Part shown: in pieces, positions 1-64,000 of the stretch | Position numbering within the stretch: the stretch's first letter is position 1 | How the letters are laid out: each line of letters opens with the position of its first letter | DNA from: Endocalyx cinctus | Lineage: Eukaryota > Ascomycota > Sordariomycetes > Amphisphaeriales > Apiosporaceae | Direction of reading: 5' to 3' | NCBI GenBank assembly: GCA_001600455.1 | Contig: BCKC01000001.1 | Span: forward strand, 828,914-892,913 | Length of the DNA: 64,000 nucleotides | Notes under the pieces: model-generated | What the model was told of the DNA's origin: nothing | Databases searched by the model: none | What the model saw: the letters and a program-made list of their open reading frames with translations, nothing else | Position numbers and translations under genes: made by a program

Positions 1-260
1 GGCCTATAAAGGTTTAATAGATTATTTATCAGTCCAAATATGGGAATCAAGAGGGAATAAATAAACATCGACTTTGAAAATCTGCGTATCGAAAAGCCGT
101 TTGCCTCTCTCAATTCATCGGGCACGCTATCCTCCATTCCTTGAAGAATTATGTACTGATACTGGATAACCAGTTTCAACTGCCCAAAGGCCTTCGCCAG
201 TTCCAGGGCGACCTCGCTTCCAGATCCGCCCACGTGAACGATGCGTATGTCGCCTAGAAG
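1..260 (-). pseudogene. partial O-methyltransferase-like remnant, runs off the left edge
   Basis: On the minus strand one stop-free stretch reads IRIVHVGGSGSEVALELAKA, then FGQLKLVIQ and later DSVPDELREANGF. This resembles the SAM-binding motif of fungal class II O-methyltransferases (VDVGGGxG...LAxxFPxLxxVVQD) followed by the usual segment about 30 residues on. The motif is imperfect: VIQYQ replaces VVQD, and a stop lies just upstream in the same frame, where an AG could also be a splice acceptor. No start codon or N-terminal domain is visible in the 600 bases upstream. It is probably a decayed or partial gene, but the C-terminal part lies outside the window. Confidence 0.45.
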
Positions 261-262
261 GA

Positions 263-906
263 GCTTTTGTCATGAGCGAGGGACATGGTCCGTGCACTTC
301 AGCGCATAGCGAATAATTACTAGCAGTGTGACTGCGGCAGACGAATGTGATGGGTAGACAGGGCATACTCAATTTAGTTCACAGGAGATGGATATATATT
401 TTTCCAGATGGCACGACTTTTGTCGACGTCGACCAACATGTAAAATCTCTCCAACCCAGGCTGCCCAGCTGCCCAGCTGCCCAGATGATAGTATAGGTAC
501 ACTAGTCCTGTACCCCGCAAAGAGACTGGTGGATTTTCTTGTCTTGACCCAATCGTATGTCTCATTTCTCGACCCCTGGAATAAAAACCCGGGGTAAATA
601 CGGGGCGAAGCTCCATATCTTTCGGAATTCGTTTGCGGGGAGACGTCAGCATATCGCGGGGCCCCGTAAACAACTAGAAGATTTGGACTGCGAGAGCAGG
701 CCAAGACAAATTTACACCTTGTTTAGGTCCGAAGCTGGTCGCACGAAATAGCTGAACAAAGCTTGGTTCACCGTAAGGTCCATGACACAAGAGACCGCAT
801 CTTATTTCTTATTCTCGCATCCGCATTTTCACTCACTTGACTTTCCCTCTTTCATCTCACTACCTTTTGCCTTGTATAAAATCGAAGGCTGCCGAAACCT
901 GTTATC
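263..906. other. intergenic, promoter region of the MFS gene
   Basis: No convincing gene is seen. Open frames here lack codon bias and family motifs. The region holds a TATAAA at about 875-880, only some 30 bases before the transporter start, CT-rich tracts at 840-870 and the palindrome described separately at 657-666. Confidence 0.5.
657..666. promoter_or_regulatory. palindrome CGGGGCCCCG, candidate regulator site
   Basis: A perfect 10-base palindrome lies 240 bases upstream of the transporter start. The same 10 bases occur at 8531-8540, 127 bases upstream of the C2H2/Zn2Cys6 regulator start. It contains inverted CGG triplets of the kind bound by Zn2Cys6 dimers and also CCCC cores used by C2H2 factors. 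Its function is inferred only from position and sharing. Confidence 0.3.
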
Positions 907-3147
907 ATGGCCGACAACGAAACAAAGTCGACCACCGCTCTAGAAAACATGATGGGTAGTGATAGCGAACACGTGGAAAAGGCTGGGCTTGATCACCAAG
1001 CTGGAGTCAACACGGCTGGTGTAAGATTCTTCATGCTTCTATACCAATTATACTTTTTAACGACCTCATGTAGCTGCCAACATACCGAGATGCTGAGACC
1101 CGACGGGTGCTTAGAAAGGTCGATTACCGACTGATTCCAATGTTAACATTATTATGTGAGATATTACACCAAGGTCCTCTTATACCTTTGATCCAAAGTT
1201 GTTGACAAAGAACTCTTCAGACGTTCTTTCCTTCCTCGATCGCGGAAACATTGGCAATGCCAAAGTTGCTGGCATGAATAAAGATTTGGGTACGGTATTA
1301 GACACCTGCTTACTATCGGAAACGCCGCTCACAATATCTAGGCTTGACGGGCCAGCAGTACAATATTGCGTTAACTGTGTTCTTTTTCCCATATGCTTGT
1401 ATGTAATTACCACCTATTCTTTTTCTCCTGAGGCTCCTATTCAAACTAACCATTGCTCTAGTCTGTACGTCACTAAATAAACCTCCAATACTATCATTAA
1501 TTCCACGTTACTACGCGTTTTCTGGCCTGTTGTTAACCAAACGCTAGTTGAGGTTCCCAGTAATATCATGCTCAAAATCCTTCGGCCGTCGATATGGATC
1601 TGCGCTATGATGTGCACGTGGGGTCTAGTACGTAGACTTGACATAAGCGGAAAACATTTTTCATTTTCTGATTGAGATATAGGTCATGACTTTACAGGGA
1701 ATTGTGAAAAATTATCACCATTTGATAGTCACTCGAGTACTTCTTGGCTTGACTGAAGCAGGGTTCTTTCCAGCCGCCAATTTCCTTCTCACTACGTCAG
1801 TAGCCATTCCATTCTAAAAGTTTTATTCTTCTTGGCAGCACTCAAGTTCTCTGATTAACACTTCATGTTCTAGGTGGTATTGCCGCTTTGAAGTCCAGAC
1901 CCGCATTGCTGTCTTCTTCTCTGCTGCGTCTCGTAAGCACCTTTTCCCTCGCATCGTATCTATTGCACCCGATGATGGAAAGAAGTATATCAAACTAAAC
2001 TTGTCACAGTTGCTGGTGCCTTCTCGGGTCTTCTGGCTTTCGCAATTGAGAAAATGAATGGAGTTGGTGGGCTTGAAGGATGGAGATGGATATTTATCCT
2101 TGAGGGAATAGTAACTATTCTCGTCGGTGTTTCACTGCCGTGGACACTCGCGGACAGTCCTGACACCGCCAGCTTTCTCACTCCTGAAGAGAAAGAGTTT
2201 ATCCATAACCGACTCGAACAAGACGCTGGAACTTCATCCGGACAAGTTTACAGGAATGAGAAGTTTCAGTGGAAGTACTTTTGGGCAGCCATGCGCGAGT
2301 GGAAGCTCTACTTCGGCATGATCGCGTATTGGGGTAATTCGTAAGTTTTCTTCCATGAATCCTACAATATGCATTTGTATCCCGTTAACCCAAATATCAT
2401 AGAGTTTGTCTCTATGCTTTTACGTATAGCGCACCAAGCATCATCAACCAGCTTGGTTACTCAGCAGCCAATGCTCAGCTTCTTAGTATGTTTTTACTAG
2501 TAGTACCTAGTGTGTCTATGATAGATAATAGCTGACAAACAACAGCGATCCCCATCTACATACTCGGAGTCATTAGTACCGTGGTATTCTCTCTACTCGC
2601 TGATAGGAAGGGTATTCGCTGGCCTTACATCATCGCGCCTTTCTGCATAGCCGCCGCCGGCTTCATAGGGCTTCTTAGCATCCCGCATCCCAAGTATCCG
2701 GGACTTACCTACGCTTTCCTGTTCACCATTCCGGCCGGAGTCTATCCGCCTCTCGTGGGCATCCTGGCCCTAGCCGGGAACAACCTAGCGCCGTCGTCAA
2801 AGCGTGCGGTGGGAATGGCTCTGCTGATCTCCCTCGGAAATCTTGGCGGCGCCATCGGTAGCAACATCTTCATTGAAGAGCAGTCTCCCCGGTACTGGCT
2901 TGGATATGGATTTGCTTTCGGTATCGTCGTGGCTGCCATTGGCTGCATCCTGGTTTTGAGATTCTCGTGGGAACGATTGAATAAGAAGAGGGAGTTGATG
3001 AGTCCCGCTGAGATCCACGAGAAGTACACTGACGCAGAGCTACTTGATTTGGGTGACAGATCCCCCCTTTACCGGTATGTAATTTTTCTTTTCCGACATT
3101 CGTGCGTCAATGCCCAGCTGATGTTTTCTCATAGATACGTGACGTAA
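907..3147 (+). CDS. MFS transporter, allantoate permease / anion:cation symporter type
   Basis: Plasma-membrane transporter, probably importing an organic anion. The start MADNETKSTTALENMM is followed by ten short introns (for example 1021-1073, 1156-1220 and 3075-3134). The spliced protein shows family landmarks in order: a charged YRDAETRRVLRKVDYRLIP before TM1, SFLDRGNIGNAKVAGM, LTGQQYNIAL, FEVPSNIMLK, LGLTEAGFFPA, WYCRFEVQTRIA, GWRWIFILEG and, in the second half, GNLGGAIGSNIF. These match the Dal5/TNA1-like ACS family of about 480-500 residues with 12 segments. The last intron leaves a very short terminal exon ending RYVT. All joins keep the frame, so the gene looks intact. It precedes the LEU2-like and aldehyde dehydrogenase genes on the same strand. 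The substrate cannot be read from sequence. Confidence 0.85.
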
Positions 3148-4115
3148 AAATTCCATTTTCTGCGCAAAATACTACTAAGACTTATGGATGGTGATTGAAT
3201 TAAATGTAAATATATGTGCTATCGCAATTTACTTTAGAAACCTCATATTGGTCGAGGAGAAGATGAAATATCCATTGATGAAGTCTCGCAGGTTTGACCT
3301 CGAGAGCTTTTCATTGTCGCTCGGCGTGTGGATGTACATGTATGGATAGATCAACTCGACAACTTGTATACAGGAAATTCAATCCATGGTTATCATTATA
3401 ACTTATATGTATCGTGATAGTTTCAGACCTACTTATTGAGACTCGACAAACATTGCATGATCTAGCCAATCTCTACTAAGTTTGTGAAAAGCCATGCTTT
3501 CGAAAGTCAGTTTTGCTAAATTAGGACGATAACAATTGTGTATTTAAATGTCTAAACATTTATATATATATATATATAAGGAGCTCAAGGAGTTCTTGGT
3601 ATAGACGTAAAGTTCTGGCTTTTTATGTTTATTTCAAGCAGGACTGTGTCTCCTTGGAACCATCAGTAAGTTCAGTTTGGCGATATTAAATATCAATTCT
3701 CAAGTGTTCTTGCAGAGCGAAAATGGCGAACAGTGCATCATTAAATCGGAAAGATCCGGTCTAATTGTAGGTGTTGCAACCGCAGCCCCTCACAAGACTC
3801 CCCGCAGACCAACTCCGATGGGAGAGACAATACAAAATTGTACGGCTCCACATGATATCCTGTTGGAGATGGAGTCACCCCGCACCTCATTATCGTCATG
3901 CGAGACGCGCCACAGGTCCGAGATCGCGGGTTCATGATGAAAGCTCCGTTCATACAATTAATCGCTGTCTCGTCAACGCGGCCAGGAGTTAATTCGCTAC
4001 TTGTCGAACCATCCATACGTACCTAAGTCCCCAAAGACATCATCTTCTCTGAAGCCCACATCAAAGCTCGGATTTCCATCTTTACCTTTTCCAACGATTA
4101 TAGGTTGTCATCATA
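3148..4115. other. intergenic spacer
   Basis: AT-rich spacer with a TA dinucleotide run at about 3561-3578. The open frames between 3677 and 4016 overlap on both strands and match no family. I see no RNA gene. The last 100 bases are the 5' leader of the dehydrogenase gene. Confidence 0.5.
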
Positions 4116-5225
4116 ATGTCTAAACCCGAGTTCTCAGTCTTGGTGCTTGGTGGTGATGGGATCGGCCCCGAAGTCACGGCCGAAGCTACTGCAATTCTCG
4201 ACCTGTTATCATCCCTCCCCAACGGTCGCGCGACTTTCAAGCTCGTCCCGCGACTATTCGGCGGCTGCTCTATCGACGAACACGGAGTGTCGGTGACCGA
4301 CGAAACGCTAGAACAAGGGAGGAAATGCGACGCTATTCTCATGGGGGCCGTCGGAGGACCCAAATGGGATGGCAAGCGACGCGGGTTTGAGGGTCCGGAG
4401 GGAGCGACTTTACGTCTCAGACAGGTCACCGATGTCTACGCGAACATCCGTCCGGCCGAGTACTTCCCCGGCGGCGGAAGTCCTTTGAAAGAAGAACTGG
4501 TGAAGGGCACGAAGTACATTGTGCTAAGAGAAAATTGTGGAGGCGCGTTCTACGGACCGAAGACCGAGGAGCCGGATTACGCTTCTGACCTGTGGTCGTA
4601 CAAACGGTCTGAGATTGAGCGAATTGCCCGCATGGCGGCACATCTAGCCATGTCTCCGGCTGTTCCGGTGAAGAGGGTTTTCAGCTGCGACAAGGCCAAC
4701 GTGCTGGCTTCCTCGCGTCTGTGGCGTCGCGTGGTTGAGGAGACTATCACCAAAGAGTTTCCCGAGGTTGAGCTTGTCCATCAGTTGGCAGATAGTGCAA
4801 CTGCACTAATGATGATGAAACCGAGCATGTTTAACGGTGTCATGGTGGCCGATAATACGTTCGGAGACTTGTTGTCTGATCTGGCGGCAGTCATCCCTGG
4901 AACCCTTGGCGTGTTACCCTCTGCTTGCTTGGCCGACCTTCCGTGCAAGATATGGGGTGACAAGCCGACCAAAGGCTTTTATGAGCCTGTACATGGATCT
5001 GCCCCAGACATCGCGGGACAGGGTATTGCAAACCCTATCGGTGCCATATTGAGCGTAGCATTGCTCCTGCGTTACAGTTTTGGTATGGAGGAAGAAGCAA
5101 AAGCTATTGAAACTGCAGTCACTATGACATTAGATAGTGGTATGAGAACTAAGGATATGAGTGGAAATGCGTCTACGACGGAAATGGGCAGCACAGTTCG
5201 TGAAAATTTGAAGAAACTTCTGTAA
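4116..5225 (+). CDS. 3-isopropylmalate dehydrogenase (LEU2-like paralogue)
   Basis: Single-exon 369-residue protein, the usual length for NAD-dependent 3-isopropylmalate dehydrogenase of leucine synthesis. Visible landmarks are GDGIGPEVTAEA near the N-terminus, GAVGGPKW, LRLRQVTDVYANIRP (substrate Arg residues), the catalytic Lys in CDKANVLASSRLW, ADSATAL and FGDLLSDLAAVIPGTLG (metal Asp residues), and EPVHGSAPDIAG plus ANPIGAILS near the NAD pocket. GGPKW and the DKANVLASSRLW block favour LEU2 over tartrate or isocitrate dehydrogenase. One oddity: the motif usually ending GGxYFG, which carries the catalytic Tyr, reads GGAFYG here (Phe145-Tyr146). Placed among a transporter, an aldehyde dehydrogenase and a regulator, it may be a cluster paralogue acting on a related 2-hydroxy-dicarboxylate, but it could be the housekeeping gene. 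Confidence 0.9.
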   Translation: MSKPEFSVLVLGGDGIGPEVTAEATAILDLLSSLPNGRATFKLVPRLFGGCSIDEHGVSVTDETLEQGRKCDAILMGAVGGPKWDGKRRGFEGPEGATLRLRQVTDVYANIRPAEYFPGGGSPLKEELVKGTKYIVLRENCGGAFYGPKTEEPDYASDLWSYKRSEIERIARMAAHLAMSPAVPVKRVFSCDKANVLASSRLWRRVVEETITKEFPEVELVHQLADSATALMMMKPSMFNGVMVADNTFGDLLSDLAAVIPGTLGVLPSACLADLPCKIWGDKPTKGFYEPVHGSAPDIAGQGIANPIGAILSVALLLRYSFGMEEEAKAIETAVTMTLDSGMRTKDMSGNASTTEMGSTVRENLKKLL

Positions 5226-5921
5226 TCAGAGGCTTGGTAGTTAACAAAGTAACGAGAAACGTATGTAGTCTTCCATAATATAAATCATCACAGTAAAACT
5301 AATATCACGATGAAAGTAGGATTCCTCGAGAACGCAAAATAAAACTATGTGAAAAGTCTAGAAACTCTCAGGAAATGTTTTCCATTGTCTGCACCAATGG
5401 CTTTTCTCTTCCAAGTATATTCTGTAATTCGTAAAAGGCTTACTCTTTTTTTTTTAAAAAAAAAAAAAAAAAAGCCACGAAGTCAAGTTGAACACCTTGT
5501 AGTCAATGGTTAGATGCGGTTTAATTAGTGCGAGCTTTTCCACCTTGGTGCGGTCGGAAACATGAAAATGGCTAGCATTTACAACTCAGGAGCACCAAGT
5601 CCTGAACCAAAAACCACTAAATTGAAGTCGCATTCCGTGAAAGGTCCGTTGAACACCGATAGTACATCAATCGGACTTGAGCCGCGTCCAAGATCAACAA
5701 AGCGCGCTTCAGCTGACCAGCCGGAGTATAGCAGTGGGGTTTTGTGTGGGGTGCAGCTTGAAGCATTGATATTGTAAACAATCGTGGAATTAGGCGGACG
5801 ATAGATATATAGAATTGATTGAAAGACATATAGTCAGTTGCGATATCTGTATCAATATTAATGGTTACTGAGTGTCGTCCCCCTAAAGAATATCCACTAA
5901 AAGTAACCCAGAATCGCCATC
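5226..5921. other. intergenic spacer with T10-A18 tract
   Basis: No gene is seen. A run of ten T followed by eighteen A lies at 5446-5473, downstream of the dehydrogenase stop. The 140 bases before the next gene contain CCCCCT at about 5879, a possible stress-response-like element. Confidence 0.45.
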
Positions 5922-7890
5922 ATGCCTGAATCATCTATCAAAGTCAGTACTAACTAATATCCGACCAGTGCGGTCTGTGTGTGCTTATGGTAGCTGACTG
6001 ATTTTATGAAGCTCAACTTGAAAAATCCTAACCTCTTCAAGGACAAAGCATATGTCAACGGGGAATGGGTTGAAGCCAAGTCTGGAAAGAGATTCGACGT
6101 CATTGGTGAGTGCCCTTTGAAAACATCAATATTCGCAAATTAATAATACCCCCTCTAACTTGAGTAGACCCAGGATGTAATAAAGTATGGGCGAGCTGTC
6201 CAGATATGGCACCTGAGGACGTCGATGCCGCAGTCAAAGCGGCATACGATGCATTTCGGGAATATCGCACCGTAACACCGAGGGTTCGATCTGACCTTCT
6301 TGCTAAATGGGATCAGCTAATTAAAGACAATGTTGAAGACTTGGCCACGATACTGGTGTATGAAACCGGAAAACCTTTTGCGGAGGCGATTGGAGAGATT
6401 CAGTACGCGGCGACTTTCATCCGGTGGTTTTCGGGGGAGGCAGAGCGCGTACAAGGAACCACATTTCAGACATCAGTTCCCGGACGAAGAGTTTTTACGA
6501 TAAAACAACCTCTCGGTGTAACTGCGGCCCTAGTTCCATGGAATTTTCCAATAGCGTGAGTGATAATTTTCATCATGGGGGTGCAGTAGGTCAATGAAGC
6601 TAACTTTGGTCTTTTTTCAGTATGATCCTCAGAAAAGCTAGTGCAGCTCTGGCGGCTGGGTGTACAATGATCGCCAAGCCTTCACCCGAAACACCCCTCT
6701 CGGCCCTCACGCTAGCATATCTTGCTGAGAAGGCTGGATTTCCCAAAGGATGCTTCAATGTGATGCCTACTACTCTCGCAAATACGCCAGGTTTGAGTGA
6801 AGCGCTTTGTAAGCACCCAACAGTGAAGAAAATTTCATTTACGGGCTCGGTATGTAGTCGAAGCCAGTAAAGTCTTCTGCTAATTATCCTTTATTTATGC
6901 TTACCTATGTGTGGAATTAGACAAGAGTTGGCAAGATTCTCGCGGCTCACTGCGCAGACTCCCTTAAAAAACTCACACTTGAGCTAGGTGGAAATTGTCC
7001 CTTCTTGATTTTCGACGATGCAAATCTGGATCAAGCATGTGATGGTGAGTATTGATCTCGTCACTATATTTTAACTCAAACTTTTTGTATTTTGTGGCTA
7101 ATCTGAAATATCAGCATTAATGCCGCTTAAGTTCCGTCATGCTGGCCAGGCGTGCATCACGGCGAATCGTGTATATGTCCAAAGAGGAGTATATGACGAG
7201 TTCTCCAAGCTCATCACCCAAAAAACAAATGAGCTCAAAGTTGGCCATGGAGCGGATAAGGACACCACGATGGGACCTCTCACAGTACCTCAGGCCCTCG
7301 ATAGATGCTCCGAGCAGATTTTGGACGCGCAGAGCAAAGGTGCTACGGTGCTAACGGGTGGAAAACGACTGGAGCTTAACAATGGTTATTTCTTCGAGCC
7401 AACTGTCATAAAAGACGTAACCCCAGAAATGAAGGTGGCTACTGACGAGACATTTGCCCCTCTTCTGGCCTTATTCCCGTTCGATACTGAGGAAGAAGCT
7501 GTAAAAGCAGCCAACAACACCAGTGTAAGATAACTATATCATGTTCGACTTTATCTACAAAACGTTTACTGATTTTCTCTGATTTTCTCTTTTGGAATAG
7601 ATGGGGCTCGCTTCATATTGCTTCACTAAAAATATCGATCGGACCTGGCGGCTCCTAGAAAATCTGGAGGCAGGAATGATAGGCATGAACACAGGTAGGC
7701 TTTTCAGCAAAACAAAATAGCAGTAAACGTATTTCACTCTAACAGAAATATAGGCAATGCTTCCGCCGCCGAGGCCCCATTCGGCGGGATTAAAGATTCT
7801 GGATTCGGAAAGGAATCGGGCAAGGATGTGGCAATTAATGAGTATTTAATTACGAAGACTGGAACATTAACACTGGAAGGCCAATACTAG
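5922..7890 (+). CDS. aldehyde dehydrogenase, succinate-semialdehyde dehydrogenase type
   Basis: NAD(P)-dependent oxidation of an aldehyde to its acid. Eight exons (5922-5942, 6012-6105, 6168-6555, 6621-6849, 6921-7044, 7115-7524, 7601-7694, 7754-7890) join to exactly 498 codons plus stop. Landmarks: PWNFPIAM in the cofactor fold, [20 protein letters not shown], the general-base Glu265 in LELGGN, the nucleophile Cys299 in [18 protein letters not shown]-like DETFAPL, and the C-terminal [21 protein letters not shown] and KDSGFGKE are typical of GabD/Uga2 succinate-semialdehyde dehydrogenases. The first intron has a weak GTCAGT donor, but it is needed to join the MPESSIK start to the conserved domain. 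Same-strand position after the LEU2-like gene suggests a shared pathway. The true substrate is uncertain. Confidence 0.88.
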
Positions 7891-8666
7891 TCCTATTATG
7901 AACCTTCTGTGCCAGCACTTCTAGGATTCATAGTATCAAGTTCATGGAAAGCAGTCAATGTAGTACATATTCCCGAGTGTCTGGTCAGATCTCCACATTA
8001 GTCAACAAAACCCTAGCTTTTTCCTCTTGGTATTCAATCAGTCGAAATGGCATAATTCGAAATTATGTGTTAATTGCCAGAGGGTAACAGTATGCGGAGG
8101 AGAAATTATGGGGTTTACTACTCCCCGCCTCGAACTCCGATGTCCCTGTAATTTGTGACCACATTATCCACCTTTCCCCACGTAATGCTAGCCAGCTGAA
8201 CATCTCAGAGACTTGGTACATGCGCAAGCTACGTAATAATCCTGGTAGACCCTCCAGGGACAATCAGTAGTACAGCAGATCGTTTGGTAATCCACATGGT
8301 TTGCCAAGTGAGATGAGAATTGGAGTACTCCGTACAATGGGTGGGAACGGGGTAATAAGTTGCCCCCAGTCTAGCTTAAGTTCCAAGTTGCCATGGCCCA
8401 TGATAGCATGATCTTCATTTCACTCAATTATTTAGATTCTAGGATATCCAGTAGCTGCGGAGAATCCAAGCCTGTTTTGGCCTCTCCAGAGTCTCCACGC
8501 GTTGCCGTTTCTCCACAAGAGATGAATCTGCGGGGCCCCGCAATGTTGGTTCTCTGTCTCAAGCAAGCTTGAGAATGGATGGGGTGGACAAAGCCCATCT
8601 CTTGTCGGATTTTTATCATCGAAAGTAAAGTCCGGTAAGATTGTGGGCATCTTGCGATAATCAGAA
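7891..8666. other. intergenic, regulator promoter
   Basis: No gene is seen. Open frames at 8428-8695 on the minus strand overlap one another and have no recognisable motif. The palindrome at 8531-8540 is listed separately. Confidence 0.45.
8531..8540. promoter_or_regulatory. palindrome CGGGGCCCCG, second copy
   Basis: This is identical to the palindrome at 657-666 and lies 127 bases upstream of the regulator start. Here it extends to TGCGGGGCCCCGCA, a 14-base perfect palindrome. It may be an autoregulatory site. No binding evidence exists in the sequence. Confidence 0.3.
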
Positions 8667-11600
8667 ATGATGTCCGATTCACTCAGTGTTGACAACCCAG
8701 AGGTTCGTGCAGACGTATGTACAGGCCTAATGGCCTAATCCCATCCGTTCCAAACAGCCGCTAATCAGCTGATGATACTAGCAAACCGAAACATCGTCAC
8801 GTCGTAAACAATGCTCCTTCACTTGCGACGTCTGTGGAGCCAAGCTCTCCCGAGCAGCTCACCTTCAACGTCACCAGAAGCTACACTCCGCGTTCGTTAA
8901 AACATCAAGAAGAGGCTTGGTACGCGTTACTGACTATATTCTCAGGAACAATGTGGAAACATTTACTTGTCAAATATGCAATAAGTCGTTCGGGAGAAAG
9001 GATGTCTACCAGCGACATAGACGCAGCGTTCATGGCCCTGCTCAGGGCACCAGACGCACCAGCAAGACAAAATCTTGTCGCCGATGCATTCGCTATAAGC
9101 TAAAGTGTTCTCGAGAGTTACCATGTTCTGCGTGCTTGAATATTGGGATCATGTGCTCATACGATCCGAAGGCCGCCCAGAATAACTCTATTCAGAGGAC
9201 ACAGGATCGTGAATATCCAATTATTGAGCAGAATGTGGATCCAGAATGGCCTCTACAGACGTTAAGTGATTTGACCCTAGCAGCATCTATGCTAGATACA
9301 GAAACATCCATCGACTCATTTTCATCGGAAAGACCACATAGTTCCAAGAGCGCCGACCAAAATCCTCTCTCACAAGATGACACCGAAATATCGAACTATG
9401 CGGGGAGGGCGACAGCAGTGAGCTACGAAGAGCATCCCTCCTCAATACTGTCTTGCCCAGCACCTTATGAAGGAATGAACCATGGTAGTAGAGAAGATGC
9501 TAGAGGCCAAATCGAACCAGACTCTTCCAGCAACGACATACATAGCTCAAATAATATACCTATTGAAGATCCCCAATTCGGTGGAGTAACAACTTCAGCA
9601 CACTGCGACGTTTCAACATCCCAATTCAATTCGCATTCGGTCTCACAGTTCGAGATATACGATTGGGATATGCTTAGAGCTTCACGGATGGACTGGCTAG
9701 GCTGTGAAACAGACCTTTCAGACGACCCAACGACAATTTCGCCAGGTGGTCCGGGCGACCCCATGAGAATATTCCAAGGCGGATCTTTTGTGCCTCTGCC
9801 TAACGCACCTGGGGTCCTTACAAATACATTTCATGAAGCATCGACAAGCCCTTCTCATCACGCACAAGCCCGCTCGGCAACACCAAACACTCGAGAGAAC
9901 GAGAATAAGGAAGCTTGGCCTGGTGTGCTTGATCGAGGCGGAAACGAAACGTGGCCTTTCGACTATACGTCAAATAAAGGATTCAGAAAGATCACCTTAC
10001 CTCCACTCCGACTAGTTCTAGAGCAAACAGTAGCAGACCGTCCGACGATTGATAGGAATACCTTAAAAGATCTGATAAGAGTTCTTTCATCTCCCAACAT
10101 TCCCTCGCTCAACGATACCCCTGCCCTCGAAGCAATGCCTGCCGTCTCGTTCCTCGGCGAATTTGTCAAAATATACTTTGCGGAATTCCACCCGGTCCTT
10201 CCAATTATACATGTACCCACATGGCGCATCGAGAAGTGCTCTACAGCTCTACTGGCTGCGATGGCATGTATAGGAGCCATCTACTCCACAGATCAGGGAT
10301 CTCACGAGGTTTCAGCCTTACTTGCTGAGATAACACAGAGAGCTCTATTCTGGATTGTCCGTATAAACTTCCATAGAAAATTATCGAATCTTATATAAGC
10401 GTTCCCGGCTAACTTGAACACTTTGTTAGGGACAAGCTGATGGTAGCACAGCCTTCCGGAACCCCTCATATATCACTGCCTCCTTATTCCATCAAATCTA
10501 TTCTCTCGGGTCGGGAAATCGTCGACTATACGAGATAGCTGATGCATCTCGGGGGTTATTGGTCACCAGTCTGCGAGGTCTAGGGGTCCTGTCATCAGAT
10601 TTCGAACAGAGCGATACCTTTGCCATGGACATTAACCAACTCAAACGGATGGATAGTGCAGCTCTTGAGGCCGCATGGCTACAGTGGCGGGATAAAGAGA
10701 TGGAAAAAAGAATCGCGTGGTCCGTTTTCGAGTTTGACTGCACCCTCTCGACACTCACGTCTAAGAGGGGGGCTTTTCGCATCGCCGAGCTACCTTCGAG
10801 GCTGCCGTGTGCGGAGAGCATCTGGGATGCTCATTCCGCACAGGCTTGGCTCGCGATCTTGCCCTTCGCGCCAAGTCCTCCAGGGGGTATCCATTTCTAC
10901 CCATTGCTCCGCGACATCATCGCTCAGAAACTGGTTCCTCAATACGTTCCTGGATGGGGGAAGAGATTATGCGCCCAGGCAATAGGCAGAATGATCCATG
11001 ACCTTCGAGAAATTGAGGACGCGTCGTCTTCAAGTAACTTGGGAATTTTCACGTTGGTGACAGCTCACCAAGAAACAAAAAGATCGCTTTTAGCTGCACT
11101 CACGTCCTTGCAGACCTCTCTTTCGCAGCCGACATGTACATCAGATATTGTCAATATGAAGTAAGTCATGCACTCTTTCTATTCTACGCTTTTACTTGGG
11201 TTGGGTCTGTTTTAGCTAACATTTCCACAGTATTGGCAGTCTAGTCACGCACCTAGCTTATCTCAGCAGCGGCCACGAAGCTATGGATCTCGTAGTCTAT
11301 ATTTTCCGAAACTCCGGCCGAGACTCGACATCCAAAGCTGCACGAGAGCTACAGGTGGCCAAAGAACACTTACAACTCATCTTTGGTCGAGATCCTATCG
11401 GCGCGCGACGCATGGTGACCCATGCCGCGGCTATGATCTGCATAGCGCGCGAATGCGCAGTAAATACACCATGCGAGACGATGCGCGTCTTCATGGGATA
11501 CGCGTTTCTGCTTGCTTTCGCTAGGTTCTTCCCTTCCCAGCACCAGCACCAACCAAGTCTTGATAGCGGCGGAGGAGGACCAATGTTAAGATTAGATGAC

Positions 11601-11807
11601 GTTCCCTGGACAAGGAGTCCCGACGTTCAGGAGAAAGTAGAGAAATGGATCGAGATTGGAGGCAGGGCATCTCTAGAGGATGTTCCGGATATTTGCGATA
11701 CGCAAAACTTTGATATGCTGAAACAGACGTCGCTTAAGGCTATGAAGGGCCTTAGAGTGTGGGGATTAGCTTCTAAATTTTATAAGACGATTGATAACTT
11801 CTCTTAA
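8667..11807 (+). CDS. transcription factor with two C2H2 fingers and a Zn2Cys6 cluster
   Basis: Nuclear DNA-binding regulator. I place the start at 8667: exon 1 (MMSDSLSVDNPEVRAD, 8667-8714), then a 67-base intron, then 8782 onward. This adds a first C2H2 finger (Cys31, Cys34, His47, His51) before the second (Cys79, Cys82, His95, His100). A fungal Zn2Cys6 cluster follows directly (Cys115, 118, 125, 131, 134, 141). A long Ser/Thr/Asp-rich middle leads into a fungal regulator middle-homology region (FLGEFVKIYFAEFHPVLPIIH, LLVTSLRGLGVL, KRIAWSVFEFDCTLS). A second intron near 10361-10430 is needed to continue into GQADGSTAFRNPSY; its donor is non-standard. The third is 11161-11230. Its place among metabolic genes suggests a cluster-specific regulator. 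Confidence 0.85.
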
Positions 11808-12010
11808 TGCGGATTAAATATTCCTGAAGAGTAATACTATCAAGTGAGTGCAGTAAAGCTTATCACTATCGGCCTTATACTTGGTTTTAATCAGATCTAC
11901 CCTCAAAAAAAAAAAAAAAAAAACAGAATAAGCAGTATTCAAGAAGTGTTTTACACCAGATGTATTTAATATGGTTATTTCATTTCTCGTGTACATATAA
12001 ATCATCTCTT

Positions 12011-12984
12011 TCAAATCGACCGTCCTCCATCCACACTCAAGTTAACTCCAGTGACGAAAGTCGCTTCGTCGCTAGCCAACCAAAGAGCCGCATTGGCGAC
12101 ATCAATAGTTTCGGTAAGACGACCGAGGGGGACGTTACTCAGGAACTTTTGTCGGTTCTCTGGCGTGTCGGGCACACCAGCAAAGCATTCAAATCTAATA
12201 AAAAGATTACTCAGTGATATGATCTGAAGAGCTGCTTCGCTTAGCGAGATAAATAGTAATACTCACAGTCCTGTTCCGCATAGTAGGGGACAGATGCTGT
12301 TGACTCTGACATTTTGAGGACCGAATTCCAAGGCTAGACCTTGCGTCGCCTAGGAAAGAAAAGAAGATAGCCGGTTAACAAATATCTGAACAGAAGCGAG
12401 GGTTAATCTACTCACATTTGATACGGCGCCCTTGCTCGCGTTATACCACACCAACCCCTGTCTCGGCCTGTCCGCGCCGCAGCTACTTATGTTTATCACG
12501 CTTCCCCCTTTCTTGATCAAATGCGGGAAGCAAGAAGCGACGGAATGAAAGATGCCCATAACGTTAACGTCGAAGCATCTTGCGTATTCGGACTCGGTCA
12601 CCTCGAGCGTCGGCTTGTTCTTGTAACTGGTTCCGGCATTATTCACCAATATGTCGAGCCCGCCGAACTCGGCGATCGCTTTCGAGACGGCTGCGTCCCA
12701 GTCCGCCCTCTTCGTCACGTTCATGGATTGGAGAATAACGGATCCGGGATACTTCTCGGCTATGTGCGCGGCGCCTGCGGTGTTCAGGTCGCCGATGAAT
12801 AGCTTGGCGCCTTCGCGGGCGTAAACTTCGCAGATGGTAAGACCGAAGCCGGAACCACCGCCTGTGCCATCGTTAACTTATGCATGAAATGATGGGGATA
12901 TATAATGGAAGTCTGGGAAGTGTAGAAGAGACTATTACCTGTTACGAGGGCGGCCTTGCCTGATAATCTACCTCCTGAAGCCAT
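12011..12984 (-). CDS. short-chain dehydrogenase/reductase (SDR)
   Basis: NAD(P)-dependent oxidoreductase of the classical SDR type. The start is MASGGRLSGKAALVTG. Introns at 12862-12938, 12351-12415 and 12195-12266 restore TGGGSGFG (nucleotide loop), DILVNNAG, INISSCGADRP with the catalytic Ser, and YNASKGAV with Tyr and Lys. It then continues ATQGLALEFGPQNVRVNSIC, which is typical of the family, and ends GVNLSVDGGRSI. The length of about 255 residues is normal. It lies downstream of the regulator in the opposite direction, with about 200 bases between the stops. The substrate is unknown. Together with the aldehyde dehydrogenase and the LEU2-like enzyme it could make a chain of alcohol and acid oxidations. 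Confidence 0.88.
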
Positions 12985-13684
12985 TTTGAAGATGGGTGCC
13001 GTAGTTGAGATGTCTTTCTTCGTTTCACGGAATGATATGATCGTATAGCTCTATAAGATGAGCAGTATATGCCTTTGACTGAATGGATTCCATTTTGCCA
13101 TCCATAGTTTCATGCTCATATACCAATAGTCATGGTAGAGATGATGTGACGCGTGACATCGGAACAAGATGTGGTGGGGCACGTACACTTGAATATAGTC
13201 CGGAGTACCCTTCATCCCCTCCCCCACACAGACGTACCCCGAAAGATCTGGCAACCCCACTATTCGGAATTTATCATGAAAATGCTTTGGCTTACTTTAT
13301 GAAGCTTAACTTATTCATTGGGATTTACAAACCTAGAAATCTAGCAGGGGTTGAACCAAAGAATATTGATATAGGATTGTTAATTCATCATCAGGATACC
13401 CACCACAGGCTCCAAAAGCGGCCAAAATCGATCAATATACCATTCCATATGCTATACACTATATGCAATTGAGACCAAATAATGAAAAAAAAAATGTATA
13501 TATAATTCTATTCAGCATTTTACGCTATTAATTCTACAAAGCCTAGCTACAAAACCATATCATACACCAAAGTATCAGTACACATGCTCTCTCTTAACTT
13601 ATGAACCCTGATATTACATGGCACGTGTTAGCAATGAAATAAGACCAACTCATTATCTTTTGTTTATCGAAATGTCTGGAGTCC
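12985..13684. other. intergenic spacer
   Basis: AT-rich spacer without a supported gene. Open frames at 13051-13472 on both strands lack motifs. It includes the promoter of the SDR gene (reading left) and the 3' flank of the Dabb gene. Confidence 0.45.
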
Positions 13685-14057
13685 TCACTTTTGATGAGCC
13701 GGATGCCCGGCGTACGCGAGCACGTCGGCCTCCGTTTCCATGACGGTCATCAGGCCGAGATCAAAACCTTGGGCTCGGCTTTTGGTGCTTTCTAGCGTCG
13801 GTCCCATCTCGAATGATTTCAATCCTACGAAGTAATTAGCAATGCTGTATAAGACTGACGCTGCCTATCGCGCTTACCAGGTATCACGCCGACCATAGCT
13901 TGACCGAGGGCCTTAAGCTCCGCTATCTTTGACGCCTCAACGCCTGGTTTCAACTTGAAAAGTACTATGATGAAAGTTAGTTATTCATTTATCTTTCGAG
14001 GTAGAAATGATGGATATCATGGTCATGATATGACATACCAATATGTCGAATGGGCAT
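13685..14057 (-). CDS. small Dabb (stress-responsive A/B barrel) domain protein
   Basis: Three exons on the minus strand (14039-14057, 13825... see below, 13685-13824) with introns 13965-14038 and 13825-13877. The spliced protein begins MPIRHIVLFKLKPGVEASKI, continues ELKALGQAMVGVIPGLKSFE, and ends MTVMETEADVLAYAGHPAHQK. The middle exon is 13878-13964. HIVLFKLK at the start, VPG-like VIPGLKSFEMG, and the LMTVMETEADVLAYAGHPAHQ end are diagnostic of the Dabb family, dimeric ferredoxin-like barrels of about 80-110 residues found in stress proteins and as cyclases or isomerases in metabolite clusters. No single exon is long enough to appear as a conventional open frame. Next to the SDR gene, it may act on a pathway intermediate. 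Confidence 0.8.
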
Positions 14058-15162
14058 TTTCCTACGGCTTGGTGTCTTCCTCCGAGATAGTGTAAGGTGA
14101 TGTTATCAGGTTTTCTTGATTAATAGGAAGAGAATATGCACATTTTACAGATGAATATGGATGATGCTTTGCGATTAAATATATGCCCCTACTTTTAAGA
14201 TTGTAACCACTCGATCATTACAGCGGGGTTTCGCTCTCTCGGTATATATTTGTACTAGAAGCGAGATTACGACATGTTCCAGTTATATGCATCTCGACCC
14301 TCTCGGCTTACTGAATTGAGGTACCTAACTAGCTAGTTTTTTCAACCCCGCTGGTATTTCCGATTACCGGATAAGTAAGTTTTACATCAGGGATTAGGTA
14401 CTTAATAATATACCTGTCGTGGAAATAGGTAGGTAAAATTATGAATCAAAGCAAGTGAATTTGAATTGAAGAAGTATGAGCTCAGACAGAAGCAATTACT
14501 TACGCCTTAGGGGCTGTTGCTTATGTAAGCTGTTGACAGTACAGAGTACTTGAGCCGTACTTCTTTGAACCAGATTCTAGCCTGAGTTTTAATCTAAGCT
14601 GTGTTCTTAAAGGTTAAGGTACTGTGGTATTAGTATAAACAACATCGACGGTTGGCGATCAAGAGAGATTTCAGATAACTCTTGGTACCTAGGACTACGT
14701 ACGAGCTTGAACTGACGGTTGCCGATGTAATAGGTAAGCATCTAAATATTATAAGAGACAGCCTTTCCCTAAACATCTCTCCATTCCTCACCCTTGATTA
14801 TTTAATGGTTCATATGGCTTATCGAAAGTCTTGGTAAACCTTCACTCTCCTACTTAGTGGTGACTAGTGACCTTTCGGGACGTGGCTTGTTCCGGGTGTT
14901 GCTTGTGTCTGTCCTGTTACGTGGGTTATTCCAGCCGCATTGTCAACTTTCTAGCCTTTTTACTCTGTGATTAGGTAACGGAAGAGATATATTAACGCAA
15001 TATTGCTTTTCAACATCCAAGACCCATGCTGGTGGAATATTGGTAGTGTTGAGAAAAATATATCAAAGTAGTCATATCGCCTGAAGCGGAAGCTTAACGC
15101 CGCCAAGACACAGTTCTATTTTGAGCCGTAAATAACTAAAACCTACGCGCTTAAAAGGATAC
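14058..15162. other. gene-free AT-rich spacer
   Basis: No gene is seen. The DNA is AT-rich with scattered GGTACCT and TAGGTA words such as recur at 50.1-50.4 kb. No repeat of this stretch was found elsewhere in the window. Confidence 0.45.
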
Positions 15163-17317
15163 TTCAGCTTATTGCAGGTGTTCTTTTCGCAGCCGATATT
15201 CTATGCCTGCTAATGATTATCATTATCACCCAAGGGCCTCAGGTCCAGCTTACCCATAATCCGTCGTCAATTGCGGGAATAACTGAACTCGTCGCGGGGA
15301 ACGGGGAGTTACGAAATAGATGGAGCGATATAGTTCGTCGGAATTGGGAGAAGAAGAAAGCATCCTCGGAAAACCACCCTTCCCCTCCAGCAGTATCGAC
15401 TACTCACCAGCGGGATTCGGCAGATCTGGGACGTCTTGAGCGCTCCGACGAGGGTGATAATCATGATGCCAGCACGATATGCCTGAGTCCGGGGAATACG
15501 AAAAACAGCTATCCTACCATGCTTCATCCAGCTTCGCGCTTAGCTATCTGTTTGGTCCTGATTGGATTTCTGGTGGTTGAAGTGACCCTTCGAAGCTCTA
15601 ATCTACATGACGGTCTAGGTAGTGCCGTAGGAGATGGGTACATTCATTACCTCTGGACCACGCTTCCCGCAGCAGCGATTGGGCTGACAGCGTCATCTCT
15701 CTCGTCTCTCAACTCCGTAGCCCGCAGTTTAATGCCATATATCAACATGTGTCGTGGAGCAACGATAGAAAAAGCCATAGAACTCAACTTGATAGACAGC
15801 TTACCCACGGCTATCCTGGCGCGTGAGATCCGAGTCCGAAAATTACCTGCTGCTTCGATCACGCTTGCCATGCTGCTCGCTTCTGTACTCAGCATCTATG
15901 TGGCTTCTTTGTTTCAATCCACGGCTGTACCAGTGCAAGCAGAAATGCCCCTGGAGCTCACGGGTACATTTTTCCGCGCTGCGAACTCTTCCGACAGCGG
16001 TGACTTCGGGGTGGGCGATTCGACCTTTGGTGGCGAAGGTCGGTTTTATTCGTTGTTAGTGCTTTAGGTCAATCTTACCTACCCGCCTTTCACGTACGAG
16101 GAGATGGTTTTCCTAATTACAGAACTGGCAAAGTCTGTAACAACTCTGACCCGAAAGTTCCTCAGTCCAACCCATCGACCATAAGGTCAATTCTACCGGC
16201 CCTAACTAAGGCCTAGATTGTCATGCGAGTTTTACGATTCTGATGAATTAACCGTAACCCTAGTACTGAACTATACGGCGGTGAACCCGTACAACTCCGG
16301 TGACGTATCCAATCCTCTGTCTATCACTTTTCCTAGCAACGATAGTGCTGTAAATATTGCGTACGATTAAAATCGGCACCTTAGTTGGAAATTCCACCTC
16401 TGACAAAGGCACGTTTGCCACAGTAACTGAAGGTAGTTTTTCTTACCTTAGTGATTATATATTTACCTGGGGAATTTCTCGCTGTCCGAGAAACGTATCC
16501 CATCTTTCGCGGTGTATGCGGTGTAACGAGTCAATAGAAGCCGTCGATGATTTTGTCGCATTTACGAACACGGAGCTACTTATCGACGAGACGAACCCAC
16601 CGATAGTCATCGAATCATCGGCGAGATCGTCATCTATCCAGAGCAAGTTCGAAGGAATGATAGCGACGGGAGGGTATTTTTATCAGGACTTTATCAACCT
16701 CCAAGACTATCCCCTTCTCGATAACTTTGCTTCCATTCTGACGACTTCACGGTACGCGGTCCCGGTCGAGTATTTCGCAGATCCTTCTAAAACTACGGAA
16801 GTGGCCGAGTCGATCCGGTTTCAGCACGGCGTCTTGCGGGTTCAAGATATCAGCGCGAATTACCGAGGCTCCGTGAACGAATTCGATGGCCCACCGAGGC
16901 GTGTTCGGACTGCGAGAGACGGACTCGGTTGACCCCACGGCCGAGTTGGTGCGGAGCGACGGACGGCGACGGGTGGTGCAAGATGAGGTCTCGACGAGGA
17001 TCTTGGAGGCGTTTATAGTGGCTATTTTGGTATTGAGCCTCGCTTCTTGGGCGATGGCACCTTATACAAAGATCCTTCCCAGAAGCGCGACCTCGATTGC
17101 GCTAGCGGTGGAATTGATCTCAAATGGAAACTTGCTCGACGACGAATCAGCTTTCATTCGAGGGTGTGACAAAACCCCATTACACTCAAAACCAAACGTT
17201 TACTGGATGGGGTGGGGGGATAAAGATGATCGATCAGATGGTACGATGGAACAGAGAAGTTTCGGAATATGGGTTCGGGCTATGAAGCCCAGGAAACAGG
17301 AAAGATTATGGAAATAG
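15163..17317 (+). pseudogene. broken DUF3433-type membrane protein gene
   Basis: The first block reads a membrane segment (LIAGVLFAADILCLLMIIIIT) with no start codon in frame, then NPSSIAGITELVAGN and, after a linker, SLNSVARSLMPYINMCRGAT, LPTAILAREIR and a second membrane segment. This is the pattern I associate with fungal DUF3433 proteins, which are usually about 1000 residues or more with repeated modules. The block ends at a TAG (16065-16067) inside LVL-VNLTYPPFTYEE, where the family reads on. A second block starts in another frame after several stops (16357-16932), and a third (16886-17317) holds RRVVQDEVSTRILEAFIVAI, ILPRSATSIALAVELI and FGIWV. The truncated 5' end, in-frame stops and frame changes point to a decayed gene. 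Unrecognised introns could explain part of this. Confidence 0.6.
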
Positions 17318-17553
17318 TTCGCTAATGAGTACCTGACTGTTGTCTTCGCGTAGCTTATCTAATCTTTAGTATGCGTAAATACAGGGGGTTATCACACCAA
17401 AGTTCCCTATAATTTAGCGCTGTTAGCTGGCATTTCTCCCCCTCCTCTCCCTAGGTAGTAGGTGAAATAAAATAGGAAGAAGAGTATGTCACCATATATA
17501 CTTTATATACTTACTTACTTTCCGTACAATCTCTTAAATCATGGTAAGAATAT

Positions 17554-17772
17554 TGTGACGGAGAAGTGGGACTGAATTTCGGAGGTCGACCAATACTGTA
17601 TATATGTATTACAACAGCTCTGAAAGCGGTATAAATAGTGCGCTGAGCTCCCGTATGAATCATCCAGATAAATAGATAGTTTCTCAAGCCCTAATTCAAT
17701 GAAATATTTACATAGCACACTTTATATGACTACTAAGCTCCCGCACCCACTCCGTAAGCTCTAAGACTCTCA
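17554..17772 (+). mobile_element. diverged solo LTR (copy C)
   Basis: It begins TGTGACGGAGAAGTGGGACT, as do the copies at 43624-43886 and 54499-54761. It shares the internal words TATAAATA, GAGCTCCCGT, AAATAGATAGTT, AAGCCCTAATTCAATGA and the end motif AAGCTCTAA...CA. It is shorter (219 bases) and more diverged. No clear 5-base target duplication flanks it (AATAT versus TAAAT). Confidence 0.6.
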
Positions 17773-18179
17773 TAAATACTTATCTTAATCCTAAGTTTGT
17801 GGTCATATTACACGTAAAGCTAACTAAAACTGATTCATCTTGAGAAATTACAAGAATCGTGTAGTCGAAATAAGTAATATTCCATCCTTTATTTATCAAT
17901 GATTTCCGTCTAATTCTACACGACATTTTTATTCTAGAAAATATTCTAGGTCAAATTTCTACGTGGGACGTTCGGATATTCCACAAAATCATAGAATTTG
18001 ATAGCCTGTAATTAATCAGTTATAAAAGCCTAAACTGCAACCAGCGATTCTTCCAATGCCAGATTCTACGATATTCATTGAGTCACTTATCGAGGTCGAA
18101 CCAAACAAACAAAAACCACCTCATCAAACTTACCAGCATCGTTCATTGCAAAAGGACTTTCTTAAGTGAGCCATTGAGA
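17773..18179. other. intergenic, phosphatase promoter
   Basis: AT-rich, no gene is seen. An upstream in-frame ATG at 18078 would add 34 residues to the phosphatase, but they are not conserved-looking. I treat this part as 5' leader. Confidence 0.4.
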
Positions 18180-18710
18180 ATGTGTGCCGCGCAAATACTT
18201 CCCCATATCTACCTTGGAAGTCGGTCCAGTACAAGAAATGAACCACTCCTAAACCACGGGATTACGCATATCATCTCCGTCGGTGCGAGCCCGCGGAGAA
18301 TATTGAGTGGCATACAGTATTACCAATTCCATATCAGAGACTCGTCCGAAGAGAACATCATGAACCTCGCGAATGAAGCGGCGGATATTATCAAGGTTAC
18401 GGAGGAATCATCCACGATTCCGGTCCGGATTTTGATCCACTGCTCGGCGGGAATTTCTCGGTCGGTCAGCGTCGTGGCTACTTATCTCATGCGCGAAAAG
18501 GGCATGACTCTTCGCGAGGCCTTATTAACGATCGCGCAAGCCAAGTCCGACATCAGACCTAACTCCGGTTTCTTCCGACAATTGAGAAGTTTGGAAGTAG
18601 AGATTCACGGAACAGAGACTTTGGCTATCCACCATTTACCTCGTGATATAGAGAGGAAGATGAAGGTACTAAGAGGTAGAGATATCACGGAGGAAGATGA
18701 AGAAGGGTGA
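18180..18710 (+). CDS. dual-specificity protein phosphatase
   Basis: Cytosolic or nuclear phosphatase removing phosphate from Ser/Thr and Tyr residues. The start MCAAQILPHIYLGSRSS gives the usual DSP opening (QIxPxIYLG). IRDSSEEN carries the general-acid Asp, and HCSAGISRSVSVVATYLM contains the P-loop HCxxGxSRS with the catalytic Cys. It is followed by AxxxIAQAKSDIRPNSGF, the typical RP-N-GF recognition end. The roughly 176 residues form a bare catalytic domain with a short acidic tail. Single exon, apparently intact. I see no targeting domain, and the neighbours give no clue to its substrate. An alternative start 34 codons upstream is possible. Confidence 0.85.
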   Translation: MCAAQILPHIYLGSRSSTRNEPLLNHGITHIISVGASPRRILSGIQYYQFHIRDSSEENIMNLANEAADIIKVTEESSTIPVRILIHCSAGISRSVSVVATYLMREKGMTLREALLTIAQAKSDIRPNSGFFRQLRSLEVEIHGTETLAIHHLPRDIERKMKVLRGRDITEEDEEG

Positions 18711-20062
18711 CGACATACCCAAGTAATCTTACCAAGGTAGTTTCTAGAATATAAAACAAATTGCTAATCATTCATTTTTAATGCAATATAAATGCGAGCT
18801 TTAGGATAGAAACGATGATTTAGAGGGTGAAATGGATTCTTTAAAATCTGTAAGAACGTTCTAACCTAAACTTCTAATAACCAGTCTGAAATTTTTGCTC
18901 TCCTACGCACTTCTTTCCATCTTAAAATGATCGGCAGGGATAGAGGAAGATTGAGATATTGAGATAAAAGAGGCAGTTACTATCATTCCAAATTCTACCA
19001 GTTAATTTGCTGGCATAAGTGGCGGGATGGCTCTTATGAGAAACTTCCGAGATTCGCACAAACATATTCATGGATGAGGCTGTTGCCTTAACACTGGTTT
19101 CAGTCAGAATTAATTATGTCATTTCTCGATGTTTATTATCCGACGTTCTATCCATTTTTCACTTTATCTTCCATCTAAAATTGATCTAGCCATCATATGA
19201 TCTAGTACTTGCTCATTCATTAGAAGTTTGTCCTATCCACGAGCTCATGCCCAGTACTCCTTCGTCACGTTCGAGTAATAGACGACCCGTCATTTCTCTC
19301 AGGATAATTAGATCAATGTCATTAAATTAAAGGTTTTTTCCTTTGGCACAATCGTATATTCCAGAAGTTGATAGGCCATTTCCCCTCGGAAGATTCATTT
19401 TGGTTTTCTCGTCTGATGTCTCGCAATTTTACTATCACCCTACCCCGATAGTTTCTTTCAGCTTTAAGCGAAACTATCGCTCCCGTGCTCACACATGATT
19501 AAGTTCTTACAATATTTTTCTTATCATCTCATATCATTATACCTCGAACTTGACTATTTGAGGACGAGCTTTCAATATTTCAAAACCCCTTGCCTATTTA
19601 TAAATACTGCTTATCCATTGCTACCTGCATCGAGGCTGTATCGACTAACGTTACCTGCAAAAGTTCACATCATCAATGAACAACATAAACATTTATTACA
19701 ATATCGCACTCAGTGAACTGGAGTGCTACGAGAAAAGTCTCCTTGGTAATTGCGGAGTAAGTATTCCTTGTTACACTCTGCAATTGCTTGCTTTTTTTCC
19801 GCAACTACGTTTTCTCGGTATCCCAAGCCTAGAAGAGACGGTAAAATACAGTAAGACACAATCTGAATCATAATAAAAACGAATTTCTCGCATGGTATAT
19901 GCAATTGTATGTGCTAACGAGTCAAGCTGTCGGCATGGAATCAGCTTCACTTTTGTGATACTTTCCTATTTCAAATCATGTAAGGTTAAGTGCTACTAAA
20001 CATAGCTTCACAATTGAAAGCTCAATCTCACAAACTTAATTCCGCTTACAGTGTTTGTTAAA
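18711..20062. other. gene-free spacer of 1.35 kb
   Basis: AT-rich, with short overlapping open frames at 19495-19904 that lack any motif. No gene, RNA or repeat could be supported. Confidence 0.45.
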
Positions 20063-20911
20063 ATGTCTGGGGACGTCACCTTTGATCCGCATTCGCCTTC
20101 TCAGTCGGGTAAGGTGCTAGAAAACCTGGACTCACTCGAAGACCAGGGCAAGCGAATGTGGATCCTCCCCCTTCCGACGAGTTCGAAGAGAGAATGGCTA
20201 TATAAACCCCAAACGGAAGACTCCCTGGGCGTTGACTCTCCGAGATTGAAGGGGTGGTGCTCGCTACTACGGAACGTGATACTAGCCGATCATCAACACC
20301 GGGTAGAAACAGTCGAGATAGCTTCATTGGCTCTCGGTGTACTGATAAGGAACGGCAAACAAGACTCGTGGAAAGAAGCCGGCGCAGCAATGCGACCGCC
20401 GCAAACGATCCCCGACGTAGAAATCACAATTTTCAATTTTTGCCATAACATTCTGCTCGACAACTTCGACTACCAGCGGGCGTTCCTAAACGCCGATGTC
20501 GTGGACAGCCTACGAGAAGAGTTGCCGGGAACACTCTATTTGAAGAAACTTGCCTCGGCCCTTTCCCAAATCTTGAAAAAAGCACGATACTGCGTCGAAT
20601 ATCTGAATTACCATAATGAGAACATCCGATGGGAGGTCCAGAAAAAATATAAGAGCCACAAGAACTTTTTAGAGAATTCCGACTCGGCTGACAACAATAG
20701 CTACTTGGGCTTAGCTGATGGAAAGCCATCTCCTCTTCGTTTCTCGACCACCGTTGATTCAGATACATACTTTGTGCAAGACCCTACTGCCGATGAAAAA
20801 CTTGATCTCAGCTTGGACAACTTAAGCGAGACTTTTACCCCTACCGCAGAAGACGCGTCTTGGACGGGCAAGTCGTTGACATACACGCAGCATAGAAGTA
20901 TTAAGTGGTGA
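20063..20911 (+). CDS. hypothetical protein, 282 residues
   Basis: Not recognised. The first ATG in frame is at 20063 (MSGDVTFDPHSPSQSG). The protein is soluble and uninterrupted, with a central helical part (ETVEIASLALGVLIRNGKQD, LKKLASALSQILKKARYCVE) and a Ser/Asp-rich tail, and no signal peptide or membrane segment. Codon use is balanced and the frame is stop-free, which supports a real gene. An 'LPTSSKREWLYKPQ' stretch near residue 40 and the AAMRPPQTIPDVEITIF segment look ordered. No catalytic motif is visible. It lies between the phosphatase and a HET gene, so a role in self/non-self biology is possible but only a guess. Confidence 0.55.
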   Translation: MSGDVTFDPHSPSQSGKVLENLDSLEDQGKRMWILPLPTSSKREWLYKPQTEDSLGVDSPRLKGWCSLLRNVILADHQHRVETVEIASLALGVLIRNGKQDSWKEAGAAMRPPQTIPDVEITIFNFCHNILLDNFDYQRAFLNADVVDSLREELPGTLYLKKLASALSQILKKARYCVEYLNYHNENIRWEVQKKYKSHKNFLENSDSADNNSYLGLADGKPSPLRFSTTVDSDTYFVQDPTADEKLDLSLDNLSETFTPTAEDASWTGKSLTYTQHRSIKW

Positions 20912-22078
20912 TCAAATCTATCTGTCATATAGCTAAGAGAAAGAGATTGGAAACAAAGCAAGAAATGGAATTGGGACTGGGAAAATCACCACCGAGGCTT
21001 TCGCGAAGGAAGTCGGGGAAGAATTTTATGTGTAGAAGGCGTATTCCATCCCCTTGCTTTTTTCTTTGACTAGATCTTCTCGGTCCTTGAACTGGGTGTA
21101 AGTGGTTTAAAGACACAAATTACACCTTTGAGCATTGCTTTCTTCCTATACCTAAAAGAATTTTCTAGAAGAATAACCCATAAGAAACTAGTATTTTATT
21201 CAACATATTTCTCGCAATTTATCATAGAAACTTGTCTTGATTGAATTAGGTGAATGTTAACACCATAATGATGCCTAAAAGGGTAACTGCTAAATATATC
21301 TTGACCGTTAATTGGTTGAACATGGATCCTACAGGCTTTAGGTTTGGTTGTTTAGAGCTATTTGGTGATCAGGGGGTGATATTTTACTTGTTTCCCCAAA
21401 TTGATAGTAACGGACGCAATTCGTTTTGGCATGGTGAATCTTTTGAAGATTTTTCAGCCACACCGCCACCCCCTATTTCCAATTTGAATCAAGGGTAACA
21501 TCGTAGAGACAAAGTCATCTGTCAATAACGAGGGGACGTAGACTATTTCTTGGATTTTCTATTTCATACTTTGAGATTGGTAAAGAAAAGTACAAATACG
21601 GAAAAACAAGTACTAATTAGGAACTAATTTAAATCCCGCCGACATACGTGGTATTGGGGGCGAAAAAAACAGAGCACCCTGTTCAGGGCGAAATCTATTG
21701 AAGTATTTTCCAAGGCACTGCAAATATCGTATACAGATTTTGGCAGGGCCCCTTCCCCCTGCTAGCGCAAATACCTGACCAAATGCTGTTATTTACCCAT
21801 CAGCCCATCTAGCCATCATACTATGTATGCATCAATTTCACCCAGCGTGAGCACTAAACGTGGTATTTTACTAATAAAATTATCACAGATGAAGCTGAAA
21901 GAAGTATGGCGGCGGCGATCTAACGCATTAATCCTAGTCAGGTCAGCTTTACCCCGCCAGCTTGCTTCATCTTCATTTTCTTGCATTTATAAATTTTTAC
22001 TACATATAGCTACCCGTAAGCATCCAACGGTAAGTAGAATTTCTTCAAAAAAAAAGTACTCGAATCTAGATTACCGAC
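20912..22078. other. intergenic spacer
   Basis: No supported gene. An 82-codon frame at 21250-21498 lacks motifs and is probably chance. The last 100 bases are the leader of the HET gene. Confidence 0.4.
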
Positions 22079-24218
22079 ATGGACAGTCCTGCCTGCGCGT
22101 GTCGACATCTGCACTACGGCTGCGATCCGGCCACCTGCGGCCAAGCCCGCCACGCCGAGGAATCGGGAACCGGAGGGTCCCTGAAAGAGATCCGACGAAG
22201 CGCCGCGGAGAATGGTTGCGAAACGTGCGCGATCCTCGCGAATGCTCTGCTCATCCCCGAGATCAAGGAGGCGTGGCGGGCCTCCGTAGCGCCGGCTCTG
22301 CAGAGCGATCGCCACGACGTGGTCTGGGCCCTCGCGCAAGACGAGGACGAGATTCTCGTCGAGATAAACACGCCGGACAGGATGACGGGTGGCCGCATCA
22401 TTCGGACGAAAGCTACAGGGCTCTCGAGTCATTGGAGGCATTTTGATCTTTGGCGAGATCCCGCTTCAGGTAATTACTTCGAATTTTGCCCCCTCGAGAT
22501 TCAAGGGCAAGAAAAATGTTAGAAAAGAAAACTTAACAAATTATTATTTTAGCGTCGGAAAGTGGAAATTGTCAAGCGCTTCGGACACGAAGTTGCCATC
22601 CTGTCGAAAGAACGGACTCCGCTCAGAGTTTGACACATTTGAAGAATTGGGTCAAAAAATGCGATGAAACGCACTCCTGTCGTCTGAAAGATGACCCAGA
22701 GTTACCCACGCGGCTGGTTAAAGTTACGGTAGATATCCCCTTAATCGAATCCCTTTTTCTTTTCCAATCTATAACTGGTTATAGGATAATCAAGTGAGAG
22801 TAGTTGAGACCGAAGGCCAAACGGGGAGGTATACTACTCTGAGCCACAGGTGGGGCAGCCACGAAAATTTTATCCTATCCACGGGAAATGCTACAAAAAT
22901 GAACGATAACATCCCCTGGGATTCGATACCGAGGACCTACCAGGACGCGATAAATGTTACTAGAGAACTACAGGTTGATTATATATGGATTGACAGTCTG
23001 TGTATCGTTCAGGTACGCCTAACTCCACATAAATCATTCCTCTGTTCACATTTAGGTTGCTCATCAATGTAGGATGACCTCGAAGATTGGAAGAGAGAGT
23101 CAATTCGCATGAGGATCGTCTACGGGAACTCATATCTCAACATCGCGGGGTGTCACGCTCTTGATTCCCACGGAGGTTTATTCGCGTCGAGCCGTCTTCT
23201 CGAGCGCTTCCCTACTTACCCCGTGCCTGGTACCACGGGAGTATACATTCGTAATCAGCCTCATATGACCCATGTGGACTACGGTAGCAACTACACGGGG
23301 TCTAACAATCAAGCTCTCCTAAGTCGGGGCTGGGTGCTGCAAGAGCGGCTTCTTTCCCCGCGCGTGGTTTACTACGACGAGCACGAGCTCAAATGGGAGT
23401 GTAACACCGCTATGGACTGCCAATGCGGTGGCCTAGGCGTGATTTCCAATTTCAAACTGGACTACATGGCTGCCCTGAACGGCCGGAGAGCCTTATCTTT
23501 CGAATGGATGCGCATCGCCGAGCGGTACTCCAACTTACATCTCACGTACGATACCGACCGTCCCATAGCTCTGGCCGGGATAGCCGACCAAGCCCTGAAA
23601 TCGGGTCGCGCCGGAAGATACCTCGCCGGGTTATGGGAGCAAGGGCTCGCGCATCAATTATGCTGGGAGATCACGAGCACCTATCGAAAGCCGGATACGT
23701 ACCTGGCACCGAGCTGGTCGTGGCTGTCGGTTTTCGGCTCCGTCCATTACTCGAATAGGATGGATTACGGCATGACGGCCTCCCTCATCGCCGTTGATAT
23801 TACCCAGGTCGAATGTAACGCGGCGAGCGAAGAATCAGGCGCGGTAACGGGAGGGTTTCTGAAGGTAAGCGGGAGATGGGTCCAGCTGATCACGGAAATC
23901 GGCGATATGGGCTCCGACAATAAACCACCAGAATTTTGTTTATTGCACGCGGAAACCGGCATCGAACTTAGTTACCGATTCGAGCCTGACTACGTCATGA
24001 GTGAAGACCGAGCCAAAGAAATTCAGAGCGTGTTTTTCCTATTCTGGGGTGACATGTGCGAAGATCAGAGTACTTTCTTGGTTCTTAAAGAAGTCCCGGG
24101 AGAGGAGAGGCGGTTTGAGAGGTTGGGTATATGGTGGTATTCCAGGGAAACCGAACTTGAGGAATTAGAACTACTTTTGGACTTTTGCCAATACGAAAAG
24201 GATATCATTATTATTTAA
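22079..24218 (+). CDS. HET-domain (heterokaryon incompatibility) protein
   Basis: Four exons (22079-22469, 22553-22728, 22785-23012, 23073-24218) keep one frame. The HET core is clear: YTTLSHRWGS, IPRTYQDAINVTRELQVDYI, WIDSLCIVQDDLEDW, then IRMRIVYGNSYLNIAGCHA, a Gly-Leu-Phe block, RGWVLQERLLSPRVVYY and, further on, YLAPSWSWLSV. In fungi such proteins trigger a cell-death response when unlike individuals fuse, and they resemble TIR-type death effectors. The N-terminal 130 residues are Cys/His-rich (CACRHLHYGCDP, CETCAILANAL), as in many HET proteins. It has a normal length of about 645 residues and no damage. The partner allele or recognition domain is unknown. Confidence 0.88.
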
Positions 24219-24388
24219 CTAGTAATTTCTTGCAGAAGTAGTACTAATCATTCATGGTAACCGACAAGAGAAAAACATCATTGCTCACTGGCACATCCAA
24301 ACTTATGCGAACTTTCCTTGGCTCTATTGTGGAAGTATATCTAGTAGAAGCTGCTATCTAAAATGTGCCCCGCACTTAGTCTCGCAGA

Positions 24389-26412
24389 TTATTTTGATGG
24401 AATGATTGGCAGCGTGACAAAATTCTCCAGTCCCCCGCCAAGATGAACGTGATTTATCCCAGCGAACTTCGTCGGAGACCTAAAAAAGAAAAATCATGTT
24501 GGTCAGTAAAAGTACTACTTAAGAAGATGTAACCTGAAAGACTTGGGGAGGAAAAAATACCTATCCTTTTCGGAGCAATGCTGGAAGAGGCCAGATCCCT
24601 GAGTATCACCGCTAGCCACCTCCAAAACGATCTTGTTACCCTTTGAGACTACGACGTTCGTAGGCCACATCTCGATGTCGACGCCGTAAACCTCTCCGGC
24701 CTTGACTTCCTGCACGTCGGTAGAGAAGTACTCTCGGTGCGGTAAATATGACCTATGTTTCGGGTTCTCGTCGTGTATCTTTCGCATACTTACTCTGAGC
24801 CAACCCTTACATAGCGGTACAGGGTCTCCCGCCGTACCGGTGTAGTGTATCTCTTTACCGGTAGCGTCTAGATGTCGGAGGGTGAGGAAGAGATCAATAT
24901 CTTTATCCCCCGCGGCCGCCTCTTCAGCAGCCGTCATAGAGACGTTCAGGTGCGCTACTATGTGACCCGTAATCTCCGTCTCCTCTTCGAACGCTGGACT
25001 CGTGAACGAGACGAACTTGGGTTTATCCAAGGAGCCCAAGGCTGGGTAGGAGACCTGTTTCTGGGGTCCCGCGGAAGCCTGCTCCTTGCTCGTTACGAGA
25101 CCCTGGTCCGGCGTGAGGAAGTAGTTGGTATACTTCGTTCGCGGGATCGGCCACGCCGACTCTTCTCTCTTCGCGTACGCCTTCTCCTTCTCGGCGTTAT
25201 TAAACCCAACGTCGCCCTTTCGGAGAGTAACCGTCACGGGGGGAAGCTTCCCCGGCACACTCCAGCCGACGCGGTCGTCTCCCTTGAGGAAGGCGTCCAA
25301 GAAGCTTCGCTGCAGCTCGACTTCATCGTGGTAATAGAATGGTAAGTCGTGTCTGCCGGTGATGAACCGTAAGTATTTGAGCTTAGATCCCGCGTGCTTG
25401 AACCCCTCGACGTTTCCTCGGAGGTGCAGCAGAATGCCTCCCCAATTCGCCACGCTCAGAAGGGGCACTTCGATGTCCTCCAGCCGGAATTCTTTACTCG
25501 CGTAATACTCCTCATCTCGGAACTTGTGCTTCTCGTTATCAATCGTCTGATCCTGTCGGTTCTTAACCAATACCTCTTCCGGCAGGTTACCCTCAACGGT
25601 CTCCTCTTGTCCGCGAGCGCCAGGCCCGTCCGGAGGGAACGTCAAAGTGGATCGGCCCTCGCGCCCATATTGGTTTACGAGAACCTGTCGGTTCCACCAT
25701 GCACCGATGAATTTGTTAGAGAGGATACCGCCATGTCGGCATCGGTCACGATAGTAATCAGACATGCCCTCCCTTTTGATAAGTCGTTAGCTTATTTTTC
25801 TCCCTCTCCTGAAAACTTCATAATTATGAAGGAATAATGAATTTAATATATTTAGATAATAACTTACCAAGGTATTATCGCAGCCAACCCTTTCGGTCTT
25901 CTCGCCGCCACACGCCATTGAGAGCCCGCATAATACGAGATGCCGAGAAGGCCGACTTTACCGCTGGACCAGGGCTGCTCGGCACACCACTCGACGACGT
26001 CAAAGAAGCACTCGCTCGTGCCCTTGCTCATAGTGTCGAGGAAGCCGGGGCTCTGGCCTAGGCCGCGCTCGTCGGCGCGCACAATGGCGTACCCATGACT
26101 CGTCCAAAATACCGGATCGGGAGTCTCCCAAGCCGAGTACTTAGACCGATGCTCTGGGTTGACTTCTTCAAAGCTGCCGGCGAAGAAGGTCGCATACGGT
26201 ATGTCCTTCCCGTAAGGCCCGTACGTTACCAGAACAGGAAACTTGGCAGATTCCGGGGAGGTAGCGACCGATAGTGGTAAGTACACGTTAGCTCGGATAG
26301 GTAAACTGGAGGATTTGAGAGGTATCGACACATTTTTCATGAATCGTAACCCGGATTCCGTATCGTCTGTTACGGACGATATGTCCCGGATCGGTGGTGT
26401 TTGTACTTCCAT
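24389..26412 (-). CDS. CocE/NonD-type serine hydrolase (X-Pro dipeptidyl-peptidase S15 family)
   Basis: Alpha/beta hydrolase acting on esters, amides or peptides. Exon 1 (start MEVQTPPIRDISSV) holds the oxyanion Tyr segment YGPYGKD, RADERGLGQSPG, and the nucleophile elbow GLLGISYYAGSQW with catalytic Ser. An intron at about 25765-25862 joins PW to EGMSDYYRD. The acid is in FITGRHDLPFY and the base His in LFQHCSEKDR. A beta-rich jelly-roll C-domain follows (FTSPAFEEETEITGH, LFLTLRHLDATGKE). A last intron gives the tail SPTKFAGINHVHLGGGLENF ending PIIPSK at 24389, which fits the family better than reading through. About 620 residues, no signal peptide, intact. Confidence 0.88.
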
Positions 26413-27604
26413 TTTATTTGTTAATGCCGGTCAATTGGATACGGTACGTATGGTATTATCAGATAAAGAGAAATAAAACTCAAACGAGGTGAATACTTTT
26501 GATAAAATAAGAAAGTTATTACCTGAGTAAATTTGTACTCGCGTTATTCCGAAGTATCTCAAAAAATCACGTTTACCCCAGTTTATCTCCCCGCGGCGGC
26601 TCTTCTGAACCGGACGGATAGGTGGGGGAGGGGAAGTTCCCGGTCGGAAAATACGAGTGGTCCCGAAAAGTTGCTAATTAGTACCGCAGATGAAGCCATT
26701 AGTAGGGGTATGCTTTATTCATTATTTGCAGTGAATATACTATATTCCACTCAATAAATCGATAAAGAAATGAATAGACAATAAATTGACTGCGTAAATG
26801 TGTGCGTATCGCATCATATTGCACATTGTACATAGCACCTGGTGGCAGCCAGGCATCCTATAACATATGAACATTTGTGGAGAAGGTATCATCTTGGCTT
26901 TTCTGTCGCAGACCTCTCCTCGGCGTCATTTTATTCACGTTGGATTACCCCGACTTACGAATTCCTTTTTTGAAAATTCCACCGTAGATTAGTAGCTTCT
27001 TTTTAATTTTATTCTTCTTAAGGACAGATGACCGATAGTTCGCTGTGTATTGCCGCTCTGTTTAAAACGAACAATGATCACCTTCACTAGTTGCGTGGAT
27101 AATTACGTCAACTATCCAAGTCTAACTCAATTGGCGTAGTCTGGTTTTTCTAGTGGGAATCGCTCAAAAAAGACGAGTTCTTCCGCGACCCGAAAACGGG
27201 TGTGCAGACAATTGTCGGGTCGATATTATTGATCAAGTTTGATCCCATACCTACTTATTTGAGGCATAACTACGAGATAAATGAAAGAACAAGCATTTCA
27301 CACCCAAGAGCAGAAAAGAAAAGGTTCAGGAATCTCGTCGGAAGCAGTCTATTTCAGGCACCCCTTTTCATGAGTGAAAGAAAGTAATAGTGATTTATAT
27401 ACTTCATGTAAGCCACGTTCATTGAGGTATAACCCAAAAATGTACAACCTGTTATATCCCAATTTTCCCACACGATAGCCATATTAACCCTAAACTATTG
27501 AAGGGAAGAAGTCATAAGAAGTAGTCTATATATATATATATATGAAAAGTATATAAAGCGCGAGTAACGACACTCAATGGCACGGTCTTAAGGCAGCATC
27601 ACAT
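26413..27604. other. intergenic spacer
   Basis: AT-rich, with no gene supported and a short TA run at about 27530-27542. It contains the promoter of the hydrolase (reading left) and the 3' flank of the HD-domain gene. Confidence 0.45.
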
Positions 27605-28562
27605 TTACTCGTCCTCGGGGAGAGGGACCCACGAAGAGTTGGTAAGGATGGCGTTCAAGATGATGTCGTAGGCGTGGTGGCCAGTGGCGTTGTAGCCCGG
27701 AGTGTACTATTACGCGGATCAGTGACTACTCTTGACATGATATCATTGAAGTCTTGGAGAAGGAAAAAAAAAAAAAAGAAGAGAGGGGCTATAAAACTTA
27801 CGGCAGTACCGAATTGCTCCGAGGTGGTTCCGTAGGTGAGGTCAGGCTTGATGACGGTGAACCAGGTGAAGGTCTCGTTGGCGCCCTTGGCGATGTCGAA
27901 GTTGGGGAAGGCCTCGAAGATACCGTTGATCTCGGAGTTGGGGATGGGGTAGTCGACGCCGGGGTTGTCGAGCTGGATGCTGTTCACGATGTGCTGAACG
28001 GTCGCGGACTTGCCGACCTGGAGGTTGAAAGAGCCGTGCAGGCGGATGCCATCTTGCATCTGCTCCATGCGCCAGAAGTCAAACTCGGAGGCGCTGGGGT
28101 GCTCCTCGACGAACTTCTTGGCGCCGAGGGCACCGTCGATCTCGAATCGCTGGGTGGTGGTGACCCAGGGAGAGTCGGGGGTCACTAGACGGGAGGCGAG
28201 GTAAGTACAAGGATAATAAATAAATATGTGGGGGAAAGTATTAGGGGTTTTTAAAAAAAGGGGAGAGGGGTTTTCTTACTGTCCCAACCCAAATCGTGGA
28301 GGAGGGTGGCAACGGCGTGCACCTCGAGGTCGACCATGGACTTGAGGGTGGCGTTGTTGTTCATGATGGCGGCACCGTAGAGCCAGGTGCGGACGACGTG
28401 CTTGTACAGGAAGGGCTCGAACTCCGAAACCAAGGCCAAAGCGTCACGAACGATCTGAGTGTCGACGACCTCGATACCTCCGACGGTGGTGGTCGGGAGG
28501 GTGGTCGGGCAAGAAGCCGCGGCGGCGAGGCCGGCGGTGGCGAGGAAGGCGAAAGACTTCAT
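27605..28562 (-). CDS. secreted HD-domain protein, cyanamide hydratase (Ddi2) type
   Basis: Three exons (28280-28562, 27802-28184, 27605-27706) give exactly 255 residues. The first 17 residues, MKSFAFLATAGLAAAAS, form a clear signal peptide, so the product is probably secreted or vacuolar. The HD metal-site pattern is visible: FLYKHVVRTWLYGA (first His), LEVHAVATLLHDLGWD (His and His-Asp), then RFEIDGALGAKKFVEEH and DGIRLHGSF. This order is that of the urea/cyanamide hydratase family (yeast Ddi2/3), which hydrates cyanamide to urea. The substrate is unproven, and a signal peptide is unusual for that family. Codons are strongly GC-ending, suggesting high expression. A TATA-like box lies 150 bases upstream. 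Confidence 0.8.
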
Positions 28563-28707
28563 TTTTACAGATGTTTTGAGGATTGCTTTGGAGAATCTCA
28601 CTTTAGATTGAATGAGGAATCGAAGAGGTAGCCTTTGAATTGTCGTTTGGATTGTGGCGTGAAGAGAAAGGATTGTTTGGGAGTTTAAGCGAACGAAAGG
28701 GGGGTTC

Positions 28708-28720
28708 TTATATATAAAAA
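28708..28720 (-). promoter_or_regulatory. TATA-like box of the HD-domain gene
   Basis: Read on the minus strand, TTTATATATAAG lies about 150 bases before the start codon of the secreted HD-domain gene, followed by a pyrimidine-rich leader. Spacing fits a fungal TATA promoter. No other support. Confidence 0.4.
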
Positions 28721-31700
28721 TTCGACTCACGGTGTTCGCGATAAATTTCAAGAATCAGTATGTTCATGTCATTAACATCCCAGCCGGTCAACCTCGGCGC
28801 TGTATAACACCGTAAGACTATAATTCCAATTCTAATTTTAGGCTTGGATCGCGTCGAATCCGCCACCAATTTCCAGCGTGAAGTCGAACCTAAGATTACA
28901 CAAACAAGTAGAGCGGCTGGATGACAGGGGGCAGGGGGCCTGGTTGATGCAGGAAGCTGTAGTATAGGGTACTACCTAGAACGTGGCATTAGACCCTTAA
29001 CTGAGCTGAACGATTGGGCTGAACAGCCATGGCAGACGATTCTTACTAAATCTTAATCAAAGTGCTTACAGTAATTCTGCTTTCATAATGTTGATCTTAA
29101 CCTAGGAGGTATTTCTTGATTGAGAAGACGTGTGATTTTACCTCCGACGATAACCCAGCAGCGAACAACGCCGGAGTCCACGAAGGGTCCGCGGACGCAT
29201 AGATATTTCGTTGAAAGGATCGGACCGCATTCTTAGGAGGTATTCACAAGTCTACAACGCGTAAAGAATCCACCCGTTATTACTAGTGTAGCTCGGCGGT
29301 GATAATGCTAAGAGGTAACCTGGGTCGCGTCCAGGTGAAAATGATTTGAGGTACGTCCTAATCATGCCCGATTCTCCAAACCCGCCAATCAGGTATTTCA
29401 CAAATTCACGAAATTTTTCAAATAAAACAGAGCCAAGCGGCCTTGGAAATATTTCTTGACGATATACTACACAAAATGTGATAGGTTAAATATATATCCA
29501 CAGCCATCGTTGGATGATTGATTCTATCATGAAAGATGGCCAGAGTATCAGTGGCGGTACTCTCTACGAATTGACCAAAGATCGACGATCACGCGGGGTC
29601 GGATAAAACCGAATAGAGATCCATGGATGTAAAGTGCAATAGAAGAGAATTGTGATTGATTACTGTACAAGGAAAAAAAAATGGAGGGTAAAAAAGAGTG
29701 ACGGTCTTTTTGTCGTTACATTACCTAATCTCACCGTGATACGAAGCACGTTCCAGAAGTAGAAGCTCTGTATTTCCTGGTCTCTGGTATGATTTCTTAC
29801 AGTAATTCAAATGAGGAGTTCCTAATAAGCGTAGCTAGAATATAACTGAGCGAATCTGGGCAAAGCTGGGCAAGGCTGATCTTGGTCGATTAAGAAGAGA
29901 ACAAAATGGGATATTTGAATGATGATGTTGTTGATTCGGTGGTTGATTCTAACCTCGGGAATGATCCTAAGAATGAATTGTAAATACTGGTGAATACCAC
30001 TTGAATTGTAAATACCTGTATTTTGTGGAGATGACCGCCAAGCAGGCAGCTAAGCAGCTTATGTTATCCACTGTAAAATCTCCTTAGAAGCTTATTCCTT
30101 TAACGCGGTGCACTAAAACTCTTGGATTACGCTTAGAAGCTTAGGACTAAAAGCTTAGAAGAGTCCCTAAATTCAACGTTATTGGAAGTTCAAAAAGACG
30201 AAAAGCAAAAGTGCCTACCTAGGTTCTTGTATATTTCAATTAAATCAATCACGTAATACGGACATATCTTACCTATACATATGGATATACTTGATTATTA
30301 GGCATGTACGTATATACTTTAAACATTGGAATACATTCAATGCTTAGAATGATATCTAACCTAGCTGCCTAGTATATTAGGTCAAGTTGGAGCCTGTAAC
30401 TTTAGCAGAGTAGGACAGCAGGGCTGCAGGGTAATTGCTAGTTAAGTAGTGTAAACTGGCAGACTGTCTCGCTAGAAATCTTTAAAGTTAGTGGGCTATC
30501 TCGCCCGACGATAAAAGCCGTACTCCGGCGTTTAGTATCTAGAGATTACGCTAATTACCTAAGTAGCATAGCCTACCCGTAGTATATTTACTTAAGTACG
30601 TACGGGAGCTTAGCGCTATCAGATTATCTCGGTTAAACGGGTGCCGACGCCCGCATCTTTTATCTTACGAGCCTCACACTTTTTGACGAGATTAACTTAA
30701 ATCCATGGATCCAAGTATTTGTCAGCCAGAAATAGCAAATCATTCATTCATTACACTGTGTAGTGCAAAACATTTCGAAAGAGTAAGCCGAAAATTTTTA
30801 TTTCCAAGGTATCGCCGTTATACGTAGGGTATAGTTTAATCCTCTTTGATGTATAGACCGTATATACAATGATTTGAAATAACTTTCCCGCTCTTGAACT
30901 GGCCGTCATGGGTTGAAATCCTGCCGCTGCACTTAACTTTTAAGATCCCGTCAATCCGCAACTTGGCAGGTGGTCAATACTCTAAACAACTTTCAACATT
31001 TCATTTTTACTCATCGCCAAATACCAAGTCTTCGCACATTTGTGATAACATTTATCCTTATCAAGATTCCCGAATTACCAGACCAAAACACTGGTGTGCC
31101 AAGCCAAAAATCCGGATGTGACATTACATCCCGCAAACATTGCTTACGATGATGCAAGGGTTTTTCTACCTCAAAAAATCCATCTAGAAGGTGTAAAGCT
31201 TTGCGATCGGCTTATCAGATACCATCCGCCTCTTCCTCGGTCCCATCATATTCAGTCCATTTGCTCTTTTTTCCCCTGTACCGAAGATGCCATCGTTGCG
31301 TAATATACTGTGCTACGTACACACTGCGGCTGCATATACACACTTCTAACTTTTTTCTAATATTGACATGATAAGCCTCATATGAGTACTCCTCACGATT
31401 ATCCTCTAATGTGAGATTTTGGGCAAGTAACAGCAAGAAAAATGGGGCATATATCTTAACCCTTAGAAACCAGACAGGTATATTGAGTTCTATCTCTTCT
31501 CTTATTGTTAATTATTTTTTTTTATTTCCATCACTTGTGCACAACTAGTGTAGTTATAACGCACACAACAAGATAACTAAAATAATTACGTATACGCAAG
31601 TCTTTCATGCCTTTTATGTAAGCCGTCATAAGAATATGCCTTGACCAAGTTCATTAAGCTATGTAAGCTTACATCTTAATTATACATAACGAACACGGCC

Positions 31701-31908
31701 GGCACCCGGATTACCTTTCGGATAAGAAAAAAAGACTCGGCGGCTTGTTCGGGGCAGGAATTCGAGGCCCGAAAGACAGACGCTAAAAATAAGACGCTAA
31801 AATAAGATCCTGAGACAGAGCTTGAACATGAAGACTCCCCCCTTTGACAAGATATCCACCTCGCGGTAAGCGATTATAAAGATCTAGCCCCATGGCCAAG
31901 ACGTATTC
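28721..31908. other. large gene-free region of 3.2 kb
   Basis: No coding stretch with motif, codon bias or plausible splicing was found on either strand. The part from 30.0 to 30.7 kb has TTAGAAGCTTA-like word repeats and abundant CTAGC/TTAGCGCTA words that resemble decayed transposon DNA, but no boundary or protein remnant can be given. Confidence 0.4.
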
Positions 31909-31919
31909 CATATATATAG
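31909..31919 (+). promoter_or_regulatory. TATA-like box of the PrpD-family gene
   Basis: CATATATATAGG lies about 165 bases upstream of the start codon at 32079, in a spacing also seen for the HD-domain gene. It is followed by a CT-rich leader just before the ATG. Confidence 0.4.
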
Positions 31920-32078
31920 GGTTTGTATACGTATAAGCTTGACGAATTACTCAGAAGTCAAGTAATAACTGACTTAAGCGAGTGACAACGCGATCGACAC
32001 ATTTCATAACCCCTCTCCCCTCCACCTCGACAAGTAGAGCATTCTTCACACACCTTCCATTTCATATCCTCGCCCATA

Positions 32079-33533
32079 ATGTCTCCTAGTGCTGTTAGTG
32101 ACGTCAATGGTACCAATGGATCCCATGGAGCCCACGGCGCCAACGGTGTGAATGGTGCCAACGGAGCACCCACTGGCATGCACCGAACCGATGGCGTCAC
32201 CGATGAGTTATGCGAATTCATCGTGAGCGTTCAGTATGAGCAGCTAGGAGGCAAACTCGTCAGTAAGATTAAGGAGCTCTTCTTGGACCTTGTCGGCATA
32301 GCCGCCGGCGCGGGCGCCATCTGCGAGTCCACGCCGGCGTTTATCCAGGCCGTCGAGGCTTTGGGAGGGAAATCCGGAAACTCGACCGTCTTCACCAAAG
32401 GTAGCCACTTTTCTCCGCAGTACGCCGGTCTCCTCAACGCCGCCCTGGCCCACTCGTTCGACTTCGACGACACCCACGTCACCGCCGTCATGCACCCCGG
32501 AGCCACCTCCATCCCGGCCGCGCTGACTCAGGCCGAGCTCTCCAAGTGCGACGGCAAGACTCTGCTCCTCGGTATCGCCGTAGGGTACGAGGTCACCTGC
32601 CGGATTGGAGAAGGATACAACACAGGCGGTATCGAGCGCGGCTTCCACAACACCGCGACGGCGGGGATATTTGGCGCCACCGCCGCCATAGCCAAGATCC
32701 GTGGATTATCGCTCGCGCAGGTAAAGAACGCCATCGGCCTCGCCGGTTCCAAGGCCGCCGGGTCGCAGCAATTCCTCGACAACGGCGCGTGGAACAAGAG
32801 GCTGCACCCGGGCTTCGCGGTCCACGACGCGTACACCTGCGTCGTGCTCGCCGAGGCGGGCGTCAAGGGCGCCACTAGACCCATCGAAGGGAAGTACGGC
32901 GCTCTACGCGGGTATTCGACCACGCCTACGACGGTCGGGTTGACCGACAACCTTGGGTCGGAGTGGATCTTCGCCAAGACGGCCATCAAGCCGTTTCCGG
33001 CCTGCCGCATGACCCACGGCGCCATCGAGATGGTCGCGAGCCAGCGATCGTCCGGCAAGACGATCGACCGCATCACGGTGGCGCTGTCGCCGCACTGCTA
33101 CGAGGTCGTCGGCACGCCCGACCCGAACAAGGTGCACCCGCGGTCGACGGTGGACGGCCAGTTCTCGATCTATTACCAGGCGGCGGTGGCGTGGGTGCAC
33201 GGGATGGATATCGGCTGGGCCATGTACGACCCGGAGCAGATCGGGAACCCGGCCATCGTCGAGATGTGCGACAAGATCGACGCGGCCATAAACGAGGAGG
33301 TGCACCGGCTCGAGACCAAGGTAACCTTCAAGTGGACCGACGGCACCGTCACCGAGCTTTTCCAGGAGTTCCCGCTCGGCGAAGTTCAGCACCCACTTTC
33401 GAAGGAGCGCATACACGGCAAGTTCTTCGGCATGACACAGGCGGCGTACGACGAGAAGACGTCAAAAGATATCGTGGCGGTTATTGAAAATATCGACAAC
33501 CGGAATGTTATGGACCTTGTGAAACTACTATAG
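32079..33533 (+). CDS. MmgE/PrpD family protein (2-methylcitrate dehydratase / cis-aconitate decarboxylase fold)
   Basis: Single exon, 484 residues, the usual family length. The family includes 2-methylcitrate dehydratase and the cis-aconitate decarboxylase that makes itaconate. After a low-complexity Gly/Asn/Ala leader (residues 5-30) come the family blocks: LFLDLVGIAAGAGA, LNAALAHSFDFDDTHVTAVM, HPGATSIPAALTQAEL, GYEVTCRIG, GFHNTATAGIFGATAA (active-site His region), LDNGAWNKRLHPGFAVHDA and KPFPACRMTHGAIE. The protein is intact. The exact substrate cannot be fixed from motifs. Codons are strikingly GC-ending compared with the flanking AT-rich DNA. It heads a same-strand series with a dioxygenase and a reductase, but the spacing is over 1 kb, so common function is only an inference. 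Confidence 0.87.
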   Translation: MSPSAVSDVNGTNGSHGAHGANGVNGANGAPTGMHRTDGVTDELCEFIVSVQYEQLGGKLVSKIKELFLDLVGIAAGAGAICESTPAFIQAVEALGGKSGNSTVFTKGSHFSPQYAGLLNAALAHSFDFDDTHVTAVMHPGATSIPAALTQAELSKCDGKTLLLGIAVGYEVTCRIGEGYNTGGIERGFHNTATAGIFGATAAIAKIRGLSLAQVKNAIGLAGSKAAGSQQFLDNGAWNKRLHPGFAVHDAYTCVVLAEAGVKGATRPIEGKYGALRGYSTTPTTVGLTDNLGSEWIFAKTAIKPFPACRMTHGAIEMVASQRSSGKTIDRITVALSPHCYEVVGTPDPNKVHPRSTVDGQFSIYYQAAVAWVHGMDIGWAMYDPEQIGNPAIVEMCDKIDAAINEEVHRLETKVTFKWTDGTVTELFQEFPLGEVQHPLSKERIHGKFFGMTQAAYDEKTSKDIVAVIENIDNRNVMDLVKLL

Positions 33534-35937
33534 AATGCATAATTGATCGTCGGAGGGTTGATTATTGATATTGAAGCATTTATATTCAAGATCGTGTATG
33601 AAAACTTCTATTACTTCTTACGATAGATAAATATTAGTCATGGTCAATTTAGTATAGATTGTTGCTAATGTCTGTTTCAAGCTCCAAGTGGAATATGACT
33701 AACCCATTCATGTTTTATGGCTTCTCACGTTGAACATTACTCCTTACGACTACTACTTGCGCGGGCCTTAGAATAACCGATCATGCCGATATTCTGACAT
33801 AAACAGCCAAGCATATTTGGTTACTTAATCTCTCTGTTGCATGCTATACTGAACAGTCACAGTCCACAATACATTCATTTGGAGACCTTCTAGGTATTAC
33901 GCAGGTCATATAATTATCGCAGAATTGTTTATTTAAAATCAACCACATGAAGCCATAATCATATCCCCTTCGTTTAGAATCCTGACCACGCGTTTCTTCT
34001 CATTACACCCAGCTTTATTATACTCTAGGGTAAAACGACACATCGCGGAATAGGAAGAAGGGAGAAAAAGCAATACACCCTTGTACGAGCCCAAAACGTA
34101 ATGTATATAAGCAGCAGTAGGAATACAGTATTTGAATTACAACTACATTACTTTATTAGAAAAGTTGGGGAAAGAAATGTTTCTGGTTACACAAAGCTAT
34201 CTTCGCAGAACTTAGAGAGGAACATCGAGCTCCTTCCAAAGCTACCTAGTCGAATACAAATAGAAACCTGGTAAATCTATTTACGTTAATTGAAGACATA
34301 TGTAATATAGGGATCTTGTTAATTACTGTACTTTGATATTAATCATATAGGTTAGTTAGAATCAATTCGATCGGCGAAATTATCATTGTATTGAAGAAAT
34401 TAGTGCTAGTTTGGCTAGCCGTGCCCTCCTTATTTTTTTCCCAAAGACCTTCATCTTGAAGCTCAGGTATCACAGCGTCGATGTAAGTGTGAACATGATC
34501 ACCCGTACTTCCGATATTCTTACTCAGTTTGGCACCGTATTGATAATCTTTAACCCAGGCTGCATCCTCAGCTTACGTGGCGCTCGGTACTCATGATGAC
34601 TGGTAACACAATATCACTTCTTCAGGTGCCGCCCAGCCGTGATTATTTCTTAATGAATTTTGCACTTTACCACCTTTAAAACTCCCGAGAACTTTGAAAC
34701 TCCCTTGATAGTGATCATATAGAGTTGCTTCTCTTCCAGACGCGTCAACAGCGTAGAGTTACTAAATAGTGGCCAGGCCTATACAAGTAGCGGAATTATT
34801 ATACGCTGCCATAGCCTCTACGTTTAGAAGTTCATTCAGTTAAAACGTAATCGTAAAGGCTAATTCCGATATCCGAGAGCAGCCTCGTCATAACACCATT
34901 ACCTACGAAAGCGACTGCAGCTTTACATCATCTTACGGTGATTAATTTATCGACGGCATAGTCGACCTATTGAACGCCACTAGGTGGTGTGGTGAGATCC
35001 TGTTTGACTTGTTCGCAGGAATATGCGAGAACTTACGGAAGGATGAGACCACACAAGCATTGTTTACATGGCCACATGTCCCGCAAAACCCGCGTGATAG
35101 CTATGCGGAGGCGGAACAGCGTCGGACAAGCACACACACTTTTAATTTTCGCAACCACTTACAATTTTACCCAACAGTAATCATTTCTTGGTTCGTAAAG
35201 TAATACGTAAATAATAATTTGATAGAATTCCATGAGGGGCAAAACCAGATCCTGTATGGCTGTTTGACTGCGTCGACATATCAAAACTCCACTTCATCGC
35301 AATGTAACTTCGTCATTATTCTTAGTGAATTAAATGCAATCATCAGCCTTTATCATCTTGAACTTTACTGAAAGGAAAAACGAGAGTATGTCAAAATAGA
35401 AAGAACAGAGGCAATAACACTGGTATTTGCGCACGAAAAGAACATTATAATTTATATCCCGGTGCTCTCAAGTAAACTTCCATTAGACGGAGCTAACACC
35501 GGCTCGGGACCTTTGTACTAAAGTTTCTTGGCACGGCGCTGCGACGGGATTTCGGGTCTCGGCAGCCGAAATCCAGCGCAGTTAAACGGTATGCGCATTC
35601 TCCACTCCATCGATAATGAGTCGTGTCACGGAGTCGGCTGGAATCCACTTTTGACCGGAGGCTGTGCATAAATGTTGACAATCCACAAAAGTCATGGCAT
35701 GCGATTAGTGTTGCGATTCATCCACCGCATCATGCGGCATACTCTTGCGTTTTAGTATTTTGTCATTTACTAGCTTGGACTAAGAGTAATTAATTATGCC
35801 TGGAGTACGATTTTCTATAAAATGTGAACTTTTCTCCCCTTCTACAGAGAAAGATAAGACAACTTGAATCAACGATCTATCAAACCACTTCACTTAATTA
35901 CAACACTTGCCACATAATAGTTATCAAATCATAAAAC
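33534..35937. other. intergenic spacer of 2.4 kb
   Basis: No gene is supported. A more GC-rich island at about 35480-35680 includes TTTCGG-N10-CCGAAA around 35547-35568 with an inner CGGCAGCCG, a layout compatible with Zn2Cys6 dimers. It lies some 380 bases before the dioxygenase gene. TATAAAA occurs at about 35816, some 120 bases before that start codon. Confidence 0.4.
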
Positions 35938-37314
35938 ATGGGTTCCTTGTCATCGGATTTTCCATCTTCCTACCCCCCTTTCCAGAGTACGGGGTCTCTG
36001 GAAAAGTTCACCACTACACAAGTGACACCCACCATTGGTACCGAATTTAAGGACGTAGACTTGGCTGAGTGGGTGAAAGCTAAGAATTCCGATGACATCA
36101 TTCGCGATCTATCACTCGTGCGTAAGTGGTTCTACCTATGCTTCTAGTTAATCACCCACACCATCTCCCCTTTCCCTAAAACGATTTTCTTTTTAAACTT
36201 TTACGCGATTTGCTGAACAAACCCTTTTTCGTTAATTTTATGTAGTTGCCGAGAGAGGCGTAGTTTTCTTTCGCAACCAGAACAACGTCGACAATGAGGT
36301 GCAGAAGGATATCTGCCGTCGTTTGAACGAACTATCTGGTGCACCGAAGGAGAACGGTTTCTACCGTCACTCTCAGAAGGCTATGCAAGGTGACGATCCG
36401 GACATGGGAAGAATAGACCCGGAACGCATGTTAAAGATGCATCAGAAGGACCAGGGAGGCTTGCCCGTTCAGAACGTCGCAAAGGCTTGGCACACCGATA
36501 CGAGCTTCGAGCCGATGCCTCCCAGTTATACTTGCATGAGATTGGAAGATGTACCCGCGAGTGGAGGTGGTAAGCACCAACGCCGATAATGTTTTTTTCT
36601 ATGATTTTTCTTTTTAGTATTTAACACTGAGTAGATACGCTCTGGGCATCCGGCTACGAGATCTACGATCGGCTATCCCCACCCTACCAGAAGATGTTTG
36701 AGTCTCTGACCGCCACTCACAAGCACATGCACTACTATGAAGCCGGTAAGGCCGATCCGGACTCGATGGACCACGGCCCCCGTGGAGCCGCTGATAATGT
36801 CGGACTCGAGTTCTCTACCTCGCACCCGGTTGTACGCACGCACCCCCTAACGGGCTGGAAGAGTTTCTTCGCCTGGGGTATCATCTGTCTTTCAATCGAT
36901 GGTGTGACCGATGTCGAGAGTCAAGAAATCTTCAAGAAGATCGAACGACTGGTCTTGGAAAATTGGGACGTCCAGGCCAGGTTCCGCTGGGAGGGGCCAG
37001 GCGATTTTGGTACGTAATAAGAAATTTTATCTCTCGCATGCCGCCGCTACTATTCCTTTATCGTCCAAAGAAAATTATCGGTGGAAGGAATCTTGTCATA
37101 GTTTCTACGCATTGCCTTTTCTAACTAAGTTATGTGAAACATAGCTATCTGGGATAACCGATGCACGTTCCACGCTGCCACCATGGATCATTTCCCAGTT
37201 GGTCGTAGGTATGGATGGCGTTGCATGACTATGGGCGAAGCACCGTTCCTCGATCCGAAGAGCAAGAGCCGAAAACAAGCCACAGGTGGATGGCCATACA
37301 AGGCTAAGAATTAA
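35938..37314 (+). CDS. TauD/TfdA-type Fe(II)/2-oxoglutarate dioxygenase
   Basis: Oxidises a small substrate, often a sulfonate or aryloxyacid, using 2-oxoglutarate and oxygen. Four exons with introns 36122-36245, 36570-36634 and 37010-37144. The spliced protein has ERGVVFFRNQNN, the iron-binding HxD in AKAWHTDTSFEPMPPSY, DVPASGGDTLWASGYEIYD (standard TauD block), HPVVRTHPLTGWKSFF with the 2-oxoglutarate region, and the distal His plus Arg in IWDNRCTFHAATMDHFPVGR. The roughly 380-residue protein is of normal fungal length, cytosolic and intact. It follows the PrpD-family gene and precedes the MDR reductase on the same strand. A role in sulfonate use or in a metabolite pathway cannot be separated. 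Confidence 0.88.
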
Positions 37315-38450
37315 GACCTCAAGGGCACACTTGTATACTCATTTGAGAAAGTCTTCGAGAATATTCTTGTTGACTTGGAGGCGAGTTATTGGACTGGCGG
37401 GATATATAGAAAATTCTTTCACTTAAAATATAGTCAACATACACTCATCGACCATACATGCCCCTTCCCGAGCATACATTCATTCATAATATAAGTTGTA
37501 TCTGTAGGCGGACGGTTTCTTCGACTATAATATCGATTGAGATATGAGAGATCACACCTCTGACATATATGGAAATACCCAGCTTTCCATATCACTTCTA
37601 TTTCATCAATATCTAACTGTCAAACCTAGATATTGCCCTTGACAATTCCCTTGGTCGGGAATGGCTCTCAGCTGTTGCCGCTTTAACCCGAGTCCGACCG
37701 AGCTGATCTGAGCTTGATCGATTACAGAAATATAGGCGAGTAGTTCTATAACAAGTCGAAAGTAACTTTGTTTGAATTGATTCGGAAATAATACTCGTTT
37801 CACTAAAACGGTTAGAACTTTGAACTGCATTAATGAAACGTGTATTGAACCAGTTGCTCTACCGCCATTGACATCCATCAGGTTATGAAAAACCCCTGTC
37901 AACTCCAAACTCGTAGTTCACGTTCAGTTACTTTGAGTGGTACAAAGAAGCGAAGTCTTTCTTCAACGATAGTTCTATGCATAACGTATAGTGATGGATA
38001 TTATTCGGAAAGGACGGTCAGACAAGCTCTTGGCTTAGAAATGTTATGTTTTGGGCGTTACATTAACAGGGTTTTGCTAGGTGGGGCAGCCACGGTGTAT
38101 ACACTGATTACTTAAGTACTTTGCAAGTATTGGGGAAAAGATCACATTTAACAATCATTACTTGAATAAGTTAGATGTACTCTGTACATTCCCAGCAAGT
38201 CAAAATTGTGTTATAATCAAGTAACTTCGACATGCAGGAATATAACGTAATTTATGCACTTACCATGTAATAATGGCAACCAACTTGCAGCAGAACTTGG
38301 ATATTTGCCCATCACCGTTGTTTAATTCTTCCCGTTCTCATTTTCTTCACCGAGAAACATTTTGGAGACAAGGTACATGGCCCCCATGGGAATAGTCGAT
38401 TTAAACGTGCCCGCACAGTCATCTAGCTCCCCTTAATTACTTAGCAGAAT
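37315..38450. other. intergenic spacer
   Basis: AT-rich, no gene supported. Short frames at 37606-38115 on both strands overlap and have no motif. It contains the 3' flank of the dioxygenase and the promoter of the reductase. Confidence 0.4.
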
Positions 38451-39572
38451 ATGTCTCAGAACAAGACACTTATCTACAAGCGTTATACGCCACGCGCGCT
38501 CGTGCCCGGCGAGCACTTGGCCGTAGAACCCCGCCCGTTCGAGATCAACTCCGAGCCAACACCTGGGGGAATCACTGTTAAGAATGTTTACCTATCTTTT
38601 GACCCGTATCAACGAGGACAGGTCCGGCTGCCGAGTGATACGGGAACGTACTCGATTCCCTGGGTCGAGGGCGAACCCGCAGTAGTCAACGCAGTCTCGA
38701 CCGTGCTCAAGTCGTCCAACGAGCGGTTTCGACCGGGTGATCTGATTCTCGGGTTCTCGGCGGCAGGCGAGTACGCCGTCCTACCGCCTCCTATGGTCGC
38801 CACGTCGCAAGTTCTGCCGTCGGACGGGAGCGTGGGCATCTCGCCCGAAAGCCTCCTCAGCGTCCTCGGTATCCCCGGTCTCTCGTCTTACGTCAGCTTC
38901 TTCGAGTACGTCCCGGAGCCGCGCGCGGGAAAGACTATGCTGGTCTCGGCCGCGAGCGGCGCCGTGGGTCAGATCGTCGGGCAGATCGCCAAGATGCACG
39001 GCATGCGCGTCATCGGAAGTACGGGAAGCGCCGAAAAGGTAGCCTTTGTCGTGGACGAGATCGGGTACGACGCCGCGTGGAATTACAAAACGGAGAGGAC
39101 GGAGGATGCACTCGATAGGCTCGTACCAGAGGGAATCGATATTTACTACGACAATGTGGGCGGCGAGCAGCTTGAGACTACCTTAGGCAAGATGAACGAC
39201 TACGGGAGAATAGGTGAGTGACTATGTTAAGGAGCCATGCTGCCACGATGCAACATAAGAAGCTGAACAGTGCGTCTAGTAATGAGTGGAATGGTATCTC
39301 AATATAATTATCCCGTCGAAGAAAAATACGGGGTCAGGACTCTGATGAACATTGTCTATAAGCGCCTTACGGTTAATGGCTTCATATGCTCCGACGCGAC
39401 ACTTCTCGCGAAGTATCCTAACTTTGCGACTGATATGATCACCTGGGTGAGAGAAGGCAAGATTAAGACAAAGGAGGAAGTCGTGGTAGGCATAGAAAAT
39501 GCAGCTTCGGTGTGGGCCAGAATGTTGAATGGGGATAAATTCGGCAAGCTCGTGTTGAAGATTGAAAAGTAG
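38451..39572 (+). CDS. NADP-dependent MDR oxidoreductase (leukotriene B4 12-hydroxydehydrogenase / alkenal reductase type)
   Basis: Reduces an enone or related double bond with NADPH. Two exons joined over the intron 39214-39270 give about 354 residues. The N-terminal part shows YLSFDPYQRGQ (typical of this zinc-free subfamily), then GIPGLSSYVSFFEY, the nucleotide loop SAASGAVGQIVGQIAKMHG, VIGSTGSAEKVAFV, GIDIYYDNVGGEQLETTL, and after splicing GRIVRLVMSGMVSQYN. No zinc ligands are visible, as expected. The second exon ends LNGDKFGKLVLKIEK, the usual C-terminus. The gene is intact. Same-strand neighbour of the dioxygenase. The substrate is not predictable. Confidence 0.88.
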
Positions 39573-39782
39573 CCGTAGATAACTAAACAATCAGAAGGAA
39601 AATTCTAAATATTAATATTAAGTTTCTCGTCTTAAGCATTGAGGGGATAATACCTGAGTCTCTCAGGTCGTTCATTTCTAGTCCCAGCCACAAGTATCAA
39701 AAGCGTACTGTGAGAAAATGGGGTTACGTTGGAGTGTAGTATCACGCAGTTACATAGCCAGAGCTTAGACGGAGTGCAGCAG

Positions 39783-40011
39783 TGTAAATCTAAGAGCCTA
39801 GTAAATAACCTTATTGATTCTTGACCCTCCTATCTTTCTCTCTCGAGGGGCGTGTTGCGCAAAAGGAGATCTCCCCGCTTGTCTTGCGGGCTAAGTCCAT
39901 ATATACGTTTAACAGGGCGGAAGCCTCTCCTTATATAGGGTTACTCGGAGGGTAGCCGTAGCCACGCTTCTAACTAAGTGCCCAACTTGATATCCCTGAC
40001 ACTTACACTGA
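39783..40011 (-). mobile_element. probable solo LTR of a second family
   Basis: Read on the minus strand this begins TGTCAGGGATATCAAGTTGG, has a promoter-like CCTATATAAGGAG about 65 bases in, a CAATAAGG poly-A-signal-like word, and ends GATTTACA. It thus has the TGT...ACA ends of LTRs. The 5-base flanks (AGCAG and CTTAC) do not match, so no target duplication supports it. No second copy lies in the window. Confidence 0.45.
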
Positions 40012-40479
40012 GCTTTCCGCTGAGCTCGAGATTTAGGCTTTTCTGTGGGCCAGTACATCTAATTACCTCCTATGTTTCCTATAACTGGAGTAATGGTATT
40101 ATTGGTTAGAATATTTATAAATCTAACCCGAACCTCAAAGAGGGGTCAAGGTTTTTCGGGACGGTAGAGTAAACACATTTTCTTCGATAGGGACATTCGA
40201 TTTAGTTTGCGAGTCATATGATAAGGATCGGGATAAATCATGGGTAAACCTAAACCAGCAACCATATGGAGAGGCGTGAAATCTGGTCTACTAAGGAGGG
40301 AGGTAATCGTAGCAAGAGTGATATTGTCGGATTTCCCGAAGCCGGTTGGATTTTTCATAAATTATGCAATCAAACATTCGTCTAATTTAAGATAATGTTG
40401 CATAAGTTTCCTTTCCCACTTCTTAGCATATATCAAAGGTTGGGTTACTAGTCCAAGTATTTTCTCTAGGATGTAATTA
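40012..40479. other. intergenic spacer
   Basis: AT-rich, 3' flank of the HET gene at 40480-42474. A 70-codon minus-strand frame at 40146-40358 has no motif. Confidence 0.4.
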
Positions 40480-42474
40480 TTAAGGATAAATATGTCCCAA
40501 AACTGACGGCCACGGGAATACTACTTCTTCTTGCCGACATTTCACGAAAAAGCACATCCCAAGCAACCAGCGCTTAGTGTACAGATGCGGCACGCAATCC
40601 TTCGTTCTCGTCGTATCCCGCAAGCTCACCTCGAGGGAAACGTGACGGTGTATGTCCTTTGCATCATGTCCAACCCAGCCAGACTTCTTGGGCTGGATCG
40701 AGGTAAATACGAACGAGGGCCTCTCGTCAGGATCCCCGAGACAGGCACCCTCCCAAACGAAGATGGCCGTGCCAGACCTTCCCACCTGGTCCCAAATGCT
40801 TCCCAGCCTTAGGGGTTTCCCTTCCCGGACTGCCTTAGCCACCTCCGCTGCCATCATGAGCATATAATTCTCTCCGATGCCGTAAGGATCATTTCCCACG
40901 GAGTCCTGGCACAGATAGTTATCAATCCGTCCCGCGAGTTCGTATTCGGAGAGCGATCTGAGCTCGCAAGAAAGGAGACGGAGGTACCGATGCTCTATCA
41001 GGTATAACTGATTACCTCCTGATATTTCTACCCAAGGCAATTGGCTATTAAAACTGGCCGTCCGGATAACTCGGCCAAGTCTCCATAGATGTCCCTTGGT
41101 TTGGATTCCGATCGCAGTAAGTCTTGGATTCGTAAACCTGCAGCCTTTATTAAAGGCTAGGGTACGATCATCTTCAGGAGGGTAAATCTTATCGAAGCAA
41201 TACCTCTTTAAGAACTGCGAAACAGACATGTGAGCCGCAGCAGCTTCCATTCGTCCGTTATGAAGAATTTCTCCGTTCAGAAGGCACATGGCGAGCATCG
41301 ACAAACTGAGACTCTGGTTTCCTTGTTGTAAGCTTTGCACATCCAGGCGAGACGCATAGTTACAACAGTTGGCAACGATAGAGAGCCGATCCCATGGATC
41401 TCCAACGTCTCTTGCTTCGATATCAGAGATAATAGCCGGGGATAAGGACTCCGACCCCTGGATAAGAATTGTGTACCTTCCAGTCGTACTCAATACATGC
41501 TTGATTATGTTCTTTTCTTCTAGTGTTAACTGTTTGGTGGATTGGAATGCTCTGCAGAGTCGAGTCGCCTCGCGAGAGAAGCCTACCGATTGGATACAGA
41601 GCTCTCCCGGAACATTACCGAAAAAATCGTACCTGTGCTCTTGTGGTTCCCAGGAACGCGGGTACGAGATAAGAAGAGTCATGTTTTCTCCCGCTTTGTA
41701 GTTCTCCTGGTATGTCCAAGCCCGCTTCCACCAGAGGTCGCTTGTGATGTCGAATAGTAAATTCAGGGCCTGCCTTGCATGCTGTCGACTCTTCCTCTTT
41801 GAAAGATTGAAAGCGCCCGTTCTGTTATCCTGGTCCACAAACTCTCCTGTGAGGATTGTGTACAAGAGGGCTAATTCACTTGGTGATTGTATTGGCCTGC
41901 CTAACAACGCGACGGGATGTTTGCTGAGTTTATAGACCCAGTCCATAGATTGGAGGCCCGCTGTCTTTTGCTTACACGCCCAACAGTCGCATGTAGGGTC
42001 GTTGTGAGTTTGCTGCGGGATGCTGTGTCGATCGATCCATAAAAGTTGCAGGTCATTGTAGCACATATAGTTCGTAATGCGGCGATAAATGCAGTTCCGA
42101 ACTGGCGACTCGAAGATATCGTCTTTAGGCCTGTTCTCGACAAAATAATGACCGCTCTCAGTACTTTCATAGTCTGACGGGGCCCAGGTATACGATAAAG
42201 CGACGTAATTTCGATCGAACGCATTAATCCAACACCGGCGCAACGTGGTTCCTTGAAGATCTCGAGGACCTACGTAGAAACATTCCAGCTTCTTGAGAAA
42301 GCTGGAAAGAAACTCGCTGTTTTGTATTGTGTTTTGCTGGATATTAAGGATCAGCGAGACTATTGACTGCTGATAATGTTTGGCAATCTGGGCAAGTGCA
42401 AGTTTTGAGTCATCCATGTTTTCAGTCGTTGTAATGATATTGGACGGATGGGAATTTAGTCCTTGGAGAGGCAT
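40480..42474 (-). CDS. HET-domain (heterokaryon incompatibility) protein
   Basis: Single exon, 664 residues, start MPLQGLNSHPSN. The HET domain occupies roughly residues 75-290: NAFDRNYVALSYTWAPSDYE, a long insertion, LQLLWIDRHSIPQQ (the usual WIDxxxIxQ with His for Leu-Cys), MDWVYKLSKHPVALLGRPI and WWKRAWTYQENYKAGENMTLL, matching the RAWTLQE block. The C-terminal half contains FNKGCRFTNPRLTAIGIQTK and KGHLWRLGRVI, often seen in HET proteins of this layout. It is intact. The start could also be the internal Met at residue 20. It is the second HET gene of the window and is not closely similar to the one at 22 kb. Confidence 0.85.
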   Translation of the reverse strand: MPLQGLNSHPSNIITTTENMDDSKLALAQIAKHYQQSIVSLILNIQQNTIQNSEFLSSFLKKLECFYVGPRDLQGTTLRRCWINAFDRNYVALSYTWAPSDYESTESGHYFVENRPKDDIFESPVRNCIYRRITNYMCYNDLQLLWIDRHSIPQQTHNDPTCDCWACKQKTAGLQSMDWVYKLSKHPVALLGRPIQSPSELALLYTILTGEFVDQDNRTGAFNLSKRKSRQHARQALNLLFDITSDLWWKRAWTYQENYKAGENMTLLISYPRSWEPQEHRYDFFGNVPGELCIQSVGFSREATRLCRAFQSTKQLTLEEKNIIKHVLSTTGRYTILIQGSESLSPAIISDIEARDVGDPWDRLSIVANCCNYASRLDVQSLQQGNQSLSLSMLAMCLLNGEILHNGRMEAAAAHMSVSQFLKRYCFDKIYPPEDDRTLAFNKGCRFTNPRLTAIGIQTKGHLWRLGRVIRTASFNSQLPWVEISGGNQLYLIEHRYLRLLSCELRSLSEYELAGRIDNYLCQDSVGNDPYGIGENYMLMMAAEVAKAVREGKPLRLGSIWDQVGRSGTAIFVWEGACLGDPDERPSFVFTSIQPKKSGWVGHDAKDIHRHVSLEVSLRDTTRTKDCVPHLYTKRWLLGMCFFVKCRQEEVVFPWPSVLGHIYP

Positions 42475-42995
42475 AGATTGATAAGGGCTGCCCGAGAACT
42501 GCTATTTTACCAGTACGTCGCTGTCGCTCGCGACGTGCCAGGTGTTATCTTACGTCCGATGTATTAGGCAAGTCACTTTTGGACGTGCATCGTGCTTTTA
42601 TTGGTGAGTCGATATAGTTAGATCTCGTTTTAAAAGCCACGGGCCTTTTGCCAACTTTTCGTTATCATGCTACTAAAACATAATATAAAATAACATCAAC
42701 GTGCTAATTATTTATGTTGATTATCCGTAATAAAATCTGGCGCCAATATTTTCCTCTTATAAAAGCGGCCTTCGTACTTCACTTCAGGTCGGTCTATCGG
42801 TGTTATGTAAAAGTAAACCGGCTTGCCTCCTTCAGCTCTTACCCCTCTTTTGCCGATTTAAGTAGCCCGTCAGCCCGATGCTAATCATCTTAACCCATAA
42901 TTTTTGCGGGTGCCAGAGTTTATGCGCCCCCTCAGTGAGGAACGAACGAAATAGAGGGAGGCCGCTTTTAAGCTTGAGCCCCCTAGTATTTAATC

Positions 42996-43141
42996 ACGGG
43001 AGGTGAGCTTGCAGCCCACAGAACGTCCCGAGTTTACAATTTTGACTGTGTTACACGGAAAAGATAAGATAAGAAAACGACAGGGGCTTTTAAAGATGGT
43101 TCCGTAGAGGCGTGTAGAAGACCCTTCGTAAACTCAGGCAT
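42996..43141 (+). repeat. dispersed repeat, copy 1 (direct partner at 58718-58856)
   Basis: It starts ACGGGAGGTGAGCTTGCAGC and ends CTTCGTAAACTCAGGCAT. The partner 15.7 kb away is nearly identical, with most differences C-to-T or G-to-A plus a small indel in an AAGATAAGATAAG tract. Similarity stops sharply at both ends. An inner CCTGAGTTTAC (here CCCGAGTTTAC) is inverted at the end as GTAAACTCAGG, so it may be a small non-autonomous element. Confidence 0.75.
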
Positions 43142-43623
43142 AACTCCCAATGTAGCAACGCATAGCTAAATGTGGGAGCTCGAACTAATCCCCACCCCAG
43201 TCAGGTAGTTATGACTGCCTACATACTTATATTTCTGAATAATATGCTTTGTCCGTTTGTGATATTGGGTTTGACGTATTGTTGTGGTGATACAAGCTCC
43301 CTATTGGAGGCGACTATCTGTCTAACCTTGGTCACTCATCAGTGTCACCTTAAAAGGTTTCAGAGTATCCTCCTCACTCAAATATCTCTTACCCTCTTCA
43401 AGCGTCTCCTCCGTCAACATTTCTAGACAATTAAATCCGCGATACGAAATATACCTAAAGCCAGACTATCAGTCCCACATTTCTTGTGAGCTTGCGCCTT
43501 TGTCCCGATCAACAACAATCAAAACCCAAAAGCCTAGCAAGTCCTATATGTTAGGAAGACCGATGGATCTTGTTAGTAAGCCTCCTACTTCCTCATCCGA
43601 AAGATACGCATCACAACAGTTTC

Positions 43624-43886
43624 TGTCAGATTGTTAGAGCTTATGGAGGGTATTTGAGAGCTTGGTAATCATATTATGTAAATATCTCATTGGATTAGGG
43701 CTTAAGGAACTATCTATTTCTATGAATCGAACGGGAGCTCAACACCTTATTTATAATGCTTCCTGAGATGGTACTACGTAATTCAGGGGTTGGTCAATAA
43801 CTTAAACCGGGTTCATGAGCTTGATTCCACCCCGTAATATAACGTCTCCGAAACCAGGTCCCATTCAGTCCCACTTCTCCGTCACA
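43624..43886 (-). mobile_element. solo LTR (copy A), inverted relative to copy B
   Basis: On the minus strand it runs from TGTGACGGAGAAGTGGGACT to CTCTAACAATCTGACA, 263 bases, exactly the length of copy B at 54499-54761 and alike at all but about 18 positions by eye. Inside is a promoter-like CATTATAAATAAGG. The flanks (GTTTC and GTAGG) are not a good target duplication, so one side may have been rearranged. Confidence 0.75.
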
Positions 43887-44648
43887 GTAGGGTAGTGTAA
43901 TTATCACACCAACAATATAACTCCTGGAAGAGGTGTACTGCAGGGGTGTACTGTAGGTGGTAACCCAACTGCAGCTGTGCCATAATTTGATTCCGATGGA
44001 TACGGCATAATCAAGATCTAACGGCCACAATGCAATAACCAAAGCAGGCAAGTCGTCATACGCGCGCAATTGCAACCCAAATCATGCATATTTGATATGG
44101 CGGTCAAGATAACATTTTATTTTCAGCCTCATGGGGGTTGGCATCTAATAAGAGCTTACTGAGATGTTATATTTGCATATGTACGGAAACCAACAGCACA
44201 TGCGATGTTTTAGGCAAATGTGGTTAGGCTTTTCTTAGCACCTGTCGGCATGTTCGTCTTTAGTACCCCGAACCTGCTGTTAGTTACTGTACTCTGTGGT
44301 ACTCGCGTATCAAGGTAGGTAAAGGTATACTTTAATCCCACCCCTACTCATTCCACATTCCCATGGCGTGTGGCGTGCATGACTTGTTGGCTGCAGCAAT
44401 ACCAACATACTGGAAGTTTGCTTAAGAGTGTCTGAAGTGTATTAGATGCAAGACCTCGGTACTGCGATATGCAAGCTTTCTGAACTCCTTTCGACTCTCC
44501 TCTCCTTTGGACTAGGGTTTGGGGGAAGGGTGAGGGGAGAGGTTCAGATCGGGACGTTCAACATCGTCAATTCAGAGAAAGTAAGCTGTGAAATTCCTGC
44601 TTCAAGTTCCAGTCCCCCAATTATTTTGTAGCTTGTTATAACGTCAAA

Positions 44649-46041
44649 ATGGAAGAAGCTTTAAAAAGCATCGAACATCTGGCGAGGACGGTGGATGGAG
44701 AATCCCGCAAACGGCTCATAGGCGGACTTCAAAAACTCGCGTACTCACTTGAAACTCCCGACGACGCTCTGCACAGATATGGATCAATGGTAAGGACGAT
44801 ATGCCGTTATTAGCAATATGTGGCTACTGATGTAAATGTAGAATCTTCAAACCGCCGTCGTCATTATTGGGTTTGACCTTGGTCTTTTCAGGCGCGTTGT
44901 CAATGCAAAGAATCCCGTCGCTGTGGAACAGATTTCTGAGCAAGCCGGTGCCGATAAATTATTTCTAGGTTTTCAATGTCGATTAATCTATAATATGATA
45001 TGATTGCTAAACTTGAATAGGTCGAATCTTGAGATACCTTGCTGGTATTGGTGTTATTGACGAGCTCGGTAGCGGTCAATATGGCGCCAACCAAACCACC
45101 AGAAATCTGAGTGAGGACGTCGCTGAAGCTGGCATCAAACATTAATGTAATTTTTCTTCTTATGGGAATATTTAGACTATATCATCTTGCTTGCTAACTC
45201 TATTGCATCACCCCATAGTTTCGCCACGGTGTCACCGCAGTACCAAGCCCTTCCAGCTTTTCTGAAAAAGACGGCGTATCGAAACCCCACCGACGAACTA
45301 CATACCGCATTTCAAGATGCATGGAAGACATCTCTACACGGATTTTCCTGGTTCTCAGAGCATCCCGAGAACCTCGCCTACTTCAACGACTTCATGGCCT
45401 TCCGGCGCGAGCCTGAGCTCTCATGGCTCACGGTCTATCCTGTGATAGAACAAATAAAGGATTGGAGCCCAGAAAAGCTCTTATACGTCAACATAGGGGG
45501 GGGGGATCGGACATCAAAGTGCCCAGCTTCTTAATATGTACCCCGATATACCCGGCCGCGTGGTCTTGCAAGACTTGCCCCATTCAATCGCCAACGCCCT
45601 ACCTACCCCCAAGGTGGAAAACATGGTCCACGACTTTTTCGAGCCACAGCCCTTACAAGGTAAGTAAGAGAGTTCAGACGGCTCACACACTGTACGCATG
45701 CTGATTGATCTCAAATTCTTATGACAGGGGCCAAATTTTACTTCGTCAGAGGCGTACTACATAATCACCCACCGCATAAAGTTCGTAAGCTACTCGTCAA
45801 TATCAAGTCAGCCATGAGCTCGGAGTCCATCCTATTAATCGATGAAATCATCTTGCCGCAGACGGGCGCGCATATCGATGCGGTATCAATGGATATTACC
45901 ATGTTGTCCGCTTTCGCGGGCATGGAACGAACTGAACAACAATGGGATGCTATGTTTGATGAGGTGGGTTTGCAATTGGTCAAGACGTATATGTATAACC
46001 CAGTGAGCCACGAAGGGGTGATGGACATCCGATTGGCATGA
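44649..46041 (+). pseudogene. O-methyltransferase, damaged (frameshift in SAM motif, lost splice donor)
   Basis: SAM-dependent class II O-methyltransferase of fungal metabolite clusters. Exons 44649-44789, 44842-44968, 45021-45142, 45219-45659 and 45728-46041 carry MEEALKSIEHLARTV, a winged-helix part (GRILRYLAGIGVIDELGSG), YQALPAFLKKTAYRNPTD, the SAM motif, DIPGRVVLQDLPHSIANALP, FFEPQPLQGAKFYFVRGVLH and a C-terminal LLIDEIILPQTGA. There are two lesions. A run of ten G (45496-45505) shifts the frame inside VNIGGGIGHQS; nine would restore it. After exon 3 the reading meets TAA and no in-phase GT donor exists before GTAATT at 45147. Family length is otherwise complete. The G-run could be a sequencing error. 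The splice defect is independent of it. Confidence 0.75.
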
Positions 46042-46314
46042 ACCAAAAATTCGGTGCTGCTAGTAATTACGTATAACTTAATCTGTTACGAAGTAGAAAT
46101 ATAACACTGTGGAAGTTAATAAAGTGTCTGTCTTTGAATGAAGAGAAACAGCACAGGGTACATGAGTGCTTTCACAAGTGACGATTTAGTTAGATATGAT
46201 GATTATAAGAATGCAAATGGCCAGGTGGTAGAATGTATCATTGAGGATTTGGACATGCTATCTAACTAAGTTTTCCATACAACTCCACTACATCAGCATC
46301 GTCAAAAGTACGGC

Positions 46315-47232
46315 TCAAGTGGTTTTCACAAGATCTTTTTCTCTTTCAAGAAATTGCTGAAAGGTTGTTAACGATAAGACGGTAGACAGGTAGTTTAGAT
46401 CAATGTAATCGGGCATGTACCGCATTGATCTTTCGCATCGAGTCTGAACAGTGAGACCTTTGGGGTCCTGCAAGTCGATTTCCTCATCAGTCATGAAGGC
46501 AGTTTTGATGTTGCGACCCATGGCTGAGCCGAGTCTATCCATCACCTGCTGCGCCGTTAATAATTCGGTGGCGAGTCCGACGGCTTGGCCGTGAAATCGG
46601 GCCGGGTCCTGGAACCCGGATGTGGCGAAATGTGCGATATCCTCGTGGTCGATGAGGCCGAGAAGCGAGTCGGGCCTAAGGGTTGTCGTCCAGCAGCCCT
46701 GCTCCAATATCTCGGTGTAAATATTGATGTTGGGCTCGAGAAAGTTGGTCATGAAATAAGCTGGGCGCAAGAGGGTCCAGGAATCCATGCCGCCGTTGAC
46801 CACAGCCTCCTCAACGCCCTTTTTGGCGGCGAGGAGGCCGTACAGAACGGTTCCGGGTTCGAGCCGGTCATCCGTGCCGTACATAGAAACGCCGAGACTT
46901 GTCGACGAGATGATTTGTTTGACGCCTTCCGTTCTGGCAATTGAGACAATGTTCTCCGCCTGGCGTCTCTCTCGATCAGGGTCGTCGATGCAAGGCATAA
47001 GACACAAGAACAACTTGTCGCAACCCGCGATACTAGCACGAAGCGCCTCGCTGTTGTCCCAGTCACCAACGGTGATATTCACTCCTTGGCTCGCTAAGGC
47101 GATTGACTGGGCAGACTCCGGGTCACGAACCAATGTGTGAACTTTCCAGCCTATAGAGCGGAGTTGTCTAGCCAGCGCGCCGCCCTGGAATCCGGTGGCC
47201 CCAGAGACGAAGACGGTGTGGGTGGACGACAT
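46315..47232 (-). CDS. NmrA-like NAD(P)-binding protein
   Basis: Atypical SDR of the NmrA/isoflavone-reductase group; acts as a redox sensor, regulator or reductase. Single exon, 305 residues, start MSSTHTVFVSGATGFQGGAL with the GxxGxxG loop at residues 10-16. Next come KVHTLVRDPESAQSI (NADP-type Arg), GVNITVGDWDNSEALRASI, CDKLFLCLMP, VKQIISSTSLGVSMYG, a Lys in AAKKGVEEAVVNGGMDSWTL, RPAYFMTNFLEP and GLIDHEDIAHFA. It reads intact. It lies tail-to-tail with the O-methyltransferase (273 bases apart), and the P450 follows on the same strand. In clusters such proteins often reduce an intermediate. Confidence 0.87.
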   Translation of the reverse strand: MSSTHTVFVSGATGFQGGALARQLRSIGWKVHTLVRDPESAQSIALASQGVNITVGDWDNSEALRASIAGCDKLFLCLMPCIDDPDRERRQAENIVSIARTEGVKQIISSTSLGVSMYGTDDRLEPGTVLYGLLAAKKGVEEAVVNGGMDSWTLLRPAYFMTNFLEPNINIYTEILEQGCWTTTLRPDSLLGLIDHEDIAHFATSGFQDPARFHGQAVGLATELLTAQQVMDRLGSAMGRNIKTAFMTDEEIDLQDPKGLTVQTRCERSMRYMPDYIDLNYLSTVLSLTTFQQFLEREKDLVKTT

Positions 47233-48219
47233 GATAGACGATTAAGAGACCTAGAAGTATCTTTTACAGAGGAAGGAGACAGATGATGGAATAACAAAGT
47301 CAAATAAGTAAAATAAACACTTTCACTGAGGTTGGTTGGAACTTTAGGTAATAGCTGAAACTTCATGAGATTGAACTTGGGTAAGTAGCGATTGGGACGA
47401 AAATCTGGAATTAATATGTCTTCGTGCAAAAATTCGGCTTGATGCAATTCCCTTAGGGTCTAAAGTGTACTTGTTATCGCTTTAATACCATGGTACATAT
47501 ATAAGGTACGTAGTAAGTATGCTATTGTAGCCTAATACGAACCAACGTCCGTCAATACCCTAACTCATTCTACGTACCGACAAGTCGTAATCCTAATTTA
47601 CTTGTTGGTGTGGAAATAGCGTAATATTATTTAAAAACATTTCCAGTTAGGAACAGGGGAGTTGGGGGCGACAAACAGGGGATAGAAAAAGTGATGATCG
47701 GTGGCTGCTGGCAGGGTTCATAATTGTAGACACACCCCTTTAGTGGGGATCAAGATGCTACTTGTCGACAACATGGCATAGTGTGGCGGTGCTAAACAGA
47801 TGACTAACCCAGAGTCTTTTATTATTAGTTAAACCCCGCAAAGCTATATGTAGTTAGTTTCTAGTTTCATCATTAATCAAGATATAGCGAGTTGGCAGAG
47901 TCTTCTGTCTTGTTCTCTCTCTCATTATAGTCGTAGGTATTACGGAGTAGGTATTGTTGCAATAATGGTAATTAGGTAATTAGCTTAGAGATGTGGTTTG
48001 TGCACACACACCACCTACTTCTGAATGATTCTGTTGAACAGAATCATTCAACACCATATTCAATAGATCATCAACATCGTACTTTCGTTATTCTTTTTCC
48101 TTTTACGAATTCGTAAATTTGCCTCAACAGATATAAAGAAAAATAAATCAGCAGCCGAATTTTCTAATAAGTCGTATACGTACATATCGGTCCGATCTGA
48201 CAATACGTGTGTACATCAC
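47233..48219. other. intergenic between NmrA-like and P450 genes
   Basis: AT-rich with no supported gene. It holds TATATAAGG at about 47498, upstream of the NmrA gene, and the perfect palindrome listed at 48023-48049. Confidence 0.45.
48023..48049. repeat. perfect 27-base palindrome
   Basis: Arms GAATGATTCTGTT and AACAGAATCATTC are exact inverted copies around a single G. It could form a strong hairpin or be a dimer site. It lies 170 bases beyond the P450 stop and 790 bases before the NmrA start, so neither gene obviously owns it. Confidence 0.6.
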
Positions 48220-50004
48220 TTAATCCCGATGCAAAGCCGCAGTAGCAAATAATGCCCCCTTGCTTCTGGTTCCAATAGCAAACTGGTCACTTTCACATAA
48301 GAAATCCTGTGCACAAGCACCTTCAAGTTGAAAATCAAACCGTTGAACAAGAGCAGCGACAAGTATGTACATCTCGGCCCAAGCAAGGCTAGATAATCAC
48401 GCGAATTAGTAAAATATATTACGTCTTTCAATATTCCGTAAGGACAATGGATAGAGAATAAAATTAAAACTCACTGCATCCCAAGACAAACTCTCGTTCC
48501 TCTGGAGAATGGCGCAAATGTCTTATCTACTTTCTTCCGCGCATCGGGTTGCATCCACCTCTCGGGATTAAAGGTATGGGGATCGGGGTATATAGTATCA
48601 TCCGAGTGCATCAAGACAAGGGTCATTCCTACAGGAGTTCCGGCCGGTATTTTCCATTCGCCGTATGTAAGGTCTGTATTTGGTGATATACGTGCCATGC
48701 GTGTCGCGATAGCAGGACTGAGGCGGAGTCCCTCCATCAATGTAGCAGTAAGGTATGGTAACTGTTCTAAGCTTTTTAGTTCCGGTGTTCCGTGAGACTG
48801 CGACAATTCGTGGCGAATTCGTCGAAGAATCTCAGGGTTGTTGAACATATGGAAAAATATAACACGTAAGGCACTGGCTGTCGTCTCAAACCCGGCACCT
48901 GTGATGGTCGATACATCTTGGAATACACGGGTCGGAGTCTTTTCCGAAGGGGGGAGTTTGGACTCCATGATTTCGTGTACAATTGTACGACGGGCTGTGT
49001 CTTGTGATTTTACTTTGGCCATCAGGTTGAGCGCATCTTGCCGAGTTTCCTACTCCGCCATAACTCGCGTGAGAATGCGAAATTGCGGGTAATGGGTGGG
49101 ATCGAAGGGAAACTGGGCTGCGGTAGGGTGGTATAAACTTACCTCGACATGTTGAAAAAAGATTTTCGTCCCGTGATCACCAATCTTCATGATCCAGCTA
49201 ATCGGGATAGACATCAACAGAGTAGAGACGAAACGCACATGCTTAGACAGTCGCCAAATCTGACCGGAACCACCACTAGCAACAACCATGGCCTCATCAA
49301 AATCTTCGCGCCCCAGACTGTTATAGCTTTTACTAAGAATAAAATCATTAGCAACATCACGGGCAAACGCAGTAATGGCCGCGCCGAGGTTCAGGCGAGC
49401 GTTATTGAGACTTGATGTTTTATTAGCCGTGGCGAAGGCGGTAAGTCGAGCACAGAGCTTTTCTAAATGCGCATGGATAAGGTCCTGTTGGGCGGAAACT
49501 TTCGCTTTAGAAAAAAAGGGACCGAGAGGCTGTCGCCGCGCTTTGTGAAGGTCGTGACTCGATGTAAAAAGCGTGGCGCCATGGGCTGCAAATGCATCGA
49601 CAGTCCATGCATATTTGTCCCATTGACCGTCTTGACGATAAAGCGTTTCAAAGAATGCCGGGTCGCTAACGTGAAGTTCGAATGGAGAAATTCGTATCAT
49701 AGGTCCTAATATACCAACATATTATTTCAGGTTATAGTCAATTCAAAATTATAAGTATAGGATTTAATAATGGGACGAAAGAAATACCATATTGCTTATG
49801 CAATTCTGCAATCTTAAACGTATATTGCCCGTTTTGATAGACATCGTAATAAGCTTCGTACCATCGGGAAATAGCTGCCAGCTTTGGTCCAGGAAAACGG
49901 CTAAGCGGGTGGAGAAAAAGGCGATAAAAGATCAAGGTACAATAATAAGCGGTCACCGATACGATGATGCTCCGGAATGACAATAACGGAAATAAAAGCT
50001 CCAT
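48220..50004 (-). CDS. cytochrome P450 monooxygenase
   Basis: ER-anchored heme oxygenase of metabolite pathways. Four exons. The start MELLFPLLSFRSIIVSV is a membrane anchor, followed by LFLHPLSRFPGPKLAAIS (Pro-rich hinge). Splicing links KQYG to PMIRISPFELHVSDP and, over 49050-49142, HVE to ETRQDALNLMAKV. The I-helix is GAGFETTAS, the K-helix EGLRLS gives ExxR, FNPERW is the PERF block, and FAPFSRGTRVCLGM is the heme loop with the Cys ligand. A last intron joins LGM to HLAWAEMYILVAALVQRFDF, ending LHRD at 48220. About 510 residues, all key motifs intact. It appears to be one of only two undamaged genes of this cluster. Confidence 0.88.
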
Positions 50005-51003
50005 AATAAAATATAACGTTTGATAGCTAGTAACAGGAGAAAAACAACACTAGCAAAATGAACTCAAAGGAAAAAAAAAAAGGGAAAAATGAAAAAGATG
50101 ATAAGAATGGGGCAAAAGAGCAAGAAAACGTGGGCATCGCAAAGTTCCTGAAAATTAGGTACCTACCTGCCAGCCTGCCTACCTAACGAGCTACCTTATA
50201 ACTGCCTGACTTATCTACTTACCATTTATCATATTTTTTATGTTGCTTTTAGGAGTTGAAATGTAAGTAAGTACGAGGCAGTATATGCATGCACCAGGCG
50301 GCCTTGGTGCACTAGCCAAAATAAACACCCCACCCGTAATACTAGTAGATACGGTTTTAAGTACTTAAGTACCTACTTAGTACCTAGCCTGCCTACCTAG
50401 GTAGGTTACCAGGTAGGTACCCTGGGTACGTAGAGACGATGACAGGGATGTATATCCTAGACTATAGTTACATCTCAGGAAAGCCGAAAAGTCCCGTACC
50501 GTAGCGTAGTATAGGTCATAATTATTGGAGGCCTGGAGGCAGAAAAAATGTGTAAGATGCTTGGATTTTTCCAGTTTCTATAAGTACTATCTTCCTGAAT
50601 TAAGTATGTACATGTAGCAGAAAGAAAATCTGTTAAAGCGATATGATTTTATAACCTAGTTAGTTACCTGAAGGGTGGAACAGGGTACTTTGTACCTACT
50701 ACCCACCTAACAAATCGGATATTAGCGGGGGCCGGGTCCTACCGGCAGATTTTGTGACGCAGGTCGGCTGCGGCAGCTGTGCAGTGCCGCAACGAGCAGA
50801 ACCAGTCAGTTTCAACCAAGTCACTAAATCCTTCATCGTTATTTACATTGTCATGTCTCATTCGTCCAGTTCACAATTTACTTCTTGTCCAAAGAGGTAG
50901 ATTTTCATATACAAAACATCATATCATTATCATCATTAACTATTTAATCGTTTAAAATATATATTTATATTGAGAAACATCGATAGTGACTAGGGGCATC
51001 ACA
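50005..51003. other. divergent promoter region, P450 and MFS
   Basis: The P450 and the transporter point away from each other, so these 1.0 kb hold both promoters. The stretch 50150-50420 is built of CCTACCTA/TAGGTAGG and AAGTACTTAAGTACC words, a low-complexity pattern common between genes here (also 53.3-53.4 kb). No gene is seen. Confidence 0.5.
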
Positions 51004-53221
51004 ATGGCTTCTCCCGAACATGCTGAAGTGAAAACTTCCTCTCAAATTCACCAAGAAGAATCGACAGCCGTTGTTCAACAAGCCCTAATCACTGGCGCCC
51101 CTTCTGCAGCTGAACAATTTAAGGCAGAATCAGACCGCCCGAGTCTGAATCAATATGTGACGGGTATCAAGCTGGTCGTGATCGTTGCTAGTGTAGCTTT
51201 AGCATGCTTCCTCATGCTTATTGATACTATGGTTATTAGCACGGTAGGATCTTGTACCATAATTTGGGATGTGTACTTTTATATCTGCATGAAAATACAA
51301 GTCCAGCTGACATCGACTTCGTTTTCACAAAGGCTATCCCTCGAATTACCGATGAGTTTAACTCGCTACCAGACGTCGGTTGGTATGCGAGTGCCTACCA
51401 GTTTGGTAGGTGAGTGACTGCCTTTCGTATTTCGTCCCTTTCGAGTCCCCATCGCCCTTCTAATTAAACGTTAATTCAGCGCCGCACCGCAACCACTAGC
51501 GGGCAAAATATATACCCATTTTAAGCTCAAGGTTTGTATTGTCCCTCTATATTTTTAACATGGTCCTCATATGCTTCGATATCAATATATAACTCACGAA
51601 TATATCGTTTATAGTGGTCCTTTCTCGTCTTCTTCGGTATTTTTGAACTAGGTTCTGTCCTCTGCGGCGCCGCCCCCTCCTCGGTAGTCCTTATAATTGG
51701 CCGTGCAGTGGCTGGTCTAGGCGCTGCCGGAATCATCAATGGAGCTATCATCATCATCTCCGGTTGTGCTCCTTTGGAGAAGCGTGCAGGTAAATCAAGC
51801 TTGACATTTCTGGTCAGAATTCTCATTGACGAATATGAATTTACTAGGTTTAATCGGCTTGACCGTGGGCCGTATGTGCTCGTCCCTTTCCTGTCCACAC
51901 AACAGTCCATTGTATCATCAAGTTTCGTTCTCACCATTTTGAAAATAGTTAGCCAATTAGGTTTAGCCCTTGGCCCTCTTATTGGCGGGGCACTCACCAC
52001 GTACGCTTCGTGGAGATGGTGTAAGAATCCTTAACAATTTCATCCCGGCAGGCGGCGAAAAAAGAGAATCGTTCCACATCTAATCTTTCAAACATAGGCT
52101 TCTATATCAATCTGCCTATTGGCGCAGTAACTGCCCTGGTAATCGCTTCAGTCCACGTACCAGAGCAGATACCTAAAGCAAACGCGACCGAGGTCTTCTC
52201 GAAGTTATATCACTATCTCGACCTCTCAGGGTTCGTTCTGTTTGCCCCATCCGTCCTCCAACTCTTGCTCGCTCTCCAGTATGGAGGCAACGCGTTCGCG
52301 TGGGGGTCATCTCAGGTCATTGGCCTCTTCGTTGGCTCCGTCGCCAACTTCGCAGTTTGGCTTCTTTGGAATCGATATAAAGGTGATAGTGCTCTACTCC
52401 CTCATTCAATGATCTGTCGAAGGACGGTCTGGACGGCTGGTTTATATCAGGCCCTCTTCCTTTCCGCTCTCTACGGGGCGACGTATTATCTTCCCTTATA
52501 CTTCCAAGCGATCAACGGTGCGCCGGCTTTCCTGAGTGGCGTCTACCTTCTCCCGACAATTTTACCTGAATTATTCTCGGCTGCGGCAGCGGGAGCAATC
52601 TGTGAGTTTTACAAACCTGTTCACTCGCCACGGATTTAGCATGTGTGCGGTTTGCTTTCACGAGTTTAGTTATTGACCCATTATAGTGATGAAAGTGGGA
52701 TATGCGATTCCTCCGATCTTTGTAGCTTCTACTCTAGTTGCCACCGGAAGTGGCCTGTACTCTTTACTCCGACCTGGCAGTCCGACAGGTTGGTGGGTTG
52801 GATTTCAAATCATTGCTGGCGTGGGGTCAGGGCTTGGGCTAAACTTGGTCAGCCAACACATCTCCTAATTATCTCAGAAAAACTTTAGGATTAGCTAATC
52901 ATAATTTTCATTTTCTAGGCAATTATCGCGGTACAAGCTGCCGTGTCTGAACAGGAGTTATCTTCAGCTATGGCTTTTGTCGTATTTACGCAATCACTAG
53001 GGCCAGCCATCTTCTTAGCGTTAAGCAACGTCATATTCGTTGAGAGCCTCAAATCACAATTACCCCAACAAGCGCCAGGAATCGACACAATGGCAATTAT
53101 CAAGGCTGGCGCCACGCATTTCCGCGAAATTGTGTCGCCACAAGTTGGCGGATCCGTATTTGGGGGCGTATCGGTGAGAGCCATGCGAAATGTGTCATTG
53201 GGGTCCAGAACTAACCCCTGA
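51004..53221 (+). pseudogene. DHA2-type MFS drug transporter, C-terminus lost
   Basis: Proton-driven efflux pump family with 14 segments. The ATG at 51004 (MASPEHAEVKTSS) is followed by about eight short introns. TM1 is VVIVASVALACFLMLIDTMV, then [36 protein letters not shown], the antiporter motif LALGPLIGGALTTYASWRW, CFYINLPIGAV, YYLPLYFQAINGAPAFLSGV and AVSEQELSSAMAFVVFTQSL. After THFREIVSPQVGGS, where relatives continue into segment 14, the reading turns into unrelated residues and stops at 53219-53221. A matching segment-14 tail lies at 54822-54971. So the gene is split, with 1.6 kb of foreign DNA in its last exon. The shortened product may be inactive. Confidence 0.75.
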
Positions 53222-53618
53222 TAAAGATGTAACGCAATATAAGTATCTAGTATAGTTACCTTAAGGTAGTACGTAGCTGCTTATACATCAATATCGACCC
53301 CGCACCACGTAATTACGTGATATTAAGTGCCGGAGGGCGCCCAGTGCAAGGATAAGAAAGGTACATGCATATAAATGTACTTATATACCTACCTCCCTAG
53401 GTACCTAGTTATGTACTTAAGTACCAACTAGCCTAGGTAATTAGATACGACTGTTGTCGGGTACGGCATAGTGTGTATCTACCGAAGCAATGTTCAAACG
53501 CCCTTGTGTGCATTTCCCCCGTCTCTGCTGGTCCCAAGGAATCTACTTTTCGAAGAGACAAACACACTTGTGTCTACATAGGTCACAATTGTATCAGATC
53601 CGCAGTCAAAAATCTGCT
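53222..53618. other. low-complexity spacer before the GST
   Basis: Contains TACCTACCTCCCTAGGTACCTA-like words at 53380-53420. Part of 53192-53260 may be a very diverged LTR fragment (ACTAACCCCTGATAAAG resembles an inner LTR word), but I cannot support that firmly. Confidence 0.35.
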
Positions 53619-54520
53619 ATGGGCCAGTTTTATACGCCCGATACGCCGGCGGAAGTCAAGAGTGCCAAAGGTATCCATATACTCACGGCTAATACGGGAA
53701 ATGGCCAATCTATACAAATCTACCTCGAGGAGCTTGCCGAAACCTATGGCATTTCTTGGACCTCAAGTCTCATTAACATATGGTCTAACGAGAACAAAAA
53801 AGAGTGTACGTTGTGAAATAGGAAGTGAGCTAGTGACAGCTTTATCTAATGTAGTATAGGGTTTCTTCGACTGAATCCCAATGGTCGCATCCCCGTGGTG
53901 ATTGACAACAAGCATACTCCACCTATTACCGTGCACGAGTCCTCGGCCAGCCTACTCTATCTACTTGAAGATGTAGATATTGAGAAGAAGTTTGGGTTTA
54001 AGGATAAACTTGAGCATAACGAGCTGCTTTAATGGCTGTTCTTCTGACACGGCTCTGGTGCGCCTTACCAAGGGCAGCTGATTTACTTCTCTAAGGCCGC
54101 GCCGGAGAAGATGGAGTGTTAGTGAGATCGTCCTATCATATAGCCGCAATAGAGATCATAAGAAACTGATCCAATCCTTGATCCATTTTAGACGCAATCT
54201 CTCGATATCGAAAAGAAACTCTGCGCGTCTTCGGCGTGCTTGAGATTCGTCTTTCTGGGAAGTTTACCGGCCAGCCCAGAGATTATCTAGCGGGCGCTGG
54301 GAAGGGCAAGTACTCCATCGCCGATATCAAAACCTGGCCTTGGGTCAGCTATTGGGAAACGTGCGGCATCACCAGAGAAGACTTGGAAGGGTTCCCATAC
54401 TTGCGGGACTGGATTGACAGGATCTCGCAGAGACCTGCTGTTAAAGCTGGAACCGGGCCGAAGTACAATCCGGGGCAGTTGGAAAGTATCTTAGTATGTG
54501 TGACGGAGGAGGGGGATTGA
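53619..54520 (+). pseudogene. glutathione S-transferase-like gene with two stop codons and an LTR in its 3' end
   Basis: Glutathione S-transferase of the URE2/GTT type, which conjugates glutathione to electrophiles. It begins MGQFYTPDTPAEVKSAKGIH, with a thioredoxin-like half (NGQSIQIYLEELAETYGISW, and after an intron FLRLNPNGRIPVVIDNKH, VHESSASLLYLLEDV). The C-terminal helical half reads ELL-TAA-WLFF-TGA-HGSGAPYQGQ. Relatives read ELLQWLFFWHGSGAP, so the TAA (54030-54032) and TGA (54045-54047) sit at Gln and Trp positions. A second intron leads to AISRYRKETLRVFGVLEIRL and YSIADIKTWPWV. The last seven codons are LTR sequence. The product cannot be full length. Confidence 0.8.
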
Positions 54521-54761
54521 ATGGGACTTGGTATCGGAGACGTTAAATTAAGGGGTGGAATCAAGCTTACTTACCCGGTTTGAGTTATTGACCAACCCCT
54601 GAATTACGTAGTACCAGCTCAGGAAGCATTATAAATAAGGTGTTGAGCTCCTGTTCGATTCATAGAAATAGATAGTTCCTTAAGCCCTAATTCAATGAGA
54701 TATTTACATAATATGATTACCAAGCTCTCAAATACCCTCCACAAGCTCTAACAATCTGACA
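54499..54761 (+). mobile_element. solo LTR (copy B) inserted in the GST 3' end
   Basis: 263 bases from TGTGACGG to AATCTGACA, same length as copy A. Flanking pentamers are GTATG (54494-54498) and GTATA (54762-54766), a target duplication with one transition. Inner features are a promoter-like CATTATAAATAAGG and a GAGCTCCTGTTCG word. There is no gag or pol around it, so it is a solo LTR. It supplies the final codons and stop of the GST reading frame. Confidence 0.8.
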
Positions 54762-54770
54762 GTATACTTG

Positions 54771-54821
54771 ATATGATTGCCAAGCTCCCGATTGCCCTCC
54801 ACAAGCTCTAATAATCTGACA
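54771..54821 (+). mobile_element. truncated LTR 3' end, same family
   Basis: ATATGATTGCCAAGCTCCCG and the following ACAAGCTCTAATAATCTGACA repeat the last 50 bases of copy B with several changes. It is closer to copy C in AGCTCCCG. It ends at the LTR terminus, exactly where the transporter tail begins, so an older insertion broke the MFS gene at this point. Confidence 0.65.
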
Positions 54822-54971
54822 GTTCTGGTGTCCTATAACACCGCAATAACATCGACATTCATAGTCGGCTTGGTCCTGGCCTCTTTCAGTATTATCGGTG
54901 TTATATTTGTAGAACGGAGGAGCGTCAAGACCTCAGAGGGTAAGAAGGTGGTGCCGGATGATGTGGCTTGA
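54822..54971 (+). pseudogene. stranded C-terminal exon part of the DHA2 MFS transporter
   Basis: In frame it reads VLVSYNTAITSTFIVGLVLA, then SFSIIGVIFVERRSVKTSEG and a stop after PDDVA. This is the last membrane segment and cytoplasmic tail seen at the end of 14-segment DHA2 transporters, and it is the very part missing from the gene ending at 53221. Joined in thought after VSPQVGGS it would complete a normal C-terminus. It has no start of its own. Confidence 0.65.
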
Positions 54972-55780
54972 GCTATGTTAAGAGAGGCTGGAAGTGGTTT
55001 TATATGAATGTTTCATAGTCAGATAGTCGTGAAGTACTTGGTAGCCACATTAAATTAGTACGAGAAGTCAATTTAGCATCCATGCGGGTCGCCTTGACTC
55101 GTGAAATCTGTGCAGTGCAGCACCTTACAGAATGAGGGTGCCAGATTCCTTCTCGGCACAATAAAACAGGTCACTTTGGGCGAGGTATCTAAGAAATAGT
55201 ATAGTATGGTCACTGGTAGGTGGTACTCTAAAGACTTAACTAGACCTTGCTATGAGAAAGACTCCCCTGCTCCTAGCTTTACATATGTTCCCAGTCTAAA
55301 TATAGTCTCTTCTGTGCCATGCAAGCTCACTTCACGTCTAGGAAGCGGCTTGAGGAGCTAATATTGGCGTAGCATTGTTGCTTCTTCCCCTGTTAAGATA
55401 TCCGGAATTAAAGATAATCATCGTGACTAACTTTGGCTAAAGTTCCACGGCTTAACAATATATCAGAGTGTGTGAGGACCTTTCTTTTTCAAATGTTTCA
55501 ATATCCGACAAATGTATATATCATAATTGGACGTCTTGATCGACATTCCGACCTCCGAATGTACCCAAAAAAAAAGAAAGCCTATATGTCGTTTTCACAT
55601 ATAGGCTAAATAAATCTCGCCTGACAAAAACGTACCACTTATACCTGGTATGGAGGATGGAGTAGAAAGATAAATATAATAAACTTCTTAAAATATATAG
55701 CATCAGGTCTTCTTAGGTCTATTTTACAAGTATATGAATTCTTTATCCGTCATTAATTGTTCTAGGACTACTTAGTCGGC
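54972..55780. other. intergenic spacer
   Basis: No gene is seen. A short inverted pair flanks AAAAAAAAAGAAAG at about 55565-55610 (CCTATATGTCG and CATATAGGC), forming a weak hairpin. It is upstream of the secreted-protein gene. Confidence 0.4.
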
Positions 55781-57720
55781 ATGGCTTCATTTCACGTCTT
55801 AGGCCGGATCGGGATCTTCTCTTTAACACTCCCCATACTCTTAGCCGCTGCTCAGGACACGACAGCGACGACAACAGCGACGATCACGGAGCCTTCCCGT
55901 ACCGGCGTACCTCCAGTACCGCTACCGACAAGCTGCCTCCTCAAATCGCTCAGCGCGCCAATATGGGAAATCGGATCGTTTTCGTATCTTGAGAGCGACG
56001 CGGAGGCCTTCTTCGCCATGCGGAGTAACGTGGACCCCCGAAACTGGGAGTGCTACGGATCTTCTCAAGGCGATAATGAGCTGATCCGCGGCGAATGTGA
56101 TAGCCCCATGCGAGGGAACGCGAGTGTACCTACATTCGAGTTCGATCCGGAGACGTATGATATTAGCATGAAGCAAACATGGGTCTGCGAGGATGAGATT
56201 CTGGATGCTCTAGGCCCGTAAGTCTCTACATTTTTGATTCTCCCTGGGTATGAATATGTAAATATTTTGTGGTGAGAACGTGTTATCTATAATAAGTAGA
56301 AGGCTACCTTGATGGTCTGCATGGATTGAAAGATGTGTGTCTGACTCATTTCTTAAATTTTTTTAGTGTAACATTTGAAGGCGCCGGTGACGGGAAAGCT
56401 TCTCGCGAGGACGGAGAAACGACCGTCGTACCCATCGCCCTTCTATCGCCGGTCGAGCAGCCCGCCTACGACCATCCCAAGCTCCCGACCGGCCACGATA
56501 ACCCGGGTTGCCGATCGGCCTCGAGCTCGTCCCCGACTCTCATCATTTCCGGCTTCGAATGGTGGACGGGATTATACTGGGAACAGTCAGTTGGGCAAGA
56601 GCTGGTGCCTTTCCCGCCGTCGCCGGTGGGCGCGGGCGCGTTTCTACTGAACGTGACGAATCCAATTATCGGTGCAATTTTCTCCTGCGACTTCGATAGC
56701 AACGGCGATTTCGGCTATTCGAACGTGTCCGCGGAGGACGTCGGTTGGATAGGGGAAAGGGGAGGTTTGGGGCGCCGCCAGGGGTTGCCGGGGTTGCCAA
56801 GGTCGCCGTACTGGACCTATTGCCACGAGTTGACGGCGGAGGTCGACAACAGCACCGGTGATGCTAACTCCGGTGTCAATGGTTACACGGCGTCGGTTGC
56901 GTTGTGGGTTGATCCGTACGAAAAGACATTGACGGTAGATCACACTTGGTATTGTGATGATGAGGGAGGCGATTCGCCGTACGCGTTCCCATTTCTCTTT
57001 CCCGTTTTCCTATATCACATATTGATTTATTTTGTTCTTAGCTGACAAAAGTCCCTGTGCGAATTGGTCACCGTAAACAGCACGCAATTCGTTGCCCAGG
57101 GTACTATTCCTTGGCCATCTCTAGACTGCAGGTTTCCACGTACGGTAGGTGAGGACTCTAAGTGGTATGCTGGCAGACGGATCGTTAATGGTAGCTATTG
57201 TTACTCGCCGACGGGCTCCACCGAAATGGATACCTCGTCCATTACCTGGATCAAAACGAATCCGATGGTCCCTTGGGCGCTGTATCAGCCGACACTCGTG
57301 GGCGAGGCCGTCGCCTGCATGAACCGGACGTTCGACGCATCGCAGCAGGCGCTCGAGGTCCCTACAGGCACTTACGAGTTCATGTGGTTCTATCACACAA
57401 TCGTACCCGGAGACACGGATCCCAATCACCAGACCGAGCGTTACCCGCACGGCTTGTTCCATTTTCACTCTAAGTACCCGGCCGCCGGCTACGACCCTTT
57501 CTATCAAAAGGACATCTCGTGCCAGTGGGAGTCCGACCAGCTGAACCCGACGAACGACGCGTACGATCCGGACGCGTGGAACAGGTGCGACATCGCCCAA
57601 GCGGGTAATCCGACGGGATTGAGCGCGGCGGGAAATTGGGATCCAAGAGAGGGTGTGAATAGATTGAAGCTTTGGTTGGCGTACCGCTGTGAGGGAGTAG
57701 GAAGCGGTAGGAAGAAGTGA
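55781..57720 (+). CDS. secreted Cys/Trp-rich protein of unknown function
   Basis: I do not recognise a named family. The start MASFHVLGRIGIFSLTLPIL plus LAAAQ is a signal peptide, followed by a Thr-rich stretch. Exon 1 ends 56217, and exon 2 begins 56367 (PVTFEGAGDGKAS). Cys and Trp occur in recurring patterns (KQTWVCEDE, VDHTWYCDDE, CDFDSNGDFGYSN, WTYCHELTAEVDNST), suggesting disulfide-linked repeated modules, with many N-glycosylation sites. The join from exon 2 to 57040-57720 (CELVTVNSTQFVAQGTIPWP...YRCEGVGSGRKK) is unclear. The only in-phase donor is a weak GTTTTC at 57002 to the AG at 57051. A frameshift is the alternative. It may be a cell-wall or host-facing protein. Confidence 0.6.
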
Positions 57721-58287
57721 GTTGTTTTCTTTTTCTTGGGTTTTCTCCCGATTCCATCATCCGTTTACCTGGACTCTAGCCTGTTAATGGTCGATCAAAC
57801 GGACAAGAAAGCAAAGTCCTCTCCGCATCACTTATCTAGTAAATCAAACTAACAGAATTCGAAAACTAAATAAATAGTATCATTTTCAATATCACGACGG
57901 ATACGCAACTGGAGCCTCAGTGTTCTGAAGAAGACTATACAACAAATTGCCAGTTCGTCCCAAGAGGCGACACGATGAACCTAACATACACAGAACTTAG
58001 GTTTTACTTGGAGGAGAAGGATGACGATGAGAAGTAAGAAGATAAACAGGGAGGATTCAAAAACAGCAGTCGTTTTAGAGCTTACCTGATATTGAATGAG
58101 AGGCAAGAGGGCGGCTGTTGGCGAAGATGGGATAACGTATTACATATTGTACATAGTAATCAGTGTCCACATCGGTGCGTATATCGCGGGAATAGAGGAA
58201 AAGCTACCAGATATCACGATGCAATCTCTGGAATTAGACCAGACGTTCTCAATTATATGTTACGAAATTGGAAGTCGGCCCATTTAA

Positions 58288-58560
58288 CAGGCCCTTGGAA
58301 AAGAAGAATGGTCACGTGATGGATCTACGGGATCTATGGGATCTGAATAGATCCATTAGATCCAGTAGATTATCGTCAGTCTTAGTATACCAACATGCCA
58401 GACTTCTTTAAGTATATAAGGATGGAATTTCTTTTGTATTTAGTTACTCTTTACCTTAGATCTTTAGCTTCTAATTTAAGTACTATCTTTTACTATAGTA
58501 TAGAGTACCTTGAAACTTCTTTTACAAACATCGTGAACCTCACTTAATATGATTTTTTGA
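58288..58560 (+). mobile_element. possible solo LTR with GATC-rich head
   Basis: AACAGGCCCTTGG, GGTCACGTGATGGATC, a cluster of GGATCT/AGATCC words that can pair, then AAGTATATAAGGATGG (TATA-like), a T-rich part and CATCGTGAACCTCACTTAA. This order of palindromic head, TATA box and pyrimidine-rich tail resembles Copia LTRs of filamentous fungi. There is no second copy and no target duplication, so the bounds are approximate. Confidence 0.35.
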
Positions 58561-58717
58561 TCTATTGTTACCTTTAAATTAATACCCCACTACGAACTAA
58601 CCAATCAGACAGAGTCAGTTAAACTAGTATTATCCGACGTATTGGCGGGTTTGTAACATTATAGCGTCAATAAAACGAGAACCACATAATATACCTCATA
58701 TCTAGGCCCCTTGGCAT

Positions 58718-58856
58718 ACGGGAGGTGAGCTTGCAGCCCACAGAACGTCCTGAGTTTACAATTTTTACTGTGTTACACGGAAGATAAGAAAACGACAGGG
58801 GTTTTTAAAGATGGTTCCGTAGAGGCGTGTAGAGGACCCTTCGTAAACTCAGGCAT
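58718..58856 (+). repeat. dispersed repeat, copy 2 (direct partner at 42996-43141)
   Basis: Same orientation as copy 1. Ends are ACGGGAGGTGAGC and AACTCAGGCAT. An inverted 11-mer pair CCTGAGTTTAC (58749-58759) and GTAAACTCAGG (58843-58853) is perfect in this copy, hinting at a 105-base miniature element with terminal inverted repeats inside the longer repeat. Confidence 0.75.
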
Positions 58857-58997
58857 TGGCCTATCATAAATGGTACTAGGACTAAGCCATACTAAGACAT
58901 CACGCGTAACCGTATTTATGAACTAAGATGACCATAATGCTAAGCTTGTTATAAATAATTAACAGATAATTAAACCGGTTTTGCGATTCTCCCGAGC

Positions 58998-59041
58998 GCA
59001 CCTGAGCATGCCCTGAGCAGTGCCTGAGTAGCGCCTGAGTA
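58998..59041. repeat. 11-base tandem repeat, four units
   Basis: Units GCACCTGAGCA, TGCCCTGAGCA, GTGCCTGAGTA and GCGCCTGAGTA follow head to tail. The CCTGAG core equals the inverted-repeat end of the element 140 bases to the left. Confidence 0.6.
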
Positions 59042-59191
59042 AAGCGGCGACGGACTAAGCGCCTAGCCAGAGTCGGAGAGGGCAACTTGTGTGAAAGACA
59101 ACAGAGTATTGGATGCTAGTCTTATGTTCCATCTTAACCCCTATCTAAGTACCTATACAAACATCCTACCTATTTTTTTTGCTCTCGGTCT

Positions 59192-60533
59192 TCATAATGG
59201 GTTCATACAAAGTTTCAATAAGCTATGATAGAAGTCATTAGTACTATTACCAGTGGTCAGAAGGAGCAAGTGCCATATCATGCTTACCCACTCGTCCATT
59301 TTCCAATCATTTTCCATGCTTGACGCAGTGACGTCCAATTTTTCTACAACATATTAGAAAACACTTTACTAAGTTCCGATACGATGAATGTATTATTTTC
59401 AAGGTCAACTTACCTGAAGCAACATATACCACATCCGCGATCTTGGGTTCCTCGCTTATACCTCGTAAGAATCTAGTTGCTGTCGTAGCGGAACCAACCT
59501 GCCCAATCATGAACTTGACGCCTGATGTAACGGAGTCAGTAATTTACCACGAAGCAGGGGCTACGTAAAGAAGTGACAAAATGCGACGTTAAGGTGCTTA
59601 CTTTCGCGAGGGAGGCCCGCAGCTTCCAGTTTATCACCACACTCGGAGATAGCGTCCACGAATGCCGATCTATGTTCTCCATCGGGCACGCCATCCGTCA
59701 GGACGGAAACGAGGAGCGGTCTCTTGAGGTGCGGCAGGTTGTTGTATACCAAGGGCTGGAGAATTTTCGTCTTCAGGTTCGTGCCAATCGGGGTGTCGCC
59801 GCCCCAGGTCAACGACCTGACCATATCGGTGAGCTCATCGAACTTGAGACTCTCGGGGTTGGGAACCTGCTGGTTGATATAACGCATGTAGATGCCTTCG
59901 CCGTCGGGCAAGATCCTGGTGGTGACTCGGGCGATTCGGTTGATGAGCCTGTTTTGGGCCTCCCAGCGACCCTCGCGTCTCATCGAACTGCTGTCATCTA
60001 ATTAATTCGATAATGTTAGCACAATATCCGTAACGAGATATAATTACGTTCATATGTCTTTATTTCAAGTGACGAAATACACGTACCGCAGTACAGAACT
60101 TGTTGATGCATCGTAACCTGAACTGTTTTAAGCAAAAGGTCGTCGCCACAAATAGGCGTCTCCGGGTCATCGGCCAGGGCTGAAGCCTTGTCTGCCATCT
60201 CGTCGACGAACTTTGGACTGTTATCGAAGAATATCTCGGCGGAGGTGTTTTGGAAAGCTTTTGTGACGTGGGAGACGAACTCGGCCTTGGTGTCCTGTTC
60301 GTCCTGGTGATTGACCTCCTATGACATATTTAGTTAAGTCCCATCATTTTAAGTAGTGTATCAGTATTTACTTCGTCGCTTACCTGGGCGGGCTCCTTGA
60401 AGATCTTGGGGACGGATTTAGGGTTGAGCCCGAATAGCCATTGTAAGATTGCTATGATGGTCCTGATGCCCCAAGCTACCACGGATTTCGTGATATTGAA
60501 GGCGCGCTTGACATAACTTCTAATTCGGAACAT
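59192..60533 (-). CDS. von Willebrand factor A domain protein
   Basis: Probable intracellular adhesion/scaffold-type vWA protein of the kind common in filamentous fungi. The ATG at 60533 (MFRIRSYVKRAFNITKSV) begins a short hydrophobic-basic leader. The intron 60319-60383 leads to EVNHQDEQDTKAEFVSHV. A second intron joins VLYC to DDSSSM, giving the metal-site motif DxSxS. The domain continues LINRIARVTTRILPDGEGIY, MVRSLTWGGDTPIGTNL (conserved Thr) and LLVSVLTDGVPDGEH (conserved Asp). After another intron come VKFMIGQVGSATTATRFLRG and IADVVYVAS, then after a last intron KLDVTASSMENDWKMDEW, ending MNPL. All metal-site residues are present. About 375 residues. The function is not predictable from its context. 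Confidence 0.8.
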
Positions 60534-62640
60534 TGTGATGAAGTTTAAGCACTTCAATAAGAATTAATTAAAACTGATGGTCAACACTGTCTCTTATTTA
60601 TAAAAGTAGAATGAACAACACCGAAGCAAATCCTTAGATACTAGGGTCTACAAATATAAATAACAGAGAAAATGTTTGGGCCTCATTCCATTGAAGTAAG
60701 AGCGAGGTGACCGATGCTTATATGACCATCGGTCGGAACCCTTCGAAACCTGATTCCTATATCGAGAACTTTATAAAGTGTAAAAGGATATCTATTGTGC
60801 TAATACTCTACAGGGTCACCAGCACACTATTTTAGCTATATGACGCCCTCCTACAGCTATAAGTAATTTGAAAACTCAAGCTTGTTATACTTTAAATATA
60901 AGATAACCTAATTTATACAGGTTTCACAGAAGCATATGAAAATTAAGAGAACGTCGAAAAACTCGGCAGTCAATGTTGGGTAAACCGAAGTATCCATAGC
61001 GGGACGGCCCGACGCGCAGGACCTTTGTCTTTTAAATACTAAACGCACATTTCATCCAATAAAGAAACGTATAGGCACGAAAGGTGGGTATGAACGAAGT
61101 TTCTTAGAGTGATAGTATAATTTGACCTGACCCCCGGGGATTACCTCGTTATTGCCGATACGATGAGAAAAGAAGACAGATTATATACTCAATAGAAACC
61201 TTAATCGGGGCCCCATCGGATTGACTCAATAGAGAATCCGTAAATAATCCAAAATGCTTATGCCCGTAAATGCCCAGTTGACGCCCGAGTAAACTATCTT
61301 TGGTCTGACACGAAACATTATCCGGTGCTCTATTTCCATGGCTCTACTGAGATTATAGTTAGTTCCAAGGTAGGTAGCTTGTCAGATGTGGTGTTAGGAT
61401 TGACATCGAACTATGCAAGCTATGTTGAAGCTAGATTTACAATTATTCGTATTTCCGATAAAAGTTTCTGCATGTAAATTTAAAGTTATTATCATACGGG
61501 AATAGCCAATTAGTAATTCGCTGGAGATACTATTCGAAGCTTGTAAGTGTTACTTTATGTGTTCATGCAGTTCTTCGTGTGAGGTTATGATAGTAATAGA
61601 TCGTGAGAGGGGACGCCGTATAAGGTTTTGGTACGAAGCCAGATTTGTTTTATCTATCTCTGGAGTTGATATTCCCGGAAGCGGAGAGTTATTATGACTT
61701 GAAATGATATTTTAATGTATGAACCACAGAGTTTGTTGGTCTCTCTTCCTATGTTAGCCATCCCATTCTTACTGGCATCTATGCCCTACTGGTAACTAAT
61801 GTTATTAAAAATACATTTTCAATTAATTTGATCTCATCGGCGGTTCGCTTGGTGCGATAGGAAGGAGGGCCCAAGAGAGTCTTGGTAGCTTAGTTGAAAC
61901 GTCGTATCCGGAGGGTTTCTTTGGTTTTACATACATACACATATATAGAGATAATGCGATTTGCCTTCATTCCCCTGCGCTCCATCATTTGGGCGATACA
62001 TCTATTGGCTCGCCTCTTCTAACTCATGTGTCATGATGGACGTTTGCATTATTTGATCGTTTTGGTTTGGTGTGTGTAATAATTAATTACCCTGTATTAT
62101 CGCTCTTTTGTCGCAGATCCACTGTCCTGTTGTTAGTACTCGTCCAGTCGTCGTAGAACATTGGTAAATATAATAATTACAGATGTGAATATTTCTATAA
62201 GACAAGACTCAGCAACTTCAATTCGAGTAAATATCCAATATCTCTGAAATTAGGTTTTGATCAATGCCTCAAACGCTTTTTTGAAGTACTCATGTCACTC
62301 CACCCGAAGGTACTTGTGTATTTACAGTGATAGTACCCTACCAAGTCGCATTAATTAGCGACAATGCTACAGATTACAGAGAAGACCAGAAACATAAATA
62401 CCTCGAAGCAGTAAAATTTTAAGTGGTGTCTAGTTTGCGTTGCTGCATGGTTGTACTTATAGAAGTGTATCCACCAGCTGGATAAATCATCAAGGATATA
62501 TGATCGCTGGGTCTTGCCAAATTATAGGTACGCCAAGTGCCTAATTATCTGATCATACAGCTGTCATGGTTTTAGGATATTGTTTATTTTATAGTTAAGA
62601 AAAATGATTTCCCAAAAGTCGTAGTATTGTGACAGTTTAG
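60534..62640. other. gene-free AT-rich region of 2.1 kb
   Basis: No coding stretch with motif or codon bias on either strand, no RNA gene and no repeat shared with the rest of the window. It contains GGGGCCCC at about 61208, a partial form of the palindrome discussed elsewhere, without a nearby gene. Confidence 0.45.
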
Positions 62641-63498
62641 AGGGATTGGAAATCAGGGTCGGCGAGATCGACCCCATGCAGCCGTCGATGAGCGACCTGC
62701 TCGAGTATCAAGATCAATCCTTTGGTGGTGAGTATCGATTTTTCTCTCCATTCAGCGACATCCACGACAAGATTATACTTGACAAACCGTACAATAAGCA
62801 AGTCATTTCCTTGTCTTGTAAATATTACCAAACTCCTCTAGTTAATAGCCTCTACCTTGGCTGCAGTGTGGACGAAAGCAGCCCACCGAAGAAGAATGTA
62901 GATGAGGATCGGGAAATGTGCAATGCATCGTTGATATTATTTCGTATATAATATTTGCAAGAAAGTGGTGATTGTTCTATACTTTAGATAGACATACTTG
63001 AATCACTCGCTGTCATATTGTACTTCATCATTTCTTCAAGTTAGCAGAATGGAACCATCTGAAGAAATCGCTGATATTAAGAATGTGAAATTGGGATGTC
63101 TGTTTTGTAATCACTTAGACCATATCTTTCAAACACGACGGCGACAGTCATCTCAGTATTACAAACTCTCTATATTATGACTCGAATTTTCTTCTTCACA
63201 AGGCAGGACAAGGCCTGCCACTGTAATGAAAAAAAAGAGTGATATGTTTTTCCGCAAGACAAATAAAAAGAGTCAAGCGTCAAAACTATTGTCAAGCTCA
63301 AACAATAAAAGGAGTCTGAGCCAAACAACTTGTTTGTCAGAGACAAATAAAATCAACAAACGCTGAAAAAGGTTCCAAAGATTAATAAGTAAAAGCATGC
63401 CCGAGTCAGTAGACTCAAGGGACAGCAATGAAGAATTCAACGAATTCAAAGGGTACAAAAAATTTCTCAGGATTCTGAGATTACCTCTGCAGAGGCGG
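62641..63498. other. spacer with one exon-like GC-rich patch
   Basis: The patch 62640-62730 reads EIRVGEIDPMQPSMSDLLEY and is followed by GGTGAGT, a perfect donor form, and preceded by TTTAG. It looks like a lone exon of about 90 bases in AT-rich DNA, but no partner exon or family could be found. The rest shows nothing. Confidence 0.25.
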
Positions 63499-63586
63499 GT
63501 ATCCAAGGTATCCAGAATGTCCAAGGTGTCCAGGTGTCCAGGTGTCCATGTGTCCAGGGTGGCCAGAACGTCCAGGCAAGGTCCAA
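63499..63586. repeat. GTCCAGGT-type minisatellite
   Basis: About ten imperfect units of 8-10 bases around GTGTCCAG, with early units reading GTATCCAAG and later ones GTGTCCAGG. No protein reading is suggested. Confidence 0.6.
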
Positions 63587-63599
63587 ATAGAATTATCCT

Positions 63600-63668
63600 C
63601 CGGAATAGTTATTTTATATGTCCGGAATAGTTATTTTATATATCGTTCGGATCGTTCGGATCGTTCGG
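63600..63668. repeat. two short tandem repeats back to back
   Basis: A 20-base unit CCGGAATAGTTATTTTATAT occurs twice with two bases (GT) between, followed directly by ATCGTTCGG three times. Confidence 0.6.
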
Positions 63669-63785
63669 TTTACTGCCGACTACGTCATCTTGTCATTTCC
63701 CACATTCAACACTCACATCTCTTTGCCTCCTCTTTATGCACCGCCGTCCTTACTTCACTCCCCGTTAAGTTCCATCGAATATATT

Positions 63786-63860
63786 GCCGTGTGTCGTCGT
63801 GCGTGCCGTCGTGCGTGCCGTCGTGCGTGCCGTCGTGCGTACCGTCGAGTATGCCGCCGA
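63786..63860. repeat. 12-base tandem repeat GCCGTCGTGCGT
   Basis: Four near-perfect units of GCCGTCGTGCGT, with degenerate units GCCGCCGAGTAT at the right end. In one frame it would encode Arg-Ala-Cys-Arg repeats, but no start or domain supports a gene. A pyrimidine-rich tract (CCTCTTTTTCCACC words) continues to the window end. Confidence 0.6.
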
Positions 63861-64000
63861 GTATATCGCCCAAAACCTATCCCATATACAACATCATTGC
63901 CTTCTTTTCCACCTCTTCCCACCCCCCACACATCTTTCCCTCCTCTTTTTCCACCACCCCCCTTTCTTCCCTCCCCGCTAAATGCCGTCGAGTAATTGCC

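Follow-up and report, generated by a model that had tools for sequence, protein, structure and literature searches.

In a Xylariales-like fungus, a small accessory metabolic gene cluster without a backbone synthase has probably been caught in the course of shrinking to a core of two genes, a cytochrome P450 and an NmrA-like protein. It lies within the window (the whole stretch of DNA that we analysed, 64 kb), where five genes adjoin as an earlier note on this DNA had described: an O-methyltransferase (OMT), the NmrA-like gene, the P450, a DHA2-type transporter and a GST. Pfam supports the OMT, NmrA, P450 and GST_C assignments, and paralogues support that of the transporter. Some of the genes are whole and others are broken, in agreement with the note's picture of a metabolite cluster in the middle of loss. 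The features, with positions counted along the window, are as follows.

43623-43886, + strand: W1, left solo-LTR-like repeat; TG...CA ends, no target-site duplication (2/5 bases match)
44649-46041, + strand: OMT, pseudogene or assembly-damaged (PF00891 above cut-off on the last piece); coding pieces 44649-44786, 44842-44970, 45023-45145, 45220-45504, 45503-45664 and 45727-46041, all +
46318-47232, - strand: NmrA-like NAD(P)-binding protein, intact, 305 aa from ATG (PF05368, E 7.4e-31)
48220-50004, - strand: cytochrome P450, 507 aa open after splicing (Pfam above cut-off; haem motif); exons 49788-50004, 49143-49705, 48475-49049 and 48220-48388, all -
51004-53148, + strand: DHA2-type MFS transporter, exons 1-9, open up to the insert (pieces with MFS_1 and TIGR00711; paralogues)
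53149-54476, no strand: GST-bearing insert in the transporter, 1.33 kb, with AGTTGG at 53143-53148 and 54477-54482
53619-54476, + strand: GST pseudogene, three exons (GST_C above the Pfam cut-off), its own stop codon absent
54499-54762, - strand: W2, right solo-LTR-like repeat; TG...CA ends, flanks match at 4/5 bases
54765-54823, - strand: LTRx, 59 bp from another copy of the W1/W2 repeat, with 86% identity to the corresponding end of W2
54825-54971, + strand (as exons 1-9): C-terminal piece of the transporter's coding sequence (48 codons plus a stop), from paralogue alignment

Results

The P450 and NmrA genes are intact and recur as a pair

The NmrA and P450 genes are undamaged, as the earlier note had it: the NmrA open reading frame is whole, and the P450 is open once three introns (82, 93 and 86 nt, placed by GT...AG sites and homology, with no predictor used) have been removed. 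An apparent stop in the P450 at 49050-49052 was rejected as a lesion, being the end of an intron. The two genes follow one another on the - strand, P450 first. The best homologues of the P450 are 69% identical, and the best named homologues of NmrA, from Xylariales, are 60% identical. A second copy of the cluster in the genome was rejected, the best NmrA paralogue being 32% identical.

Homologues of the P450 and NmrA lie on one contig in 11 of the 22 species common to both homologue lists, where about 1.1 would be expected under a 45-Mb, length-proportional model. For this count we took 54 NmrA, 116 P450 and 25 GST rows, each of 120 listed (the GST rows left out were chosen by eye as species missing from the other lists), and shared contigs were deduced from equal-sized contigs and locus tags, not from the relatives' DNA. 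In these 11 species the P450 is 54-65% and the NmrA 44-60% identical to the genes here. The pairs occur in Monosporascus, Apiospora, Xylaria, Annulohypoxylon, Mollisia, Botrytis and others, and the listings name no function for them. Two pairs have consecutive locus tags (DL767_001475/001476 and PG991_008220/008221), and in Botrytis deweyae a single gene model fuses the P450 and NmrA in the order seen in the cluster here. A literature search found no title on this gene set or on the P450-NmrA pair.

The three top-ranked GST homologues share a contig with the P450 (two species) or with NmrA, and in one species GST and P450 carry consecutive tags (ABKA04_005896/005897). Biscogniauxia marginata and Annulohypoxylon sp. 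FPYF3050 have a 245-aa GST on the contig of the P450; in contrast, the GST here is a pseudogene within the transporter. The earlier note had allowed that related genomes might never show these genes together. By the evidence of shared contigs and tags, the P450, NmrA and GST do cluster elsewhere.

The OMT, transporter and GST appear broken by separate lesions

The note's count of three broken genes out of five stands for the OMT, the GST and the transporter, with two qualifications: the apparent transporter stops before 53143 all fall in its eight introns, and the G run of the OMT may be an assembly error. The OMT changes frame within a run of ten G residues (45496-45505). This is the sole run of G or C of at least 8 in the window, as would suit a miscounted run in the assembly, in which case the decay would be partly artefact. 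We consider this unlikely, as the OMT carries a second lesion (a stop that ends its third coding piece) outside the run, and the GST stops and the split in the transporter likewise lie outside it.

The transporter gave profile matches (MFS_1, and TIGR00711 on one piece) below the curated cut-offs, and a paralogue at C1:7038428 is 40% identical across residues 74-507. Its eight introns, of 58-89 nt, were placed via GT...AG sites and homology. Both pieces of the gene align in order with three paralogues, the C-terminal piece aligning to their C-termini 7-10 residues past the last exon. None of 1000 shuffles of this piece aligned as well, for each of the three paralogues, and tblastn with the piece alone gave no significant match. 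The break between the two pieces consists of the GST-bearing insert and repeat DNA, of which LTRx abuts the C-terminal piece.

Exon 2 of the GST carries two in-frame stops. Its homology ends at 54475, and its frame continues beyond the point where homologues end. From the AGTTGG repeats, the point at which GST homology stops and the piece of transporter farther on, we infer that the GST was moved as DNA, introns included, into the transporter. No convincing terminal inverted repeats were seen by eye on the insert. We also rejected the idea that the GST piece came from another copy in the genome: the only candidate was a match of 117 bp and 79% on C5, and the rest of the window gave nothing meaningful.

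Substitution patterns

At alignment columns where the 31 sequences otherwise agree, the P450 and NmrA show no private changes and the GST shows three, and the terminal branch of the GST is 0.229 compared to a median of 0.081; the homologues in this comparison were the best 30 rows per search, not proven orthologues. An absence of private changes is common, being seen in 22 of 31 NmrA and 16 of 31 P450 sequences. The difference in rate between the GST and the whole genes was rejected as proof of decay, as Xylaria grammica has an unbroken GST (P0243, no stops) that is also linked to the cluster, yet exceeds the broken one here in private changes (five) and in branch length (0.296). The substitution patterns fit, weakly, the survival of a core with decay of its accessories.

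The cluster lies far from the searched backbone synthases

As the earlier note had stated, the genes have no backbone synthase beside them: profiles for ketosynthase, condensation, DMATS and Terpene_syn_C_2 had no match within 220 kb of the cluster. The nearest ketosynthase on C1 is at 1104634, approximately 221 kb from the cluster, and the nearest condensation (5426505), DMATS (3899484) and Terpene_syn_C_2 (7056648) matches on C1 are all at least 3 Mb off. This search covered the four named classes. A TRI5 search gave no match, and its controls gave none either, so it proves nothing.

Since none of the four classes is matched within 220 kb, a cluster for detoxification or modification is no less likely than one for synthesis that lacks its synthase. 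We prefer work on an outside compound, to which we would give slightly less than an even chance, over synthesis, which appears considerably less probable.

The note's suggestion of a lost polyketide or peptide synthase partner fared poorly, there being no ketosynthase or condensation match nearby. More broadly, the cluster could be a biosynthetic one without its former backbone synthase, its genes being tailoring leftovers of which the P450 and NmrA have not yet been damaged. The gene types are those of typical tailoring enzymes, and the closest solved chains to the OMT are LepI, OxaC and MpaG', whose roles we take to be biosynthetic. In addition, the rate comparison cannot tell survival by selection from luck. 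We nevertheless judge this account unlikely, given the four unmatched synthase classes and the recurrence of the P450-NmrA pair across many species.

The decay of gene clusters is itself a process of known kind, and for biosynthetic clusters its documentation is a point in favour of a lost synthase. In Aspergillus fumigatus, according to PMC5711037, secondary-metabolite clusters are pseudogenised, with transposable elements at some of them, and, as in our cluster, frameshifts and stops affect two or more genes of a cluster. In contrast to our single genome, in which no backbone gene was found, backbone genes are present in these Aspergillus examples, which vary between strains. The FDB1 benzoxazolinone-detoxification cluster of Fusarium verticillioides resembles ours in that its gene table (PMC4726666) includes an NmrA-like protein and an MFS transporter. 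It differs in having an amidase, a dienelactone hydrolase and Mbl1, and the words 'P450' and 'glutathione' are absent from the main text of that paper.

The flanking repeats do not bound the cluster

The earlier note had described LTRs of about 263 bases at both sides in opposite orientation, and this pair is real: W1 and W2 are inverted, with arms of approximately 263-264 nt that are 94% complementary and 10,612 nt apart. However, they do not enclose the cluster as the note had claimed, as W2 sits within the transporter, whose C-terminal piece lies beyond it on the same strand. With 41 copies of the repeat in the whole genome, chance alone would give 0.4 pairs within 10.9 kb (5.5 if all 151 first-look candidates were copies), and two more pairs of this kind were found among the 41. 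The pair alone is therefore weak evidence.

The repeat resembles the solo LTRs of fungal LTR retrotransposons in its TG...CA ends and in the 5-bp target duplications at about half of its copies (5/5 bases in 21 of the 41 distinct copies and 4/5 in 4 more, with the ends of partly aligned copies extrapolated and 111 of the 151 candidates left unscored). It differs from them in that none of the 41 matched copies has an RVT_1 or rve match within 40 kb. Genome-wide there were seven RVT_1 and three rve matches (none of the latter over the cut-off), and no matched copy had one beside it. Nor does the repeat occur in the 6-kb contig ends that carry the integrase ORFs, and no full-length parent element was found among the matched copies. 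A candidate flanked by the C6:14340 and C6:22179 copies was rejected, as the interval contains a 549-aa MFS-like ORF. RIP was rejected as the origin of the stops, the TpA/ApT and CpA+TpG indices being ordinary (0.87 and 1.10 in the cluster, 0.88 and 1.06 in the window, and 0.97 and 1.03 in 42 pooled repeat rows, in which the C6:14340 copy was read twice).

The proposal that retroelements acted as agents or passengers holds in part: repeat DNA is directly involved in the break in the transporter, but an LTR-enclosed unit is not supported. Recombination between the inverted repeats that flips the 10.6 kb, as the note had envisaged, is very improbable despite the length and complementarity of the arms, as the transporter pieces on either side of W2 lie on one strand, the flanks that a flip should bring together agree at 2/5 and 0/5 bases (hand count), and the one assembly examined has a single orientation with the flanks not exchanged. 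Similarly, we find it hardly credible that a composite LTR element with W1 and W2 as its ends carried the cluster here as cargo: repeats are present at both sides and W1 is without a target-site duplication, but W2 cuts a cluster gene, the two are inverted rather than direct, and the window has no RVT_1 or rve match.

Discussion

We propose that the cluster is eroding to its P450-NmrA core, the pair that is still whole and that recurs in ascomycetes, while the OMT, GST and transporter have each been hit by lesions of their own (with the caveat on the OMT G run). The LTR DNA that lies in the same short stretch as the relocated GST may have arrived with it, perhaps in one double-strand-break repair event. 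Originally the cluster probably served to oxidise and reduce an aromatic or terpenoid compound, and its putative side functions were methylation, glutathione conjugation and export.

A bolder and more tentative reading, which we hold to be possible yet doubtful, is that the P450 and NmrA form a self-sufficient two-enzyme module under selection for a function of its own, from which accessories are shed selectively. The GST would then have left a site near the P450 and been inserted, along with LTR fragments, into the transporter during a single break-repair event, with one accessory destroying another.

If the cluster is indeed shrinking to its core, the order of loss would be readable, the surviving genes being the ones that remain linked in other fungi, and the locus would offer a testable case of the process. 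The recurrent P450-NmrA pair, for which we saw no assigned function, would be worth assaying.

Results

The introns of the cluster genes were placed by hand from GT...AG sites and homology, in a 44.76 Mb genome of 15 contigs (window at C1:828914-892913, C1 being one of these contigs). The locus reads as follows:

43624-43886, + strand: W1, left arm of the inverted repeat pair, about 263 bp
44649-46041, + strand: O-methyltransferase (OMT), six coding pieces
46318-47232, - strand: NmrA-like gene, single open frame, 305 aa
48220-50004, - strand: P450, three introns, 507 aa
from 51004, + strand: transporter, nine exons, homology up to 53143
53619-54476, + strand: GST, three exons
54499-54762, - strand: W2, right arm of the pair, about 263 bp
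54825-54971, + strand, as transporter exons 1-9: transporter C-terminal piece, 48 codons and a stop, beyond W2 and a 59-bp fragment

Beyond W1, the nearest large ORF (40483-42501, - strand) has a HET domain (PF06985).

The transporter runs through the right-hand repeat. One of its pieces matched the DHA2 model TIGR00711 below cut-off, and its best paralogue in the genome is 40% identical. Aligned to the C-termini of three paralogues, the C-terminal piece has 21, 13 and 12 identities, in alignments starting 7-10 residues after the place of the last exon; for each paralogue, all 1000 shuffles scored lower. A tblastn search with this piece gave no significant match. The motif AGTTGG occurs at 53143-53148 and again at 54477-54482, and W2 starts sixteen bases past the second occurrence. 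Read most simply, a GST-bearing insert and LTR DNA both entered the transporter, at sites no more than about 20 bases apart. Because the two insertions are so close, they may represent a single repair event. An earlier note had LTRs at each side enclosing the cluster, but the transporter coding sequence continues past W2 on the same strand. Therefore, the two repeats do not mark the borders of the cluster, and the stretch between them has the same orientation as the DNA around it.

The same note had OMT, GST and transporter broken by different lesions, with NmrA and P450 intact, and in this analysis the three do look broken. OMT has a stop at the end of its third coding piece and a frame shifted by a 10-G run, GST has two stops in exon 2, and the transporter is interrupted by the insert and LTR DNA. 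GST homology stops at 54475, and the stop codon that ends its best homologues is absent here. The NmrA frame is open throughout, as is that of P450 after splicing. In alignments of each protein with its 30 best homologues (31 sequences), private changes at otherwise invariant columns numbered 0 for P450, 0 for NmrA and 3 for GST, and the GST terminal branch was 0.229 (median 0.081). This comparison of substitution rates is weak support for decay of GST versus whole P450 and NmrA. Zero private changes are common in these alignments (22/31 NmrA and 16/31 P450 sequences), and the Xylaria grammica GST (homologue P0243), which has no stops, had five and a branch of 0.296. Thus, the argument rests on intact frames, not on rates.

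W1 and W2 are inverted and 94% complementary, and belong to a family of at least 41 copies genome-wide, a lower bound with 40 of 151 first-look candidates scored. Copies have TG...CA or similar termini; a perfect 5-bp duplication flanks 21 of the 41 distinct copies, and four more have one mismatch. The copies behave like solo LTRs. W1 has no flanking duplication (2/5 bases match) and W2 matches at 4/5; the 59-bp fragment adjoining W2 comes from a further copy. Pairs spaced as closely as W1-W2 numbered three among the 41 copies, W1-W2 included (expected 0.4 for 41 copies, 5.5 for 151). At C2:4549212-4549484 (+) and 4549512-4549774 (-), two copies, one 79% identical to W1, face opposite ways with 27 bp between them.

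Integrase (rve) and reverse transcriptase (RVT_1) profile searches of the genome found no parent element. None of the three rve matches, all below cut-off and at contig ends, or of the seven RVT_1 matches came closer than 40 kb to any matched copy, and the repeat is absent from the 6-kb contig ends carrying integrase ORFs. Three equal-score integrase and two equal-score reverse-transcriptase matches lie at contig ends (C8:1-2.7 kb, C8:2586.5-2592.5 kb and the end of C12), as if a young multi-copy element broke the assembly there.

With NmrA, P450 and GST as queries, the top named homologues came mostly from Xylariales (at best 60, 69 and 75% identical). Two homologues were placed on a common contig when their contigs within a species were of equal size, and expectations assume genes scattered over 45 Mb. 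Among the best matches listed, NmrA and P450 share a contig in 11 of the 22 species common to both lists (about 1.1 expected). Monosporascus sp. MG133 and Apiospora marii have consecutive locus tags for the two genes, and Monosporascus sp. mg162 and Hypoxylon texense have tags close together. The GST homologue was assigned to the contig of P450 in 3/10 species (0.54 expected) and to that of NmrA in 1/5 (0.11 expected). These cases include the top three GST matches (75, 74 and 68%), and the P450 and GST tags are consecutive in Annulohypoxylon sp. FPYF3050; the fourth, Thozetella (GST row 117 of 120), could be due to chance.

Three homologues stood out. A 686-aa Botrytis deweyae gene model (P0235) joins P450 and NmrA homologues, probably through annotation merging two adjacent genes. 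A 58% identical P450 (P0142), assigned to the basidiomycete Mycena venus amid ascomycete homologues, reflects either transfer or contamination, and a 66% identical GST on a 2.7-kb contig assigned to Phytophthora cactorum (P0287) looks like fungal contamination.

Discussion

What did the cluster do? Profile searches for ketosynthase, condensation, DMATS and Terpene_syn_C_2 found no match within 220 kb of it; the TRI5 search was uninformative, with no match here or in any control. The FDB1 detoxification cluster, as described in PMC4726666, includes an NmrA-like as well as an MFS gene, both of which it has in common with the cluster here. We prefer a role in detoxification or modification to the rival reading, a pathway whose synthase was lost.

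Cluster decay through frameshifts and stops, and transposable elements near some clusters, are already documented in PMC5711037, so the kind of event here is not new. The point of interest is that the order of gene loss can be read.
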